Source: an uncultured Thermogutta sp.
GTDB taxonomy: Bacteria; Planctomycetota; Planctomycetia; Pirellulales; Thermoguttaceae
Direction: 5' to 3'
Assembly (NCBI GenBank): GCA_937128505.1
Contig: CAKZMM010000084.1
Coordinates: 62,001-126,000, forward strand
Length of the DNA: 64,000 nt
Shown here: positions 1 through 64,000 of the stretch, in pieces
Layout of the letters: the number at the start of each line of letters is the position of its first letter
Numbering within the stretch: the stretch's first letter is position 1
The notes under the pieces: model-generated
What the model was told of the DNA's origin: nothing
Seen by the model: the letters and a program-made list of their open reading frames with translations, nothing else
Database searches by the model: none
Translations under genes and position numbers: made by a program

Positions 1-986
1 GCATTGCCAGCCAAAATCCGATAAAACCGAGCAACAAAATCTTCCACAAAAAACGATAGCCGCTCATGCCTTCGACCCAATTCTTTCTTTGACCAGAAAC
101 TTCTTTCTTTGACCACAAACTCGGCCCCAGACTGACCATGAAAATACAAATGTAATCTTTTGGCGCATCAAAATTCGCACCATTATCCGAGGCTAAACGC
201 GGGAAAAAAAGATTAATGCCAATCAACACCCTATGCGTTCTGAGCTTCATGATGGCTGTGAATACGACCCGATATGCGACCCTAATCGCTAGAGCCGATC
301 CAAGGGCAAGCTTGCGATCTTAACCCGCCGAGGGAGCTGTCTCAAACCTTCGGCCGAAAAAAATCAAAAATTACTGAGGAGTTTTAACTCCGGGCGTTCT
401 CCCAGCCTTTTGATCCCAGTGGGTAAAAAAGTTCCGCAGGTCATCCCGGTGGGTAAAACAGTTCTACAGGAAAAAAAGTCCCTAGAAATTCTAATCGCTG
501 CCGAGAAAGCGGGTTAGGGGCAAACACCAATCGGGGCATTGCTCCGCGCCTCCCTTTAACAAGATGCATTTCGAAAGTAAACTCATATAATAAAACTGGG
601 TCCCGACGAATCATTGATCCATCGTCCTCAAACTGTGGCTTTTGGGGACATAAAAACACTCGGTCGCCATACGCCTCTGAGGAAATTGTGCCGGGTTTCC
701 ACTTGCCGAATTTCGACTCAAACATATGCGAATCGCATACAAAGGACGTCGGAGGCTGCGCGGGAAAGCTCTTTAGAACAATCTTGGGCTTAAATGCCAG
801 GCTATCGGCTTGGGAAACTGCGAGCTAAATTCCTCATGACGACCGCATCGGTGCCACCACTAGGGTGAACCGATGAAGAGCTTCCGACTAGGGGTGTGAG
901 CTATCCTGCGTCCGGATTGAAAGTTTTTTCAGACCAAGAGGCTGATCGATTACCATTACACGCTTTTTTGCTCGGGAGTGTAACCA
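1..986. other. Gene-poor leading region
   Basis: I see no convincing gene here. A 94-codon minus-strand frame (441-725) has no recognisable motif or ribosome binding site. Around 70-115 a short motif of about 20 bases (ttctttctttgacca) is repeated twice in tandem, and a second direct repeat lies at 412-470 (listed separately). Confidence 0.5.
412..470. repeat. Two-copy degenerate direct repeat, period 30
   Basis: Two 29-base copies (412-440 and 442-470) share the core cccrgtgggtaaaa and end in cagg, with a few substitutions. No function is evident. It is one of several short tandem duplications in the intergenic DNA of this window. Confidence 0.7.
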
Positions 987-1619
987 GTGAGCCCTCAAGT
1001 GACGGATGCGCGAAGTTTGACTCGGAATAGATGCTTTTCGAATCTCGGAGTTTTGCGCGCTTGTTTCTCGCCCCGGACCAAGTTGGTGTTTGGTCGCGGC
1101 GAAAGTCTGTTTTGGCGAGCCGGGTTTCTGCTCGTTGTGATATTGTTCCTACCCGCCAGTGCTTATGCCCAAGAATCTGCCGCGCCCCAAAGCAGTGGGG
1201 GCGGCGTGCAGATGTACGTGCTTCCGTACATCCTGGTGCTCCTGTGCATCGGTCTGGGGACCTTCATGGTTTGCACACCCAGCCGGCGGAGGGAGAGACC
1301 GAAGATGCTCGAGTGGAAATCGGCCCTGGGCATTGCCGAAGCTGTAGAGCAAGCAAGCGGTCCGCCGCAGATTGGCGTCGGCATGCGGATTGAGCAAGTT
1401 ACAAAACTTCTCGGTAAGCCCAAGATTGCTCGGCGTGGTTCCGAGATTTATCGGGAACTTTTTCAGGCGGGCAAACTCTCGGAGGATGAGGCGGCTAAGG
1501 AATACCTCACCTACGAACATCCGGCAGGTCGCTACGAGCTGGTTGTGCTCGATAGGCGGGTCGTCCAGGTCCGCCGTCAACCTCCCCCAGTCAAGAAAGA
1601 AGGCAGCGCTCATAAGTAA
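987..1619 (+). CDS. Small exported or membrane-anchored protein of unknown function
   Basis: The frame gives up to 210 residues from a GTG at 987. The first ~40 residues are atypical, and a later TTG/GTG near 1083 may be the real start. Hydrophobic residues 45-58 end in PASAYAQ, a plausible signal-peptidase site, and a second hydrophobic segment spans about 74-96 and would anchor the protein. The remaining ~110 residues are soluble. They contain GMRIEQVTKLLGKPK followed by a Tyr-rich strand and a C-terminal LVVLDRRVVQV. This pattern recalls the small BamE/SmpA-like fold, but the match is by eye only. The gene is isolated: the next gene is convergent on the minus strand. The function is unknown. 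Confidence 0.6.
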   Translation: MSPQVTDARSLTRNRCFSNLGVLRACFSPRTKLVFGRGESLFWRAGFLLVVILFLPASAYAQESAAPQSSGGGVQMYVLPYILVLLCIGLGTFMVCTPSRRRERPKMLEWKSALGIAEAVEQASGPPQIGVGMRIEQVTKLLGKPKIARRGSEIYRELFQAGKLSEDEAAKEYLTYEHPAGRYELVVLDRRVVQVRRQPPPVKKEGSAHK

Positions 1620-1732
1620 AAAGGCGGGAAATAAGAAAAGATCAAATCCGGACCTTAAATCAAATTACAGGTGCCCGAAGAGTCTTCCCGCCGATTCTTG
1701 TTCAGAAGAATTTTGCTTGTCTGCAACGCTCT

Positions 1733-2896
1733 TTAGGCGGCAGCTTTTCGCGTATGCTGTACGGGCACAGCGGCTCGACCGTGATAGAACCGGGCAATTT
1801 GGCCCACCAAAAGCCGCTGTTCTTCGTAAGTAAGCTCGGGAAAAATCGGGAGGGCAAGCACCTCTCGTGTCGCCCGGTAGGTTTCCGGCAAATCCTCCGG
1901 GGCATAGCCCAAGTGAGCAAAACATTCTTGCTCATGAAGCCCCAGCGGGTAGTAGATCTCAGTACCGATTTGTGCCTCCGTCAAATGGGTCCGCAGCAAG
2001 TCGCGATTACCCTCCGGCACGCGGATTACAAACTGGTTCCAAACATGTTTGGCAGCAGGATCCACGTAGGGCAAGCCAAGGATGTGATCCAACTGAAATT
2101 CACGAAATAGGTCGAAATATCGCCGCGCGTTTTCCGCCCGTTGTTTTTCCCACTGGGGAAGGTGGCGAAGCTTGACCCGAAGCACGGCAGCCTGGAAGGC
2201 ATCCAGCCGGCTGTTGATGCCGATCATCCGATGGTAATACCGGGGGTGCATCCCGTGGACACGAAGCAGGCGGAATTTGGCCGCCAACGTGTCACAAGCG
2301 GTGGACAGCATTCCCCCGTCCCCGGCTCCGCCGAGGTTTTTGGTTGGATAAAAACTAAAGCAACCCACTAAGCCCATTCCCCCTGCGGGCCGACCGACCC
2401 ATTGGGCACCGATTGCCTGGGCTGCATCTTCAATCACCGCAATCTGACGGGATTGTACGGTGGCCATCAGGCGGTCCATCGGGGCGCACTGCCCGAAAAG
2501 ATGAACCGCAATGATCGCGCGAGTACGCTCTGTTATTCGCGACGCAACATCCTTCGGATCAAGGTTGTACGTTGCCGGGTCAATATCCGCAAAAACCGGG
2601 GTAGCCCCTAAACGACTGACGGCACTGGCCGTTGCAAAAAAAGTGAAGCTGGGAACGACCACCTCATCCCCAGGCCCAATGTTTAACGCCATAAGGGCCA
2701 AAAGGAGCGCGTCGCTCCCTGAGGCGCAAGCGACCGCATGTTTCAATCCTAGGCACTCAGCGAATTCCCGCTCAAATTGGCCGACCGCTGGTCCAAGGGC
2801 AAAGACGCCGGAATCCCAAACCTTGGCCAGTTCCGCAAGTACGTCCTCTCGAAGTGAAACAAGTTGCCGACTAAGATCAAAAAAAGGCACCAGCAT
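1733..2896 (-). CDS. DegT/DnrJ/EryC1/StrS family sugar aminotransferase, cytoplasmic
   Basis: This is a PLP-dependent fold-type I aminotransferase of the family that aminates nucleotide-linked keto-sugars (WecE, WbpE/WlbC and relatives). An upstream ATG at 2923 adds nine atypical residues, so I start at MLVPFFDL, the usual beginning of the family. Visible signatures are GSDALLLAL (phosphate-binding turn), VIEDAAQAIGA with the Asp that binds the PLP ring nitrogen, and YPTKNLGGAGDGG with the Schiff-base Lys at about residue 186. The length, ~387 residues, is normal. Unlike the three paralogues at 14-19.5 kb it has no export signal, so it should act in the cytoplasm, probably in surface polysaccharide precursor synthesis. 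No partner sugar-nucleotide gene is adjacent, so the substrate cannot be named. Confidence 0.93.
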   Translation of the reverse strand: MLVPFFDLSRQLVSLREDVLAELAKVWDSGVFALGPAVGQFEREFAECLGLKHAVACASGSDALLLALMALNIGPGDEVVVPSFTFFATASAVSRLGATPVFADIDPATYNLDPKDVASRITERTRAIIAVHLFGQCAPMDRLMATVQSRQIAVIEDAAQAIGAQWVGRPAGGMGLVGCFSFYPTKNLGGAGDGGMLSTACDTLAAKFRLLRVHGMHPRYYHRMIGINSRLDAFQAAVLRVKLRHLPQWEKQRAENARRYFDLFREFQLDHILGLPYVDPAAKHVWNQFVIRVPEGNRDLLRTHLTEAQIGTEIYYPLGLHEQECFAHLGYAPEDLPETYRATREVLALPIFPELTYEEQRLLVGQIARFYHGRAAVPVQHTRKAAA

Positions 2897-4657
2897 GTTG
2901 CCACCTTTGGCGGGAGTTCCCAACCGTGTTCTGGATTTCTATCTTTCTTAAACGCGGGATTCTGGGTCGAAGCCGCAAAAAACGGGCATCGGCACCGGTT
3001 CGCTCAAATCGGGGTGAGCCCCCCGCTTTTTAAACCTTTTGTCAAATGGACTGCTGCGGGAGAATAAAAACTCAGGTGATCCACCGTCAAGGCGACTATA
3101 GGCCCTTTGTTTCTGCATTTCTGAATTTCTGCACCGAGCAGAAATACTAAGCGATGGGTAGCGGAGTCGGAGAAGGTATAGGAACCGCCGACCGCTTTCA
3201 CCCGATCAATCCCAAGCCAATTCAAGATGCCAAACCCGCCAATTATGAAACGTGTATCTTGGCTTTGAGCGCGGCGAGAACTCCGCCCAAGTCCGCAGGC
3301 AAATTCAGCCTTTCGTCAGATTCGCAGAGTCAGAGGAGTAATGTTTTAAGTTGGAAGGAAAAGCTAATTCCCGAAGTTTATGGGGTGGCCCACTCGTTTC
3401 AGCTATCGCCGAGAAGCTAAATGGCCAAAAAACCGAATGATGCGGAACTTCAAAGCTAATTGGAAAAGCCTGTGCACGCTGCTTCGGAGAGCCGGGACGA
3501 TTAAGGCGTTCAGCTAGTTCTCAACCAAAGGTTTGCCACTCCAGTTTTTCAACAAATCCATGGCAAAGACCCATCGTGCAAAATGTTTAGACGCTTTCGC
3601 CTCAAAGAAGGCTTTCCTCGCAGTCCTCACATGCTCCAATCCTGAGTTAATTTATCAGCTAGCAGATAATTGTTCACGCAGCGAAGCGTAAATCATTGAA
3701 AAAACATTATTAATTTAATCGTCTTATAAGCTTTAAGAGTTAGGGGCAGTCTAGGTTAGTCTGTATTTGGCTGAAAAGCAGCGCGCCCGGAATATGCGTA
3801 GCTCGGGCTTTTGAACCGGCTAAATCACAGCGTCCCGATTGAGCGGAATCCCTCCTCGATTCTTGCTTTGAGTTTCGGGACCTTAATTTTTGAGGCGGGC
3901 GGATTTCGAGGATCGCAAACGCGGTGCGAGGGTGAGCCGGGTTGGTTGCCAGAGCAGCAAAAGGTCAACGCAGTTTGTGCCCAATTTTCCAACTTTTTTT
4001 ACGGCCACTTTGATCTTCTTTGATAGCCAATTTGATAGCAATACACTACACTGCTTTGCGGATAACGATCGTAAAACTCCTCCAACTTAGGAACGATCGT
4101 GTTACTTCTACAACTTAAGATCGTCTAACGCCTGCAACGTAATTCTGGTGGAAACCGCTGAGCCGACAATCCTAAACCTATCCCAAAATCCGGCACTCTC
4201 AGAATGACGCCGGGGCACCGATTTGCTTCTGCTAGCGCGGTGTTTGCTTCCAAATTCGCCTCCTTCGGGGAGCCTTGGCTCATCCCGATTTGCTTTCGTT
4301 TGAACGGTGTTTGCCTCTGCTGCTGCCGTCAAAGCCACTCAGGACGAGCTTGATTCATTCAGGCCGAGAAGCGGAGTTTGAAATGCTTTTCACGGTGGGT
4401 TCGAGAAGCTTTCCTCGGGGGAGTGATTGCTTTTTGTTTAGCGCGGCAGTTCTTTAAAAAAGGCAGCTTTCAAGCTAAACTCATTTCTTCGTCATCGCTC
4501 GGGAAAGGCGAAGGTTTTTCGCATCCGGGCCTTCGCAGCCGCATGTCGGGAAGGTCCACAAGCTCTAAGGGCCGTCAATTACCCGCATTTCAAACGAGTG
4601 AACGGCGGACCCTTGGGGTGTCGCGGGGTAGGTTGTTGAGTACGAGGGATGTTTAGT
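2897..4657. other. Long intergenic region with weak tandem repeats
   Basis: About 1.7 kb with no supported gene. Short open frames on both strands show no family motifs. At 4064-4140 a unit of roughly 28 bases beginning aacgatcgt and containing caactta recurs two to three times with many changes, and its acgatcgt core is itself palindromic. I see no tRNA or riboswitch. Confidence 0.5.
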
Positions 4658-5650
4658 ATGATGAGTAGCGAAATCAAGGTTTTTTGGGGGCGTGCCAATC
4701 CGGAACTTGCCCAAAATGTCTGTTACTATCTCGACGAAGAATTGAACCGTGGCACCCTGAATAAGAGAACCTGTGCCGGTCGAGTAATAATTACTGATTT
4801 TCCCGACGGGGAGGTCCATTGCAAAATTGAAAATAATGTTCGCGGTAGGGATGTCTTTATCATTCAGCCTACGTGCCCGCCGGTTAATCAAAACTTGATG
4901 GAATTACTGATCATGATAGACTGCTTTAAGCGTGCTAGCGCGGGCCGGATCACCGCCGTCATCCCTTATTTCGGATATGCCCGGCAGGACCGCAAAGAGG
5001 CCGGTCGGGTACCAATCACCGCGAAACTGGTAGCAAACCTTATTTCTGTTGCTGGGGCAAATCGTGTCTTAACTATGGATCTGCACACCCCCCAAATTCA
5101 GGGGTTTTTTGATATCCCGGTTGACCACCTTCACGCCGGGCCTGTGTTTTACCGGTACTTTCAGGAGCGCGGCCTGCGGAGCGACGATATCGTCGTTGTC
5201 AGCCCGGACGAAGGAAGCATCAAACGAGCCATCCTGTATGCCACACAGTTGGGGGCCCGGCTCGCCGTGATTGACAAACGTCACGTCGGTACTTCAGTAG
5301 TACATGCGAATCTGATCGGTGGACCGGTTCAGGGGAAGGTTGCCCTGATTTTCGACGACATGATAAGTACCGGCGGATCCATCTGCGGTGCGGCACGCAT
5401 GGTCCACGAAGCAGGAGCCACGGCGATCTATTTGGCGGCCACTCACGGGGTACTATGTCCCGGTGCGGCCGATCGGTTGCGCAAAGCCCCTGCCGACCAA
5501 ATATTGATCACCGATACCATCCCCCTAACAGACTCTCGAAAAACCCCGAATATGGTCGTCCTGAGTGTGGCCCGGCTTTTGGCGGAAGGGATCAAGAGAA
5601 TCCATGACAATGAATCCGTAAGCCACTTATTCGAAACATCGTTCGCGTAA
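4658..5650 (+). CDS. prs: Ribose-phosphate pyrophosphokinase (PRPP synthetase)
   Basis: Transfers pyrophosphate from ATP to ribose 5-phosphate, making PRPP for nucleotide, His and Trp synthesis. Acts in the cytoplasm. The family is clear: FPDGEVHCKI near the N-terminus, the ATP/Mg region VIPYFGYARQDRK, MDLHTPQIQGFFDIPVDHL, and the PRPP-binding loop LIFDDMISTGGSI. Two ATGs lie close together. I choose 4658 because GAGGG at 4644-4648 is about nine bases upstream, whereas the ATG at 4649 abuts it. The product is ~330 residues, slightly longer than the usual ~315. P-II follows on the same strand after ~280 bases, so joint transcription is possible but not shown. Confidence 0.97.
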   Translation: MMSSEIKVFWGRANPELAQNVCYYLDEELNRGTLNKRTCAGRVIITDFPDGEVHCKIENNVRGRDVFIIQPTCPPVNQNLMELLIMIDCFKRASAGRITAVIPYFGYARQDRKEAGRVPITAKLVANLISVAGANRVLTMDLHTPQIQGFFDIPVDHLHAGPVFYRYFQERGLRSDDIVVVSPDEGSIKRAILYATQLGARLAVIDKRHVGTSVVHANLIGGPVQGKVALIFDDMISTGGSICGAARMVHEAGATAIYLAATHGVLCPGAADRLRKAPADQILITDTIPLTDSRKTPNMVVLSVARLLAEGIKRIHDNESVSHLFETSFA

Positions 5651-5932
5651 TTCGGTCGGCACCCACCTGGCGAATTTAAACGGACTCGCTCGTTTCGGTC
5701 TGGGTAGGAAAAAAGTTCCGACAGCTCGCCAAATGTGGTTCGAAGCTTGACCTTGGAAGCTAGGCTGCTGCTGTCCGCCATTAAAATTGTGGTGATCGGG
5801 AGCTTGAAAGCCGATACAAGACGCCCGTGGCAGGTCCGACAGAATAATTCCCTCTCAGAGAGAACAGGGCTTAGACTGATTTGCTTCGACTGATGTTGTG
5901 AATTTAGCTACCCCCAGATGAAGGGGTTCACG

Positions 5933-6280
5933 ATGAAACTAGTGATTGCGATTATTCAACCCGATCGTTTGGAAGCGGTAAAGGCTGCGTTAGCCGATGT
6001 GGAGGTATTTCGGCTAACGGTCATGGATGTCCAAGGCTTCGGACGCCAGCGGGGGCATGCCGAGCAATACCCGGGACATGACTTCGCCTCAAAGCTTCTG
6101 CGCAAAGTTCAGTTAATGATCGCCGTCAACGAGGAATTTTTAGAGCCCACGGTGAACGCCATCCTAAAAGGGGGGAAAACCGGGCCATCCGGTCAAATTG
6201 GGGATGGAAAGATCTTCATTCTTCCGTTGGAAGATTGCATCCGTATCCGAACGGGCGAACGGGGGCCAGACGCCATTTGA
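5933..6280 (+). CDS. glnB: Nitrogen regulatory protein P-II
   Basis: A trimeric signalling protein that binds ATP/ADP and 2-oxoglutarate and controls nitrogen assimilation targets. It has 115 residues from the ATG at 5933, which has AAGGGG six bases upstream; the earlier in-frame ATG at 5918 overlaps that site. The N-terminal strand MKLVIAIIQP, the T-loop entry GFGRQRGHAEQY, IGDGKIF and the C-terminal IRIRTGERG are all typical. Oddities: residue 51, normally the uridylylated or adenylylated Tyr at the T-loop tip, is Phe (PGHDFASKLL), while Tyr46 is kept, and the segment before IGDGKIF is two to three residues longer (KTGPSGQ). No amtB or glnA is next to it. Whether it pairs with GlnD cannot be told from here. 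Confidence 0.95.
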   Translation: MKLVIAIIQPDRLEAVKAALADVEVFRLTVMDVQGFGRQRGHAEQYPGHDFASKLLRKVQLMIAVNEEFLEPTVNAILKGGKTGPSGQIGDGKIFILPLEDCIRIRTGERGPDAI

Positions 6281-6922
6281 GCTATATCCCCAATCGCTCC
6301 GGGGTAAGAGGACTCGCCTTGCCGCTCACAATGCCGGACCCTTCTTAGCGGCGGAACTTGCGTAAATTAAAGCCGACTATAGCCCGTTCGCTCTTGTGCT
6401 GCCTATCCTGCCAAACCTAACACGCGCTAACTAAAAAATGACGGTGGGGATTCCCACAGAACATCTCCGACTGTGCTCTCGAGTTTCATCCGAAGGCTTT
6501 GATCTCGCTCCTCCTCCATTTTGGATTTAGCCGGTCCTGCATTTAGCCCCTCCAAGATTAGCCTTCTCAATCTCGCCACCGGCCTTCGGCAAAGCGACTT
6601 CTTGGAGCTTCCGGATCAAAGCACGCGCGATACCTTTCGCTCAAACAGCTCACCGAAAGAGCGTGCCCGAGGTTAAAGGACTAGATTCATTTCGGCCTTT
6701 TTGAGCATCAAACCGTGCGGTTAGCCCCACCATGTTTCAGTGTCAGATTTAAGAAAAAAGCAAGGAACGGGCGCGAGATCGTCGTGTTAAAAGGATCCAG
6801 ATCCTTCCGAACACCAAGGAATAACATAAAGAAAATAACGAAAATAATAATATAGACAAACTCTACCCTGCTAGGTGCCGTGCAAAGCACCGCCCCCTAA
6901 CCCATTAAGTTCACATGGGTTA
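6281..6922. other. Intergenic region, AT-rich at its right end
   Basis: No supported gene. A 60-codon minus-strand frame (6708-6890) encodes a hydrophobic stretch (VYIIIFVIFFMLFLGV) just downstream of the glycosidase gene. Its AT-rich composition alone explains this, and no ribosome binding site is seen. Convergent genes flank the gap, so terminators are expected, but I find no clear hairpin with a T-run. Confidence 0.45.
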
Positions 6923-9529
6923 TCAAAAGACTTGCACTTCGTACCACAGGGTTCGATAGTCAGGGCCAAGTTCGATGGCAGCTTTCCCGGACTGCGTTCG
7001 TACCGGTAATTCTTTCGTCCGGCGACCAGCGCCGTCGAGCGCCCAGGCTTTTAGGCGGCTAGCCGGTACCGACCACAGCACTTGGGCAGAAATCCCCTCG
7101 CAAAGGATCGGCTCTTTGCCCCAGTTGCGCCGCAGAGTCACGCGGTTTTCGCCCAGTTGCTCAAGTTTCCAACCGGTATTTTGAACCCAGCCGGTAGCCG
7201 CCACCAAAAAGCGACCTGGCCGATCAAAACCGCTACCTTCGATCGTGGTTAGGGTGATGGTGGCCCAATCGAGTCGAGTCGGCCCAACTTTGATCGCTAT
7301 CTCGCCAAGGTCCATCTGTCGTTCGCGCACAAAGCCGGTGAAAACTTTCGTCCGCGGGGTATTGACGAGGAAATAACCCGCCCCCTTCTCGCTCGTATCC
7401 CAGACGATTTGGCCCGTATCCGAAGCGAGGACATCAGCCCGCTTGCTCTCACCGGTCTCCGCAGGTCTGCTACCCCGTGGTGACAGTCGTAATCCGACAC
7501 CGTGGGTGATCGCCAGTTCGCTTGTCAGTCCAAGCTGCTGGGCAGTTAAACGCCACGGATCAAGAGTTGTGTGAAGGATTTCGCGTTCCCGTTCAGCCGT
7601 GAGCTCAAAGTCAATTTTTTGGCGTGCCTCACTGACGTCGCCCCGAAGCAGCATGGCAGCACAAGCCGGTGCGTGGACCAAGCGTGTGGGGTCGCCTTTA
7701 ATATCGAAGTAACTTGCCAAACGCAGCGGCTCAAAATCGGTATTATGGGAATAACCGAATACGAAAACGCCATCCCAACCCTGATACGCCGCAAAGGCGG
7801 CAATCATGGGAAAACCCTCCGCCGCATAGGAATTGGGGGTCGGGTGATTGTACTCGCTTACGGTGTACGCCATCCCCAGGATTCGCCTCGCCGCCAAGCT
7901 TGTCAGCGTGCCCCCCGGCGAGTTCACCATCGCGACGTTGCGGACATACCAATTCTCAGGATCCCAAGGTCGACCTGGGAAAGCCGGATGCTGCCAGTAC
8001 GAATGGGCGTCGATGTAATCCAGCTTTGCCTGAATGTGCACAGGGCTATAGCTGAGTTGGGTCCCGGAGACCAGTGATTTCACGCCTAAATCTTTCTTCA
8101 GGAATTCGTACATTCCCACCCAATAGCGGTATTCCGTGTCCCAGAGGAAATCTGAGAAATCGTGGCGTGCCATTTCTGTTACCCCCAACTCTCCCCGACG
8201 GAGGACGGGCACACTCGAATCCTCCAAAGTCTGCCCCGATTTAAGGCCGTAAACACCGCCCGGGCGCAGCGAAAACTTCGCGAGCTCATACACACCCGGT
8301 TCCAAGCTTGTGATGGTAATCCGCGCGTTCGCATCATCCCGATCCGGCAGAAAAACGAATCGGTATTCCTTCCATTCCGGGCTCAGTTGCACCGTGGTTG
8401 AAAATCCTAAGCGTTCCCAGGGCTCGTGGGCCATCATGCAGTTGAGGCTCAACGATCGTGTCCGATCGGCCCGAAGATAGCAGCTCAAGGTATACGCATG
8501 ATTTTTCCGCACCGCGACCCCCGGATGGGAAATTTGAGGCCGCCAAGGCACCGTTCCCTTTTTCTCGACAACAATACGAAGAAAAGCAGTGCCCTGCGGC
8601 CCACCAGATTGGGGGGTACACTGTACGAGCGTCTCCGCGTCGCGCTCGATTCGCCAATACTTTTCGAAATCGGGTCCGAACTCACCCCCCGGCAAAAGTT
8701 CTTCACCCAAAGGTATTTCGCCGACCCCCCATGCCCGGCGTAAAGCATTCGTTGTGCCGTACTTATCTAGCAACCAACGATTCCAAAGCTGACGGTAAGT
8801 TGTTGCATAGGGCTCCGGCAGGTCGTCCATATCGCCCCAATTCCAGACCGTAAACAAAGCGTCCTCGTTACTGATTTCAACAAAGGCTACTGCCGGTTCA
8901 TCCGTATATCGCGTTCGGGTGTACGGATTTAGGTGGGTAAGGAGATCTCGAGCATATTTCTTTTGAAGCTCGATCATTCGCGGTTCAAAATTCCCCAGCC
9001 CCTTATCGTAATTCGGACGCTGGTTGCGGTGCGGGAACCCTTCTTTCTCGTCGAGCCATCGGGACACATGTAAATTTATGTTCACATAAATTCCATGTTG
9101 TTTGAGCTGGTAGATGAGATAGTCCAGCCTGTCCAGCTTTTTAAGGTCAATGATCGTTTTATTCGGGCTATCCCCCCAAATCGAGTAACTATCCATGTGA
9201 TGCAATCGGACGCAATTGAACCCGAAACTCGCTACTCGCCGGGCAAGCCGCTCGGCATCTTCTTTCGTCGGAAAGCACGCCTCAAAGCACAGGTTGGTGC
9301 CCCAAAAACGAATTGGACCGGCATTCGTCACAAGTCGACCATTCTCCACCCGTACGAAGCCGTGCTTACCAGCCGGCTTGTCAAGCCAACCCGACACATC
9401 CGTCACAACTTCCCGATCACCATAGCTTACCTGGAACGGAAAAAGCTCGGCTCCTGTGGAGCTGCTAGCTCCAAGCAGGGACCAGGTACACCATGAGGCG
9501 AGAAACCACACCACCAGGCACTTGCACAT
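6923..9529 (-). CDS. Secreted glycoside hydrolase, clan GH-A-like, with internal carbohydrate-binding-like domain
   Basis: 868 residues. The ATG has AGGGAG about nine bases upstream and is followed by a hydrophobic signal sequence to about residue 26. The N-terminal part begins like a family 5-type (beta/alpha)8 barrel: IRFWGTNLCFEACFP, then FGFNCVRLHHMDSYS and YVNINLHVSRW. VEISNEDALF puts a candidate acid/base at Glu222, and YTVSEYNHPTPNSY a candidate nucleophile at Glu559. Between them, about residues 285-430, is a beta-rich segment resembling a CBM4/9-type carbohydrate-binding domain (YTLSCYLRAD, SPEWKEYRFVF). The rest is a C-terminal beta domain. It probably cleaves a plant or algal polysaccharide outside the cytoplasm, but family and substrate cannot be fixed by eye. 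The next gene upstream on this strand is 560 bases away. Confidence 0.85.
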   Translation of the reverse strand: MCKCLVVWFLASWCTWSLLGASSSTGAELFPFQVSYGDREVVTDVSGWLDKPAGKHGFVRVENGRLVTNAGPIRFWGTNLCFEACFPTKEDAERLARRVASFGFNCVRLHHMDSYSIWGDSPNKTIIDLKKLDRLDYLIYQLKQHGIYVNINLHVSRWLDEKEGFPHRNQRPNYDKGLGNFEPRMIELQKKYARDLLTHLNPYTRTRYTDEPAVAFVEISNEDALFTVWNWGDMDDLPEPYATTYRQLWNRWLLDKYGTTNALRRAWGVGEIPLGEELLPGGEFGPDFEKYWRIERDAETLVQCTPQSGGPQGTAFLRIVVEKKGTVPWRPQISHPGVAVRKNHAYTLSCYLRADRTRSLSLNCMMAHEPWERLGFSTTVQLSPEWKEYRFVFLPDRDDANARITITSLEPGVYELAKFSLRPGGVYGLKSGQTLEDSSVPVLRRGELGVTEMARHDFSDFLWDTEYRYWVGMYEFLKKDLGVKSLVSGTQLSYSPVHIQAKLDYIDAHSYWQHPAFPGRPWDPENWYVRNVAMVNSPGGTLTSLAARRILGMAYTVSEYNHPTPNSYAAEGFPMIAAFAAYQGWDGVFVFGYSHNTDFEPLRLASYFDIKGDPTRLVHAPACAAMLLRGDVSEARQKIDFELTAEREREILHTTLDPWRLTAQQLGLTSELAITHGVGLRLSPRGSRPAETGESKRADVLASDTGQIVWDTSEKGAGYFLVNTPRTKVFTGFVRERQMDLGEIAIKVGPTRLDWATITLTTIEGSGFDRPGRFLVAATGWVQNTGWKLEQLGENRVTLRRNWGKEPILCEGISAQVLWSVPASRLKAWALDGAGRRTKELPVRTQSGKAAIELGPDYRTLWYEVQVF

Positions 9530-10089
9530 CGTCTTGGCTCCCTGACATAAGCAAAATCTTAACGGTGAACCAAAAGTCGGGCTTGATCGCTGTTAACCGT
9601 AGGGGAATCTAAGGCGGGGTTTTAACAAAGACGTGTTGGTCCCATATAAGCGGTCTTTTCGGAAAATGGATGCTTTTATTTTGCGCGGTCACTGCACGAT
9701 AAAGAAGGCTTTCCATTTGCCGAAAAAATACTTTTGAGCAAGCCACAGTTTAAAGTCGCGCATTTGGCTATGCAATGACCGGCATTACCGCCCCGCTTTA
9801 AGCTCAGGGCTGCGCCGCGCAAACTTTCCCTTCACACGCCAACCGCAAGGTCCCGTCACGCGATGGCGATCAAGCCGGGACTATGAATGGGAGACCTGGA
9901 GCGACCCTGCGCCGCGAGTGGGCAGATTCGATAAGGGAGCTATAAATTCGGAGATGCCGAATTTTGTAGCAAGCTTCGCCACATCGATGGGAATTTTTAC
10001 GCCAGCTTCAGTTCGTGACGTATTCCGCCGGTTGCGTGAATAACGACCGCAAGCAGGCTGCCCAAGGCGGGCCGCTGGGGGGGCACCGC
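9530..10089. other. Intergenic region
   Basis: Separates two minus-strand genes and should contain the promoter of the glycosidase. No gene, RNA or clear repeat is seen. Confidence 0.5.
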
Positions 10090-11385
10090 TCACGGTTTTG
10101 GCACGGCGATCATGTCCATTACCACCGACGAACCGGCATGCGCCACTCCCGGCACAGTGACTTTCGAAGCGGCCGGCGGTCGGGTAGGATCGAAATATTG
10201 GGGCCGCAACTTATCCAGGGCAGAGCTTGTCTCTTTATCCGACACATAATAGGTCGCTTTGGCCAAGTGCCGCAAATCGCTCCCCGCTTCCTTAAGAATC
10301 TGCTCGAGCTGGTCAAAGATCTGTTCTACTTGGGTAGTTCCATCCACAGAAGCTTGACCGAGCAACCCGCCGATAAAAAGCTGCTGCGGGATTTGCACAG
10401 CGGCGGCCCGACTAAAATTCGGAGAAGGTTTTACGCCTTCCGGATTATAGAACACAATGGGCTCCTGTCCGCGGAACGATCCCGCCGGCAGGTGGGCAAT
10501 CAATTCAATCTCCAGCGGTACCGAGGCGATCCACTCGACGTATGTAATGGGCGGAAGCGGCCGACTGGCAAACACCTTTTTCAGCACGGTTTCAACTTCT
10601 TCGACACTTTCCATCGGTTGGAGAAACACTTTGATCTGCACCACGTGCTCAATCCCTAGCTTCCAGTCCCCGAGCATACCGAGGAGAGCTTGTGCCGATT
10701 TCTCAGCAGCTTCCGCAGAACTACCTTTCTCCGGATACCCGGACAAATAAAGCGTGCCTCCGGGCGGTACAATCGCGGCATCAGCACATGCAAGCCATGG
10801 TGACCCTACTTGAGCACCTTGAAGCGATACTGCGGCAACGGGTTCCTGCGCATAAGCGATCACATCCAGCGCGATCTTCGCTTCAGGAGTCGGTAAGCGA
10901 CTTTGAACTGCCGTAAAGGCCGGACACCTTTCGGCCCGTGTTCGTTGGGCTAAAGCAGACCGGAATTGCTGTAGTGTTCCAGGGCCATCCACGTATGCAT
11001 GAACCCGAACAAGCTGATCAAAATTCGACCCCGCCTGCGTGAGCACCTGTCCCAGCAACTCGAGGAGTTTGTCAATTTGACCTGTCGTAGACTCGGGCGA
11101 GACTACTTTTCCCTGCTCATCCACGGGAAGGATTTGCCGCGTAAAAACGAGCGGATACCCCTGGACATAAACTGCTCGGGAGAACCCTTCGGCATCCGCG
11201 GACAAAAGATACCGAACCTCCGGAGCGAAGGGGCCCGAACGTTGGCTCGGTGCCGGAGATGACCGCGATTTTGCCGGTGCTCGAGCCTGTTGGGATACGC
11301 GGGGCTCGGTTTCCCGTGTGCCACACCCGGATAGACAGACGATTAACAGAGTTGCACTGGCCAGAACAAAAATCCGTCTTAACAT
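10090..11385 (-). CDS. Lipoprotein with three tandem RidA/YjgF-like domains
   Basis: The start is placed at MLRRIFVL (11385). The upstream GTG at 11433 would bury the signal peptide. Residues 1-22 form a lipoprotein signal ending in the lipobox LSGCG. Three Rid-like units follow, at about residues 60-180, 205-300 and 330-431. RidA proteins hydrolyse reactive enamine/imine intermediates released by PLP enzymes, using a conserved Arg near the C-terminus of each unit. That Arg is seen in unit 1 (VQSRLPTPEAKIALDVIA, Arg163). The equivalent positions in unit 2 (VEWIASVPLEIELIA) and unit 3 (VTVPGVAHAGSSVVMDMIA) lack it, so at most one site looks competent. Lipid anchoring of a Rid protein is unusual. 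Three exported PLP aminotransferases lie 3-9 kb upstream on the same strand. Confidence 0.88.
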   Translation of the reverse strand: MLRRIFVLASATLLIVCLSGCGTRETEPRVSQQARAPAKSRSSPAPSQRSGPFAPEVRYLLSADAEGFSRAVYVQGYPLVFTRQILPVDEQGKVVSPESTTGQIDKLLELLGQVLTQAGSNFDQLVRVHAYVDGPGTLQQFRSALAQRTRAERCPAFTAVQSRLPTPEAKIALDVIAYAQEPVAAVSLQGAQVGSPWLACADAAIVPPGGTLYLSGYPEKGSSAEAAEKSAQALLGMLGDWKLGIEHVVQIKVFLQPMESVEEVETVLKKVFASRPLPPITYVEWIASVPLEIELIAHLPAGSFRGQEPIVFYNPEGVKPSPNFSRAAAVQIPQQLFIGGLLGQASVDGTTQVEQIFDQLEQILKEAGSDLRHLAKATYYVSDKETSSALDKLRPQYFDPTRPPAASKVTVPGVAHAGSSVVMDMIAVPKP

Positions 11386-12458
11386 TGTCGCGATTTCTTT
11401 CAAAAATGCCTTTCTCAGAATTCGAGATACCAAACGGTTCGAATTGAGTCAAAAGCTTTCGGCTCACCTGCCTATGAACCCAAACGCATTACTGATTCGC
11501 CCATGCGCGTGGTATAGATCATCTTCCCCTGCGAACTGGCTTGACTCCGGGAAGTGGGCTAGCTTGCCGATCCCAGGGTCATCTCCCCCCACAGACTGGC
11601 TTGACGTAACACCGATCGAAACTCGGCTTGAACCGCGGCTTAAACACGGTGCCTACCGAAACAGCTTTTAAAGCGGGCTTATTCGCGTCCAAACGGAATG
11701 ACTCGGCTTCGGATATCAGGAAAAAACAAATCACCCCGGCGCACCGCGCTTGCAAAAGGACTGCTACGATTTACCGGCTTAATCCTCAGCATGCCTGCGG
11801 GGTGGCAGACTCGCGCTCTGGATTATCTCATCCCAAATCTCATGCCCTCCGCAAAGGGCACGTCGCAATACCGCATACCCACTTGCATCGGATAAAAGAA
11901 CGGAACCTAAAAATTTGAGAATCTAAAGGTTCGATCGTCATAATCAAGAAGCAAGTCAACCACGGGCTAAGAACTTCGGAGCAAGCGGCGGGGCGCCATA
12001 AGAAACCGCCGGGATAGGAAATTTAAAAAGTTGAAGTGCGGTGTCCTCCCGGTGTGGCCGCGTCGTGCGGACGCCAAAATAAAACTTAATTACTGGCTTC
12101 TTCCGCCACGGAGACAATCACTCTCGGGCCTGCGACTTTCCAAATCGCTGTCACCTACCACCGCACTTCAACCGAATGCAAACCGAATAATTGCCGGGAA
12201 GAAATGCCCCACAAGGAACCCGTTATTCCAGGAAAGATTCCCGCGGCAACTCAACATTCACCGTTGGGTCGCAACGGGTGCGGCAGCCCTCCCCGTAATA
12301 CGGATTTACCGAGACTTTAGCGAGCTTCCCAAAAGCTACTTTGATCCCGAACTCCAGATTTATTTCGCTCCCAAATAGTATTGAACTGAAAGGGCGTTTG
12401 TGATGCTTTCAACAACTCACGGGGTAAGCCCTGTCTTTAAGGCGACTCCCAAAGGGTT
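11386..12458. other. Intergenic region with a 60-base spaced repeat
   Basis: No supported gene in about 1.07 kb. A ~25-base motif ending in actggcttgac occurs at about 11521 and again at about 11581 with several substitutions, giving a period near 60. The segment around 11793-11816 resembles one near 61923-61946 (about 21 of 24 identical). Nothing else recognisable. Confidence 0.45.
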
Positions 12459-13910
12459 TTAGACCTCCTCGGGTAATTCGTACCCCTTACGTTTCGGGCA
12501 ATCGAGATATTGATTGGCCTCATCATCGCCGATGAAAATCTCGTTCACCGGATCCCAACGCAAGCGTCTTCCCAACCACCGCGCGATATTTCCCAGGTGG
12601 CACAGCGTCGCCACTTTGTGACCGCGCTCCACACTCATAATGGGGTCTTTACCCGAGCGAACGCAGTCGAAGAAGTTTTGCATGTGGTTGTCGCTTTCAT
12701 ACACCCGGATTGCATTGGGCGGCAACGGATCTTGATCCAAGTCCTTGGGGTCACACTCATAACCGTTTCGGAAAATAGTGATCTTTCCCTTATCGCCGAT
12801 GAAAATACCGCCACCGCCCAGCTTCTTGTCGGTGCCCTCCAACTTCAGGATAACACCATTTGGAAACTTATAGTGAATGATGGGGCGCGCCATGAGCTCG
12901 TCGCCGCGATTGCGTTTCTCCGGCTTATCGTAAACGAGGGTTTTCAGCTTTTCGGGGGGCTCGACCCAAATTTCTTCCGGTCCACTTTCATCCATTCCAA
13001 CAGCCCAAAGCACCATGCTTAACCCATGGCAACCCCAATTGACTAACTCGCCGCCGGAATAAGGTCGGAAGGACATCCAGCCTGGGCCCACGGCCTCCTT
13101 TTCCGCGGGTTCCAAGGGGTATTCCCCCCGCTCATAAGGAACCCGTGACAAGTAGATGTTGATGTTAAACGGAACAATAGGGTTTTGGCCACACCAGTGA
13201 TCCCAATCCAATCCCGGCGGAACCGGTTCCTCCGGAAACTGACATTCCCAGGGGCTGGGATAGTTATAACCAATGACCGTGTGTACTTTCCCTATTCGAC
13301 CATTAAGGATCAATTCCACAGCTTTCCGGGTTTTTGGGTCGGATCGCTGTTGTTCGCCAGTTTGGAAGACACGCTGATACTTCCGCACTGCGCGGATCAT
13401 AACCTGCCCTTCTCGGATCGTATGACTTAGCGGTTGCTCCCCGTAAATGTGCTTCCCGGCCTGACACGCGTGAATGCACGGCAGGTAGTGAGAGTGTTCC
13501 GGGGTGGCATAGATGACCACCTCCACCTCTTTCAGTTCCAACATCTTCCTGTAATCTTGGAACGCTTGACATTCGTACTTATTGGCCCATTGCTCGGCCC
13601 GGTGGATGTTCACATCGGCCACGGCGACAATTCGCGCTTCCTTAGGAAGCTTACCGACATTTCCCGTAACCAATTGACCATTGCGCCTGCCACAGCCGAT
13701 AATGCCGACCCCAATTTGCTCATTGGCGCCGAAAACACGACGCGGCACCGGACGGGGTACCTCTACGTTTCCGGGAGTGACCGGTGCTTGCGGAGTGCAA
13801 CCCAGGAGTTTTGGGACCGCAGCTCCCGCCAAGATAGCGGCCGTTTGCTGCAACACACGCCGTCGTGAAACGCCTCGAAGCGTATCGTTGTTCTTTGAGT
13901 TCATACCCAT
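12459..13910 (-). CDS. Tat-exported Gfo/Idh/MocA family oxidoreductase
   Basis: 483 residues. The N-terminus carries a twin-arginine signal (VSRRRVLQQTAAILAGAAVP) followed by LLGC, a possible lipobox, so the folded NAD(P)-bound enzyme is probably exported and perhaps lipid-anchored. The Rossmann start IGVGIIGCGRRNGQL binds the dinucleotide, ATPEHSHY follows, and GKHIYGEQPLSHTIRE resembles the family's EKPL/EKP segment with Gln in place of the usual Lys. Much of the C-terminal half is the substrate-binding beta-sheet domain. Members oxidise or reduce sugars and cyclitols; some exported planctomycete-type proteins may not be dehydrogenases. It sits downstream of three exported PLP aminotransferases on the same strand, with gaps too long to claim an operon. 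The substrate is unknown. Confidence 0.93.
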   Translation of the reverse strand: MGMNSKNNDTLRGVSRRRVLQQTAAILAGAAVPKLLGCTPQAPVTPGNVEVPRPVPRRVFGANEQIGVGIIGCGRRNGQLVTGNVGKLPKEARIVAVADVNIHRAEQWANKYECQAFQDYRKMLELKEVEVVIYATPEHSHYLPCIHACQAGKHIYGEQPLSHTIREGQVMIRAVRKYQRVFQTGEQQRSDPKTRKAVELILNGRIGKVHTVIGYNYPSPWECQFPEEPVPPGLDWDHWCGQNPIVPFNINIYLSRVPYERGEYPLEPAEKEAVGPGWMSFRPYSGGELVNWGCHGLSMVLWAVGMDESGPEEIWVEPPEKLKTLVYDKPEKRNRGDELMARPIIHYKFPNGVILKLEGTDKKLGGGGIFIGDKGKITIFRNGYECDPKDLDQDPLPPNAIRVYESDNHMQNFFDCVRSGKDPIMSVERGHKVATLCHLGNIARWLGRRLRWDPVNEIFIGDDEANQYLDCPKRKGYELPEEV

Positions 13911-14462
13911 GACTTTTCTTCCGTTTTACACAAGCACCAACCAACGATAAAACACTTCCCCAGACTGCCCTCCAAAACACCGCTTATCGCTGTCAACCGG
14001 CTCTTGCACCTAACCCACGCAGCTTACGATGGTGACGATCGGTACCCTGGGTTTTTCCGGCTTAAAATTTCGTGGCCCTCTGAACCACAGTTCCATAAAT
14101 CGCCCATTTAGCTGGATTGTAAACCGGTACAAGTACCCAGCTCCATCTCACTCTCACTAGATGAAGTTTATCCTTACTCCTTGTAATTCATTAATAGCCC
14201 GCTACTGCACGCAGGCCGCATTCATCCCCACGAAACGCCGACTTTCCTATTAATATTTGTTCCTATGACCCGTTATTAGTGGATTAGCCGTCCGGATGGC
14301 TACCAATCGATCGGTTCCACTGACTGTTTAATCTAGTTAATCTCGGCAGCGGACACCGCGCCTGGCGACCTCGGCACCCGGAACCACTAGTAGGACGCAA
14401 GCAGCCGGCAATGACTAAAAACGCTGCAACCTCATCCCCAAACGGAGGCTTTCCATCTCGGT
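13911..14462. other. Intergenic region
   Basis: Upstream region of the Gfo/Idh/MocA gene. No gene, RNA or clear repeat seen. Confidence 0.5.
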
Positions 14463-15830
14463 TTACGCCGTGCCCACGGCCCGATATACCTTCCGTATTG
14501 CCCGAATGATGTCTTTCAAATCCTCCTCCGAGAAATTCGGGTCCATAATAACCCCGCCAAAACGACCGATAATGTCAATCGTTTTCGGGCAGCAAGCGGC
14601 TCCATACTGGATCGCCTTTCCCTCCGGTGTTTGGAACGAAGGCCAGGCCGAATGCACCGTAAGCTTCTTCTCAATTCGGCCGTCTACTGGAAGGATAACG
14701 GACCCACTCGGCCCTGATGCAGCAATGTTTTCTGCCCTCATGGCTCGGAGGAAGCGATCGCGACGCTGCCGATTGCCGAAATCGATGAAAACACCCACAC
14801 CAATATCGCCCTCAGGATCGGGGGTTTTTCGCAGTTTAATCCCCGGCAAATCGCTGATCCCTTCACGCACAATTCTTGCGCTCCTTCGGAGCCTTTCGCA
14901 AATGGTTTCAAGCTTTTGCAATTGGGCTTTCAATACCGCGCCGGTGAACTCGTTCATCCGGAAATTACTGGCCGCGAAGGCGTTCAACGCGCCGCCTTTG
15001 AGCCACTCGGTATACGGGGCACGGATGGCTCCCACGTCATGGAACCGCATTGATCGTTCGAATAGCTCAGAATCGTTCGTGGTCACAGCACCCCCTTCGC
15101 CGGAGGTGATTGTCTTGCTTAATTGAAAGCTATTGATCCCAATATCGCCGATCGATCCAACGTATTTGCCTTTATATTTCCCCCCGCAGCACTGCGCACA
15201 ATCCTCCAAGACGCGGATATTGTGCTTTCGTGCGATCTCCAGAATGGGATCCAGGTCCGCAGGGGTCCCTTGCAAATGGACAGCGATAATAGCTTTGGTC
15301 CGAGGAGTAATCTTGGATTCAATGTCGCTTGGATCAATATTGAAAGATTCGTCAATCTCTGCGAAGACAGGCAGCGCTCCCGCTAAGACGATGACGTCAT
15401 AATCCGCATACCATGTCCAAGCCGGAAGGATAACCTCGTCCCCGGGGCCAATCTCCAGAGCAGCCATCGCGGTCATCAGCGCCGTGGTTCCCGAGGTAAC
15501 GGCCAATGCGTATTTGACACCGATATGGGCCGCGTATGCTTTCTCAAACTGCAAAACCTTCGACCCGTCATGCCACCACCGGAATGGCGACTGCGATTTC
15601 AGTACCTCGATTAATTCCCGCTGCTCCACCTCATCGTAAAACTGCGGACCATATGGACGGGAAGCCAAGAACTGCTTGCGGACCGGTTCTCCCCCTTCCA
15701 AAGCAAGTTTCTCCTCCGGTGCGCTTCCGGTTTCTGCCCGAGCGGCACCGGTAAAAGCCCATTGGCTCCCCGCCCCTAACAAACCCAACGTCGTAAGAAA
15801 CTCTCGCCGATTAGAAGCCGTTAGGAACAT
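14463..15830 (-). CDS. Tat-exported DegT/DnrJ/EryC1/StrS aminotransferase, copy A
   Basis: 455 residues, the most downstream of three exported paralogues. AGGAGA precedes the ATG by about six bases. The N-terminus SNRREFLTTLGLLGAGSQWAF is a twin-arginine signal. The mature part begins with the usual KLALEGGEPVRK, then TSGTTALMTAM (cofactor phosphate), VLEDCAQCCGGKY (Asp contacting the PLP pyridine) and SFQLSKTITSGEGG with the Schiff-base Lys at about 239. All key residues are present, so it should be active. The family aminates keto-sugars or keto-cyclitols such as scyllo-inosose; family knowledge does not settle which is used here. Export through Tat fits a protein that must fold around PLP first. 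It lies between another copy upstream and the exported oxidoreductase downstream. Confidence 0.93.
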   Translation of the reverse strand: MFLTASNRREFLTTLGLLGAGSQWAFTGAARAETGSAPEEKLALEGGEPVRKQFLASRPYGPQFYDEVEQRELIEVLKSQSPFRWWHDGSKVLQFEKAYAAHIGVKYALAVTSGTTALMTAMAALEIGPGDEVILPAWTWYADYDVIVLAGALPVFAEIDESFNIDPSDIESKITPRTKAIIAVHLQGTPADLDPILEIARKHNIRVLEDCAQCCGGKYKGKYVGSIGDIGINSFQLSKTITSGEGGAVTTNDSELFERSMRFHDVGAIRAPYTEWLKGGALNAFAASNFRMNEFTGAVLKAQLQKLETICERLRRSARIVREGISDLPGIKLRKTPDPEGDIGVGVFIDFGNRQRRDRFLRAMRAENIAASGPSGSVILPVDGRIEKKLTVHSAWPSFQTPEGKAIQYGAACCPKTIDIIGRFGGVIMDPNFSEEDLKDIIRAIRKVYRAVGTA

Positions 15831-16640
15831 ACTTAATCTCCTGTGAGCGACCGGACCAACCCTCGGTAGCGGAGCAAGTCGAGGCTACCCACCCCGCTCG
15901 GCTGACAAAACTTTTGAACCAGTCCGAACCGGATTAGCTTCAATCCTCACCCTAAACCGCTTTTGCCTTGCCCATTTATCCTTCGCGACTCCTAGTCTGA
16001 AGGATACTTGATCGGGCATTTGCCACTGGCCCCATTGTCCCCTTCCCGGTCGGGCCGCTTGTACACTTACTTTTTGCACACAGGATCCCAACTACCAGGA
16101 AACCACACGCCTAGTGCGCCGGACGGTGGTAACCACTTTCATGCATACGGGCCGGCTTTGCCTTATCTCATGAAAACTTACCGGTCTCATGCAAATTTAC
16201 CGGGACCTCCCATGTAAACCACCAAATTAGGGGTCCTAACTGCTTTCCAAAGATTTCACCTTCGCTTCTTAGACGCAATCCTCCACTGAATAAACTCGGC
16301 CTTCCATGAACTACTTTCGTCGTCCTTGTCTTTCCACGGTCTTTCCACGAACAGATGTATTGAACCGCGAGCGAATCCATTAGAAAGCTTATCTGGCTGC
16401 CGCCTTTTTACGAGAAATAATTCCCACGATTCAAAGCCGTACTGCCATCGCTTGAGATTCCCTTGTGCCGGGATCTTCTTGATGCTGCACATCAATGCGA
16501 CGTCCAAAACCTCTTGTCTTTGGACTACTCAGCCGCCGATTTAATTACAGCGGGTCGTTCACACCAGTTGGCAACCTCCCTGGTAATCCTTTTCCCGGAA
16601 GCCTTCTCTCTCATGCCGGGCATGTAGCATTGCCTTTTTC
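15831..16640. other. Intergenic region
   Basis: About 0.8 kb between two exported aminotransferase genes on the same strand. It should hold the promoter of copy A. No gene or structural RNA is recognisable. Confidence 0.5.
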
Positions 16641-17978
16641 TTAAGCCGCGTAATGGCGGGCTACCTTGGCGATCGCCTCCGCCACCTGGGAAATGTATTC
16701 CTCCGTCATGTATTCGTAGATAAACACGCGGATGCACGTCTGAAGGATGGCCTCTGCCTCCGGGCACTTAACCTTCGTGTAGTCCATGCCAGTAAGGCCC
16801 ATTTCCTTAATGGGCCAACGTCCCGCGAAAAACGAATGGTTCTGAAAGATAGGTTCTCCATAGAGGGGCTTGGCAATGTAACCACCCGAAACGCTAAGCC
16901 CCTCCGCAGCCAAAGCCCTCACGAATTGCGAACGATTGCATCGCAGTTCCGCGGGCCGAAGGCGGAACATGTAGAACCAGTAAACCGCGCGATCATCCGG
17001 ATGAACTTCGTGCGGGATAACGCCTGGCAATCCAGAAATTTTTTCCGTCAAGAGATTTCCAAGCTTTACCCGCTTCGATGCGATCTCTTCCAGTCGTGTT
17101 AACTGCGCCGCGGCGACTGCCGCTTGCGGTTCGCTCATGCGGTAGTTGGTGGCGAAGACCTCGTGCCCACCCCATTTGCGCCGGTCGCCGCCTTTATCTC
17201 CGAATTTTTGTAACAGCGGACCAAATCGCTGGTCACCACTCCCCACTACGCCACCGTCACCGCATGTGACATGCTTGGAATTCTGGAGCGAAAAGCAGGC
17301 AAAATGACCGATCGTACCAATCGGACGACCCCGATACTTAGCTCCCCAAGCCTGCGCACAATCTTCGATCAAGATGAGATTATGCCGATCGGCAATCTTC
17401 TTCAGCGCATCCATATTGCACGGATTACCCATCAGATGCACGGCGATAATTGCCTTAGTCTTCGGCGTGATTTTTCGCTCGACATCCGCCGGGGCCAAGT
17501 TGTAAGTAGCCGCCCCGAGATCGGCAAAAACCGGCACAGCTTGCTGATATAGGATCCCAATGACCGTGCCGATATCGGTAATTGGCGTGGTGATTACCTC
17601 GTCGCCAGGTCCAATTCCTGCCGCTGCCACCGCAATATGGATCGCTGCGGTCCCTGAAGAACATGTCTGCACATACTCGACCGGGCAAACCTCCCGAAAA
17701 CGTTGGATCAAAAGCTCAGTTTGCGGTCCTCCCCAATAGAAGAGGGTACCCTGCTTCAGCATGTCGCTAAGCTGCTTTAGTTCAGGCTCCCCCCAACGCG
17801 GCTCAGCTCGGCAGGAAATCTTGATCGCCTTTTCTCCGCCGTCGATGGCTAGCGGACTCCTCGATTGAACGGCCGGAGCTTTAGAAGCCATGAGGGTGCT
17901 TGTCGCCAATAAACCTCCCGAAGCATATTTAACAAAGTCTCGGCGGGAGACCCATTTAATGTTCCTGCCTTTCGACAT
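16641..17978 (-). CDS. Tat-exported DegT/DnrJ/EryC1/StrS aminotransferase, copy B
   Basis: 445 residues with AAGGGGA upstream of the ATG. The twin-arginine signal is VSRRDFVKYASGGLLATSTL, ending near SKAPAVQS. Catalytic features are CSSGTAAIHIA, LIEDCAQAWGAKY and SLQNSKHVTCGDGG, with the PLP Lys at about 235. The Cys in place of Ser or Ala after HVT and an Asp in the GDGG turn distinguish it from copies A and C, suggesting an old duplication rather than a recent one. It is 185 bases downstream of copy C, so these two may share a transcript. Substrate unknown; the family aminates keto-sugars or keto-cyclitols. Confidence 0.93.
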   Translation of the reverse strand: MSKGRNIKWVSRRDFVKYASGGLLATSTLMASKAPAVQSRSPLAIDGGEKAIKISCRAEPRWGEPELKQLSDMLKQGTLFYWGGPQTELLIQRFREVCPVEYVQTCSSGTAAIHIAVAAAGIGPGDEVITTPITDIGTVIGILYQQAVPVFADLGAATYNLAPADVERKITPKTKAIIAVHLMGNPCNMDALKKIADRHNLILIEDCAQAWGAKYRGRPIGTIGHFACFSLQNSKHVTCGDGGVVGSGDQRFGPLLQKFGDKGGDRRKWGGHEVFATNYRMSEPQAAVAAAQLTRLEEIASKRVKLGNLLTEKISGLPGVIPHEVHPDDRAVYWFYMFRLRPAELRCNRSQFVRALAAEGLSVSGGYIAKPLYGEPIFQNHSFFAGRWPIKEMGLTGMDYTKVKCPEAEAILQTCIRVFIYEYMTEEYISQVAEAIAKVARHYAA

Positions 17979-18163
17979 CTACGGTCCCCTTGTCATGATG
18001 CCCACGATTGAAAGCACCGTTTTGATGCGATGATTTTCTGTTGAAAAATTTTAAGGCGGCTTCCAGACTGCTAATCCCACGTGGCAGCTCGTTCCCTTAT
18101 CTGATGGAACGCTAACCCAGAGCTCTTCATTCGCTAGGATTCCACGATGGTCTCGCCAACGCA

Positions 18164-19531
18164 TCACGCCTTTGCAATCTCTGATGCGTACTGATGGACC
18201 TTCCGGAAGGCCTCCGCAATTTGATCCATATCCTCACGCGTCCCCAGCAGCACCGTATGCAGGAACCAACAACCCTGCTCGCACAACTTGTCGTTTTGCG
18301 GACATTGGTTTTGCTCTGGCCAAGCGGCTATTCGCTCTTTGCCGTACACCCGTAGGTAACCCCGGCTGTTGAGCGCATCGACCAAAAATCTGTCTTTATT
18401 GAGCGGGCCATAACCCTCAGAGACCGGAATTCCCTCGGCCCGTAGGGCTCGGACAAACTGCGATCGGGAGAGGTTGGCAAACTGCTCTGGGATATACCGA
18501 AACATATACAAATGATAAGCATTACGCGTACAGCCTTCGTACATCTTCGCCGGGACTATACCTGGGATTTCGCTCAGCATGCCCGTCAGATATTCCGCGT
18601 TTTCGCTGCGAACTTTTGCCCGTTCCTCAATTCCCTCCATCTGGCTGAGCAGGAGCGCACCCTGGAACTCGGTCATTCGTACATTGGTGTTTCGCCCCAG
18701 GCGGTACACGAAATTGGATCGCGGGTCACGTTTCCGCGCACAATTATGGAACGCGAAACATTTGTCGGCCATTTCCTCATCGTTCGTGACGATTGCCCCA
18801 CCCTCGCCTGAGCAGAGATTCTTGCTGAGCTGGAAGCTGTAGCAGCCTGTGGTGCCCCAACTGCCGGCACTGCGTCCGCGCCACTGAGCTAAATGTGCCT
18901 GACAGGCGTCGCCGATCACGGGGATATTGTGCTTTTGGGCGATCGCCAAAATCCGATCCAAATGCGCTACAGAACCCCCAATGTGCACCGGAATGATCGC
19001 CGCTGTCCGCTCGGTTATGGCAGCCTCGAGTTTGTCCGGGTCCATCAAAAAGGTTTCAGGGTCCGAATCCACGAAGATCGGAAGTGCATAGTGTTGCAGC
19101 ACCACCGTTACCGTCGCCATGAACGTATACGGCGGGACGATCACCTCATCGCCGGGCCCCACCCCCAAAGCACCCAGCGAAGTGTAAAGAGCACTAGTGC
19201 CGCTGGAGCAAGCGATACAGTACTTCGCATCGTTTCGCTCCGCATAAACCTGCTCAAATCGTTGGACCCAACCATTACGGTACCATCCCCCGGATTTAAC
19301 GACCCGCAGTACCGCCTCCTCATCCTGCGGGCGAACCCTTGGCCACGAGGCGAAACCGGCAGAGCGCACAGGCTTGCCGCCCAAGATCGCCGGCTTCTCC
19401 TCGGCAAAAACGTTTTTCGTCAACACAGTAGCCAAGCCGATGGAGCTTGCCGCTGCAACAAATCGGCGGCGATCGATTTTTGAAAAGGCACCATATGCCT
19501 GTGCGCAGGCTCGTTTCACGTCCCTATGCAT
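18164..19531 (-). CDS. Tat-exported DegT/DnrJ/EryC1/StrS aminotransferase, copy C
   Basis: About 455 residues from the ATG at 19531. A GTG at 19543 is possible but has no spaced ribosome site, while GGAAAG precedes the ATG. The signal carries DRRRFVAAASSIGLATVL with a fairly long N-region and ends near NVFAEEKP. Key segments are CSSGTSALYTSL, VIGDACQAHLAQW and SFQLSKNLCSGEGG, with the PLP Lys at about 237. It is the first gene of the minus-strand exported set, and a XylR-like regulator lies divergently 1.2 kb away. The closest recognisable relatives by motif are keto-cyclitol/keto-sugar aminotransferases, but the substrate is not determinable by eye. Confidence 0.93.
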   Translation of the reverse strand: MHRDVKRACAQAYGAFSKIDRRRFVAAASSIGLATVLTKNVFAEEKPAILGGKPVRSAGFASWPRVRPQDEEAVLRVVKSGGWYRNGWVQRFEQVYAERNDAKYCIACSSGTSALYTSLGALGVGPGDEVIVPPYTFMATVTVVLQHYALPIFVDSDPETFLMDPDKLEAAITERTAAIIPVHIGGSVAHLDRILAIAQKHNIPVIGDACQAHLAQWRGRSAGSWGTTGCYSFQLSKNLCSGEGGAIVTNDEEMADKCFAFHNCARKRDPRSNFVYRLGRNTNVRMTEFQGALLLSQMEGIEERAKVRSENAEYLTGMLSEIPGIVPAKMYEGCTRNAYHLYMFRYIPEQFANLSRSQFVRALRAEGIPVSEGYGPLNKDRFLVDALNSRGYLRVYGKERIAAWPEQNQCPQNDKLCEQGCWFLHTVLLGTREDMDQIAEAFRKVHQYASEIAKA

Positions 19532-20706
19532 AGCTCTTTCCACTCCCGCATTAAGAGGCCTGACTTGCCAGGATCCTGGAAGCTATTGAGGGTTAAGTAC
19601 CCGACTGAGAGTTAAGTTTTCGTATCAAAAATACTGGATTAAATATGAACGACAAAAAAACAAAACAACAACAAGGAAAAAGGAACTTCTCTATCGGGCA
19701 CATGCATGAGATTCTCTATCGGACACATTCATCGTGGGGCTAACGTGAGATCATTTGCTTCTAGGTCGGATCGCTTTGAATCTCTCGATCTCGTCCTTTG
19801 ACTGGTGACTTGTTCGCCGGCTTTTTTGAGCTAGTGCGAGATCTTTGCGCTGGTGCGATACCTCTACTTTCCTCTAGGACTTTCTTTCATCTGGGACTTT
19901 CATTCCCTTTCATTTACGACAACTTTCAGTTACTTTCATTTGTGACTTTTGTGACTTTTTTACTTTCTCTTAGGGCTTTCATTCAGGCAAAGCCGCGCCA
20001 GTTCCACGGGATCCGTGGGCAACTACGACCCAAATGGTTCGAAAGCACTTCTCCACTCTAAAAATCAATCCTAAGAGAGGTCTCCGTTTTTTGGAGTACA
20101 ATTTGCGCAAATGAATTACGATTTTGCGGCGGAACGTTATTCTTTTAGACCGCATTTAGGCCGCAATAACTACAGATTTAGACCGCAACTACTACAGGGT
20201 AGGACTGTGCTAATTCCGGAGATATCCGCACCCGTAAAAGCCGCATCAAACGAAAGCAGAATTGGTGTGCTAACAACACCCCAAAGTCACCCAAATAAGT
20301 TTCGCTGAAACCGCCAATTTTGGGTGCAAAACGATGAGAAATACGCCAATTTGCACCCCACTTGAGGCGGCCACAAAAAGCGCGGCTTTCCTTTTGATCA
20401 TCAGGTTGCCCAACAATATGGCGATTATCGAAGGATATTAACAAATCATGAGAAAAAACATGAGCCATTCCTATGAGAAATCGGAAGTTTCGGCCAAACA
20501 ATGGGTTACGCAGGAGATGGCCGGGGAACGGTTGACCCTGATCATGGATCGCGGATCAAGCCTTGCCTGCGAGTTCAGAGTCTTCGTCTCCGAATCTCGT
20601 ACCAGCAATTGACGGGAACCGGAAATTAACACGGGCACCGGAAATTAAGGAGCCTCCTTCCTGGAAAGCAAAATCTCGTTAATCCAAGCTTAAGCGGGGG
20701 TGGTCA
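19532..20706. other. Divergent intergenic region with short repeats
   Basis: About 1.2 kb between the exported aminotransferases (minus) and the regulator (plus), so it probably contains promoters for both. At 19687-19732 the motif ttctctatcgg recurs with a 25-base period (two copies). At 19860-19990 the word ctttcatt/gactttc recurs many times. At 20140-20200 agaccgca and gcaactac-like words recur. No gene is supported. Confidence 0.5.
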
Positions 20707-21864
20707 ATGTCTCCTGCGCGAAGAGTGGCTATTTTGTTGGACCGCAGCCTTCACTTCGTTCGGGGGGTTTTGCGCGGAATTCGGGCCTACGCAAGTGGGA
20801 AATCAGGTTGGGTTTTACGAGATGGCCCCCCTCGACCTGAATTGATCGACATGGTCAAGGCTTGGCGGCCGCATGGGATCATCGGAGGGATCACCTTGCG
20901 GCGTCTGGAAAGAGGGCTGAAGCAGTTGGGTATACCCGTGGTCGATACGGCCAACGTATTGCCCGGGTTGAGGTTCCCGGTTGTCGATGTGGACCCCGAA
21001 GCTCTCGGCCGAATGGCAGCCGAGTATTTTCTGGAGCGGGGATTCTGCAATTTCGGTTTTTACGGCAGCGAAACGGCTGTTTACTCCCGGCTTCAACAGC
21101 GGGCATTCATGGAGCGCGTACAGGAAGCCGGCTACTCCGTTTCCGTGTGTTTTACCGAGTACCTGGCGGAACTGGCTTCGACGGTTCTTTGGCAGAAAAC
21201 GGCCCGGCAAACACGGCGTTGGCTGCGCTCCTTACAGCGCCCCGTGGCGATTTTTTGCTGCGATGATACGCCGGCTCGAATCCTGGCTGACGCATGCACG
21301 CAAATTGGCTTGCTCATTCCGCAAGAGGTCGCCCTTCTGGGACTGGGCAACGACGAGTTGGAATGCACCCTTACCCGACCCCTCTTATCAAGCATCGCCG
21401 TGCCGAGCGAGCGCGTGGGATACGAGGCTGCTAAGCTCCTTGATCAGATAATGTCGGGGGAAGTAGAAAACCCTGACAGCGTCTTTCTCCCGCCGCTTTA
21501 CGTCGTCACACGGCAGTCGACCGATACGATGGCCGTCGAGGATCAACTTGTTCGGGAAGCCTTGCAGTACATCCACCAGCATGCAGCGGAGGATCTTGGG
21601 GTCGGGCAGTTGGCGCGAGAGATCGCCGTAAGCCGAAGGTCTTTGGAGCGACGCTTTCGTCAAGTTCTCGGCCGGTCAGTTCTCGAAGAGATTTACCGCG
21701 TGCGCATTGATCAGGCCAAGCAGCTCCTCCTGGGGACCAATATGTCGATTGCGCTTGTCGCTTCGCGGACCGGATTTTCCGGGGTTCGCCACCTCGACGT
21801 TGTCTTCCGCAAGTTCACGGGTTCAACTCCTACGGGGTTTCGGCGGCAATTTCAATTGGGATAA
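20707..21864 (+). CDS. XylR-type transcriptional regulator (sugar-binding domain plus AraC helix-turn-helix)
   Basis: 385 residues. The N-terminal two thirds resemble the periplasmic-binding/LacI-like sensor of XylR proteins: ARRVAILLDRSLHFVRGVL, HGIIGGI, VVDVDPEALGRMAAEYFLERG, ILADACTQIGLLIPQEVALLG. The C-terminal ~110 residues are an AraC-type DNA-binding domain with two helix-turn-helix units (LAREIAVSRRSLERRF, then VASRTGFSGVRHLDVVFRKFTG). Such regulators sense a sugar and switch on local catabolic genes. It diverges from the exported aminotransferase set and is the natural candidate for controlling it, by position only. GGGGGTGG lies just before the ATG. Confidence 0.93.
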   Translation: MSPARRVAILLDRSLHFVRGVLRGIRAYASGKSGWVLRDGPPRPELIDMVKAWRPHGIIGGITLRRLERGLKQLGIPVVDTANVLPGLRFPVVDVDPEALGRMAAEYFLERGFCNFGFYGSETAVYSRLQQRAFMERVQEAGYSVSVCFTEYLAELASTVLWQKTARQTRRWLRSLQRPVAIFCCDDTPARILADACTQIGLLIPQEVALLGLGNDELECTLTRPLLSSIAVPSERVGYEAAKLLDQIMSGEVENPDSVFLPPLYVVTRQSTDTMAVEDQLVREALQYIHQHAAEDLGVGQLAREIAVSRRSLERRFRQVLGRSVLEEIYRVRIDQAKQLLLGTNMSIALVASRTGFSGVRHLDVVFRKFTGSTPTGFRRQFQLG

Positions 21865-22073
21865 ACTTTCAACTAGGATAAATTGGCTTTCGAAGTAATG
21901 GATTCAGTTGCACTAACTGATAAGCGTTTGCACTGAGTTTGAAAAACGCATTTTTCCGCATTGCCCCCGATTTTTCCGTTGCCTCCAGAGGCCGGGGTGA
22001 GCCATCAAAACGAACAAGTGGCATCGATCACCTGGATGGTAGCCAGTTCGGAAAAGCCGTCTCCCCACACTCA

Positions 22074-22135
22074 ACTTTCATTCTTACGCGCTTATCTCTC
22101 GGGTACTTTCATTCTTGCGGGTTTATGTCTCGGGT
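22074..22135. repeat. Two tandem 31-base copies
   Basis: Copies at 22074-22104 and 22105-22135 agree at about 27 of 31 positions. Both begin actttcattctt and end ctcgggt. The same word actttcatt is abundant in the gap at 19.9 kb. Confidence 0.75.
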
Positions 22136-22276
22136 ACGCAGTTTTCGAATATGCGCCTCCAGGGAAAAATGCTGCACAACGGCTTCATTGACAACCGCAA
22201 TCATCCCCACATGCTGGTTCACTTAGGACCTTCGCTGCGGATATGGGAAACATAACCCAGTTACTCACACGGGTAA

Positions 22277-22317
22277 AATTTCACCAGTTTCCCGTGAAAT
22301 TCACCGGCAAATTTGCC
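22277..22317. repeat. Two adjacent inverted repeats upstream of the kinase gene
   Basis: AATTTCAC at 22277-22284 and GTGAAATT at 22294-22301 can form an 8-base stem with a 9-base loop. Four bases later GGCAAATTTGCC (22306-22317) is a perfect 12-base palindrome. No T-run follows, so an intrinsic terminator is unlikely. Operator-like sites are possible, but the kinase start is ~270 bases away. Confidence 0.55.
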
Positions 22318-22586
22318 TGATTTTAAACCTTGTCTGGTGCCACAGTATGACGCTCTGGAGGGAAACTGTCTTGGGAAGCGACTTCAAATTCGAGTGGACA
22401 AGCTATCATGCAATCCTTCGGGATTTTGACCTCGCCCAAGATGCAAAATTTTGGATAATGGATGATATGCGATAAACGAACAAGCCGCATGCGAACATTC
22501 AGTGGACAGCGCGTGCCCCTCTGCAGTGAGAGTGCCCGCTAAATCCAAAAGCAAGGCTCGGATCAAGCAAGATGGGGAGCGGTCCT

Positions 22587-23762
22587 ATGCCCGATACTAC
22601 CTACTTGCCCACCACAGTTACTTTCAGCATAAATGCTCCGACTTTCACCCTCGGAGGTCATCCCAAAAGTCGTATCCCCTCCGAGTTACAGACTCAATAT
22701 GAAACTTTGCTTGCAGAGGAGAGGCTCAGTTGGACCGTGCATCACCGGTTGATTCGTCGCCTGGGATCGGGGGGCCAGGGTGTGGTTTATCTGAGTGAGC
22801 GGCGCGGAACCGATCACTTCACACTCCCGGTGGCCTTGAAGATCTTCTGTCCCGAGCGGTATGAAAGTGACCGGGCTTATGAGGAATCGATGGGGCGGAT
22901 AGCCTATATTGCCGGTCGGGTCGCCCAAATCGGGCAGGACAACCTGATTGATGTACAAAACTGGATCGACCGGTACCGCATCCGCATGATGGAAATGGAA
23001 TGGGTCGATGGCTACGACCTTTCTCGGCTGCTGACCCCCAGCATGCTGGCCCGGGTGTTCAACCGCGTCAGCGACAAGCGCAGAAAACACATCATGGATG
23101 TTGTGGCCACTCCCGGTTTGGTTCAAACCCGGTTAAAACCGGGAATAGCCATTGCCATCATTAGGGAGTGCCTTGGTGCCCTGGCGGCCCTGCACCGCGC
23201 GGGTATTGTCCACGGGGATATTAAGCCATCGAATATCATGCTGAAAAGGACGGGCAATGCGAAGATCGTCGATATCGGCTCCGCCTACGAAGTGGCCAAT
23301 CCGCCGCCTGTACGCTCGTGCACGCCCACTTATGCGGCACCTGAGGTACTGGAAAATGGCGAACCGACGGTGCTTTCGGACTTGGCAAGCCTCGGATATG
23401 TGTTGATTGAGATGTTAGCCGGGGTGTGTCCGTTTGACGGGATCCGAGATCGGCGCGAGCTCTCGACGGCCAAACTCCTCCTCGGTCAAAAGCTGCCCCA
23501 CTTGCTGCCATCCGATGTGGCCTCCAGCGAATCCCTGATGAATTTTTGCAAACGGCTGATTGCCCCGGACCCTACCCATCGCTTCTCGAGCGCGGAGCTT
23601 GCCGACGTCGGACCCGAAGGGGCTTCGGTGTTCCATCGGGAGTTGGTCCGCGGGAACCTGGCCAGCGAATACACGAATGATCTTCGGTACTGGCTTCAGG
23701 AGCTGGGCGAAAATGAACCGGATGACCCGCCCTCTTCACCCCCAAAGCAAATCAGTTGTTAA
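22587..23762 (+). CDS. Serine/threonine protein kinase, soluble
   Basis: About 391 residues from the ATG at 22587 (GGGGAG about seven bases upstream); the ATG at 22572 overlaps that site. This is a bacterial Hanks-type kinase: glycine loop RRLGSGGQGVVYL, invariant Lys in VALKIF, catalytic loop IVHGDIKPSNIM with the base Asp, metal motif VDIGSA (DIG instead of DFG) and PTYAAPEVL. It looks catalytically intact. The catalytic domain runs from about residue 55 to 345. There is no transmembrane segment or extracellular sensor, unlike many planctomycete kinases. The first ~50 residues are unstructured and Thr-rich. The target is unknown. An ECF sigma factor follows 0.8 kb later on the same strand. 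Confidence 0.95.
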   Translation: MPDTTYLPTTVTFSINAPTFTLGGHPKSRIPSELQTQYETLLAEERLSWTVHHRLIRRLGSGGQGVVYLSERRGTDHFTLPVALKIFCPERYESDRAYEESMGRIAYIAGRVAQIGQDNLIDVQNWIDRYRIRMMEMEWVDGYDLSRLLTPSMLARVFNRVSDKRRKHIMDVVATPGLVQTRLKPGIAIAIIRECLGALAALHRAGIVHGDIKPSNIMLKRTGNAKIVDIGSAYEVANPPPVRSCTPTYAAPEVLENGEPTVLSDLASLGYVLIEMLAGVCPFDGIRDRRELSTAKLLLGQKLPHLLPSDVASSESLMNFCKRLIAPDPTHRFSSAELADVGPEGASVFHRELVRGNLASEYTNDLRYWLQELGENEPDDPPSSPPKQISC

Positions 23763-24559
23763 AAGCGGTGAGTTCCATCGGGAACCTTCGTAGCAATCGC
23801 AAGTTGGCGCTGCCCCAGACGCGGAGGCTTTACGACACCGCTGGAAAAATAGTGCACTTGCCCATCTTCAGTTCGCGCTCTAAAAGCAACCGAGTGCTGC
23901 TGCTTTGGTCGGTTGAGGGCGAAGTTTTGAGCATTTGCGGCCTTTCCCCTAGTTCCGCTTTCGTTTCTGAGAGGATGACAGGCCCCACGCACCCACTCCG
24001 TATTCCGATGATCCGGATTTAGTCGTAACATTAGCCGCGCGTTGGTTGGGGTAGCGCGCCCTTATTCCTCCCGCATAGCTTCTCCGAGGAATTCGCCTGT
24101 TCGGCTGGCTAAGGACGTCAAAGCAGGTAACAGAGGAGCTTCTTGGCCACTGCTAATATACCTAAGACCGTTTTACTCCGATATTTCGTGTTTTCAGCGA
24201 CCTCGGCAATCGTCGAGTGGCTTGCTACGGCGATCAATCTGCATAGGGAATTCTGACGGTGATTCGGGGGTTTCCATGCCCGAGAGACCAAGATGATCTC
24301 AAGCGGTCTACGGGGGAAAATTCCCAGGATCCTGCGGCTGGTGGGTCTCGCGCAAAAGGTATAGTTTGCTACATTTGGCGGCTCGATACTTGCGGCGCAT
24401 CAAGCCGGGCACGACAATCGAGATAAGGTGGCGGGCAAAAGTAGATCGGGATGTGCCTAGGACGTCTAGCCATCCGACGGTGCGTCAGCCGTTCTTGAGA
24501 AAAGAGGGAATATTTTTAATACTTTCCCTCTCTAAAATGAGTAGGTGAAAGGGGTGAGC
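23763..24559. other. Intergenic region upstream of the ECF sigma gene
   Basis: No supported gene; short frames show no family motif. Just before the sigma gene, ggaatatttttaatactttccctc is AT-rich and may contain its promoter. Confidence 0.45.
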
Positions 24560-25096
24560 ATGGGCGGGGCGGATGAAGCGACGGACATCGCGGGGCTGGT
24601 GGTAGCCCACCACGCGGCCGTTTATCGGTATGCCTATCGCTTGACCGGCTCGACGGTTGATGCCGAAGACCTCACCCAGCAAGCATTTCTAATTGCCCAA
24701 GAAAATTTGGCACAGCTGGCCGACGCGCGAAACGCCCGACAATGGTTGCTGAGCATCCTTCGGCGGCTTTTCTGGGCACAGCAAAAGCGCGGTAGTCGCT
24801 TTAAGCCGCAACCGCCAAAGGCACTAGAAGATTTGGCCGACCCGCAATCGGCGAGATGCGAGTCCAGTTGGGATCCAGAGCGCTTGCAGCAAGCACTCGA
24901 CGAATTACCGCCCGGGCACCGGCTGGTAATCGTCATGTTCTATTTCGAGGAACTTAGCTATCGCGAAATCGCAGCTGAATTGGACTTGCCTTTGGGAACG
25001 GTAATGAGTCGGCTGAGTCGGGCCAAAGCGCACCTTCGGGCCAAACTATTGGGGGAGAAAAAAGTCACAGTCTTCGCTCCAAGGGGGATTCGATAA
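24560..25096 (+). CDS. RNA polymerase sigma factor, ECF (sigma-70) family
   Basis: About 178 residues. I prefer the ATG at 24560, which has AAAGGGG about six bases upstream, over an in-frame GTG at 24545. Region 2 is AAVYRYAYRLTGSTVDAEDL followed by TQQAFLIAQENL and the ARQWLLSILRRLFW helix. Region 4 is LPPGHRLVIVMFYFEELSYR plus EIAAELDLPLGTVMSRLSRA, a helix-turn-helix that reads the -35 element. The linker is charged and short. ECF factors redirect polymerase to small regulons and are usually held by a cognate membrane anti-sigma factor. The gene 19 bases downstream encodes a single-pass membrane protein that fits this role. Confidence 0.95.
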   Translation: MGGADEATDIAGLVVAHHAAVYRYAYRLTGSTVDAEDLTQQAFLIAQENLAQLADARNARQWLLSILRRLFWAQQKRGSRFKPQPPKALEDLADPQSARCESSWDPERLQQALDELPPGHRLVIVMFYFEELSYREIAAELDLPLGTVMSRLSRAKAHLRAKLLGEKKVTVFAPRGIR

Positions 25097-25115
25097 TCGA
25101 GGGGAGCCGCACGCG

Positions 25116-26090
25116 ATGGATGATTCATCGAAAGAGAATCGGCACGATGGCCCACCGCCGACGAATCGGGGGGGACAAGATGGGATTGTCCGATCGGTTG
25201 CAACCAGCACGAATTTGGGCCGCAGTAATGAGGGCTCGCGGCTCGAAAACACGGAAACGGCTGCCCCCTCGTCCCGCGCGGCCAACGAGCGGACAAGGCA
25301 AGAAGCTTTTTTCGACGAAGACGGTTTTCTGATTGCACGCCTCATGGCCGGAGTTCCGGTGCCGCCCGGGTTAGCCGAGCGAGTACTTCAACGATTGAAG
25401 GCTGCCAAAACACCCAATCCTCCGCACGGGTTGCAGGCACCATGTCCTATGCAGTACGAAGTCGAAGCTTTCCCGGCGGAGATGATTCGGAGTAATGTGG
25501 CATCGCCTCCCGCGAGTTGTAGTTCCTTGGAGGAGCGGCCTGCCGACAATCGGCGAGAAGCCACCGTCTCGAGACGCCGCTTGCTAGTTTTGGCACTGGC
25601 AACCAGTTTGCTGGTTGTGATCGCTTTCGTGGGGCTTCTCAGCAGGTTCATCCGCATCTACTTCGGGCCGAAACCCGTATTGGAGGTTTCTCAGCTCCTC
25701 GAACAGGCTGTCAGTCATTTCCACCAAGAGCTCGTGAATTACCGCTCGGGGCAGTCAGTAGCCGTCGAATTGCCCCCGAAAGAATTTCCCCTGAGTTCTT
25801 TTGTGAGAGTTGACAGATCGGTTTATTGGCGGTGGATCGTCGGCGTAGGCAGCGGCAAAGGCGTGTCGTATGATCTGACTAAGCCGCCCCAGCCGCCTGC
25901 TTCGCTGTTCGTTTTAAATGAGACGGTTCAAGGACTTCCCCCGATCCCGGTTTCCCAACCGATGTGGAATACCGGTTCGTGTGTGGCAACGGCCTGGGCC
26001 GAATCGGGACGCGTCTATATTTTGGTCGTTGCAGGGGGAATCAACCAGTATCGATATATGATCAGCGGGGCGACACGGCCCATCACATGA
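25116..26090 (+). CDS. Single-pass membrane protein, possible anti-sigma partner of the ECF factor
   Basis: 324 residues in the same operon as the sigma factor (19-base gap). Residues 1-150 are polar and low in predicted structure, with a short helical patch (FLIARLMAGVPVPPGLAERVLQRL) that could contact the sigma factor. A basic stretch leads into one hydrophobic helix, about residues 156-180. Some 145 residues then lie outside the cytoplasm and end with strands such as GRVYILVVAGG. There is no His-x3-Cys-x2-Cys zinc anti-sigma motif. The anti-sigma role is inferred from position and topology only; I do not recognise the family. Confidence 0.75.
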   Translation: MDDSSKENRHDGPPPTNRGGQDGIVRSVATSTNLGRSNEGSRLENTETAAPSSRAANERTRQEAFFDEDGFLIARLMAGVPVPPGLAERVLQRLKAAKTPNPPHGLQAPCPMQYEVEAFPAEMIRSNVASPPASCSSLEERPADNRREATVSRRRLLVLALATSLLVVIAFVGLLSRFIRIYFGPKPVLEVSQLLEQAVSHFHQELVNYRSGQSVAVELPPKEFPLSSFVRVDRSVYWRWIVGVGSGKGVSYDLTKPPQPPASLFVLNETVQGLPPIPVSQPMWNTGSCVATAWAESGRVYILVVAGGINQYRYMISGATRPIT

Positions 26091-27063
26091 CCGTTTCACC
26101 CGCGGGCTCCTCGATCCGCTCTTCTTTTTTCTCTATCCCCCCTTTACGACTTGTTGTGTGTCCCGATTTTACTACTCCGCCGTGTCTTTAGCGGGCTTAG
26201 CGCGCCCCCAAAGCTTCCTTGGTCCGGGAGCGTCCCCGGAGAAGCCAAGCGTGTTTTTAGCGAACTTACCGCGTCGCCGGGGTTTCACCTTGCCGCGCAG
26301 CGTCAAGTAGGTTGCCTAAAAGCGGGAACAACTATTTGGGGACGAAGCTCACCTTATCGCGATCCATTGCCTCACTAATTTCGATGCGAATCGAACGAGG
26401 AATTAGAGGAATTGGTTTTCAAGGACCGCCGGGTAAAGAGAAACTTCAAAGGACTGCCGCGCAAAAAGAGATTTAATCGGCAAAAGGAATAGCATTATCG
26501 TTTGTAAGATTAGTGGGCAATTTCGGCCCGTTTCAACGTGCATTAGGACTGAGATCTGCCGCAGTGAGGTAAAGCATGGCGACCGCACGAACGCCAAATC
26601 GACCCAAGTCCATTTCAAGCTAATTTATACAATTTAGGTATTGTGGGCAAAATATTTTGTGCGCTCCGCTTGTGCTCACTCAAAAATTTAAAAAGGACCG
26701 AAGGAAATTAAGGAACGAAATTTCTCCGCCATTGGAACGTCTAGGATCGAGGCGAACGGGGCGAAGCCATTGAAGACCCAAGGGGCTCAGCCTTTAATGT
26801 TTGTTCAAACTAACGAAAAAAACTTTTAGCAAATAGCAAAAACGTTGAGATGGTTAGGGAGTCAGCCCGGTAAGATATGAGCCTCAAACGTAGCCTCGCA
26901 CTCGGGAGCTCTAGCATGCCGGATGCCGCCGGCGAAACCGACCCCGGGATGGGAATAAAGGTGTGTTTCCAAGTTTAAGCCTGGGTTCTTCCGGGCGAGA
27001 GCAGTTTTTCTGAAGAGGACATAACGAAGGAATCATATCACCGCGATTTTGCCGGTTCACCAT

Positions 27064-27113
27064 TTCTCTATCCCGGTTTCAGCGGAGGTTCTCTATCCCG
27101 GTTTCAGCGGAGG
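27064..27113. repeat. Two perfect tandem 25-base copies
   Basis: The unit starts ttctctatcccgg and ends cagcggagg; copies at 27064-27088 and 27089-27113 are identical. A degenerate third copy is at about 27151-27174. The shared ggcggagg-type ending resembles a ribosome binding site, but no gene follows. Confidence 0.85.
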
Positions 27114-27264
27114 AATGTTGAACATAACCTGGACCGACTTGTCGGACATGTTGCTATGCCGGTTTGAGCGGAGGAATGAAAAAGGTCACCCGGATGTTGC
27201 GGTAGAAAAGTGTTTCTTTCGGTTGTCTTAGCTCCCTGACTAGCTGCGGTGGGCTAACAAGATC

Positions 27265-27308
27265 GAGTTAGGAACGAGAGAAAACTGAGTTAGGAACGAG
27301 AGAAAACT
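27265..27308. repeat. Two perfect tandem 22-base copies
   Basis: The unit gagttaggaacgagagaaaa plus ct occurs at 27265-27286 and 27287-27308 without mismatch. Perfect identity suggests recent duplication. Confidence 0.9.
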
Positions 27309-27462
27309 AAAGATAGGCCGCGGAATCAAAACCTCGGTTCGGAATTCGCGGGTGCAGTTCTACATTAACTGCAAAATTCGTGACGATATTTCGACGACGA
27401 ATCAGAAGAATTTTCTCGAGAGCGGCCACTGTTTCCACACTTAGGTCAAGGAGTTTTTAGGG

Positions 27463-27885
27463 ATGAGAATCCTTGCCAATTTCGCCCTCGCCCTCGCATT
27501 GGGTGCATTTGTTCATGCGAGCTGTTTTGCCCAAACCACAAGCCGAGAATCTCGCCCGGTTACTGAGAGCATCGGCATTGCACCGGGACAAATCACGCCC
27601 ACCCCAGAGATGTGGTTCTACCAGCAGTACATGCAGCAACAGCAAGATCCTAAATTCTTGATCCAGCAGCGTGCCGCATTCATGTCCGAACAGCGTCGGC
27701 TCCGTATGGCCTCCCGAGCTTGGTACGGGATTTCACTGGCAAGACCCTGGACCACGGCGGATTTGATGTACTCTGACCTGGCACCGCGGTGGACCTCGGG
27801 TGCAATGAACTATCCAAATCGTTGGGTGGCTAGGGTTCCTTCTACAGTGGTTGTCGTTCGCCCGGATGCGACGCGGTTATACTGA
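27463..27885 (+). CDS. Small secreted protein of unknown function
   Basis: 140 residues. AAGGAG lies about nine bases before the ATG. Residues 1-23 form a clear signal peptide (ILANFALALALGAFVHASCFA, cleavage near CFAQ). The mature part is rich in Gln, Tyr, Trp and Arg, with a Gln run (YQQYMQQQQDP) and repeated aromatic patches. It ends in VVVVRPDATRLY. It has no Cys beyond the signal and no recognisable domain. A convincing hairpin terminator follows at 27974, so it is probably a single-gene unit. It could be a cell-envelope structural protein, but nothing in the sequence proves this. Confidence 0.8.
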   Translation: MRILANFALALALGAFVHASCFAQTTSRESRPVTESIGIAPGQITPTPEMWFYQQYMQQQQDPKFLIQQRAAFMSEQRRLRMASRAWYGISLARPWTTADLMYSDLAPRWTSGAMNYPNRWVARVPSTVVVVRPDATRLY

Positions 27886-28380
27886 TTCGCGAACGGAGCG
27901 GTTTGCAGCCCATTTATCATCGCGGGTACCTAAGAGCTACGATTTACGATTCGATCGCTTCCGGTATCGTTAGGCCCCCCTTTTTAGTTTGATAGGTCAT
28001 TGAGTAGGGGGGCTTATCCTTTTTTCCGGGCACTTCAACTTTTCCCAGCGTGTTGCCCAGCAATTTTTTCTTGGGCTCCGCTAACCAATCGGTCGCGCCG
28101 GTAAATTCCTTTCAGCCCGGGGTGGTCGACCGCTCCAAGACTCGTCGAGCGGCTTCGGCTTGTGAAGAAGTAGAATTCGGCTTATTAGGGGGTAGGAATT
28201 GTCACCTGCGAATGAAGGTAATGGCACAAACGCCGAGAGGACACAACCGTCTTTCAAAGCAAATACCAGCTCCTCCATCGCCAGGTTCGCGACAATCCTC
28301 TGGATCCGATGGCAACACACTTGCCCGCAACCCTACCGCAAACGGCAGTTCCAATACCGCACGACGTAACGCGAAGGGCC
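27886..28380. other. Convergent intergenic region
   Basis: Lies between the small secreted protein gene and the HAD gene (convergent). Apart from the terminator at 27974-28026 nothing is recognised. Confidence 0.5.
27974..28026 (+). terminator. Candidate intrinsic terminator
   Basis: GCCCCCCT (27974-27981) and AGGGGGGC (28006-28013) form an 8-base GC-rich stem with a 24-base loop, followed by ttatcctttttt. It is 90 bases after the stop codon of the small secreted protein. The long loop is less typical, so activity is likely but not certain. Confidence 0.65.
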
Positions 28381-29055
28381 TTATGCTAAACCAAAGGCCG
28401 CGAGAAGTTCCTCAGTTGGATGAAGCGAGCTCACGCACAGGTCCGGGACAGACGCCCTAAGGGTTTCTACGGAGTATCGGCCGGTTGCTACCGCCACGCT
28501 GATGCAGCCATGAGCTTTGGCACTAACCACATCGCGCGGGGTGTCCCCCACGACCGCCACCTGTTTCGGAGAAACCGCCTCCCCAAAGAATTCGGCGGCC
28601 CTTTGCAACGCAAGGAGCACCAAGGAACTGCGATCCGGGGTTTCATCTCCAAAAGCATTGACTCTAAACTGGTGGAAAGGTAATCCTGCCGCTTCGACCT
28701 TCAACTTTGCCGAAGGGCCGAAATTCCCGGTGACAAGCCCTTTGACCAAACCCGCCTCATCAAGCCGCTCCATCAGCTCCTTTACACCGGGAAGCAGCCG
28801 GAAATGACTCCCGGCGGCAGCCAATAAGGGGAAATAAAACTTCTTAAATTCTGCAAGGACCTCAGGAGTAATCTGGATCCCATGAGTGCCCAAACCGTCT
28901 TGCAAAATTTGCGGGTCCAATCGCCCGTTTGGGTCCACCCGGCTAAAATCGGCTCGAATGCCGAAGGCTGCCGCCGCCGCTTCCTCCATGACTCGAAGAG
29001 ATGCTCCATGAGAGCGGACCAAAGTCCCATCCACATCGAATAACACGAGTTTCAC
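28381..29055 (-). CDS. HAD-superfamily phosphatase (phosphoglycolate phosphatase-like)
   Basis: 224 residues from a GTG with AAGGATG about eight bases upstream. Motif I is LFDVDGTLVRS (nucleophile Asp7, acid/base Asp9), motif II is GLVTGN (Thr) and motif IV is VVGDTPRDV (metal-binding Asp). A helical cap of about 65 residues follows motif I, typical of the beta-phosphoglucomutase/phosphoglycolate phosphatase subfamily. It is cytoplasmic. It starts 52 bases after the end of the GH127 gene on the same strand and may be co-transcribed, in which case a sugar phosphate could be its substrate. The precise substrate is not predictable. Confidence 0.93.
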   Translation of the reverse strand: MKLVLFDVDGTLVRSHGASLRVMEEAAAAAFGIRADFSRVDPNGRLDPQILQDGLGTHGIQITPEVLAEFKKFYFPLLAAAGSHFRLLPGVKELMERLDEAGLVKGLVTGNFGPSAKLKVEAAGLPFHQFRVNAFGDETPDRSSLVLLALQRAAEFFGEAVSPKQVAVVGDTPRDVVSAKAHGCISVAVATGRYSVETLRASVPDLCVSSLHPTEELLAAFGLA

Positions 29056-29107
29056 TTACGAGCATCCTTGTCTACTTCGCCCATCCACCACAGCAATACT
29101 TTGAAGC

Positions 29108-31549
29108 TCATTCTACCTTCCATTCTAAGATTCCGCCCGACCATGGGCCAGTGGAATCGAGCTGCACTTCGATCCGCAGCGCGGTCGTTTCGATGGGCGA
29201 GAATCTCACACGATTGAAGGCGTCAAGCTTCACTCCATATTCCGAAGGTCCTGGGACCTCTAACCACTGTTCACCACTCCGATAAAGAAGCCGCCATTTC
29301 TCCGGCACGCGGCAGTGTCGATTCAGTCGCCGGTCATCAAACCAGAAGACTTGGACCGCCGAAACCCGCACTGGCTGATCGAAATCGTATTGAACCCATT
29401 CCTGAGTTCCCCGGCGGTCCCACCACGTGAACCGGGGAATGGTGTGGTCGCAGGAGTCCGAAGGCTCAAGCCCGTCGTTAAGTGCGCTCACGATGTCCGA
29501 CGGATTGCAATGGGAGGCCGAGGGCGTGGCTAGCTCCGCCAATGAAATGGCTTTATCGTGGGCCAAGGTGGAAGGATCCAGCGGACGATAAAGTCGGCCC
29601 TGCCAGCCTGCGAGGTCCACCTCGGCCATGCGAGATTTCCCAAGCTGCGTGACCCAAACGACCATTTCGCCCGGTTCCCGATGATCCCAAGCGTAGTAAG
29701 GAATAGCCGTGAGAGGCCGCCCGAAGGCGTCTTTGCCGGTAATAACCGTCACCCCGCCGAGCAATTCAGGGCGGAATTCTGCGGAGAATTCGGGATCCCG
29801 AGGCAGGCGAATGGACCGGACGGGCCGCCCGTGATCAACCGCCTCAAAACAGTAGACTAAAGGCCCCCTTTGAATGGCTACTCGGCCCCGGTTTGCCGCT
29901 ACAGCTGGGTGGGCTTCGATTCGAAGAACTTCCATCGGCAGCTCTAGCACTAAGCGGTCCGAAGCGGTCCAACGGCGGCTAACCACAGCATATCCGCGGG
30001 CAAGCTTCATTGGTTCAGATCGCCCGTTAACCGAAATTTTGGCCCCTTGGCACCAATCCGGAATCCGGATGTGAATAGGAATCGCCCCGGTATGCTCGGT
30101 GATGACCTGTAGCTCGACACGGCCCTCCCACGGGTACTTCGTCTCCTGACTGATTTTGATCTTCCGGTTGTCCCAAGTGAACTCCGCATCACTCTCCACG
30201 AAAAGATTCACGAAGATTCCCTCCTGGTTCGCGGCATAAACGAAGCCGGGCACTTGCGCCACTAGCCGCACCACATTCGGTGGGCAACAGGCACACGGAT
30301 AAAAGGGTTGCCGGTGATGGTGTCCGGATGATTCTAACGGGTTCACATAGAAAAATAGCCGGCCATCGAGCGACACCCCTGATAAAAATCCATTGTACAG
30401 TGCTCGTTCCAATACATCGGCGTATCGCGCGTCGGCTTCAAGAAGGTTCATCCTATGGCCCCAAAGGACCAACCCCACCGCAGCACAGGTTTCGCAATAC
30501 GCTGAAGCATTCGGAAGTTCGTAAGGTGCCCCAAAAGCCTCGCCTTCGTGCCGAGCGCCGACTCCACCCGTGATGTACAGCTTCCGCAAAGTTAAATCCG
30601 CCCAAAGCTCGCGAAGGGTATCAAGCAGGGCCGACTCCCCCGTATGGGCAAAAAGATCGGCCATAGCGCAATACAAGTACATGGCCCGAACGGCATGGCC
30701 CACAATCTCTTTTTGCTGCCGTACCGGGAGATGATCCTGAAGAACAGGACCGTATAGTTGCCGGTGGGTAGCATCGCCTCGAATATCGATAAAGAATTTC
30801 GCGAGATCGAAATAGACCCTTTTCCCCGTGAGCTCGTAGAGCTTCACAAGGGCCAATTCAATTTCCTCGTGCCCATCAACGTCGTAGCGTTTTTCGGGAC
30901 CAAAAACCTCCGAAATGTGATCGGCAAACCGTGTGGCCACCGTTAGCAAAGACGTTTTGCCCGTGGCACGGTAATGAGCAACGCCTGCTTCGATGAGGTG
31001 TCCTGCCAGATAAAGCTGATGCATGACACGAAGATTGCTCCACCGATTTGCAGGGGCAACCAGCGTGAAGTAGGTGTTCAAATACCCATCAGGCTGTTGA
31101 GCCGCAGCAATTCGGGCAATCACCTCGTCCAACTTGCGATCCAACTCTTGATCCCGGGTAGCCGCGAAGACATAGGCTGCCCCCTCGAGCAGCTTATAAA
31201 CATCGGAGTCGTTGAAATAAATGCCTTCGAATTTTCCTTCGAGCTTACCGGCTGCCTTGTCAAAATTCGTGATCCGCCCCGTCTTCTCGCACCATTCGAA
31301 AACGTGCGGAACCGACGCCCGATGGTTAGTCTCCAGCCGCGGCGCCCAAAAGCCATCGTTCAACCGCACAGCAGTAAAGGGCACCGGATGGAGCTTCCGA
31401 TGCGGTGCGATAACCTGCGGTCCTTCGCTGGCCCAAGCGTCCTGAGAAATTACCAGCCCAAGATTCCCATCGAGGAAAGCCAAAAAAACACCTCCAAAAG
31501 ATACGACGCCAAAAACCCACAACGAAATCACCGATTTGACCCACTCCAT
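29108..31549 (-). CDS. Secreted GH127-type beta-L-arabinofuranosidase with C-terminal discoidin-like domain
   Basis: 813 residues with an N-terminal hydrophobic signal region (about residues 5-40). The body matches glycoside hydrolase family 127 (formerly DUF1680), retaining enzymes that release L-arabinofuranose using a Cys nucleophile and a zinc site. Established residues of Bifidobacterium HypBA1 (Glu338, Cys340, Cys417, Cys418) have visible counterparts: YCETC gives Glu353 and Cys355, and CACCPPN gives Cys421 and Cys422. Early segments GKFEGIYFNDSDVYKLLEG and QPDGYLNTYFTL are also characteristic. The last ~150 residues resemble an F5/8 type C (discoidin) binding domain. An esterase/hydrolase gene lies upstream and a HAD gene downstream on the same strand. 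Members of the family may act on other sugars, so the substrate is likely but not certain. Confidence 0.92.
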   Translation of the reverse strand: MEWVKSVISLWVFGVVSFGGVFLAFLDGNLGLVISQDAWASEGPQVIAPHRKLHPVPFTAVRLNDGFWAPRLETNHRASVPHVFEWCEKTGRITNFDKAAGKLEGKFEGIYFNDSDVYKLLEGAAYVFAATRDQELDRKLDEVIARIAAAQQPDGYLNTYFTLVAPANRWSNLRVMHQLYLAGHLIEAGVAHYRATGKTSLLTVATRFADHISEVFGPEKRYDVDGHEEIELALVKLYELTGKRVYFDLAKFFIDIRGDATHRQLYGPVLQDHLPVRQQKEIVGHAVRAMYLYCAMADLFAHTGESALLDTLRELWADLTLRKLYITGGVGARHEGEAFGAPYELPNASAYCETCAAVGLVLWGHRMNLLEADARYADVLERALYNGFLSGVSLDGRLFFYVNPLESSGHHHRQPFYPCACCPPNVVRLVAQVPGFVYAANQEGIFVNLFVESDAEFTWDNRKIKISQETKYPWEGRVELQVITEHTGAIPIHIRIPDWCQGAKISVNGRSEPMKLARGYAVVSRRWTASDRLVLELPMEVLRIEAHPAVAANRGRVAIQRGPLVYCFEAVDHGRPVRSIRLPRDPEFSAEFRPELLGGVTVITGKDAFGRPLTAIPYYAWDHREPGEMVVWVTQLGKSRMAEVDLAGWQGRLYRPLDPSTLAHDKAISLAELATPSASHCNPSDIVSALNDGLEPSDSCDHTIPRFTWWDRRGTQEWVQYDFDQPVRVSAVQVFWFDDRRLNRHCRVPEKWRLLYRSGEQWLEVPGPSEYGVKLDAFNRVRFSPIETTALRIEVQLDSTGPWSGGILEWKVE

Positions 31550-32039
31550 TTGCCAAACCCCTTTTCTCGCCTTTGTTCGAGGAAGCTACACTCAACGAAG
31601 TTGGTTTTAAAACCCTCGGGAATTTGCTAAATGACGATGCCGTATGATCTTAGATACCCAAGCGTTCGACAAACTTCAAACGTCTTAGAACTGAGCATAC
31701 CGCAAAAATTCGTATCGGGCCGACGAGGTCAACCTTGTAGGCAAACTTTGACCCAATGCCCGCGGAAGTTGTTAGCTTTTGGAAGAATTTGCGGCCATCT
31801 TTTAGCGTTTTCACAGTCTCCGACCGGCATCGAGTTTTTGCTGCCGCTTTGGATAACCCCCGTCAACTTATAGCAATGCCGAACCTCTCTAAACCTACCA
31901 ACACTTGGGCATCGCTCTCCCACCAGAAATGGACATCAAGTTTCTACAACAACAGGGTTTCTTTTCTTTGATTAACCTAGGCAAAAACGCAACTTTATTC
32001 CTACTCTAGTTCAACCTTGGCACTGGTCAAAATTATGAC
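31550..32039. other. Intergenic region
   Basis: Lies between the double-hydrolase and GH127 genes (same strand). No gene or repeat recognised. Confidence 0.5.
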
Positions 32040-34754
32040 TTACCGGTTTGACCAATTCAGGTGTCGGTGAAGAAATTCAAAGGTACCCACGCCGTGAATC
32101 GTATGCGCTCCTACAAACCACTCGATCGCACAGCGGTCCGGAAGGCCCAAAGTGGCAGCGTAAAGAAAGCGGACCTTCGCAAATTCATAAGCTACCATTT
32201 CGTCTGGGGCTACCCCGTCGAAGTGTCCGCGTTCCACCATGAAAGGACGCGGAGCAATCAGTGCAGCCATTTCCGCGTAATTGAATGTGCTGCCTAAATC
32301 AAACTCGAAAATCTCGTACTCTCCCGTGAAAACATAGCTGTAACGTCCGCGGGTATTCGTGGCGGCATTCTTCCAGACCCATTCATTGAAATCAGCCGAG
32401 CAGATCGACAAGCAATAATCCTCCACAATTGCGGGGACGCGCATCGCCGTCTTACCGCCGTAAGATAAACCGTAAAAAGCGATCCGCTTTTCGTCGACAA
32501 AGGGCAAGGTTTTCAGCCAACGGATGATTTGACAATGCTGGGGAATAATAATCGAGAAAAGCGTCTTCCCCAAGGGATTGGCTTTACGTTGCAAGGTGCG
32601 AAATCGGTCCCCAAAGATATAGGGATTTTGTGGGGCGAAGCAAATAAAACCCCGTTCGGCCAATCGCGCCGCAAAGTCGTGATAAGCGGGGTGAGCACCC
32701 GTGATGACCTGTTGCGGACGTCCCTCCAAGCCGTGTTGGCACACAACCACAGGTCGGCGCTGGCCCCCAAGAACTCCCTTAGGCACCAGCAAGATCCCAT
32801 ACGCGAAAACATCCGGCGGAAAGACATCAAGTAAAACCTCGTAGGCAGTCCATGCGGAAGTTTCCATCCATTTTCGCGTCCGTGGATTAGCCGGGCCTAA
32901 AGGGGTCTCAAATCGTCCGATGATCTCCTCGTAAAACTTTTTACGGTAACCCTCCATTTGGCTTGCATATTCCGCGAGGGTGACTTTGTGCTGACGGCCG
33001 GTATCTAAAATGGGCATGAACTCTTTCCGGACAAAGCGGCTTTCCTCCAGTAGCCACTGGTTATGGCGAATCAATTCATGAATAAGCCGTTCTTCACGCT
33101 CTTGAAAGGATGTGACTTGCCGGAGCATTCGCACCGGTTGCGGTACCTCGGCCAGCTTAAGATCGATATTTAACGCCTTCCAAAACCTTTGGAGTGCATC
33201 TTCACTCATCGCGGCTTTCTCGCCCTGATGGGTCGGGACAAGAATCCAGCTTGGCTTTTCAAGCCAGGCGGCTACTAGTCGGGTAGCTCGATCCAACTCC
33301 GCCCGGGCTTCATCAACGGTGGGCGTTCGCGCTTCGCCAGGTGCACCACCTAAACCCGGGGACACCGTGTGAGGGCTTCCCTGAGTGGTCTCGATGATAA
33401 GAGCGGTGGGAGCCGCCATCACAGCAAGCTCGGCACAGCCGAAGTATTTCAAGAATCGGAAGATGTTGCGATCGACGGGTTCCTGCCACATCCGCTCCCG
33501 TGGGCCGAAAAACCCGCGAATCAACACGGCACGTACCTGAATCGCAGCTTTCGCCGCGTCTTCGGACTTAGGCGATTCGCCCTCAGCACGCGTTTGTGAA
33601 GTAGGCGTTGTTCCGAGCTGCTCGCGTGCGAAGAACCTGTCGCTATCCGCCGCGAGAACCGAAAGGAAAAGGGCCAACATTCCGCCCTCACGAGTCCCAA
33701 TGATTCCGACTGGGCCCGGTTTCGCCGGTTGCGTCGCTATTTGGAGAGCGACTAAAGCGCGCAACCCCGAGATAATCCGCTGAAGCTCATACCCGATGAT
33801 ATGTCTACCCAATTCGTAGGCGGGCCTATAAACAAACTCTCGCTGCGATAGCTTTACCGAGTAATACGGGCGAATTTCCCGCGTGATGATCCCCGGCACG
33901 AGTACCCGACACCCGCTTTCTGCCAAACGCAAGGCTGTTTCAAATTCCCACTGGGATAATCCCCCTAATTCCGCCGGTGGTTCGCCGAACGGTGAGGGCG
34001 AGACATCGGGGATGATCAGAACTTGCGCTCGAGGCTCTTGGGTTCGGGGCTGAAAAAGGATTCCCTCTCCCCAAACATCGTCGAATGCTGGCCAACGGAC
34101 TTCAAGAATATCGACCCGATCTGAGGCTGCCACTACACCCGAGTTGCCTACGGAGACACGCACGTGAAGCTGAGGTCGCGGAACGAGGTTGTCACGGACT
34201 CCCAAAATATGTCGTAGTTCCCCACGCAATTGAGCGAGTGCCTTCGAGCGTTTTTCGGGTGGGCAGACCTCGTTCTGCCAAAAGGCCTCGCGTCGGGCGG
34301 GAGCCTCCGCCAGTTCACGGAGCAAAAACCGATCGATTCCTTCAACCATTACCGACGCCAAATCCTCCGTCCCCTGTAAGAGGACGGTGCCGGGAATCGA
34401 TTCAGCTTCGTGCTCGGCGGAGCCTTCCGCCGGTTGACCGATTTCTTTCGCGGCCAAGCGTTCAGCTTTCGCGGAGTTTGAAGATTGGGCTATTTCGCAA
34501 ACCGCAGCCTCGGATTTCGAGCGGCTCAAAGGTGCTTCTTTCACGGGGGTAGATGCTTCGGTTTGCGCTACGGTCAAAGATTCGGCCTTTTCAGCCCGGT
34601 AGGCTTCAGATGGAACCGATGCCGCAACAGATTTTGTGATGACACCTCCGCAGAAGGCAAATAGGATCACCGCAGACAATAGGCTTGCTAGCAGTGATGG
34701 AAGTACCGAACCCGGATAATCCAGGTACTTTTCTCCGGATTTTGCCACCTTCAT
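32040..34754 (-). CDS. Exported double alpha/beta-hydrolase (esterase-like), N-terminal domain probably inactive
   Basis: About 904 residues from the ATG at 34754, which has AAGGAG six bases upstream; the alternative at 34772 lacks one. A hydrophobic segment (about residues 17-45) serves as signal or anchor, followed by an Ala/Glu/Ser-rich linker. The C-terminal domain has the nucleophile elbow FYGLSYGGKTAMR (Ser764) and ends in a His-rich GAHTIHGVGTFEFLHRH, as in acetyl-xylan/dienelactone-type hydrolases. The middle domain (about residues 215-390) has the same order of strands, but its elbow reads GIIGTREGG, with Arg355 where Ser is expected. So one active and one decayed hydrolase domain may be fused. 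It lies upstream of GH127, consistent with removing ester groups from plant polysaccharide. The substrate is not known. Confidence 0.85.
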   Translation of the reverse strand: MKVAKSGEKYLDYPGSVLPSLLASLLSAVILFAFCGGVITKSVAASVPSEAYRAEKAESLTVAQTEASTPVKEAPLSRSKSEAAVCEIAQSSNSAKAERLAAKEIGQPAEGSAEHEAESIPGTVLLQGTEDLASVMVEGIDRFLLRELAEAPARREAFWQNEVCPPEKRSKALAQLRGELRHILGVRDNLVPRPQLHVRVSVGNSGVVAASDRVDILEVRWPAFDDVWGEGILFQPRTQEPRAQVLIIPDVSPSPFGEPPAELGGLSQWEFETALRLAESGCRVLVPGIITREIRPYYSVKLSQREFVYRPAYELGRHIIGYELQRIISGLRALVALQIATQPAKPGPVGIIGTREGGMLALFLSVLAADSDRFFAREQLGTTPTSQTRAEGESPKSEDAAKAAIQVRAVLIRGFFGPRERMWQEPVDRNIFRFLKYFGCAELAVMAAPTALIIETTQGSPHTVSPGLGGAPGEARTPTVDEARAELDRATRLVAAWLEKPSWILVPTHQGEKAAMSEDALQRFWKALNIDLKLAEVPQPVRMLRQVTSFQEREERLIHELIRHNQWLLEESRFVRKEFMPILDTGRQHKVTLAEYASQMEGYRKKFYEEIIGRFETPLGPANPRTRKWMETSAWTAYEVLLDVFPPDVFAYGILLVPKGVLGGQRRPVVVCQHGLEGRPQQVITGAHPAYHDFAARLAERGFICFAPQNPYIFGDRFRTLQRKANPLGKTLFSIIIPQHCQIIRWLKTLPFVDEKRIAFYGLSYGGKTAMRVPAIVEDYCLSICSADFNEWVWKNAATNTRGRYSYVFTGEYEIFEFDLGSTFNYAEMAALIAPRPFMVERGHFDGVAPDEMVAYEFAKVRFLYAATLGLPDRCAIEWFVGAHTIHGVGTFEFLHRHLNWSNR

Positions 34755-35663
34755 GATACACTCCTTCCGCATTTTAGATTCAGGATTGAAGTTCTGCCTT
34801 TTCCTGCCGTCTCATGGGAACCGTCTCATAGAAAAGCGCTTCTCGGCAGTCGCCGCAACCACTTTGTAACCTAGAACAAGCACGTTGGGAGCTTAAGATT
34901 GCCACTTGGGATTGCACGGTTTCCACGTGGCAAAAAGCGGGCTTCCGCAACTCTTTTGCAAGATCGGGAAAACCAAAATGCGGATTTCCGTAGTAATTCA
35001 TGCAACGGAGGTTACCTGACTGTATTTGGGGGCGAAAACCGACTCCATCCCGCGCGTTGCCGTTGCCTCATGTTTAGCTAAACCTTTTGAATAATCGTAC
35101 TTTATCGATGCTGTGGTCGAGCGTATAGATTATGGTTCAAAGACGCTTGTTTGAGAAGCAAAAACGCGGAGATTCACAATCTTGATCCCGTAAGTGCGTA
35201 GGGTTTCCGCAGTCAGTCGCGATCACCGGATCGCCGACAGGCTTGATCCCGTAAGTGCGTAGGGTTTCCCTTCCCCCCAAAAGTTCCTCACAAAAAGTGA
35301 TCCAAGCATAGCGTCCACGGCTCCCGGGGATAGCATGGCAAAAAGGGCTTACCAAACCGATCTGCCCCGGTAGCTAATGCCCCAATTTGTGTTTGTTACT
35401 ATTTTGGGACTACCTTGAGAGCATCTTAGGTTACCAGTTCGAAAGATGTGTTATTCCAGATCATTGCTTCGGCGAGCCCAACCCTTGAATGCGGTCAGCC
35501 TCCTTGAACCCATGGCATTAGCGGTTTTCAACGGAAAGATCGAGTGGACAAGGTGGCTACCGCGGATAACAATTATTTTTCGTAAGCTCGACCGGCCTGC
35601 CGCCGGAGGGCTGGGCGTTTCGTTCCCTGAGCAATTGTCGCTGTCGATCGAAAGGGTTGACAT
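34755..35663. other. Divergent intergenic region
   Basis: About 0.9 kb between the hydrolase (minus) and beta-helix protein (plus) genes. It contains the 28-base repeat pair at 35181-35269. No gene is supported. Confidence 0.5.
35181..35269. repeat. Pair of identical 28-base repeats with a 33-base spacer
   Basis: Copies at 35181-35208 and 35242-35269 are identical (start cttgatcccgtaag, end gtagggtttcc). The 33-base spacer is unrelated. Repeat and spacer sizes match a CRISPR unit, but there are only two repeats, no flanking degenerate copies and no cas genes in the window. A simple duplication is equally possible. Confidence 0.85.
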
Positions 35664-37304
35664 ATGGGTTCAATGCTGTGGCTTCTGATTTGCCTTTCAT
35701 CGCAGCTTACAGAGGCCGATAGTCCCCCGGTCCCGATTGCCATCCCGACTTTTCACTGCATCGGGCTTTATTGGTCTCCGCCAGGTGGCAGCGCGGAGAA
35801 AGTGGTGGAGATACGGTATCGGCTCAAGGGGAAAAAACAGTGGGAGCCGGGTCTTCCGATGCGGTACAACCCCATCGAAGGAACCGATCTGGATTTAGCC
35901 GACTATCGCGGCAGCTTAGTCAACTTGAAACCCGGGAACGAGTACGAAATTGAACTGACGCTATCGGGAACAAACACAAAGGCGGTGCTCACGGCACAAA
36001 CGTGGAGCGAACACTTTCCGATAGCAAGAATCATTCGTGTTCCGGGGGGTAACCAGCCATTGGAGATCCGAGAATCGGGTTCGCCCGAGGGATACTTAGT
36101 CTTTGACGGTCAAGGGGCAACCATCGATGTAGGCCACCGATCCAATTATTGTGTTCGGATCGACGCTTCCTACGTCATTGTCCGCAATTTCCAATTGAAG
36201 GGTGCCGGCACTGCCGACCCCCCTCTTCGAGGAGTCTGTGGGGCTATTTTGATCGAGGGAGGACAGAATATTGTCATTGAAGACTGCGACATTTCCGATT
36301 GGGGGAGACTCGATCCTCAGACGGGGTTTGGACGAGATTGTGACTCGGGGATCTACTCGCGGGCTTCCTCAGTTGCGCGGTTAGTGGTCCAGCGATGTCG
36401 GATCCATCATCCCACGTGGACTACCAACCCCTGGGACGATCGATTCCAGCGGCACACCACAGGGCCGCAGTGTATCTCGCTCTTCAATACCGCCGGTAAC
36501 CATGTGATTCGTTACAACGAATTCTTTTCCGATTTGGAGCACATGTACAACGACACCCTCGGCGGCGGGAGTAACGGGAGCTATCGAGGGGCACCCGGGC
36601 CGGATTCCGATGTCTACGGGAACATTGTCAGCCATTGCTGGGATGATGCGATCGAAGTTGAAGGAGGCAATCGAAATGTGCGGGTTTGGGGTAATTACAT
36701 TACTCAGGCCTTTATGGGAATCGGCAATGCCGCCACCTCGATTGGTCCTCTGTATGTGTGGCGAAACATTTTCGGACGTTGCCAGCGCAATTTGGATATT
36801 CCCGGTGCCCATTTCGTCAAAATGGGCTATGCGGATAGCGAGGATTGGATGACAGGACATATGTACTTTTTTCATAACACAGTCTTTGACGAAGGGGGTT
36901 GGCTTCCTCAGGGGGGATTAGGTGGGGGGCGAATCCTTAAACATGTGATCTCTCGAAATAATGTGCTACATATCCGATCGGAGCGTGGGCAAAGCATCGG
37001 AATTCATCCCCATAGCATTGATATCGATGCGGACTACGATTTGTACAACGGCCGGATTCCGCCGGGTCAAGAAAAGCATGGTGTCCGCGGTATACCGAAA
37101 TACGTAGCCGGAGCTGGTTTCGACAAAACCACGGGCACCGGCGTCTTTCAGTTAGCCGAAGATAACCCAGGAGTAGAAGCGGGGATTTTTATCCCCAATT
37201 TTACCCCAAGTTTTCGCGGCCGCGCTCCTGATGTAGGGGCCCATCAGCGGGGGGAGCCGCCCATGCGGTTCGGCCTAGCCGCTGCGGAGGGTTCACCGCA
37301 GTGA
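35664..37304 (+). CDS. Secreted right-handed parallel beta-helix protein
   Basis: 546 residues. AAGGG lies seven bases before the ATG. A short hydrophobic start (LWLLICLSSQL) acts as a signal sequence. Residues 25-115 form a fibronectin-III-like beta domain (VEIRYRLKGKKQWEPG, LKPGNEYEIEL). The rest has the repeated strand-turn pattern of parallel beta-helix proteins, with rungs such as YVIVRNFQLKGAG, NIVIEDCDISDWG, HVIRYNEFF and NVRVWGNYITQ. Such proteins include pectate lyases, polysaccharide epimerases and tailspike-like enzymes. WDDAIEVEGG lies in the region where these often have catalytic acids, but I cannot assign an activity. It lies divergent from the plant-glycan hydrolases. Confidence 0.85.
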   Translation: MGSMLWLLICLSSQLTEADSPPVPIAIPTFHCIGLYWSPPGGSAEKVVEIRYRLKGKKQWEPGLPMRYNPIEGTDLDLADYRGSLVNLKPGNEYEIELTLSGTNTKAVLTAQTWSEHFPIARIIRVPGGNQPLEIRESGSPEGYLVFDGQGATIDVGHRSNYCVRIDASYVIVRNFQLKGAGTADPPLRGVCGAILIEGGQNIVIEDCDISDWGRLDPQTGFGRDCDSGIYSRASSVARLVVQRCRIHHPTWTTNPWDDRFQRHTTGPQCISLFNTAGNHVIRYNEFFSDLEHMYNDTLGGGSNGSYRGAPGPDSDVYGNIVSHCWDDAIEVEGGNRNVRVWGNYITQAFMGIGNAATSIGPLYVWRNIFGRCQRNLDIPGAHFVKMGYADSEDWMTGHMYFFHNTVFDEGGWLPQGGLGGGRILKHVISRNNVLHIRSERGQSIGIHPHSIDIDADYDLYNGRIPPGQEKHGVRGIPKYVAGAGFDKTTGTGVFQLAEDNPGVEAGIFIPNFTPSFRGRAPDVGAHQRGEPPMRFGLAAAEGSPQ

Positions 37305-37721
37305 TCCTAAAAATAATGATACTAAAAATACCTCTTAGTGAATTGCTTACAAGTCAGGACTGAACGCAAACTTGCCCAAAGCTCGGCGCGTTCTGATGTT
37401 TCAATTCAAGGGCGGGCAATGAAACATGCATTCCTGGAACGAGCACCCATGGATATCTAGCCGAATTCCCCGCCTAAAATTTGCCGAGCTCTTGAAGCAA
37501 GTAACGTGTTGAAATAGCCGGCTTCGGTGGAGCCCTAAGGCAGGGACTTTCTTAGACCGTTCGGGAATCACCAAACCGCCGTAGGCGTTGTTGCTTGCGT
37601 CGAAAACAAGGAACTCATCTTTTCCATTGGCAAAACCAGGACGACAAAATCCAAACAAGTTAGGATTTTCGCACTTGAACTCAGGCAGCATGCAGCTCGC
37701 CGGCGGCTAGGGCATTTGGTG
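37305..37721. other. Intergenic region
   Basis: No gene recognised between the beta-helix and membrane protein genes. Confidence 0.5.
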
Positions 37722-39479
37722 ATGGGGTTGCGCGATCGAAAGGCCGGCAGCCAAAAAAAGCTAATTGATATGTCGCTCGAAGATCCGATACCAAAACTTA
37801 CCCGAGATTGGCTTGCGGCGGTTACGTGGATCTATTTGGCTATTCCGTACTGCATCTTTTTTTGGAGCTGGCTTTGGTTTCCTTACGCGGGGATAGTCCT
37901 TGCATTATTGGTCCTTGCGGTTGGGTTCGCGGTGAGCGCGGAGCTTACCCTTTCGAGACGCATTGCTCTTTACGCTTCCGCTACAAACCATTCTGATTTT
38001 CGGAACGAATTAGGAGTTTACCCTGCGCAAACTCTTCGCGTTTCCACCTGGGGAATCGGGGCATTTGTGCTTAGTGTTGTGGCGGTAGGTATGCTTTGGG
38101 GCACGGGGGGTTATGGCCCCCAAGATGTGGACCATCCGAAGCATAACGCCTTGTTGAAAACATTGATCAATGAGCCCTGGCCAGCTTGGGTCGAAAGTGA
38201 TCGGGGAAATTTCCCCCTCGTTTATTACACGGCTTTTTATTTGCCGGCGGCTGCTGTGGGCAAAGCCCTCGGATGGTCCGCCGCCAATCACGCCCTTCAA
38301 CTCTGGGCATTGATCGGCCTTGTTTTAAGCCTGACCTGGTTTTGTCGGTTATCCGGGGGATTTCTCGCGCGGAATGTGCTGCTATTCTTGGTGTTCTCAG
38401 GCCTCGATATCATCTCCACCTTGATTTTCCGTTGGAACGAATTGCTCGGCACCAGCTTTCAGCAGCTTTCTTCGGGCAACTGGGGGGCCGTGGATTGGCG
38501 GACATTCCGGTTTTGGAATTGGCAACTAGATGCCGGCGACATTTGGCTGGGACGCACTTATCCGTCGCATTGCGAACTGGGGTTTTTTGCCCCGCAGCAC
38601 GGAATTGTGGGGTGGGTTGCCGCCGGGTTGCTCCTGCGGGAAGGCACGCTTTCCGTGAGCCTGCGCCCGGCGAAAATCGCCCTACTTTGGGCCCTAACCA
38701 CACTTTGGTCGCCCTTTATCTCGATTGGTTTAATTCCTGTAATCGTTGCAAGCTTACTCGCTAGCAATGTTCCGAGTCGAAGGCGTACGTTGACGGAAAC
38801 GCTTACGGACTGGCTAGCGGCTTTTGCTATCGGAGGCATGGTTGCTTTGTACTACTTCAGTCGCTGGTGCGAAATGCCCTTTTCGGCCGCACCCGAATCG
38901 GGATTCGGACTGGGAAGTATTTTCATGACGCCGTGGACATTCACTTGGCGTCTGATTCTATTTGTTCTGCTCGAAGTGGGCGTGTTGATCGGCCTCGTTT
39001 GGGCAGCGGGGGTAATTTCGCCGAATCTGAAAAAGACGTTAACGATTTCCGCCATTTTTTTGGTGGTTTTACCCATCTTCCGCTACGGTGGCTTGAATGA
39101 TTTGGTGATGAGGGCCTCGATTCCCGCCCTTTTTGTCGTCGCAGCGGCGACCGGTCAAACGTTGGTCCGGTGGTCCAAAATAGGAGTCTATCGTTGGCTG
39201 ATTGTAGCGGTCCTGCTCATCGCTGCGAGCAACCCATTCAGCCACGCATATCGGCATATTCGAGAAGTCATTCGCCGCGGCTACTGGATCGAAATCCCCA
39301 AGGTCCAGCATGTGGCGAGCTTGTGGCAGATCAACGAAGAATGGAAACGACAGGCCCGGAACCCGAACAATCCCTGGATGCGGAATTTCACCGAGGATAC
39401 CTTCTTCGTTCAGTACATCGGAAGTCCGCAATCCTTTTTCTTTCGATATCTAACACCTTCGCGTTCTCTTGATATTTGA
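37722..39479 (+). CDS. Polytopic membrane protein, possibly GT-C glycosyltransferase-like
   Basis: About 585 residues. AGGG lies about nine bases before the ATG at 37722; a TTG at 37716 is also possible. About 11 hydrophobic helices are visible, with the first near residues 28-50. The loop after the third helix reads GPQDVDHPKHNALLKTLINE. An acidic pair before KHN in the first long extracytoplasmic loop is reminiscent of GT-C glycosyltransferases that use lipid-linked sugars. A later loop has TYPSHCELGFFAPQHG, and YGGLNDLVMRASIPALF precedes the last helices. I do not recognise a named family, and the enzyme role is an inference. The final 13 codons and the stop lie inside a 26-base tandem repeat array. 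Confidence 0.8.
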   Translation: MGLRDRKAGSQKKLIDMSLEDPIPKLTRDWLAAVTWIYLAIPYCIFFWSWLWFPYAGIVLALLVLAVGFAVSAELTLSRRIALYASATNHSDFRNELGVYPAQTLRVSTWGIGAFVLSVVAVGMLWGTGGYGPQDVDHPKHNALLKTLINEPWPAWVESDRGNFPLVYYTAFYLPAAAVGKALGWSAANHALQLWALIGLVLSLTWFCRLSGGFLARNVLLFLVFSGLDIISTLIFRWNELLGTSFQQLSSGNWGAVDWRTFRFWNWQLDAGDIWLGRTYPSHCELGFFAPQHGIVGWVAAGLLLREGTLSVSLRPAKIALLWALTTLWSPFISIGLIPVIVASLLASNVPSRRRTLTETLTDWLAAFAIGGMVALYYFSRWCEMPFSAAPESGFGLGSIFMTPWTFTWRLILFVLLEVGVLIGLVWAAGVISPNLKKTLTISAIFLVVLPIFRYGGLNDLVMRASIPALFVVAAATGQTLVRWSKIGVYRWLIVAVLLIAASNPFSHAYRHIREVIRRGYWIEIPKVQHVASLWQINEEWKRQARNPNNPWMRNFTEDTFFVQYIGSPQSFFFRYLTPSRSLDI

Positions 39480-39612
39480 GCCCTTCGTGTTCTTTCGATA
39501 GCTAATACTTTTGCGTTCTTTATACTTTTGCGTTCTTTTGATGTCTAAGACCTTCGCGTCCTTTCGATATCTAATGGCTCCGCGTTCTTTCGATCCCTAA
39601 TGGCTCCACAAG
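39440..39612. repeat. Seven-copy degenerate 26-base tandem array
   Basis: Unit of the form ctttcgatatctaa followed by a ccttcgcgtt-like half. Copies start at 39440, 39466, 39492, 39518 (17 bases only), 39535, 39561 and 39587. Divergence between copies is moderate. The array fills the whole convergent gap and runs into the 3' end of the membrane protein gene. The adaptor gene begins two bases after it. No hairpin stands out. Confidence 0.9.
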
Positions 39613-39613
39613 A

Positions 39614-41035
39614 TTAAAAGATCGGGTACTGACTTGCCGCCGTGCCGCCCAGGGGAGAATCGAGGAGCTCTTCTATGACCACTTTCTTACCGGGCACCAC
39701 GTCGTTTCCTGGAGAAAGAACCACAAGTTCACCCTCGTGAAGGCCGTCGAGGACCTCAACCGCCCAATCGTTGACTAAGCCGATTCGGACATGACGAATC
39801 TTTGCCCGCCGATTTTCCACGGTGAAGATCTGAGTCTCTTCCGCGACGTTCCCCAAGCAGGCAGTCCGCGGTGCTAGGAGCGCCTCTGCTTTTTGACCCG
39901 TGATCACGCGGATTTGAACCTGATAGCCCACTCCGACTCCGAGCTGTGCTACACGGCTTAACGCTTCCTTCTCAAACTGAACAATCACTTTGACTCGCTG
40001 CTCTTCAACACCTAAAGAGCTTACTTTGGCGAAGGCGGCGGGAAATATTCGCTCCACCTTTCCTTCGAAATACCCAGGCGACTGAGCAGCCCCTCCAATC
40101 GATCCCGAAACATGAATGACAACGCGTTGGCCCGGCTTTATATGTATGGCATCACTGGTCAGGAAATCGGCTTCTACCTCTAGGTCTTCCAGCCGACCTA
40201 GTTCCAAGATGGCCGCCCCGGCCGGAAGGACCTGTTCACTGGCAACAAACCGCTGCAACACGACGCCGTCGACCGGAGATCGCAACTCCCCACGATGCTG
40301 ATCGAGCAAGGCCATCTCGCATTGGGCCAGAGCTTCGGCCCGTTGCTCCCGAAGAATCGCATCCGCCAGTTCGCGCTCCGCAATGTAACGGTCGACGATA
40401 GCGGGTATAAACTCAATCGCCCCCTTTAAGGCGAGAACCATCCGATGGGTAAGTTGGTCTTGGACGTAGGAAGATCTGGCTTCGACTTGCTGGAGTCGTG
40501 CCTGCTCCAGATCATCTTCTGCGATTGCTTTGCGTTCAAACAGAAGGGTCATGCGCCGCAGATAACTGTCGGCATAGTCGGCTTTGGCCCGCCCTGCCTC
40601 TACCCGCTCGGCCGCCGCCGCTGCTGCCCGTTCCATTGATTCCACCATTTGGAGGGCCTGCCGTTTGATGAGTTCCTCAAGGGTGGTGTCGAGATTTTGT
40701 TTGATCTCGGCATCCAGCCGCCTGACCGTCGCCTGAGCAACCTGCACTCGAAGGGCGAGATCTTCCGGAGCGAGTGCGGCCACAAGTTGTCCTCGGCTGA
40801 CCCGGTCACCCTCTCGGAGAGTCACGGCCTGCAATCTTCCCGCACAGGGCATACTCACAAGGTAGGTTCGTGGAAGCCGCGTTTTCCCCTCCTCTTCGAT
40901 GAATGCTTCAATATTTCCGCGATGAACGCGAATCGCGCGGACCGCTACCGGCTCCCCGAATACTCCCATACCCCAGGAAATGAGCAACCCGGTTAATAGG
41001 ACTCCAGCAACGGACCACGCAACGAGCTTTTTCAT
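39614..41035 (-). CDS. HlyD/MacA-type periplasmic adaptor of an efflux system
   Basis: About 473 residues from the ATG at 41035 (MKKLVAWSVAGVLLTGLLISWG, an N-terminal anchor or signal). A GTG at 41074 would add 13 residues. The order is anchor, first half of a lipoyl-like domain (AVTLREGDRVSRGQLVAAL), a long coiled coil at about residues 105-230 rich in Glu, Arg and Ala, second half-lipoyl (ELRSPVDGVVLQRFV), then a beta-barrel region (IKPGQRVVIHVSGS) and a C-terminal membrane-proximal part. Such adaptors link an inner membrane exporter to an outer membrane channel. The ABC permease and ATPase genes lie upstream on the same strand, ~700 bases away, and are the likely partners. No TolC-like gene is in view. 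Confidence 0.93.
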   Translation of the reverse strand: MKKLVAWSVAGVLLTGLLISWGMGVFGEPVAVRAIRVHRGNIEAFIEEEGKTRLPRTYLVSMPCAGRLQAVTLREGDRVSRGQLVAALAPEDLALRVQVAQATVRRLDAEIKQNLDTTLEELIKRQALQMVESMERAAAAAAERVEAGRAKADYADSYLRRMTLLFERKAIAEDDLEQARLQQVEARSSYVQDQLTHRMVLALKGAIEFIPAIVDRYIAERELADAILREQRAEALAQCEMALLDQHRGELRSPVDGVVLQRFVASEQVLPAGAAILELGRLEDLEVEADFLTSDAIHIKPGQRVVIHVSGSIGGAAQSPGYFEGKVERIFPAAFAKVSSLGVEEQRVKVIVQFEKEALSRVAQLGVGVGYQVQIRVITGQKAEALLAPRTACLGNVAEETQIFTVENRRAKIRHVRIGLVNDWAVEVLDGLHEGELVVLSPGNDVVPGKKVVIEELLDSPLGGTAASQYPIF

Positions 41036-41742
41036 CGTGTTCGGAGATGCGTTTGTCCGATCTGTTCGGAACACGTCAAAATGGTGCAGCCGCTACTTCC
41101 TTACAAATTATGGCCCACTGCCCGCGTGTTTATCACCTTCTCTTAGTATATTTGATCGCGTATTATATTTGACCGCCTATTATATTTGATCGCGGCATTC
41201 GTGTTCCCATCCTTTGAAGCCCTTTACTGATCAGTGACAGTGCCCGAGCGAATCATCGCGCCAAAGGCCCCGCGTAAAGACTTCGGTCAAGAAAGCTGAA
41301 CAATCGACCGTTCCCCTGCGGCTAAGCTTCTTTTGGCCGAGATCGTGCAGAAATTAAAAAGCACTCAGCAAGACCAAGATGGCTACGCGGGTTGAACCGC
41401 GATTGCGTGCCGGCGTCTCCCACCAAGAAAAATGAAGTATTCGGTTTGCGCCATTAGTTTCCGCACGCCGCAAGAGTTCCCGAATTCGAACCGAACCTGC
41501 TCAGGACAGACTTCATTGCCGGGGTTCAACTTCTTTTCTTCGACACCCTCATACGGCGGGAAGATGGCAACACAAAATTCACACAATCGGCTTGCTTTGC
41601 GCAATCGGCAGGTTCAGCACAATATGAACTCCGTCAAGGGGAGGCAAAACCCCTGGAGCCTTCTTCGCTATCCGACGATTAAATGGTGGCTTCGGTCATT
41701 TGAGCGATGCGTGCGTGGCCGACTCCGCCGCTCGACCTCTGC
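41036..41742. other. Gap inside the exporter gene set
   Basis: About 700 bases between the permease and adaptor genes, both on the minus strand. It contains the 17-base tandem array at 41147-41197 and probably an adaptor promoter. A plus-strand frame at 41432-41797 overlaps the permease gene and is not credible. Confidence 0.5.
41147..41197. repeat. Three tandem 17-base copies upstream of the adaptor gene
   Basis: The unit tatatttgatcgcgtat occurs at 41147-41163, 41164-41180 and 41181-41197 with two or three substitutions per copy. It is 112-162 bases upstream of the ATG of the adaptor (minus strand), a plausible place for iterated regulator sites. No regulator is known. Confidence 0.85.
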
Positions 41743-44124
41743 TTATTCACGTGTCTTGACCCATTCAACCCAGTCGGAACGCACGACCCTCCGATAAACG
41801 ATAGCCTGCGAAATCAACAGAAAAAGCAAGGCAAGCCCCGATACCCATAACCAAGTACTCAAGCTCACAACCACGGGAAACCGAAAAAGCTCGGTATCGT
41901 ATGTCTTCGCCAAAAGGACGGAAAGAAGGTACCCGATCGGCATCCCGAGCACCGTGCCGATTAAAGTGATCACCAGGTTCTCCCGGAAAAATAAGCCCCC
42001 AATCTCCCAGGGACGATACCCCAGGACATAAAGCGTCGCAATTTCCCGTCGGCGTTCGGCCAGTCCTATCAAAGAAAAGTTCACGAGGCTTCCCAAGAAA
42101 AGGGTGCCGGCAAACAAGATAAGAACGTTGATGAAAATCCCCATACTCGCAGTCAAAATCTGCTCTAACCTCTCGATGAGGTCTCGACGCGATGTGACCC
42201 CTTCTATAGCCGGAATCTGTTTGAGTTGCTGATAAAACGGCTCCGTTTCGCGGCGATAGCTGTCGGTAGCAAACTGAAAGCCGGATGCCACCACCGGCTC
42301 GCCCAACAGGCGACTTAAGTGCCGAATATCAGCAAAGACCTCCATACCCAGGTAACTGTCGGCAACAAAGCTGACTGGCACGCGGTAGATGCGACGGTTT
42401 CCTTCGAGTAGCTCTACTTGCAGCGCCTCACCCGGTTTTAACGATAGAACCTCGGCTATTTTTCGGCTTACGACAAGCCCGCACTCCGGCACCGTTATCC
42501 GCCGTAACTTTCGATCATGTGGCACCGTCAAAGTAGCCCCCGGGAGTAACCCGGTCACCGCCCCTTTCCGCCGCCGATCTTTGTGGACAAAAGTGCATGG
42601 AACCGCGAGTACCGGCTCGATGCGGTCAACCTCAAGAGTTTTCTTCAGCTCGAGCAAAGCGGCCAAAGACCGTCGATCTTCGAGGCTGATTTCAAAGTCG
42701 CTCCGTGAGATGCGGCGGAACTGAAATTCGGTCAAAAAATGAGCTCCCTCCGCCAGAATCAATCCATTCACCAACCACGCGGAGCCCACAGCTGTGGCAA
42801 AGACGCCAACCGCCACCCGCCGCTTATGCCGAAAAATTTGACGGACGGCCAACCTCCAAAGCGTGCTCAGCCGGGCCCAAAGTATGGGTATTTTTTCAAG
42901 GAACACCGGGCCTCCACGAGCCGGAGCTTGTGGCCGCATCGCCTCGGCCGGTTGGAGCTGCAATGCACGGATGGCCCCTTGTAAGGTTCCCCCAAGAGCT
43001 GCCAGAAGGCTGGTGATGAAAGCGATCGCCCAAATATCCAGGTAAACGCGGTTTTCTAACTGCGGGAACTCATAAAACTGACGGTACGCATGAACCATGC
43101 CTTCAGCCATGGCATACCCTGCCGCTCCGCCTACAAACCCGCTCAATAGCCCGATTACCAAAGCCCATTTCACAAAGTAGAGAAAAATCACCCTATCGGG
43201 GGTACCGAAGGCTTTGAGCGTACCGATCACCGTTTGCTCTTGATCTACCACCCGCCGCATTAATACCTGAAGTACGAGCGCAGCAGCCAGGAGAAAAATG
43301 GGCGGGATCACCCCTACAAAAATTCCCAGCCCCTCAATCTCCTCCATGAGAAACCGGTTGGAAGGTTGATCCTTCAGCTCATACGCGGCCAAAACACCAT
43401 ACGGGGCCAAGATTCGCTCCAGAGCTGCAAGGACTACACCGCCACTGGCCACGAAGTCGCTATCAAACTTCCCCACCAATTGATTGCAGGCGCCACTGAA
43501 GTCGAAAATCTCCTCGGCAAAACTTCGTTTGATGAAAAACACACCAAACTGAGCCGGGTCAGGGATAAGAGAACCGGGCTGAAGTAAATACACGAATTCG
43601 CTGGCTACCGCTATCCCCACAACGTGAAGCCGATGAAGCCTTTGATTTGCTAGGATTTGAATGACTTGTCCGGGTTTCAGACGATGTTTCTCGGCGAATG
43701 CGGCGTTTAGGATGACCTCCCGCGGCCGACTCGCGGAAAAATAACGCCCCTTTCGAAGGATGATATCGTTCAGCACTGCTTCACGCCGATCGGGAAGTGA
43801 TACGACGAGTCCTCCCACGGGCCGGATTGAGCCCGGAATATCGGCCGTGCATCGAAACACGATTCGGGGCTCAAGGCTTTGAATTCCCGGCACCTTCAAT
43901 CGTTCGCGCACGGCGGAAAGTGGAGCTTTTTTGAGCTCGATCCAAAAATCCGCCATGCGACAGCGGGCATAAAACTGAGTCTGCGCCCGACACAAGTTGC
44001 GATAGGATGTGGCCAACGAAACGAAACACGCCACGCCGATCACCATGATCCCCACGATGGCCGCCAACATGCCGGCTGACGCCTTCAGGTCGCGAAGCAG
44101 TTTGCGGTTGAGCGCTTTCACCAC
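41743..44124 (-). CDS. ABC transporter permease, FtsX/MacB-like with two repeats
   Basis: 793 residues from a GTG that overlaps the end of the ATPase gene by seven bases, a sign of translational coupling; GGAAGAG precedes it. An N-terminal helix (about residues 16-36) is followed by a ~220-residue extracytoplasmic domain, three helices (about 255-380), then a second block with the same plan: a helix near 440, another extracytoplasmic domain, and three C-terminal helices (about 660-780). Two FtsX-like cores in one chain are typical of the ten-helix exporter permeases such as YbbP-type proteins. With the ATPase and adaptor it probably forms a tripartite or lipoprotein-type exporter. The substrate is unknown. 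Confidence 0.92.
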   Translation of the reverse strand: MVKALNRKLLRDLKASAGMLAAIVGIMVIGVACFVSLATSYRNLCRAQTQFYARCRMADFWIELKKAPLSAVRERLKVPGIQSLEPRIVFRCTADIPGSIRPVGGLVVSLPDRREAVLNDIILRKGRYFSASRPREVILNAAFAEKHRLKPGQVIQILANQRLHRLHVVGIAVASEFVYLLQPGSLIPDPAQFGVFFIKRSFAEEIFDFSGACNQLVGKFDSDFVASGGVVLAALERILAPYGVLAAYELKDQPSNRFLMEEIEGLGIFVGVIPPIFLLAAALVLQVLMRRVVDQEQTVIGTLKAFGTPDRVIFLYFVKWALVIGLLSGFVGGAAGYAMAEGMVHAYRQFYEFPQLENRVYLDIWAIAFITSLLAALGGTLQGAIRALQLQPAEAMRPQAPARGGPVFLEKIPILWARLSTLWRLAVRQIFRHKRRVAVGVFATAVGSAWLVNGLILAEGAHFLTEFQFRRISRSDFEISLEDRRSLAALLELKKTLEVDRIEPVLAVPCTFVHKDRRRKGAVTGLLPGATLTVPHDRKLRRITVPECGLVVSRKIAEVLSLKPGEALQVELLEGNRRIYRVPVSFVADSYLGMEVFADIRHLSRLLGEPVVASGFQFATDSYRRETEPFYQQLKQIPAIEGVTSRRDLIERLEQILTASMGIFINVLILFAGTLFLGSLVNFSLIGLAERRREIATLYVLGYRPWEIGGLFFRENLVITLIGTVLGMPIGYLLSVLLAKTYDTELFRFPVVVSLSTWLWVSGLALLFLLISQAIVYRRVVRSDWVEWVKTRE

Positions 44125-44921
44125 ACAATCTCTTCCGGGGGAGCTGGTTGTGGATTGGAGTAAATCTCGATTAACTCACCGCTTCGCAGGCGGGCTACTC
44201 GGTCGGCAATCGCGGCAATGGCGGTGTTGTGGGTAATCAGAACCACTGTTTTGCCCCACCCTGATTTCAAATCAACCAAAAGCCGAAGCACGTTCTTACC
44301 GGAAATGTAGTCCAAAGCCCCGGTCGGCTCGTCGCAAAGCAATATCTCAGGGTCCTTAGCGATGGCCCGGGCAATGGCCACGCGTTGCTGCTCGCCGCCA
44401 GAAAGTTGGCTTGGAAAATGATCGCCTCGATCGGAAAGCCCCACCCGCTCTAAAATCGAGTGAATATCTACTGCGCCTCCCGTCAATTCTGCGGCAAGCA
44501 AAACATTTTCGGCAGCCGTCAGATGTGGCACGAGGTTAAAAAACTGGAAAACAAAACCAACTGTTTCGCGACGATAACGGGAAAGCTCCGCGGGGCGGAG
44601 TTGGGCCAAATCCTGCCCCCGAAACCAGATGTGACCGGAGTTCGGACGGTCCAAGCCACCGATCAGATTCAATAGTGTCGTTTTCCCCGAACCACTCGGC
44701 CCAACCACCACAAGCAATTCACCCCGACGAACATCCAAAGAAACCTGGTGCAGGGCGCGAACCGTGACCTCGCCGATGGAGTACTCGCGGCAAACCGATT
44801 CTAACCGAAGCAGCAGTTGATGATTTCCGATGGGGGGCGAAATCGGTTCCATAAGGGGAGCGATCCGACGGATTTGAAATGCTAGATTCTCGGCAATTCG
44901 GCGGGGCTTGACGGTTGCCAT
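44118..44921 (-). CDS. ABC transporter ATP-binding protein, LolD/MacB type
   Basis: Up to 267 residues; the conserved domain starts near residue 35, and a start at MEPISPPIG (44852) is possible. Walker A is [18 protein letters not shown], the Q-loop is [18 protein letters not shown], the signature is [15 protein letters not shown], and Walker B is [13 protein letters not shown] followed by the switch His in [24 protein letters not shown] and DEPTGALD are typical of the LolD/MacB/FtsE branch that powers mechanotransmission permeases. The stop overlaps the permease start, and the two act as a pair at the inner membrane. Confidence 0.95.
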
Positions 44922-46411
44922 CCGCCTACTATTTGCCCCCCAACAACCGGGGTAAATCAGCCGAGCTTCAAAACCGACCGCACAACCGAGGTTGCAGAAT
45001 TTCGGCGGACTTTCCGACTTGACGCGCGCATTTCGGAAACCCTGCAGTTAATGATAAACTGGCGTAGGATTCAATGCGCGAAAAAATGAACATTTGCGGA
45101 TATGCGTAGACATTTAGACATTTAGAGCAGGGAGGCTCCGCCGAAAGCCTCCGATGAAGTTAGCGTCCCAGTGGTCTGCCCGGCAATAACCTCGCACTTT
45201 GGACCCATCTTGTCAAGAAATCTGAAAGTTCGCGGGAATTCGAAGAGTGTCGATGATTGGGCAGAGTTACCGGCTCCTTCTTGTTGACGACGGCGATCAA
45301 CCAATTTGGGATTCGGGAACTCTCCTTCCGGTCCGTTTATTGGGATTAAGCGGACAACACGCTACAAAAGCGGGCTGAAAATCTTTACCAAAATTGCCGT
45401 CACTCCAAACCGTGTTGCTGCACGCTTTCATGTTTCTCTGATAGACGTAACCATTTGTCCAAACATCAGTTACGTCAGTTAAATTCCTGGACACTTTTAT
45501 TGATCTTCAAAAATTCATTGATCTTCAAAAATTGTTGTAAAAATTCAAACACAGATATGCACAGATTTGCAAAGAGTATAAGAACGATGTCGACCTTTTA
45601 TTATTTTGCATTAATTCAAACCGGCATTACGACTGAGTTTTGTGGTTATCGTTGAAACATAAGCCTTTTATTTTCACTGATTTACGTTAGAAATTAAGTT
45701 CCCGTAGACTGTCACTTCCATAACAAGCAAGCGCGATCTCCCCCGCAGTAAGTATGGAGGATGACCAGTCTCCGCTCTTCCCGAGCATATTCTCTGACTT
45801 ATTTCCCGCCCAACATCTCGTATTCCCCTCATTCCACACCTCTTTTCCTAACCTCTTTTCGTATAGCAGGGTCACTAAACACGGGATGAATGCTGCACTT
45901 AGCATAAAAAAAGGGAGCCGCACAATTATTCATCATCTTTATCACCTATAAGCCAATTCTGAGTCGCCGTAATAAGCCGTTCGAGCTGACCGGAAGCCCA
46001 AGTTCCTTTTAACGGCCAACTGACGTAATTGCGATGGTTCGCGGATGGTAATTGGTCATAATTTTCCAAAGCAGGGAACTTCCGAACGGACGAGTCATTT
46101 GCTAATCTTTCGTATTCCACTGGGCAGAAATCGTTTAATCTTTTCAGAGCCCCCTCCGTCGCCTAATATGCGACAAAACTTGGCAAATATTATAGAACGC
46201 GAGAGTTTAGGACATGTTTAAGATGCTCTACCGATAGCGCGAGACAAAAGGGGGTCAAAAAACCATTGTTAGAGATCGTCACAAGGGAAGCTGCCAAGAC
46301 GCGTGTGCATTGAATTTTTGTTCGCATCGCCAATTCATACACTACTTAATTGATTGTGATGCTCGTCTTTTCGGGATCAATTTTCATAGTAACATCGTGT
46401 TCTAACGAGTC
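44922..46411. other. Long divergent intergenic region
   Basis: About 1.5 kb between the ABC ATPase gene (minus) and galT (plus). It is AT-rich in the middle. Two 18-base copies of attgatcttcaaaaatt(c/g) lie in tandem at 45499-45534. Short frames show no family motif. It probably contains promoters for both sides. Confidence 0.5.
45499..45534. repeat. Two tandem 18-base copies
   Basis: attgatcttcaaaaattc (45499-45516) is followed directly by attgatcttcaaaaattg (45517-45534), one difference. No function evident. Confidence 0.85.
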
Positions 46412-47446
46412 ATGACGTTCGAGCAACGCTGGCACCCTTTACGGGAAGAGTGGGTCGTGATTGCCGCTCACCGGCAGGATCGTCCGTGGTCCGGAGACGA
46501 GGCCCATTTGGGCGACAAGCCACGCCCGCCCTATGATCCGAATTGTTACTTGTGCCCGGGAAATCGTCGGGTCAGTGGTAAACAAAACCCGAATTATGAG
46601 GGGATCTTCGTTTTTGATAATGACCATCCCTGCGTGGCGATGGATGCCCCGGTCGACGTTCCCCCGCCGCCCGGCTTTTACCAAAATCGACCTGCGAGAG
46701 GAATTGCGCGGGTACTGTGTTACACGCCGCGACACGATTTGGCATTAGCCGAGCTCACACTGCCGGAAGTCGTTGCTTTGATCCGGGCTTGGCGGGAACA
46801 ATACATCGATTTAGGAAGTCGGGAGGAGATTGCTCACGTCCTTATTTTTGAGAATAAAGGGGAGGTAGTCGGGGTCTCTAATCCCCACCCGCATTGCCAA
46901 ATTTATGCCACCAACTTCGTCTTCAAGACGATCGAGAACGAAGCGGCGATTTGTCGCCGTCATTGGGAGAGGTATCGCCGGGTCTTATTCCAGGAAATCA
47001 TCGCGACCGAGAAGGCAGATGGACGACGCATTCTGGTCGAAAATGATGGAGCCATCGCTTTCATTCCTTACTTTGCCCGATACGCATACGAAACTTTCGT
47101 GGCGCCCAAGGAGACTCACTTAAGCCTGGCGACCTTATCGGAGCGAGAGATAACAGAGCTAGCGGCCGTCTTGCACGAGGTTTGCATCCGTTTTGATAAT
47201 CTGTGGGAGATCCCATTTCCTTATGTGCTGGCGTTGCACCAGGCACCTACGGATGGTCATGACTATCCGGGCTTTCATTTCCATATGGAGTTTCATCCAC
47301 CGCTGCGAAAGCCGAATCTGCTAAAGTATCTTGCGGGCCCAGAGATTGGGGGCGGCTCTTTTATCAGCGATACCTCGCCGGAGGCTAAAGCGGCCGAACT
47401 ACAGGCGGTCTCAAAAATGCATTACAAAAAGCGAACCTCGTCGTAA
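46412..47446 (+). CDS. galT: Galactose-1-phosphate uridylyltransferase family
   Basis: 344 residues. Exchanges UMP between UDP-glucose and galactose 1-phosphate (Leloir pathway) through a uridylylated His; relatives accept other sugar 1-phosphates. An N-terminal CYLCPGNRR supplies Cys residues of the metal site, [10 protein letters not shown] contains the HPH active site (nucleophile His161, residues 159-161), and the C-terminal part has the second conserved region [15 protein letters not shown]. The length is normal. It is followed on the same strand by an inositol-monophosphatase-like enzyme and a sugar kinase of the GHMP family, a natural substrate supplier, although gaps of 310-490 bases suggest separate promoters. 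Confidence 0.95.
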
Positions 47447-47931
47447 TGGCCGACCCATTCCTTTCTGGGACATCGAGAGAGCGGCTTGCAGTCGGTAATT
47501 ATCGCATCGATTCTCCGGATGGATATGCGTCCAACTGTATGACCCATTTTTCGGAGTGCAGGGCAGCCCTCCGTAAAGCTTTGCAATGCGGGGCCACCAA
47601 ATTTGGGCTCACGATGTTGAGGAGACAACCCCGCCCCTACCGAGCGGTTGAACAGGTGTATCGATGAATGTAAGGTCACGCAGACCCCCGGGTATCGAAC
47701 ACCGCTTTTAGAATCGAGCATGATGCCGAGCGAACCTCCGAGTAGTTACTAAACGGAGAATGTGCGGTGAACGAAAAACGCGGACGAAAAACTCGCCCAC
47801 ACCTAGAGCTTTGAACACGATCGGGAGCAGAAAAATTACTCCGACCCATCCCGATCACACTGGCCATATCTTTTAATGACTTCCCCCAGAAGTTCCGCAG
47901 AATTGGCGTAGCCAAAATGTAGATACAAACG
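47447..47931. other. Intergenic region
   Basis: Between galT and the phosphatase gene. No gene or repeat recognised. Confidence 0.5.
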
Positions 47932-48936
47932 ATGACTCTTGAAGAACTCGTACTCGAGATACGGCACATCCACGATCAGCTACGTGGGCATCTTGCCGCA
48001 AGCTGTGAGGCGGAATCCACGCGGGTTTTGTCGGCGGTCGAGCGGGAGGAATCGGGCGATACCATTTATCGCTTGGATAAGATCGCGGAACCGCTTTTGC
48101 TTCGGCTCTTTGAAAACCTGGCGAGGAAGGAACCGCTTGTCCTAGTTGCCGAGGGTTTGCCTTCCGAAGGCATTCAGTTACCGCGGGGAAAGACGGATGT
48201 GCCGGCACGTTGGAGGGTGATTGTTGACCCGATCGACGGAACCCGCGGGTTAATGTACCAGAAACGAAGCGCTTGGATTTTGACAGCCGTTGCGCCGGAT
48301 CGCGGTCCGGAGACGCGACTGCGAGAGGTCGTGCTAGCTGTACAAACAGAGGTGCCGTTGGTCAAGCAGCATTTGTGCGACCAGCTTTGGGCTATTCGAG
48401 ATAGGTGTGTGGTTGCTGAGCGATTGAATCGATTTAGTGGTGACCGCACGGCATTTCGCCCCAACCCCTCGTCGGCAACCACGTTGCTTCACGGATATGC
48501 CATGTTGAGCCGGTTTTTCCCGGGTGCTCGCGATCTAATCGCCGCGGTTGAGGAAGAAATGCTTTTCGATTTGCTCGGGCCTCAACCGGCGGGAAAAGCC
48601 TTGTGTTTCGAAGATCAATATGCCTGCTCCGGTGGGCAGTTTTATGAGCTGGCCATGGGGCACGATCGCTTTAACGGCGATATTCGCCCCTTATTAGCAG
48701 AGGAACTGCGACGCCGCGGTCGGCCTGTGGGACTGTGCTGCCATCCGTACGATGTTTGCACGGCTTTGATCGCCGAGCAACTCGGCATTGTGCTGACCGA
48801 TCCGTGGGGAGAGCCGCTTGATTGCCCCCTGAACCTAGAAAGCGATGTAGCATGGGTGGGCTATGCGAATGAAGAACTCCGTCGTGTGGTAGAGCCGGTC
48901 TTTCAACGGGTCCTTCGGCAGCATGGGTTGCTGTGA
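47932..48936 (+). CDS. Inositol monophosphatase superfamily enzyme
   Basis: 334 residues, rather longer than the usual ~265. The superfamily metal motif is DPIDGTRGLMYQKRSAW (Asp-Pro-Ile-Asp-Gly-Thr), preceded by a region with LVLVAEGLPSEG that supplies the metal-binding Glu. A C-terminal WGEPLDCPLNLESDVAWVGYAN corresponds to the second conserved block (W-D...G..L). Members dephosphorylate inositol phosphates, fructose 1,6-bisphosphate, PAP or histidinol phosphate; here Arg-Gly-Leu-Met replaces the common N-F after GT, so the substrate class is unclear. It sits between galT and the arabinokinase-like gene, so a sugar phosphate is plausible. Start chosen at the first ATG that leads into LEELVLEIRHIHD. 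Confidence 0.87.
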   Translation: MTLEELVLEIRHIHDQLRGHLAASCEAESTRVLSAVEREESGDTIYRLDKIAEPLLLRLFENLARKEPLVLVAEGLPSEGIQLPRGKTDVPARWRVIVDPIDGTRGLMYQKRSAWILTAVAPDRGPETRLREVVLAVQTEVPLVKQHLCDQLWAIRDRCVVAERLNRFSGDRTAFRPNPSSATTLLHGYAMLSRFFPGARDLIAAVEEEMLFDLLGPQPAGKALCFEDQYACSGGQFYELAMGHDRFNGDIRPLLAEELRRRGRPVGLCCHPYDVCTALIAEQLGIVLTDPWGEPLDCPLNLESDVAWVGYANEELRRVVEPVFQRVLRQHGLL

Positions 48937-49248
48937 CCATAGCGCTGGGGTAGACACGCCTCATATCGAGTTTCGGTTCGGGTGTAACCGCTGACGCTGA
49001 ATAAAAGAAGCTAGTCTGCCGCTCATTGTTCGGGGGAAATAGCCATAGCGAATTTTGCGTGTTTTAAGAATCGTTTCACACGAGGGACTGATAAGCTAAT
49101 TCGCTACTTGGGACTGATAAAGTGTTTCAATATGTAGTGTAGGACCATAAGACTGTTTCGATACGTTTCAATGCTAGACTGTTGGAATAGGTGGCACTGA
49201 TAGAACGTTATAGTCCGTGAGATTGATCAACTATTGGAAGTTGTGTCA
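48937..49248. other. Intergenic region
   Basis: About 310 bases. Short related words (gactgataaa, actgttggaa, gtttcaatat) recur; nothing else recognised. Confidence 0.45.
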
Positions 49249-50742
49249 ATGTCGCAGTTCCAGTTGACGGCAGTTCAAACACGCGAAGATGTACAGAAGT
49301 TTCTCGAGTCGCTCGAAGCGTACACGGATCCTCAAAAGTTGACAGATTTAACGGGAAAAGAGGAACCTTTAGTTAGAAAAGATCTTCCTTTGGTAATTGC
49401 TCGGGCCCCCGGTCGACTTGATGTCATGGGGGGTATTGCGGACTACAGTGGTTCCTTGGTCCTGGAGCTCCCCCTTTCGGAGGCAACCTTTGTCGCAGCC
49501 CAACCGTACGAAGCCCCTGTGTTGATGGTGGTGAGTCTTCCGGGCACGGATCGCCCTTTGCGTACCGCGGAACTTCCCTTGGATTTAATCGAACGGGGAA
49601 CACTGGCAGACTACGAAACTGCCGGCCAGTATTTTTGCCAATCAGATGACGCTCGGTGGGCAGCATATGCGGCCGGGGTGTACCTCGCTCTGGTTTATGA
49701 GGGAAAATTGCGCCCGTCGGGCGGGGTGAAGTTGATCATTGGATCGGACGTACCTGAGGGAAAGGGCGTTAGTTCCTCAGCGGCTTTGGAAGTAGCTTCC
49801 ATGATGGTTGTTGCGGCTCTGCACGGAGTGGAATTGGAGGGCCGCGAATTAGCCATCCTTTGTCAGCGGGTTGAGAACCGGCTTGCTCGGGCTCCTTGCG
49901 GAGTCATGGACCAAATGACGGTTGCCCTCGGTGGAGAGAATCAGCTTCTCGCGCTGCGATGTCAACCGGCAGAGTTATTGCCAACTGTGCCGATTCCTGA
50001 TGGTCTGCGTTTTTGGGGAATTGATTCCGGGGTTCGACACAGCGTATCCGGAGCAGATTACACGTCTGTTCGCATCGGGGCCTTCATGGGCTACCGCATC
50101 ATTGCAGAATTGAAAGGCTGGACAGTGCGGCCGGGAACGCGTCCTGGGCTTGTTGAGGTTGTCGATCCATTGTGGCATGGCTACCTGGCGAACATCCGAC
50201 CGGCGGAATTCACCGCGGAATTTGCCCGGGCATTGCCTGAAAGAATGAAGGGTGGAGAATTTCTCCAGCAATGCGGGGGCACAACCGACCCGGTAACGGA
50301 AGTTCAACCCGATCGCGACTATCCGGTGTTTTATCCCACGGCTCACCCGATTTATGAGAATGATCGCGTTGAGCGATTTGCCGAACTATTGAAGGACCCC
50401 AATTTACCGGAATCCCTTGAGAAACTTTGCGAATTGGGAAATTTGATGTACGAGTCGCACGACAGCTATTCGCGATGTGGTTTGGGGACACCTCAGACCG
50501 ACCTTTTGGTCGATTTGGTCCGGCAGCGTGGCCCTGAAAGAGGACTTTTCGGTGCCAAAATTACGGGCGGTGGTTCCGGCGGTTGCGTCGCCGTATTGGG
50601 AAAGGTCGGAGCAGAAGTGGCGATTGCGGAAATCTGCGAAATATATGCTCAAACTACGGGCTACCGTCCCTATGTATTTGCGGGTAGCTCGCCTGGGGCT
50701 GTTCGCTTTGGGGTGATTAGAATTGAACAAGAAGCTGCGTGA
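49249..50742 (+). CDS. GHMP sugar kinase resembling the kinase domain of plant L-arabinokinase
   Basis: About 497 residues from the ATG at 49249 (GGAAG about eight bases upstream). Kinases of this superfamily phosphorylate C1 of galactose or related sugars. Motif 1 reads APGRLDVMGGIADYSGSLVL (Gly55-Gly68) instead of the galactokinase GRxNLIGEHTDY. Motif 2 is VPEGKGVSSSAALEVASM (Ser175-177 loop), then ENRLARAPCGVMDQMT, FWGIDSGVRHSVSGADY, and motif 3 GAKITGGGSGGCVAVLG. From memory these motif variants are those of plant L-arabinokinase (ARA1), which makes L-arabinose 1-phosphate. Galactokinase or another aldose kinase cannot be excluded. A UDP-sugar-type transferase (GalT) lies 2 kb upstream on the same strand, and a GH127 arabinofuranosidase lies 18 kb away. 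Confidence 0.88.
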   Translation: MSQFQLTAVQTREDVQKFLESLEAYTDPQKLTDLTGKEEPLVRKDLPLVIARAPGRLDVMGGIADYSGSLVLELPLSEATFVAAQPYEAPVLMVVSLPGTDRPLRTAELPLDLIERGTLADYETAGQYFCQSDDARWAAYAAGVYLALVYEGKLRPSGGVKLIIGSDVPEGKGVSSSAALEVASMMVVAALHGVELEGRELAILCQRVENRLARAPCGVMDQMTVALGGENQLLALRCQPAELLPTVPIPDGLRFWGIDSGVRHSVSGADYTSVRIGAFMGYRIIAELKGWTVRPGTRPGLVEVVDPLWHGYLANIRPAEFTAEFARALPERMKGGEFLQQCGGTTDPVTEVQPDRDYPVFYPTAHPIYENDRVERFAELLKDPNLPESLEKLCELGNLMYESHDSYSRCGLGTPQTDLLVDLVRQRGPERGLFGAKITGGGSGGCVAVLGKVGAEVAIAEICEIYAQTTGYRPYVFAGSSPGAVRFGVIRIEQEAA

Positions 50743-51229
50743 ATTAGGGCCGAGAAAGATCCTGGTAACTATCCGCCGCTAAACTTACGAGTTCTTTCTG
50801 AGTTTGCAACTAGAATGCGTGCCTTTTCGCCCGGAGAAAAGTTTTACGGGTGGGGCAATTCCGAAGAGTTTAAGTTTCCGGGAATATCGGGCGAACGGGC
50901 AAAAAGCGGAAACTGAATCGCGAAAGACGGTAGCTGAAAAAAACCAAAAGTGGCAACGATGGAGGATTTGGGGGGATTTGGCTCGTAAGTGCAACGGGGC
51001 AAACCAATTCCGGCAAAGAATGTTTTCTTGAAAATTTTGCGTCTTGGGATTAATCTGAATTAAAGTTGGCGTAATGGTGCATTAAATCCGCTCAAGTTTT
51101 CGACTCAACCGATCGCAAGCCGAATCTGGATCGCTGCTTGTCGCGGTTAGGTGTCTCGGGCTAGCGGCGTATTCGATGATTAGACAGTCATTCAGACAAT
51201 TAACAACAAAGCTTCGCGGAGAAATCAAG
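50743..51229. other. Intergenic region
   Basis: No supported gene. Precedes the exported DUF1598-like gene and should carry its promoter. Confidence 0.5.
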
Positions 51230-52597
51230 ATGTTTGGGTGGGCACTGAAGGCCGATTGGAAACACGGACGCGCGGGGGCAATCCTCCTCGTTGTAATGGT
51301 GACGGGTTTGGTAGCCGCAACCTCAGCGCAGGCTCAGCAATTCTTAAACCAGCGTGCAGTAGGGGGTGTACTAGTGGACCCCAGCGGGATGCTTTCCAAA
51401 GCGGGCCTGAGTGATCTTCAGGAGATTCGCAAGGTCCTTAGTGAAGCCAGCTCGGTAATTCCCCCGGGAATGCGGGCCCGCGCCGAGATGCGTAAGGTGT
51501 CGTTGGCTCGCTTGGGCCAAGCGATCCGCGAGGCGGCCACAAGCGGTAAGGATTTGCCGGCCGAAGTGCAATGTCTGGCAGGGTTGCAAACCATTCACTA
51601 TGTCATCGCCGACCCCGAGACCAAGGACATATTTTTGGTTGGCATTGGTGAGGGTTGGAAGCCGGGGCCCAATGGCAGCTTAATTGGTCTGGAAAGTGGC
51701 GAAGCCATCATGCTTTTGGATGATCTTGTGGTGGCGTTGAGGGCCACTCATACCCCGCAGCCGCAAGTCATTAGTTGCTCCATTGATCCAAGTGCGGAGG
51801 CTCTGCGGCGCTTGCGGGCGTTTGCAAACCGGGTCCCACGGGGCGCAAACCCGCAAGCCATTGCTCAAGACCTCGAGAGAATATTGGGGCCTCAGCAAAT
51901 TACCATTACGGGGGTACCTTCGGAAAGTCATTTTGCGCGGGTCCTGGTGACATCGGATTATCGGCTCAAGCGTTTGGGGCTGGCATTGGATCCGTCGCCG
52001 GTTCCGAATTTGCCGGGCTTTATGGAGTTCATGGGACCGCGGGTGAATTCCACGCTTATGCCCCGGTGGTGGTTAGCTCCGGCGGCAGGGAATTTGAGCC
52101 GAGATCCGGAGGGGCTGATATGGGAGCTACCCGAGGTTCGGGTTCAGGCCTTCACGGAGAACGATTATCTCAACAGCCGGGGCGAAAAGGTGACCGGAGG
52201 TGTAGCCGATCCGGCCGCTCAAAAGTGGGCCAATCTCGTAACCGAGCGGTATGGGCAGCTTTCGCGCGCCGAGCCGGTGTTCGCCCAGTTGCAGAATTGT
52301 ATGGAGCTTGCAGTAGTCGCTGCTTTGTTGGCTCAAGAACGTTTGGCCGAACGGGTGGGGCTAGACTTATCTCCCTTCTTGGATACGCAGCTATTCACCC
52401 CAGTAAGTTTCACGCCCCCCAGTAAGGTAGCAAGCCAATCGTTCGTGGTTCGAAAAGGGGACACCAGCTTGGTCGCTTGCGGGGGTGTGGAGATCAATCC
52501 GTGGAAAATCGTAAGCCGCGTCGAGCAGAAGGATGAACTCAGTAGGGTTCGTTCAGTAGCCACTATCTCAGACGCTAACACGTGGTGGTCGAATTAA
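51230..52597 (+). CDS. Exported protein of a planctomycete family (resembles DUF1598)
   Basis: About 455 residues from the ATG at 51230, with GGAGA seven bases upstream; a further ATG at 51176 lacks one. The signal peptide is at about residues 12-34 (RAGAILLVVMVTGLVAATSAQA, cleaved near AQAQ). The mature part starts QQFLNQRAVGGVLVDPSGML, followed by a segment with GLQTIHYVIADPETKDIFLVG and a Leu/Arg-rich helical middle (LRRLRAFANRVPRG). I recall this pattern from a family confined to planctomycetes, labelled DUF1598, of unknown function. No catalytic motif is visible. The gene stands alone, with a convergent sigma factor 170 bases downstream. Confidence 0.82.
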   Translation: MFGWALKADWKHGRAGAILLVVMVTGLVAATSAQAQQFLNQRAVGGVLVDPSGMLSKAGLSDLQEIRKVLSEASSVIPPGMRARAEMRKVSLARLGQAIREAATSGKDLPAEVQCLAGLQTIHYVIADPETKDIFLVGIGEGWKPGPNGSLIGLESGEAIMLLDDLVVALRATHTPQPQVISCSIDPSAEALRRLRAFANRVPRGANPQAIAQDLERILGPQQITITGVPSESHFARVLVTSDYRLKRLGLALDPSPVPNLPGFMEFMGPRVNSTLMPRWWLAPAAGNLSRDPEGLIWELPEVRVQAFTENDYLNSRGEKVTGGVADPAAQKWANLVTERYGQLSRAEPVFAQLQNCMELAVVAALLAQERLAERVGLDLSPFLDTQLFTPVSFTPPSKVASQSFVVRKGDTSLVACGGVEINPWKIVSRVEQKDELSRVRSVATISDANTWWSN

Positions 52598-52767
52598 ATT
52601 CTGAGTTTTCTCACGCATGACCAGCCACCACAACCACCAGAGGAAGCGCAATTCAAGAAAAGATATGAGCTTGCGGTCCGTCAGTGGCATTAGCCCACTG
52701 CCGAATGGAAAATCTGTCGTCTGTTGGACCGGCGATCACAGTGTCGAAAAGCTCTGCCTAATGGGCT

Positions 52768-53655
52768 TTAGAGCTGTGCAGTCTTGTGAGAATGAACCAC
52801 CGACGGTTCTAGGCTCTCCTTCCCTTCGAGCACCTGAGCCAATTTTCTGAGCGCTTCCGTTTCGATTTGCCGTACTCGTTCCCGCGTTAACCCGAGGGTT
52901 TCGCCGATCTCTTTCAGAGTCCTCGGCCCATTATCATCGAGCCCAAACCGCATTCGGAGCACCGTCGCTTCGCGCGGGTCCATCGTCTCCAATTTCGCCA
53001 GCACTTGCCGCAGACTATCGTTTTCCACCAGTTGCTCCTCGGGGGTGCGGGCCTGCTCGTCCATGAGGATTTCGCCCAAAGACCAGCCGTTTTCCGACTG
53101 GTCCGATTGAGCCGTAAGATTGTAAATGCGAATAGCCTTCTTAATAATAGGAAGCTTCTTACGCGGAATTCCGAGGACCCGGGCCACTTCCTCTGGTGTG
53201 GGGGATCGACCCAATTCCTCACTAAGGCGGGCACTCGCTCGGCGCCATTTGGAGAGCAATTCGACCATGTATGCTGGAATACGAATAGTCTTTGCGCAGT
53301 TGATGAGCGCTCGCTTGATAGATTGTTTGATCCAATAGCTTGCGTACGTAGAAAACCGGGTACCCATCGCCGGATCAAAACCCTCGACGGCGCGGAGGAG
53401 CCCGAGGTTTCCCTCTTCGATGAGATCTTGAAGGCTGAGGCCTTTGCCTGTATAGCTCCGCGCAATATTCACTACAAGCCGTAAATTTGCGCGGACCATC
53501 CGATCCCGTGCTTCCGGATCTCCCCTCCCAATCGCGATAGCTAATTCTTGTTCTTCCTCGGGAGTCAGCAGCGGAGTTTCATTGATCTCCCGAAGGTAGG
53601 TTTCCAGCGGGGATTGCGTCGCGGTGGCGGAATGTTTGGCTCGAAGTGGCTTCAT
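52768..53655 (-). CDS. RNA polymerase sigma-70 family factor (group 1/2-like)
   Basis: 295 residues, with no region 1.1. Region 1.2 reads DPLETYLREINETPLL-like (SPLETYLREINETPLLTPEE), region 2 contains RDRMVRANLRLVVNIARSY, DLIEEGNLGLLRAVEGFDP and FSTYASYWIKQSIKRAL (-10 recognition and melting), region 3 has LSEELGRSPTPEEVARVLG, and region 4 is TLKEIGETLGLTRERVRQI (the -35 helix-turn-helix). The short length and missing 1.1 suit a group 2 alternative factor similar to RpoS or the small SigA-like copies. It is a single cytoplasmic gene with no anti-sigma neighbour. Confidence 0.96.
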   Translation of the reverse strand: MKPLRAKHSATATQSPLETYLREINETPLLTPEEEQELAIAIGRGDPEARDRMVRANLRLVVNIARSYTGKGLSLQDLIEEGNLGLLRAVEGFDPAMGTRFSTYASYWIKQSIKRALINCAKTIRIPAYMVELLSKWRRASARLSEELGRSPTPEEVARVLGIPRKKLPIIKKAIRIYNLTAQSDQSENGWSLGEILMDEQARTPEEQLVENDSLRQVLAKLETMDPREATVLRMRFGLDDNGPRTLKEIGETLGLTRERVRQIETEALRKLAQVLEGKESLEPSVVHSHKTAQL

Positions 53656-54534
53656 CGTGGATGCGGCGTTGAATTTACACTCTTGGGTAAAGACTCCTCT
53701 CGATCACTGAGAACTATCGACCCTGGAGGTGGATTTCTCCACCGAACCCCTGCGGCGAACAACCAAACCGGCTATGCATGGCTTGCGGAGATTGACGATC
53801 AGGCGAATAAGCAGATTATGCGGAGGGATCCCTGCAACCTAAGTTCTGGCGACGGATACCGCTCTTCCCCGACGGAGGTTTTCAAGAGTCGTTTTTGCGG
53901 ATTGCCGAAGGTGCCTTTCGACTTTAAACCGTCGTGCAATCGAGCGGGAGGTGGTCCAAAAAAAAGCTTAAATCCGTACAGACGCGGTCAGGAACTCAGC
54001 AAGGAAAAGATTAAGAGATTGAAGAAGACGATAAAAACAGAAATGACGGGCACGCAAGATTCCATCGCCCCAGTTGATCATGGACGCCCCGCTTTCGACC
54101 TGCGCGAGCACCCGCAACGATTGAACAGATCGGCAAGGTCAAAACAATCGCGTGTTAAACTCCGACGATAACTGCCAAATACCCCAAATTGAACCGAGGG
54201 AAGAATCGGGGATAAAGGTGCGGCGCGATGCACAGTACTCGGCTTGCTCCCCCGCATTCAAGCTTTTTTCACCGTTTTTCAAAGTTTTTTCAGCGGCTAT
54301 CCTACCCGTATATCGTGCCTTTACCGACCCGCACCCCACGGGGACGATCCGAACGTCTGGGTGAATCCGTCGGAGTTCCCTATGGTAACTTACGAACCCC
54401 TCCCAAAGTGCGCTACGAGGCTTTCAGGCCCACTATTTGTTTCCATCTTACGCGACTGCCCCCCGAGAGCTACGGGGACAAGACGAGATAAAAGCTGGGG
54501 AATACCCACAGGAACTGCTTCGCCATGTCCGCAT
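53656..54534. other. Intergenic region
   Basis: No supported gene in about 0.9 kb, although plus-strand frames run through it (for example 53548-54171), mostly overlapping the sigma gene. No repeat or RNA was recognised. Confidence 0.5.
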
Positions 54535-55026
54535 CTATTCTTCAAAGACCGGAGTCCCAAACGCAATGGGCGGCCGATGCGTATCAGAACTACTAATTGA
54601 AGTGATTCGCCAGCCGGTACCTTCCTGGCTCACCGTAAATTGCTGAACCTCGTTACGGTCGGCATAAATCAACTCCGTACGAATCCTCACGGTGTTTTCG
54701 TTCACCGGTTGCGGGGAATAGATGGCAAGCCCTTTCAATCCCTTGGTGGTCTGACGTAGCTGCTCTTCGAAACGCTCGCGAGCCATTTGCTGACGAAGGC
54801 CCTCGAGCGAGCGGCGAAGCTCCCCCGAGCAAAGCTTCAGGCATCTTTTGCTATCACCCCGGCTGGCCGCATCGAAGAATTGCCGAATGCTATCCTCCGG
54901 CTTTTCCGGACCTCCGGGATCTGACCGAAGTGCCCAAGCTAGGCCAAGCAGTAGTCCCAACGTTATCCATGGTATCCACCGGACAAACGGGGGGCGTCTC
55001 TCCGGCTTTTCACTGCATCTATCCAC
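54535..55026 (-). CDS. Small membrane-anchored protein, NTF2/DUF4878-like
   Basis: 163 residues. A single hydrophobic helix, about residues 16-33 (WIPWITLGLLLGLAWAL), anchors it. The rest starts with PEDSIRQFFDAASRGDSKRC, a helix seen in NTF2-like and DUF4878-type domains, followed by a helix and three to four strands (ENTVRIRTELIYADRN, EVQQFTVSQEGTGWRITSI). It is the last gene of the minus-strand set ATPase-SPFH, hflC, hflK, with a 125-base gap after hflK. The domain is expected outside the cytoplasm, where the SPFH domains are. Its function is unknown; it could be an accessory subunit. Confidence 0.72.
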   Translation of the reverse strand: MDRCSEKPERRPPFVRWIPWITLGLLLGLAWALRSDPGGPEKPEDSIRQFFDAASRGDSKRCLKLCSGELRRSLEGLRQQMARERFEEQLRQTTKGLKGLAIYSPQPVNENTVRIRTELIYADRNEVQQFTVSQEGTGWRITSISSSDTHRPPIAFGTPVFEE

Positions 55027-55151
55027 CTCGTGCGGCTCCTGCGTTAGAGGGGCCGATCAAAGGCCAAACGAAAGCTCAATCGCGTATTTGCCCAAAGGTT
55101 CCTTAAAGTCAGCATGCCGACGCAACGGTCAGATAGGCAAGCAAGCTTTTG

Positions 55152-56117
55152 TCACTCGATTTCGATGAGGCTCAGCCCCGCCTGCTCGGAAGTTTCGCGG
55201 TCCAAAACGATTTTGCGCAACCGCGGTAGGATTCTCTCCAAACTTTCCCAGTAAAGCCGCCGAAGGTTCGCCGCTCGATTGGTGCCCAACTCCCCGACCA
55301 TCTGAAGGAATCGATCCCGATTCCCTTGGGCTCGCGCGAGAATTTCGTTCCCGTGGCTTTCCGCTTCCTGCAACAAACGGTCAGCCTCTCCGCGCGCTTT
55401 GGGCAGCAAGCTGTTGGCGTAGCTTTGCGCTTCGTTGACCAGGCGCTGAGCGTCCTCTCGCGCAGCGGTTACCTCACGAAAGGCATTCGCTACTTCTGCC
55501 GGCGGACTTAAACCCTCCAAGGATATGGACATGATCTCTACTCCCAAGCCGTATTGATCCAAGATTTCCTGCACAGTTCGCTGCGCAGAACTTTGGAGGG
55601 TTAGCCGATCCACGGTCAGCACACTATCCACCCCCGATCGCGACATCAGCTCGCAAAAAACAGAGGTCGTGACCATCGCAACTGTTTGCGGTACATCCAC
55701 GCAGGCGAATAGGTAGGCGTGACAATCGCGGATCCGGTACTGAGCGATTCCCGACAAAAGAATTAAATTGTAATCGCCGGTCAGACACTCGAGTTCCTGC
55801 GGCTGAATTCTCCGCCCCAAGGATCGCTCCATGAGTAGGCCGCCAATCGGCACCCGCTTGTGCTCGAAGACCCGGAGGCGATCGACGCGATCTAGCGGTA
55901 CGGGGAGTCCCCAATGGAGCCCTGGCCCAACCACCCCGGGAATTGCCCTGCCGAACCGCCTCACAACGGCTCGCTCGTTCGGTTGCACCACGTAAAAACC
56001 GGTTGCCAGATAAACAACTATCCCCCACGGCAGTGCCCGAAAAAGCCACCCGCGGATTTTCGCGCCCGCGCCTTTTTTACGAACCAAGGTCCGTTTATCT
56101 TCGTAAGTGCGGTGCAT
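55152..56117 (-). CDS. hflK: HflK-like SPFH-domain membrane protein
   Basis: 321 residues. A cytoplasmic basic N-terminus, one transmembrane helix (about residues 27-48, WLFRALPWGIVVYLATGF), then an SPFH domain outside the cytoplasm: VVQPNERAVVRRFGRAIPGVVGPGLHWGLP, GDYNLILLSGIAQYRIRD and DQYGLGVEIMSISLEGLSPP. A long charged coiled coil follows (FREVTAAREDAQRLVNEAQ, ARGEADRLLQEAESHG), ending in RLRKIVLDRE. HflK and HflC form a large ring-shaped complex that modulates the FtsH protease in Escherichia coli. Here it is 79 bases downstream of an HflC-type gene and ~1.2 kb from the ATPase-SPFH fusion, in one operon. Confidence 0.93.
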   Translation of the reverse strand: MHRTYEDKRTLVRKKGAGAKIRGWLFRALPWGIVVYLATGFYVVQPNERAVVRRFGRAIPGVVGPGLHWGLPVPLDRVDRLRVFEHKRVPIGGLLMERSLGRRIQPQELECLTGDYNLILLSGIAQYRIRDCHAYLFACVDVPQTVAMVTTSVFCELMSRSGVDSVLTVDRLTLQSSAQRTVQEILDQYGLGVEIMSISLEGLSPPAEVANAFREVTAAREDAQRLVNEAQSYANSLLPKARGEADRLLQEAESHGNEILARAQGNRDRFLQMVGELGTNRAANLRRLYWESLERILPRLRKIVLDRETSEQAGLSLIEIE

Positions 56118-56196
56118 GCTTCAGTCTTTCTAACCCTTTCCCGGCCGGGTCGGAAAACGGATGCCTGTTTGGTCAAAGTGCTCCGTTCACGCTACC

Positions 56197-57144
56197 CTAT
56201 TGCGTTGCGGAAATACCCCCGGGGCCGCGATCCGCAGCCATCGGCGGCACGGTCGTCTCGGCAGGAGGCTGCGTTAAGAGGCGCAAGAGCTCGGAGTCGG
56301 TGGATAGCACGATGGTCGTTTTATCGTCCAAAAAGCGTTCGTAGGCTTCCAAAGTGCGAATCAATTGGTAAAAGCGAGGATCTGTGCCATATGCTTGACC
56401 ATAGATTCGGATCGCTTCAGCCTCGGCTTCTCCTCGAATGCGCTCGGCTTCCGCCTGAGCCTTTGCCAAGAGGACGGTTCGCTCTTTATCGGCACTCGCA
56501 CGGATTTTTATCGCCTGCTCTTCCCCTTCGGCTCGATACTGGCTGGCAATCCTCGCCCGTTCCGTCCGCATCCGTTCGAAAACGCTTTCACGCACTTGAG
56601 CGGGGTAGTTGATCCGCTTAAGTCGCACGTCCACGATCTCAATCCCATAGGCATGCCTGGCCACCCCGCTAACACGCCGATGGACCGCCTCGATCAATTC
56701 GGCAAGCCGATGTTTTTCCGGGTTCACACTGACTAAGGCCTCCAATTCGTTGCGGCCCACTTCCGCGGCCAACTCCGACCATATCAAGTCGTGCAACCGA
56801 GATTCCGCGCCCGGAAAATCGTTTACGGTCTCGAGGAACTTTTGCGGTTCTGCTACCCGCCAACAAACGAACACGTCCAAATCGACATTCTTTTTTTCCT
56901 TTGCAAGAAACTCCGATGGCCGTGGATCATACATCTGTAATCGTCGATCAATACGAATCACAGACTGGTACGGCAACTTAAAGTGCAGGCCGGCATCGTC
57001 GAGTCGCTCGTTGAGAACGGCAACCGGGCGACCAAATTGCGTGACGATCACCGTCTCGGCCTGATCGACAAAAACTACCGACCTTCCGATGGCCAAAACC
57101 CCCAAGGCGACCAGAAGTAAAACCCACCATCTCATACCGATCAC
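56197..57144 (-). CDS. hflC: HflC-like SPFH-domain membrane protein
   Basis: 315 residues. A near-N-terminal helix (about residues 5-25, WWVLLLVALGVLAIGRSVVFV) is followed by FVDQAETVIVTQFGRPVAVL, LDDAGLHFKLPYQSVIRIDRR, LDVFVCWRV and YGIEIVDVRLKRINYP, the SPFH core, then a coiled coil rich in Glu, Arg and Ala (MRTERARIASQYRAEGEEQ, AKAQAEAERIRGEAEAEAI) and FYQLIRTLEAYERFL. All of this matches HflC. The gene order ATPase-SPFH, hflC, hflK reverses the usual hflK-hflC order and puts the fusion first, as if its SPFH part were the third member of the complex. Confidence 0.95.
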   Translation of the reverse strand: MIGMRWWVLLLVALGVLAIGRSVVFVDQAETVIVTQFGRPVAVLNERLDDAGLHFKLPYQSVIRIDRRLQMYDPRPSEFLAKEKKNVDLDVFVCWRVAEPQKFLETVNDFPGAESRLHDLIWSELAAEVGRNELEALVSVNPEKHRLAELIEAVHRRVSGVARHAYGIEIVDVRLKRINYPAQVRESVFERMRTERARIASQYRAEGEEQAIKIRASADKERTVLLAKAQAEAERIRGEAEAEAIRIYGQAYGTDPRFYQLIRTLEAYERFLDDKTTIVLSTDSELLRLLTQPPAETTVPPMAADRGPGGISATQ

Positions 57145-57359
57145 CCTTCAAATTCCCCGGGCTAAGAGAAAAGCGACCGGCTCCTCGCCAGCGGCACTCA
57201 TAGACCCGATATCTTTCATATTCTTCAGCTTCTTCAGCCCCGTTCAGCATTTTGAAATCGTTCTTACCGCCGGTAACATGAATGGTGATAGCTGCCAGAT
57301 TCCCAAGCTGGCACTAGGCCGCCGAATGCGAATTCCTCAGCGCGGCCCAGCAAAGTCTT

Positions 57360-60300
57360 TTATTGCTGACCTCGGTCCTGCAAAAGCGGTTCAATTCCAT
57401 GGCCCAAGGCCGGTGAAATTTCCGGGGGCAAAGGCACAGCCGCAGCCCTTTGTTTGGAACCAAGCCAAAGCTGCCGGTGGGCGCCGTCGGGGATTCGATC
57501 AAGAATCACTTTTTTCCGGCCCGCCAAAATCTTTTCAATCATCCGCCAGTAGTTTTCTATCAGGGCTGAATCCGGGTATTGACTAAAGGCAGAATTTACG
57601 GCGACAATCCGCTTCGCCTCCCCGCTGGCACGCTCTACCCGCTCGCTTGCCTGGGCTTCCGCCCGCAGCAGCCGCTGGGCCGATTCCCCCCGGGCACGAG
57701 ACTGCGTTTGATATTGGTAGGCTTCCGCCTTATTAATCTGCGCTTCCTTCTGCTCGCGGGCTGAGGCAACCTCGCGGAAGCTCGGTACCACTTCCAGCGG
57801 CGGGTGAACATCCCCCAGCCGAACTCCTTCCAACTCGAAACCGGTCTGGTATCTTGCCAAAATCTCGCGAAGCCTCAGCATGATCGCCGCCTCGATCGTG
57901 GTGCGATCCTCGTTGAGAATGCTGTCGGCCGGGTAGGCGGTCAGTACCTCTCGAAGGGCTGCCTCCCCAAGGGCGCGGACCAATCGATCCCATTTGGCGC
58001 CGTAGTCGCGACGTGCTGAGCCCATCCACCTTCCGATCGCCCAACGGAAGCCATCGGCCACGAATCGATAAGCGATTTGAAAATCCGATATCGGCGCTTC
58101 GGTGGATTCTGCACCCTCGAACGCCAAATCTCGTAGGTTTGCGGCGGATTGAAAGCCGATTGCATCTCCCCCCGCAATGGACTGCGTACCTGGCACAGTG
58201 GAAGCATAATCCACACGATTTGAGTGCGAGGGGTTAAAAAACCCGCTTTCTGGAGCAAAATTTCCAAAAAGTTGAGCCCCTCCCTGAGCTGCTTCAACCT
58301 GCCCAGTATTTTCCGAATTCCTTGCTTCAGCAAGGGCAGCAGGATTCTTGGCCAGCGCGCTTCCAAACGAGATGTTCCAATCCATCAGCTCGGCACCGAC
58401 CGAAAATAATGCTCGCATCGGATCCGCAACCCGATATTGTACGACCAAATTTATATCGACAAGCGTCTCGTCCCCCATCAGCAGGATGGCTTCGTCGGCG
58501 TATCGGATGCGGCGACCGGCGCGATGTTGCACATTCCATTCGTACGCCGGTGGTTCACTCAAGCCCCCAGCGTGGGTGCGGAAACCGATTTCAACGCGCC
58601 GTACTTCCGCAGGTCGCACCACCCAATGGGTGCCAAAAGGGGAGGGCCAGCGGAAGTGCAAGCCAGGCAGCCGCAGCGAGTCCTCTGCCCGGCCAAAATG
58701 CTGGACAATTGCAACCTCACCTAGCCGCACCATGAAAAGCCCCGTACTTAGGTAAGCAAGCAACACACCCCCACTGGCGACGGCCAATACCCAGCGGTTC
58801 GTACAAAAAGCCTTGAAGCGTTCCCAACGTTCCAGCAGTTCTCGTCGGTCGACCAGCAACCGCAACGAATTGAGGACTACTGCCAACGAACTCCCTTGAT
58901 GAACCACCGCCGCTAACACCGGCGAAAGCCAGCCTAACCCGGCTGCCGCAATCGCCAGCACGTTAAAAATTAAGGCAAAACCAATAATGTTCTGCCAAAT
59001 AACACGAAGGACCTTTCGCCCCTTCTCAATAGCTTGCGGCAACTTGCGGAGGTCATCCCCAATCAAAACCAAGCCTGCACTGTTAATGGCTACGGCAGTG
59101 CCGATCTCGGCCATAGCCACCCCGACATCGGCGGCCACCAAGGCAGGTGCGTCATTGATTCCATCGCCCACCATGACGACCGGTGATGCTTCTTGACGCA
59201 GGCGATGAATCTGCTCGACCTTCTCTTCGGGAAGCAGGCCGGAATGAACTTCTTCGATTCCAAGCCGTCTGGCTACGGCAGCGGCTGGGGCTGCATGATC
59301 CCCCGTCAAAATCACCAGTCGCGATACACCGAGGCGTCGGAGCTGATCAACAGCCTCGGCCGTCTCCGGACGTAAAGTGTCCCGGACCGCAATCGCCCCG
59401 ATGACTTGGCCATTGTGGGCAACGAATACGACCGTAGTCCCTGCACCTCGCAGGCGTTCGGCTTCCTGCAGGAGTTCTGGCCCAATCTGAGCGCCATGTT
59501 GCTCGATGAAACGGAAATTACCGACGCGGATCCAATCCGAGCCGATTTGTGCTTCTGCCCCAAGCCCCGGGAAAACCTGGAAAGCTTCCACTAAAGGGGG
59601 CACCAGCCCCTCAGTCTGCGCTTGCTGCCATATCAAGCGAGCAATCGCATGTTCCGAGTTTTGCTCCACAGCAGCCGCAAGTTCAAGGAGGTTTGCTCGG
59701 TTCCAGCCGGGCGCCGGCACAATATCGGCGATTTTAAGTCGGGCTAAAGTCAGTGTTCCCGTCTTATCAAAAACGACACAACGCACACGCCCGATCGTTT
59801 CCAAAACGCTCCCGCCTTTGACCAGTACCCCGCGGCGAACCAACCCCCCGATGCCTGCCGCGATAGCCGCCGGAGTGGCCAGCACCAGTGCACACGGGCA
59901 GGCGACCACAAGTACCGCCACCGCCCGGAGCAGCTCGCCCGTAACAAGCCAAGTAATGCCGCCAATTGCCAGCACAATCGGAACGAAGTAACTCGCATAC
60001 CGATCGGCCAAACGTTCCGAGGGGGCTTTGGCCTCTTCAGCCCGTTCGACGAGGTGGATGATTTGCTCCAGCCGTGTATCCGGCCCGATCCGCTCCACGG
60101 CGATTTCAATCGCCCCGTACAGGTTAATCGTGCCGGCATACACCTCATCCCCTACCCCCTTATCAACGGGAACCGATTCACCTGTGATGGGACTTTCATC
60201 GATCGAGGAGCTTCCCCGAAGTATACGCCCGTCCACCGGAATACGTTCCCCCGGACGCACAATCACTACATCGTCCAATCGGATCTCTTCGACGGGCACC

Positions 60301-61319
60301 AGCCACTCGTGTTCATGTACGTTTAACTCATCCGCCTCGTGCTCATGGGTGTTTGAATCATCGGCGATCACCTCCGTGGTGTTGCCGGACTCAGAAAATG
60401 ACCCCGACGAAGCGTGCTCGGTTTTCCGGGGATTTAACGGCTTGTTAGGTGTCGGGTTATCAGCGTTTTCGGCATCGCCGGCAGTGCCTTCTTCCCCGGA
60501 CCCGGAGGAGCGATTGGTCAGATCTCCTGAATCTGGTTTCTCTGAATGCGGGGGATGATTTTTTAACTGGGAGCGATGATCTGGCGTCCTGCTTTCGCCC
60601 GGCGAGTGATCCGCCTTCTGGCCGAGGGCTGCCCCACTACCGGGGAATGTGCCCCAGCTTGCGGAAGAATCCGGAATCGGTGATGTCGACCGATCGCCAG
60701 TTCCAAAGTCCTTTCCTTTATCTTGTCCACTTGTCGGATCAGTATCCGGTCGCGGAAGCTCGCGGTGCGAAGCCCCGGGGTGCGCAGGCTTTTGCCGATG
60801 CGACGGGAGATCTTCCGCACGATGCAAGTCGTGCGAGTGATCGGAGAAGCGGGAGTGCCCGTGTCGTCGCCGTACTCGCGCAACCTCAGGCCGTAGGGCA
60901 AGCAGCGCAGTGATGCCGGCACGCGTCCGCCCAATGGCGAAATGCTCCAAACTCTCGCCAATCAGGACAATGAAAATCACCTCCGCAGCGACCAAATATA
61001 ATGACGGATCTTCTTGGGCTTTACCGAGGATTAGCGCCGCCAGGGCGGCCAAGCTGACGGCCAAATTTGCGGAGATTTTCCCCCGGGCCAATGCCCCTGC
61101 GGCCTCAAGATAAACAGGCAGCCCCCCAATCAGGGCCACGAGCACCGCCAGGTCAAAACCGGCAATGGATTGGAGCTTACCCGTGAGGTATAAGACAAGA
61201 CCAAGGCCCGCAAGGCCCGTCAGCAGTAAATGCCGTCGATGAGGATCCTTAAGCACCTGCAACATAACGTCCCAATTAAACGGTGATCTTAACTCCGCGC
61301 AAGAGCACGCCGTCGTCAC
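57360..61319 (-). CDS. P1B-type heavy-metal ATPase fused to a C-terminal SPFH (HflK-like) domain
   Basis: 1319 residues in one frame from a GTG at 61319; an ATG at 61265 is possible. Residues 30-140 hold the first four helices. The actuator domain follows, with its loop TGE at 379-381. CPC (474-476) is the membrane metal site, DKTGT (Asp518) the phosphorylated Asp, and GDGIND is at 718-723. The eighth helix carries HQGSS (His807). There is no N-terminal CxxC metal domain apart from CSC at the start. A second half begins with another helix (about 843-862) leading into [19 protein letters not shown] and an SPFH domain with a coiled coil ([20 protein letters not shown]) that ends in KKVILDR. Two long insertions are present: residues 150-338 (His-rich) and about 979-1110 (inside the SPFH part). 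It is the first gene of the operon with hflC and hflK. Metal not identified; the CPC plus His807 pattern does not match the standard Cu or Zn subgroups exactly. Confidence 0.9.
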
Positions 61320-62521
61320 CTGCTGGTTTTTGCAGCGGTGCCGCCGGGTGCATCACAGCCTCTGCGAATCTGATATCGATAACCTTCCTAAAATTCCTCC
61401 TAATGCGTTTCCCAGCTCGAAAGTTCGCGATTGCGAGCATTTCGAAATATGGCCCCGCAAGCGCGAGAAACCTGTGGGTTGCATGAGGCGTTGGCGGATT
61501 CTGCAATCCCGGGAAATGAAAGCATGTGGAAAACTTCAACCGATTTATCCCTGCCTCCAAGCGGGTGTGAATGTACCGGCAAATTCCCGGCTTTGCGACC
61601 GCCCCGGTTTTCTACTCGGCTGCCGGAAGATGTCCTCCGGAAAAACCAGGGCAAATTCAAATTGCAAGGCCCCCCTCGCTAACATTATAAGCCCGTTTTA
61701 TCGCCATCACAATTTCGGCAAGGGACCGGTAAATTCGGGGAGAATTTGGGAAGAATTTTCCGCAGCTCCGTGTCTCAATGGTGGTAGATACGGTATCAAA
61801 AGCACGGGGTTTGGGGGCTGCGTTCCTGTGTATCGGAGGCTACCCAGGACTTCAAACGGCTTAAAACAGTCCAACCTAGTCAAAACCTCATTACAATTCA
61901 GCTTGGTCAGAACATGTGAATGGCCCGCGAGGTGGCAGGCTCGCGCCGGGGGTTACTGCGACTCTCCATACTTTCTCTTGTAAAAAACTTCACGCTGGTG
62001 GAAATAATTTGCTGCCGTGCCTAACTGATGGTGTCTGAAAGGGGCCTTGTGTGAATGATGAATCCAGAAATCTCATAGCGGCAAGGGATGCTTTGACTGC
62101 AGAGACATGTGCATACGGTTAATCCCCCTTTGTGCGGGAGAATTTGAGCTGCGGCAAACGCTGGGTGGTTACGCAACATCTCCGGGATTAGCTTCGTTGG
62201 GTGAATCCAGCGGTGTGGTGGGTTCGAGCCCCGACGCTAGCAGCCACTCACGTCGGAGCTTCCATACCCCGGCGAGCTTCTCTCCTCGACAAATAAACCG
62301 GATCGGTGCGGCGCCAACTAGTGAGAATCTCGAAGCTCTCCTCGCAAAGCTCTCATGACGGCGTGGTCATGTCGCACATGTCCTGCGCAGGCCTCTAACG
62401 GCTCCGCTGGGCCATGTTTTTAAACACCGTTTACAGATGTTTTTTCCCACTTTAAAATACTGACTTAACAAGACGCCTTTTTAGGGATTTTCGGGGAGCC
62501 TAGTTCAGAGGGGATCTGCTT
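61320..62521. other. Divergent intergenic region
   Basis: About 1.2 kb between the ATPase operon (minus) and the isomerase-like gene (plus). At 61923-61946 there is a segment like the one at 11793. At 62212-62246 a T-arm-like ggttcgagcc occurs but no acceptor stem pairs with it. No gene or RNA is supported. Confidence 0.5.
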
Positions 62522-64000
62522 ATGTTTCGGCGCAATTCGACGGCCGGTTGTTGCCTTTCCAAACATGATCTGATCGCGGATGAGGCCACTGCGAATTTGT
62601 GTCGTCGCGATTTCCTGGTTGCAGGATCTTCTGCGGTTGCCGGCAGTGTGTTAACCCGATTTGGGAGAACGGAAACTTCCAGTGATTTTGGTCGGCATCG
62701 CGCGCCGGAAATCAAGCCACTGCTCGTTCAACCGGTGTTTAACTGCGAGATTTATCCTCGAAAGGAGGCAACCAGTTGGCGGGTCACCGGTGCCATTCAG
62801 GACGAAACCCAATTGCAGGCGGAGGAGGAGCACATTCGCCGGGATTTAGCGGCCATGGCCCAAGCTGCCGACTTCCCGTTGAAATTCGCCCCCCTAGTTA
62901 CCGTACGCAATGTTGAGGAAGCCACCGCTGCCGCCTCGCGGCCTTGCGACGTGATGCTGATTTATGCCGCAAGACGGAACGTTCCGATCCTAGAGGCGCT
63001 AGTTCGGCCTAGGCCGTGGAATCTGATGTTCGTCCGGCATCGCTCAGGTCCCCTTTACTACATGTACATTGGTGCTCATGTGCACTTCTTGCGGAAGCGT
63101 CGGGATTTCTTCGCAGAACCCGGGATGAGCGTCGAGGATATCGTGGTGGATGATACAGCGGAGCTGCTTTGGCGCTTGCGGGCACTTCTTGCCCTGAAGA
63201 ATACCTTCGGAAAGCGAATTGTGGCCATTGGTGGTCCTGCCGGTTGGGGAGCGGATGGGGCGGAAGCGCCCAAGCGGGCTCAAGAGGTGTGGAAGTTTGA
63301 ATATCACACGGTGACCTACCCTGAGTTAGGCGAAAGGCTAAAGAGGGCCTATGCGGATGAAAAACTCGTGGCTTGGAGTCGGCAAAAAGCTGCCGATTAC
63401 CTCCAGGCACCGGGAGTTTCGCTGGAAACCCCGCGAGAGTTTGTAGATCGCGCCTTTTTATTGACCGAGGTATTTCAGCAGATCATGGATGAGGTCGAAG
63501 CGGACGCGATCACCGTCGGTCAATGCATGAGTGTGATCATGCCGATTACAGAGACGACGGCGTGTCTGCCTTTAGGTCTCCTTAACGACGCCGGTTACTT
63601 GGCTTTTTGCGAGTCGGACTTTGTGGCGATTCCCGCAGGGATTCTGCTGCACTACGTCTCGGGGAAACCAGTGTTTTTCTGCAATCCCTCTCTTCCGCAC
63701 AAAGGGATCGTGACGGTCTCCCATTGCACGGCACCTCGCCGGATGAACGGCCAAACCCTGGAGCCGGTGCGGATCCTCACCCATTATGAATCGGATTATG
63801 GTGCGGCCCCAAAGGTGGAGATGCGACGCGGCGAGCCGGTCACAGTGATTGATGCCGATTTTGCGGGCCGACGTTGGTTGGGTTTTGAGGCCACGATACT
63901 TGACGCACCGTTTTTTGAAATTTGTCGCACGCAATTGGATTTAGAAATCCGCGGAGATTGGCAAAAGCTACTCCAAGAAATACGCGGTTTCCATTGGATG
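62522..64000 (+). CDS. Tat-exported L-fucose/L-arabinose isomerase-like protein (partial, runs past the window end)
   Basis: At least 493 codons with no stop before the window edge. AGAGGGG lies about eight bases before the ATG. The signal is twin-arginine (NLCRRDFLVAGSSAVAGSVL). The mature part has two domains resembling sugar isomerases of the FucI/AraA fold: an N-terminal part with MLIYAARRNVPILEAL and a central region with VIMPITETTACLPLGLL, followed by CESDFVAIPAGILLHYVSGKP, which recalls the CExD metal-binding segment of fucose isomerases, and VTVSHCTAPRRMNG with a His at a plausible metal position. The fit is by motif only. Exported relatives of this kind seem characteristic of planctomycetes, and their reaction is not known. 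The 3' end is missing. Confidence 0.78.
   Translation, partial: MFRRNSTAGCCLSKHDLIADEATANLCRRDFLVAGSSAVAGSVLTRFGRTETSSDFGRHRAPEIKPLLVQPVFNCEIYPRKEATSWRVTGAIQDETQLQAEEEHIRRDLAAMAQAADFPLKFAPLVTVRNVEEATAAASRPCDVMLIYAARRNVPILEALVRPRPWNLMFVRHRSGPLYYMYIGAHVHFLRKRRDFFAEPGMSVEDIVVDDTAELLWRLRALLALKNTFGKRIVAIGGPAGWGADGAEAPKRAQEVWKFEYHTVTYPELGERLKRAYADEKLVAWSRQKAADYLQAPGVSLETPREFVDRAFLLTEVFQQIMDEVEADAITVGQCMSVIMPITETTACLPLGLLNDAGYLAFCESDFVAIPAGILLHYVSGKPVFFCNPSLPHKGIVTVSHCTAPRRMNGQTLEPVRILTHYESDYGAAPKVEMRRGEPVTVIDADFAGRRWLGFEATILDAPFFEICRTQLDLEIRGDWQKLLQEIRGFHWM

Follow-up and report, generated by a model that had tools for sequence, protein, structure and literature searches.

The window, the whole stretch of 64,000 nucleotides analyzed here from an uncultured Thermogutta sp. 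(host genome assembly, 5.58 Mb), contains an intact gene for a GHMP-family kinase that clusters with genes for a GalT paralogue and an inositol-monophosphatase-like protein (IMP); the kinase is separate from the galactokinase GalK, and the cluster GalT is separate from the GalTs linked to GalK. We propose, with the case about evenly balanced, that the kinase is an L-arabinose 1-kinase that would catalyze the first step of a Leloir-type L-arabinose route, with substrates and a step order that we infer. The full picture is a little less probable: a complete bacterial L-arabinose route in which C4 would be inverted on the nucleotide sugar. In it, a kinase of the ARA1 type, a GalT or GalU-like enzyme dedicated to the route, GalE and phosphatases of a new family specific for D-xylose 1-phosphate would feed xylose isomerase, with the kinase broadly spread and plant ARA1 as an acquired and repurposed member of its family.

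The kinase frame opens with a TTG at position 49234, followed by the ATG from which the coordinates in Table 1 are counted, and its stop codon ends at 50742. The Pfam domains GHMP_kinases_N, GHMP_kinases_C and GalKase_gal_bdg were all identified above their cut-offs, the last one barely (24.5 vs. a cut-off of 23.1), and the N- and C-domains together with the glycine/serine motif place the protein in the GHMP kinase superfamily. Five NCBIfam galactokinase models matched the kinase, all below cut-off (127.9 vs. 226.65 for TIGR00131), so that no curated galactokinase model assigns it as an equivalog. The AlphaFold2 model of the kinase (mean pLDDT 90.4) resembles human GALK1 (6gr2) with a Z score of 39.0 and an rmsd of 2.2 over 374 residues. 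The Pfam domains, the relatives with 41-66% identity and the GALK1-like model argue that the frame and its motifs are not due to chance. Three motifs that had been quoted in the preliminary description are all present in the translated frame, except that the spacer in VEN..APCG consists of four residues (RLAR) rather than the two dots written there. We take PEGKGVSSSAA to be the phosphate-binding GHMP motif, and Asp221, the equivalent of GALK1 Asp186, to be the proposed catalytic base. A scan for promoters and terminators over positions 45900-51300 yielded about as many sites as shuffled sequences (2 vs. 3.7 and 7 vs. 6.8).

Table 1. Features of the kinase cluster in the window, with gene orders at selected loci of related kinases.
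Feature	Position	Strand	Remarks
GalT paralogue, proposed L-Ara-1-P / Xyl-1-P uridylyltransferase	46412..47446	+	TIGR00209
IMP, inositol-monophosphatase-like, proposed D-xylose-1-phosphate phosphatase	47932..48936	+	334 aa
DPIDGT	48226..48243	+	Metal-binding motif of IMP (Asp99, Asp102, Thr104)
GHMP-family kinase, proposed L-arabinose 1-kinase	49249..50742	+	497 aa (P0001)
APGRLDVMGGIADYSGSLVL	49405..49464	+	Sugar-site motif of kinase, residues 53-72; Gly62/Ile63 at the GALK1 Glu43/His44 positions
PEGKGVSSSAA	49753..49785	+	GHMP motif of kinase
VENRLARAPCGVMDQMT	49870..49920	+	VEN-RLAR-APCGVMDQMT, residues 208-224; Asp221 equivalent to GALK1 Asp186
FWGIDSGVRHSVSGADY	50011..50061	+	Residues 255-271; Tyr271 equivalent to GALK1 Tyr236
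KITGGGSGG	50557..50583	+	C-terminal GHMP glycine motif of kinase
L011 (Acidobacteriota)			GH51-GalT-IMP-KIN-GalE-XylA-GH127
L064 (Acidobacteriota)			GH51-GalT-IMP-KIN-SBP-XylB-XylA
L009 (Acidobacteriota)			GH51-GalT-IMP-KIN-SBP-XylA
L162 (Acidobacteriota)			GalT-IMP-KIN-GalE-XylA
L154 (Planctomycetota)			XylA-GalE-GalT-IMP-KIN, AraC-type regulator upstream
L055 (Planctomycetota)			GalT-IMP-KIN, then GH51-like and GH127-like ORFs

To place the kinase among its relatives, we scanned one genome from each of 84,980 species, which yielded 275 relatives; we retained the best 80 of them, and the survey therefore leans towards close relatives. Among these 80, 71 (L004-L074) are at least 41% identical to the window kinase, while nine (L075-L083) show 26-31% identity and are ordinary GalK by motif. 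The relatives in the family are 41-66% identical, mostly across nearly the full length, and the nearest named relatives among the best 80 of the 275 come from Thermoguttaceae MAGs (L004, L005). In a tree of 91 rows, which like our other trees was built by a quick method with one support value, the 25 GalK rows formed one side of a branch with a support of 100. Two family members with internal stops (L015, L046) and three GalK rows (L075, L076, L083) were excluded from the tree and the residue counts, and the motif table lacks L035, L056, L062, L066, L067 and L072, six of the family's 71 loci.

The residues that line the sugar site point in the same direction. At the position of GALK1 Glu43, all 65 family rows have glycine, and the kinase thus has no sugar motif of the GE[HY]TD[YF] type with Glu43, whereas 23 of the 24 GalK rows have Glu or Asp, the remaining row having a gap. 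The position of His44 is occupied by Ile, Phe or Val in 65/65 family rows, while the equivalents of Arg37, Asp46 and Asp186 are kept in all 65 and that of Tyr236 in 64. L-arabinose is galactose minus its CH2OH group, and if Glu43 contacts the C6 hydroxyl of galactose, as we assume, its loss would suit L-arabinose or another sugar that lacks C6. By tree and residue signatures, the kinase family is well separated from GalK, which upholds the earlier view that the kinase is not an ordinary galactokinase; a grouping with ordinary galactokinases, which had been named as the refuting outcome, did not occur in the 91-row tree. An approximate sequence for the kinase domain of plant ARA1 shares 53-56% identity with the six family rows nearest to it and no more than 29% with the GalK rows, and with this approximate query no starred branch (comprising up to half of the 91 rows) contains the ARA1 sequence. 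The identities agree with the earlier view and are a lead towards a possible kinship with ARA1.

The family has a patchy phyletic distribution, which counts against the proposed route. Of 40 genomes, comprising that of the window and those of 39 relatives, three encode the kinase, all from the genus of the window. It was also identified in 10 of 195 Planctomycetota genomes and in 18 of 60 genomes from the family to which the Pyrinomonadaceae MAG G055 belongs. Among the best 80 of the 275 relatives, it is also present in Chloroflexota, Gemmatimonadota and others, and by our own assignment of phylum labels the family spans about a dozen phylum-level groups. Its carriers include the cultured Dictyobacter aurantiacus and D. 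arantiisoli (loci L013, L059). In a plasmid collection, 66 records match the kinase, all with less than 60% identity, and the 40 matches listed of these 66 are either annotated as galactokinase or unannotated at the match.

We examined the neighborhoods of 86 kinase loci (71 from the species scan, the window and 14 retrieved later, with duplicates removed) by tblastn with one query per family, counting matches of at least 80 bits that lie within 6 kb on the strand of the kinase, a procedure that misses divergent neighbors. In total, GalT was found at 59 loci, IMP at 51 and GalE at 26, and the corresponding numbers were 41, 33 and 20 at the 57 loci whose flanks extend to 3.5 kb or more upstream and 1.5 kb or more downstream. 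A sugar-binding protein (13 loci), an importer ATPase (10), GH51 arabinofuranosidase (8), GalM (6), xylose isomerase (5), a GalU-like enzyme (5), xylulokinase (2) and GH127 (2) were recovered less often among the 86. The five loci with a GalU-like nucleotidyltransferase beside the kinase (L063, L068, L069, L158, L161) are loci where GalT was not found. Some of the clusters combine arabinofuranosidase or xylose isomerase genes with the core set (Table 1), and it is the gene context of these relatives that points to an unusual route of arabinose breakdown, as had been suggested from the window. The XylA of L154 belongs to the other xylose isomerase family (661 bits vs. a cut-off of 533), neither the GH51-like nor the GH127-like ORF of L055 reaches the cut-off of the NCBIfam model that it matched, and at L030 and L040 GH51 is encoded near the kinase on the opposite strand.

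Several features of these neighborhoods count against the route. No arabinose or xylose gene adjoins the cluster in the window, and those near other kinases are mostly from Acidobacteriota, with L154, L055, L030 and L040 as exceptions. The 14 loci retrieved after the hypothesis had been stated, which include L154 and L162, have GalT nearby in 10 cases, IMP in 10, GalE in six and a GalU-like enzyme in two, with xylose isomerase within 6 kb at only two and GH51 at only one. Among the 57 well-flanked loci, 11 have neither GalT nor a GalU-like enzyme nearby and 13 have GalT without IMP; in ten ORFs near the kinase that were searched for a substitute phosphatase, no phosphatase family was found. 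GalE, GalM and DeoR regulators would fit galactose operons as well. Finally, the three genes in the window are separated by gaps of 485 bp (between GalT and IMP) and 297 bp (between IMP and kinase), so that they may or may not be co-transcribed.

Other genes were observed nearby. Downstream of the kinase, positions 51176-52597 of the window encode a DUF1598 protein (PF07643) that is probably unrelated to the cluster, and two adjoining frames on the - strand at 55152-57144 resemble HflK/HflC-type membrane proteins by eye. Enolase-family sugar-acid dehydratases are located near the kinase at two loci without GalT (L006:6055-7227, L043:6362-7633), which may hint at a different sugar fate there. 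The Polyangiaceae genome that holds L030 also contains a second cluster-type GalT with an IMPase-like gene (L127, G053:C245, positions 1820-3912).

The GalT-family enzyme that had been reported next to the kinase was confirmed with 289.6 bits to its family model (cut-off, 102.1). We compared 47 cluster GalT frames of at least 300 aa, one of which is the second copy in G053, and a branch with a support of 98 sets these rows apart as a group. Their mean mutual identity is 62%, as compared to 35% to the GalK-linked GalTs. The HPH triad and zinc ligands (residues 52, 55, 115, 164 and 166) are kept in 47/47, in line with membership in the GalT family. The position of E. coli GalT Tyr316 is occupied by proline in 45 of the 47 cluster GalTs and in none of the nine GalK-linked GalTs; in our alignment it corresponds to Tyr339 of human GALT, which sits in the Glc-1-P site according to PMC5081055. 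E. coli Gln323 was also considered as a diagnostic residue and dropped, as it is lost in GalK-linked GalTs too.

The IMP of the window scores 23.5 bits against Pfam Inositol_P, which is below the cut-off of 27, while that of L154 passes. Its predicted structure resembles the AF2372 IMPase (Z score 26.5, rmsd 2.2 over 248 residues), and Asp49, Glu74, Asp99, Asp102, Thr104 and Asp274 are invariant in 17/17 rows; having matched them by motif, we take these to be the equivalents of the IMPase catalytic residues. The fold and the two-metal motifs (Glu, DPxDGT, Asp) place the protein in the inositol monophosphatase superfamily.

We also studied the genomic complement of 18 distinct genomes (20 handles, two of them duplicates), which we selected, mostly for their long contigs, from the 72 kinase carriers known at that point. 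A separate GalK was identified above cut-off in all 18, always outside the kinase cluster, and nine of these GalKs have an adjacent GalT of their own. For these 18 genomes, a simple replacement of GalK by the kinase is thereby ruled out. In one genome (G046), GalK is only 2.4 kb from the cluster GalT, and this genome was left out of a matched control in which the kinase and GalK stretches of the other 17 were compared. IMP was found in 13/17 kinase stretches and in 0/17 GalK stretches, GalT in 15 and nine, and arabinose or xylose genes in three and one, respectively, the last being an 83-bit match to the XylB query; the comparison for the arabinose or xylose genes weighs against the route.

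These data bear on an alternative by which the cluster is a second, divergent galactose Leloir set, consisting of a galactokinase with a changed pocket and the usual GalT and GalE, with IMP removing excess galactose 1-phosphate and GH51 and GH127 serving to debranch arabinogalactan. We consider this unlikely. Animal inositol monophosphatase can hydrolyze galactose 1-phosphate, GalT, GalE and GalM do neighbor the kinase, and in two genomes (G043, G055) the cluster GalT is the sole GalT found, which counts against the arabinose route. However, a galactose kinase is already present in every genome tested, in half of them with its own GalT, and the equivalents of GALK1 Glu43 and His44 are invariably lost in the kinase family. 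Moreover, a Pfam survey of 150 of the 180 same-strand neighbor ORFs (299 ORFs in total within 5 kb) recovered arabinofuranosidase domains repeatedly (Alpha-L-AF_C in 5/74 ORFs, GH127 in 2/76) and no galactosidase family among the best 25 of 76 and the best 25 of 90 families; the ORFs were chosen by hand, and the survey is not blind since several ORFs already known to encode an arabinofuranosidase, XylA or XylB were excluded while others were kept.

Xylose isomerase was identified above cut-off in 18/18 genomes (TIGR02630 in six, TIGR02631 in 13, one genome having both), while the N-domain of AraA was found in only one, weakly (25 bits vs. a cut-off of 24). Among the 195 Planctomycetota genomes, 10 have the kinase, 14 have AraA and one (G202) has both. 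AraA is thus present in 1/10 kinase-bearing genomes vs. 13/185 others, which is no complementarity and counts against the route, as does the modest excess of xylose isomerase (8/10 vs. 97/185). The absence of AraA was dropped as proof of the route, AraA being rare in the phylum anyway and co-occurring with the kinase in G202. It also counts against the route that XylB was missing at E <= 1e-80 from six of the 18 genomes, including that of the window and both its genus mates.

Additional GHMP proteins were observed. A third frame resembling GHMP kinases, 467-476 aa in length (G000:C77:14861-16000; also on G001:C17 and G002:C17), scores 97-116 bits against the galactokinase model, which is below cut-off, and is neither the window kinase nor GalK. 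Eight genomes (G003, G006, G007, G012, G014, G015, G017, G020) have frames of 852-951 aa that match GHMP weakly and are perhaps fucokinase/pyrophosphorylase fusions.

In the L-arabinose route that we favor, the kinase would convert L-arabinose to L-arabinopyranose 1-phosphate, which the GalT paralogue, or the GalU-like enzyme in some lineages, would convert to UDP-L-arabinose. A GalE-type epimerase would then invert C4 and interconvert UDP-L-arabinose and UDP-D-xylose, and the same transferase would use UDP-xylose as the UMP donor for the next L-arabinose 1-phosphate, with release of D-xylose 1-phosphate. Hydrolysis of the latter to D-xylose by IMP would pull the reversible steps forward, and xylose isomerase and xylulokinase would convert D-xylose via D-xylulose to D-xylulose 5-phosphate. 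This is the simplest scheme that uses all the conserved parts, and it would explain why a phosphatase is added, why there is a second GalT in those genomes that have a GalK-linked one, the swap for a GalU-like enzyme and why some clusters contain xylose isomerase. Interconversion of UDP-Xyl and UDP-L-Arap is also described for some plant UDP-Glc 4-epimerases (PMC5897480).

The cluster could instead serve a plant-like salvage of L-arabinose to UDP-L-arabinose for glycan synthesis, with IMP as a brake on L-arabinose 1-phosphate. This we regard as rather improbable. Plant ARA1 and UDP-sugar pyrophosphorylase do activate L-arabinose to UDP-L-arabinose in this manner (PMC5897480), and a GalU-like enzyme is found beside the kinase at five loci; yet some clusters hold glycosidases, sugar importers, DeoR regulators, xylose isomerase and xylulokinase, and the Pfam survey recovered no glycosyltransferase family among the best 25 of 76 and the best 25 of 90 families. 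That the same logic of steps acts on another sugar, one that lacks the C6 hydroxyl or whose C5 substituent is changed (for example D-fucose, a uronic or a branched sugar), is doubtful: the pocket change drops the Glu43 equivalent but names no sugar, and there are dehydratases near the kinase at L006 and L043, but the xylose isomerase and xylulokinase of several clusters would match a route with xylose as its end, and arabinofuranosidases adjoin the kinase in some.

L-arabinose is a major sugar of the plant cell wall. If the proposed route is true, bacteria of a broad though patchy range would have a way of using arabinose without AraA, a conserved IMPase-like family would be given a function and a galactose annotation would be corrected. 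For synthesis, the clusters would also provide L-arabinokinases of bacterial origin and enzymes acting on UDP-pentoses, and the origin of plant ARA1 would be made testable. In the open-access literature (preprints and subscription papers being outside this scope), none of the matches listed deals with an ARA1-type kinase from bacteria or with an arabinose Leloir-type pathway; the enzyme families are known, while their combination did not appear among the matches listed.

The route can be compared to several known systems. The AraA/AraB/AraD pathway converts L-arabinose to D-xylulose 5-phosphate, and the proposed route would share its start and end. It would differ in that C4 is inverted while the sugar is bound to a nucleotide, which, we infer, would take one more ATP, and the AraA N-domain was not found in 17 of the 18 kinase genomes. 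With the Leloir pathway (GalK, GalT, GalE, GalM) it has in common the protein superfamilies and the sequence of a kinase step, uridylyl exchange and C4 epimerization on a UDP-sugar. Unlike in that pathway, the proposed substrate is a pentose, an IMPase-like protein is added, the proposed end is at xylose isomerase, and the cluster is separate from the cell's own GalK.

At the level of single proteins, the kinase shares its fold and catalytic residues with GalK and GALK1 but forms a separate group, with Glu43 replaced by Gly and His44 by Ile, scores below the NCBIfam galactokinase cut-offs and coexists with GalK in all genomes tested. IMP shares the fold and catalytic motifs of the IMPase/SuhB/FBPase family but is very remote in sequence, and in the comparison of 17 genomes it was found near the kinase and never near GalK. 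Among solved structures, the one nearest to the kinase is AbGHMP (PDB 9ULX/9ULY), which matches kinase residues 47-493 with 511 bits and 57% identity. AbGHMP is a clear homolog that falls inside the kinase family, in the same group as the window kinase, but it is a separate protein, 72% identical to its nearest family row (L043, an Acidobacteria MAG). 9ULX is absent from the rows of the fold comparison (library to 2026-04-08), and a search of the open-access literature found no paper that mentions the name or either code. Plant ARA1 has an N-terminal glycosyltransferase-like domain. It resembles the bacterial kinase in its reaction (EC 2.7.1.46), as proposed for the latter, and, judged by the approximate ARA1 sequence, in the GGIADYSG-type motif and kinase domain. 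The bacterial protein differs in that its 497 aa make up a single kinase unit without such an N-terminal domain, and in that its proposed role is in breakdown, whereas that of ARA1 is in salvage.
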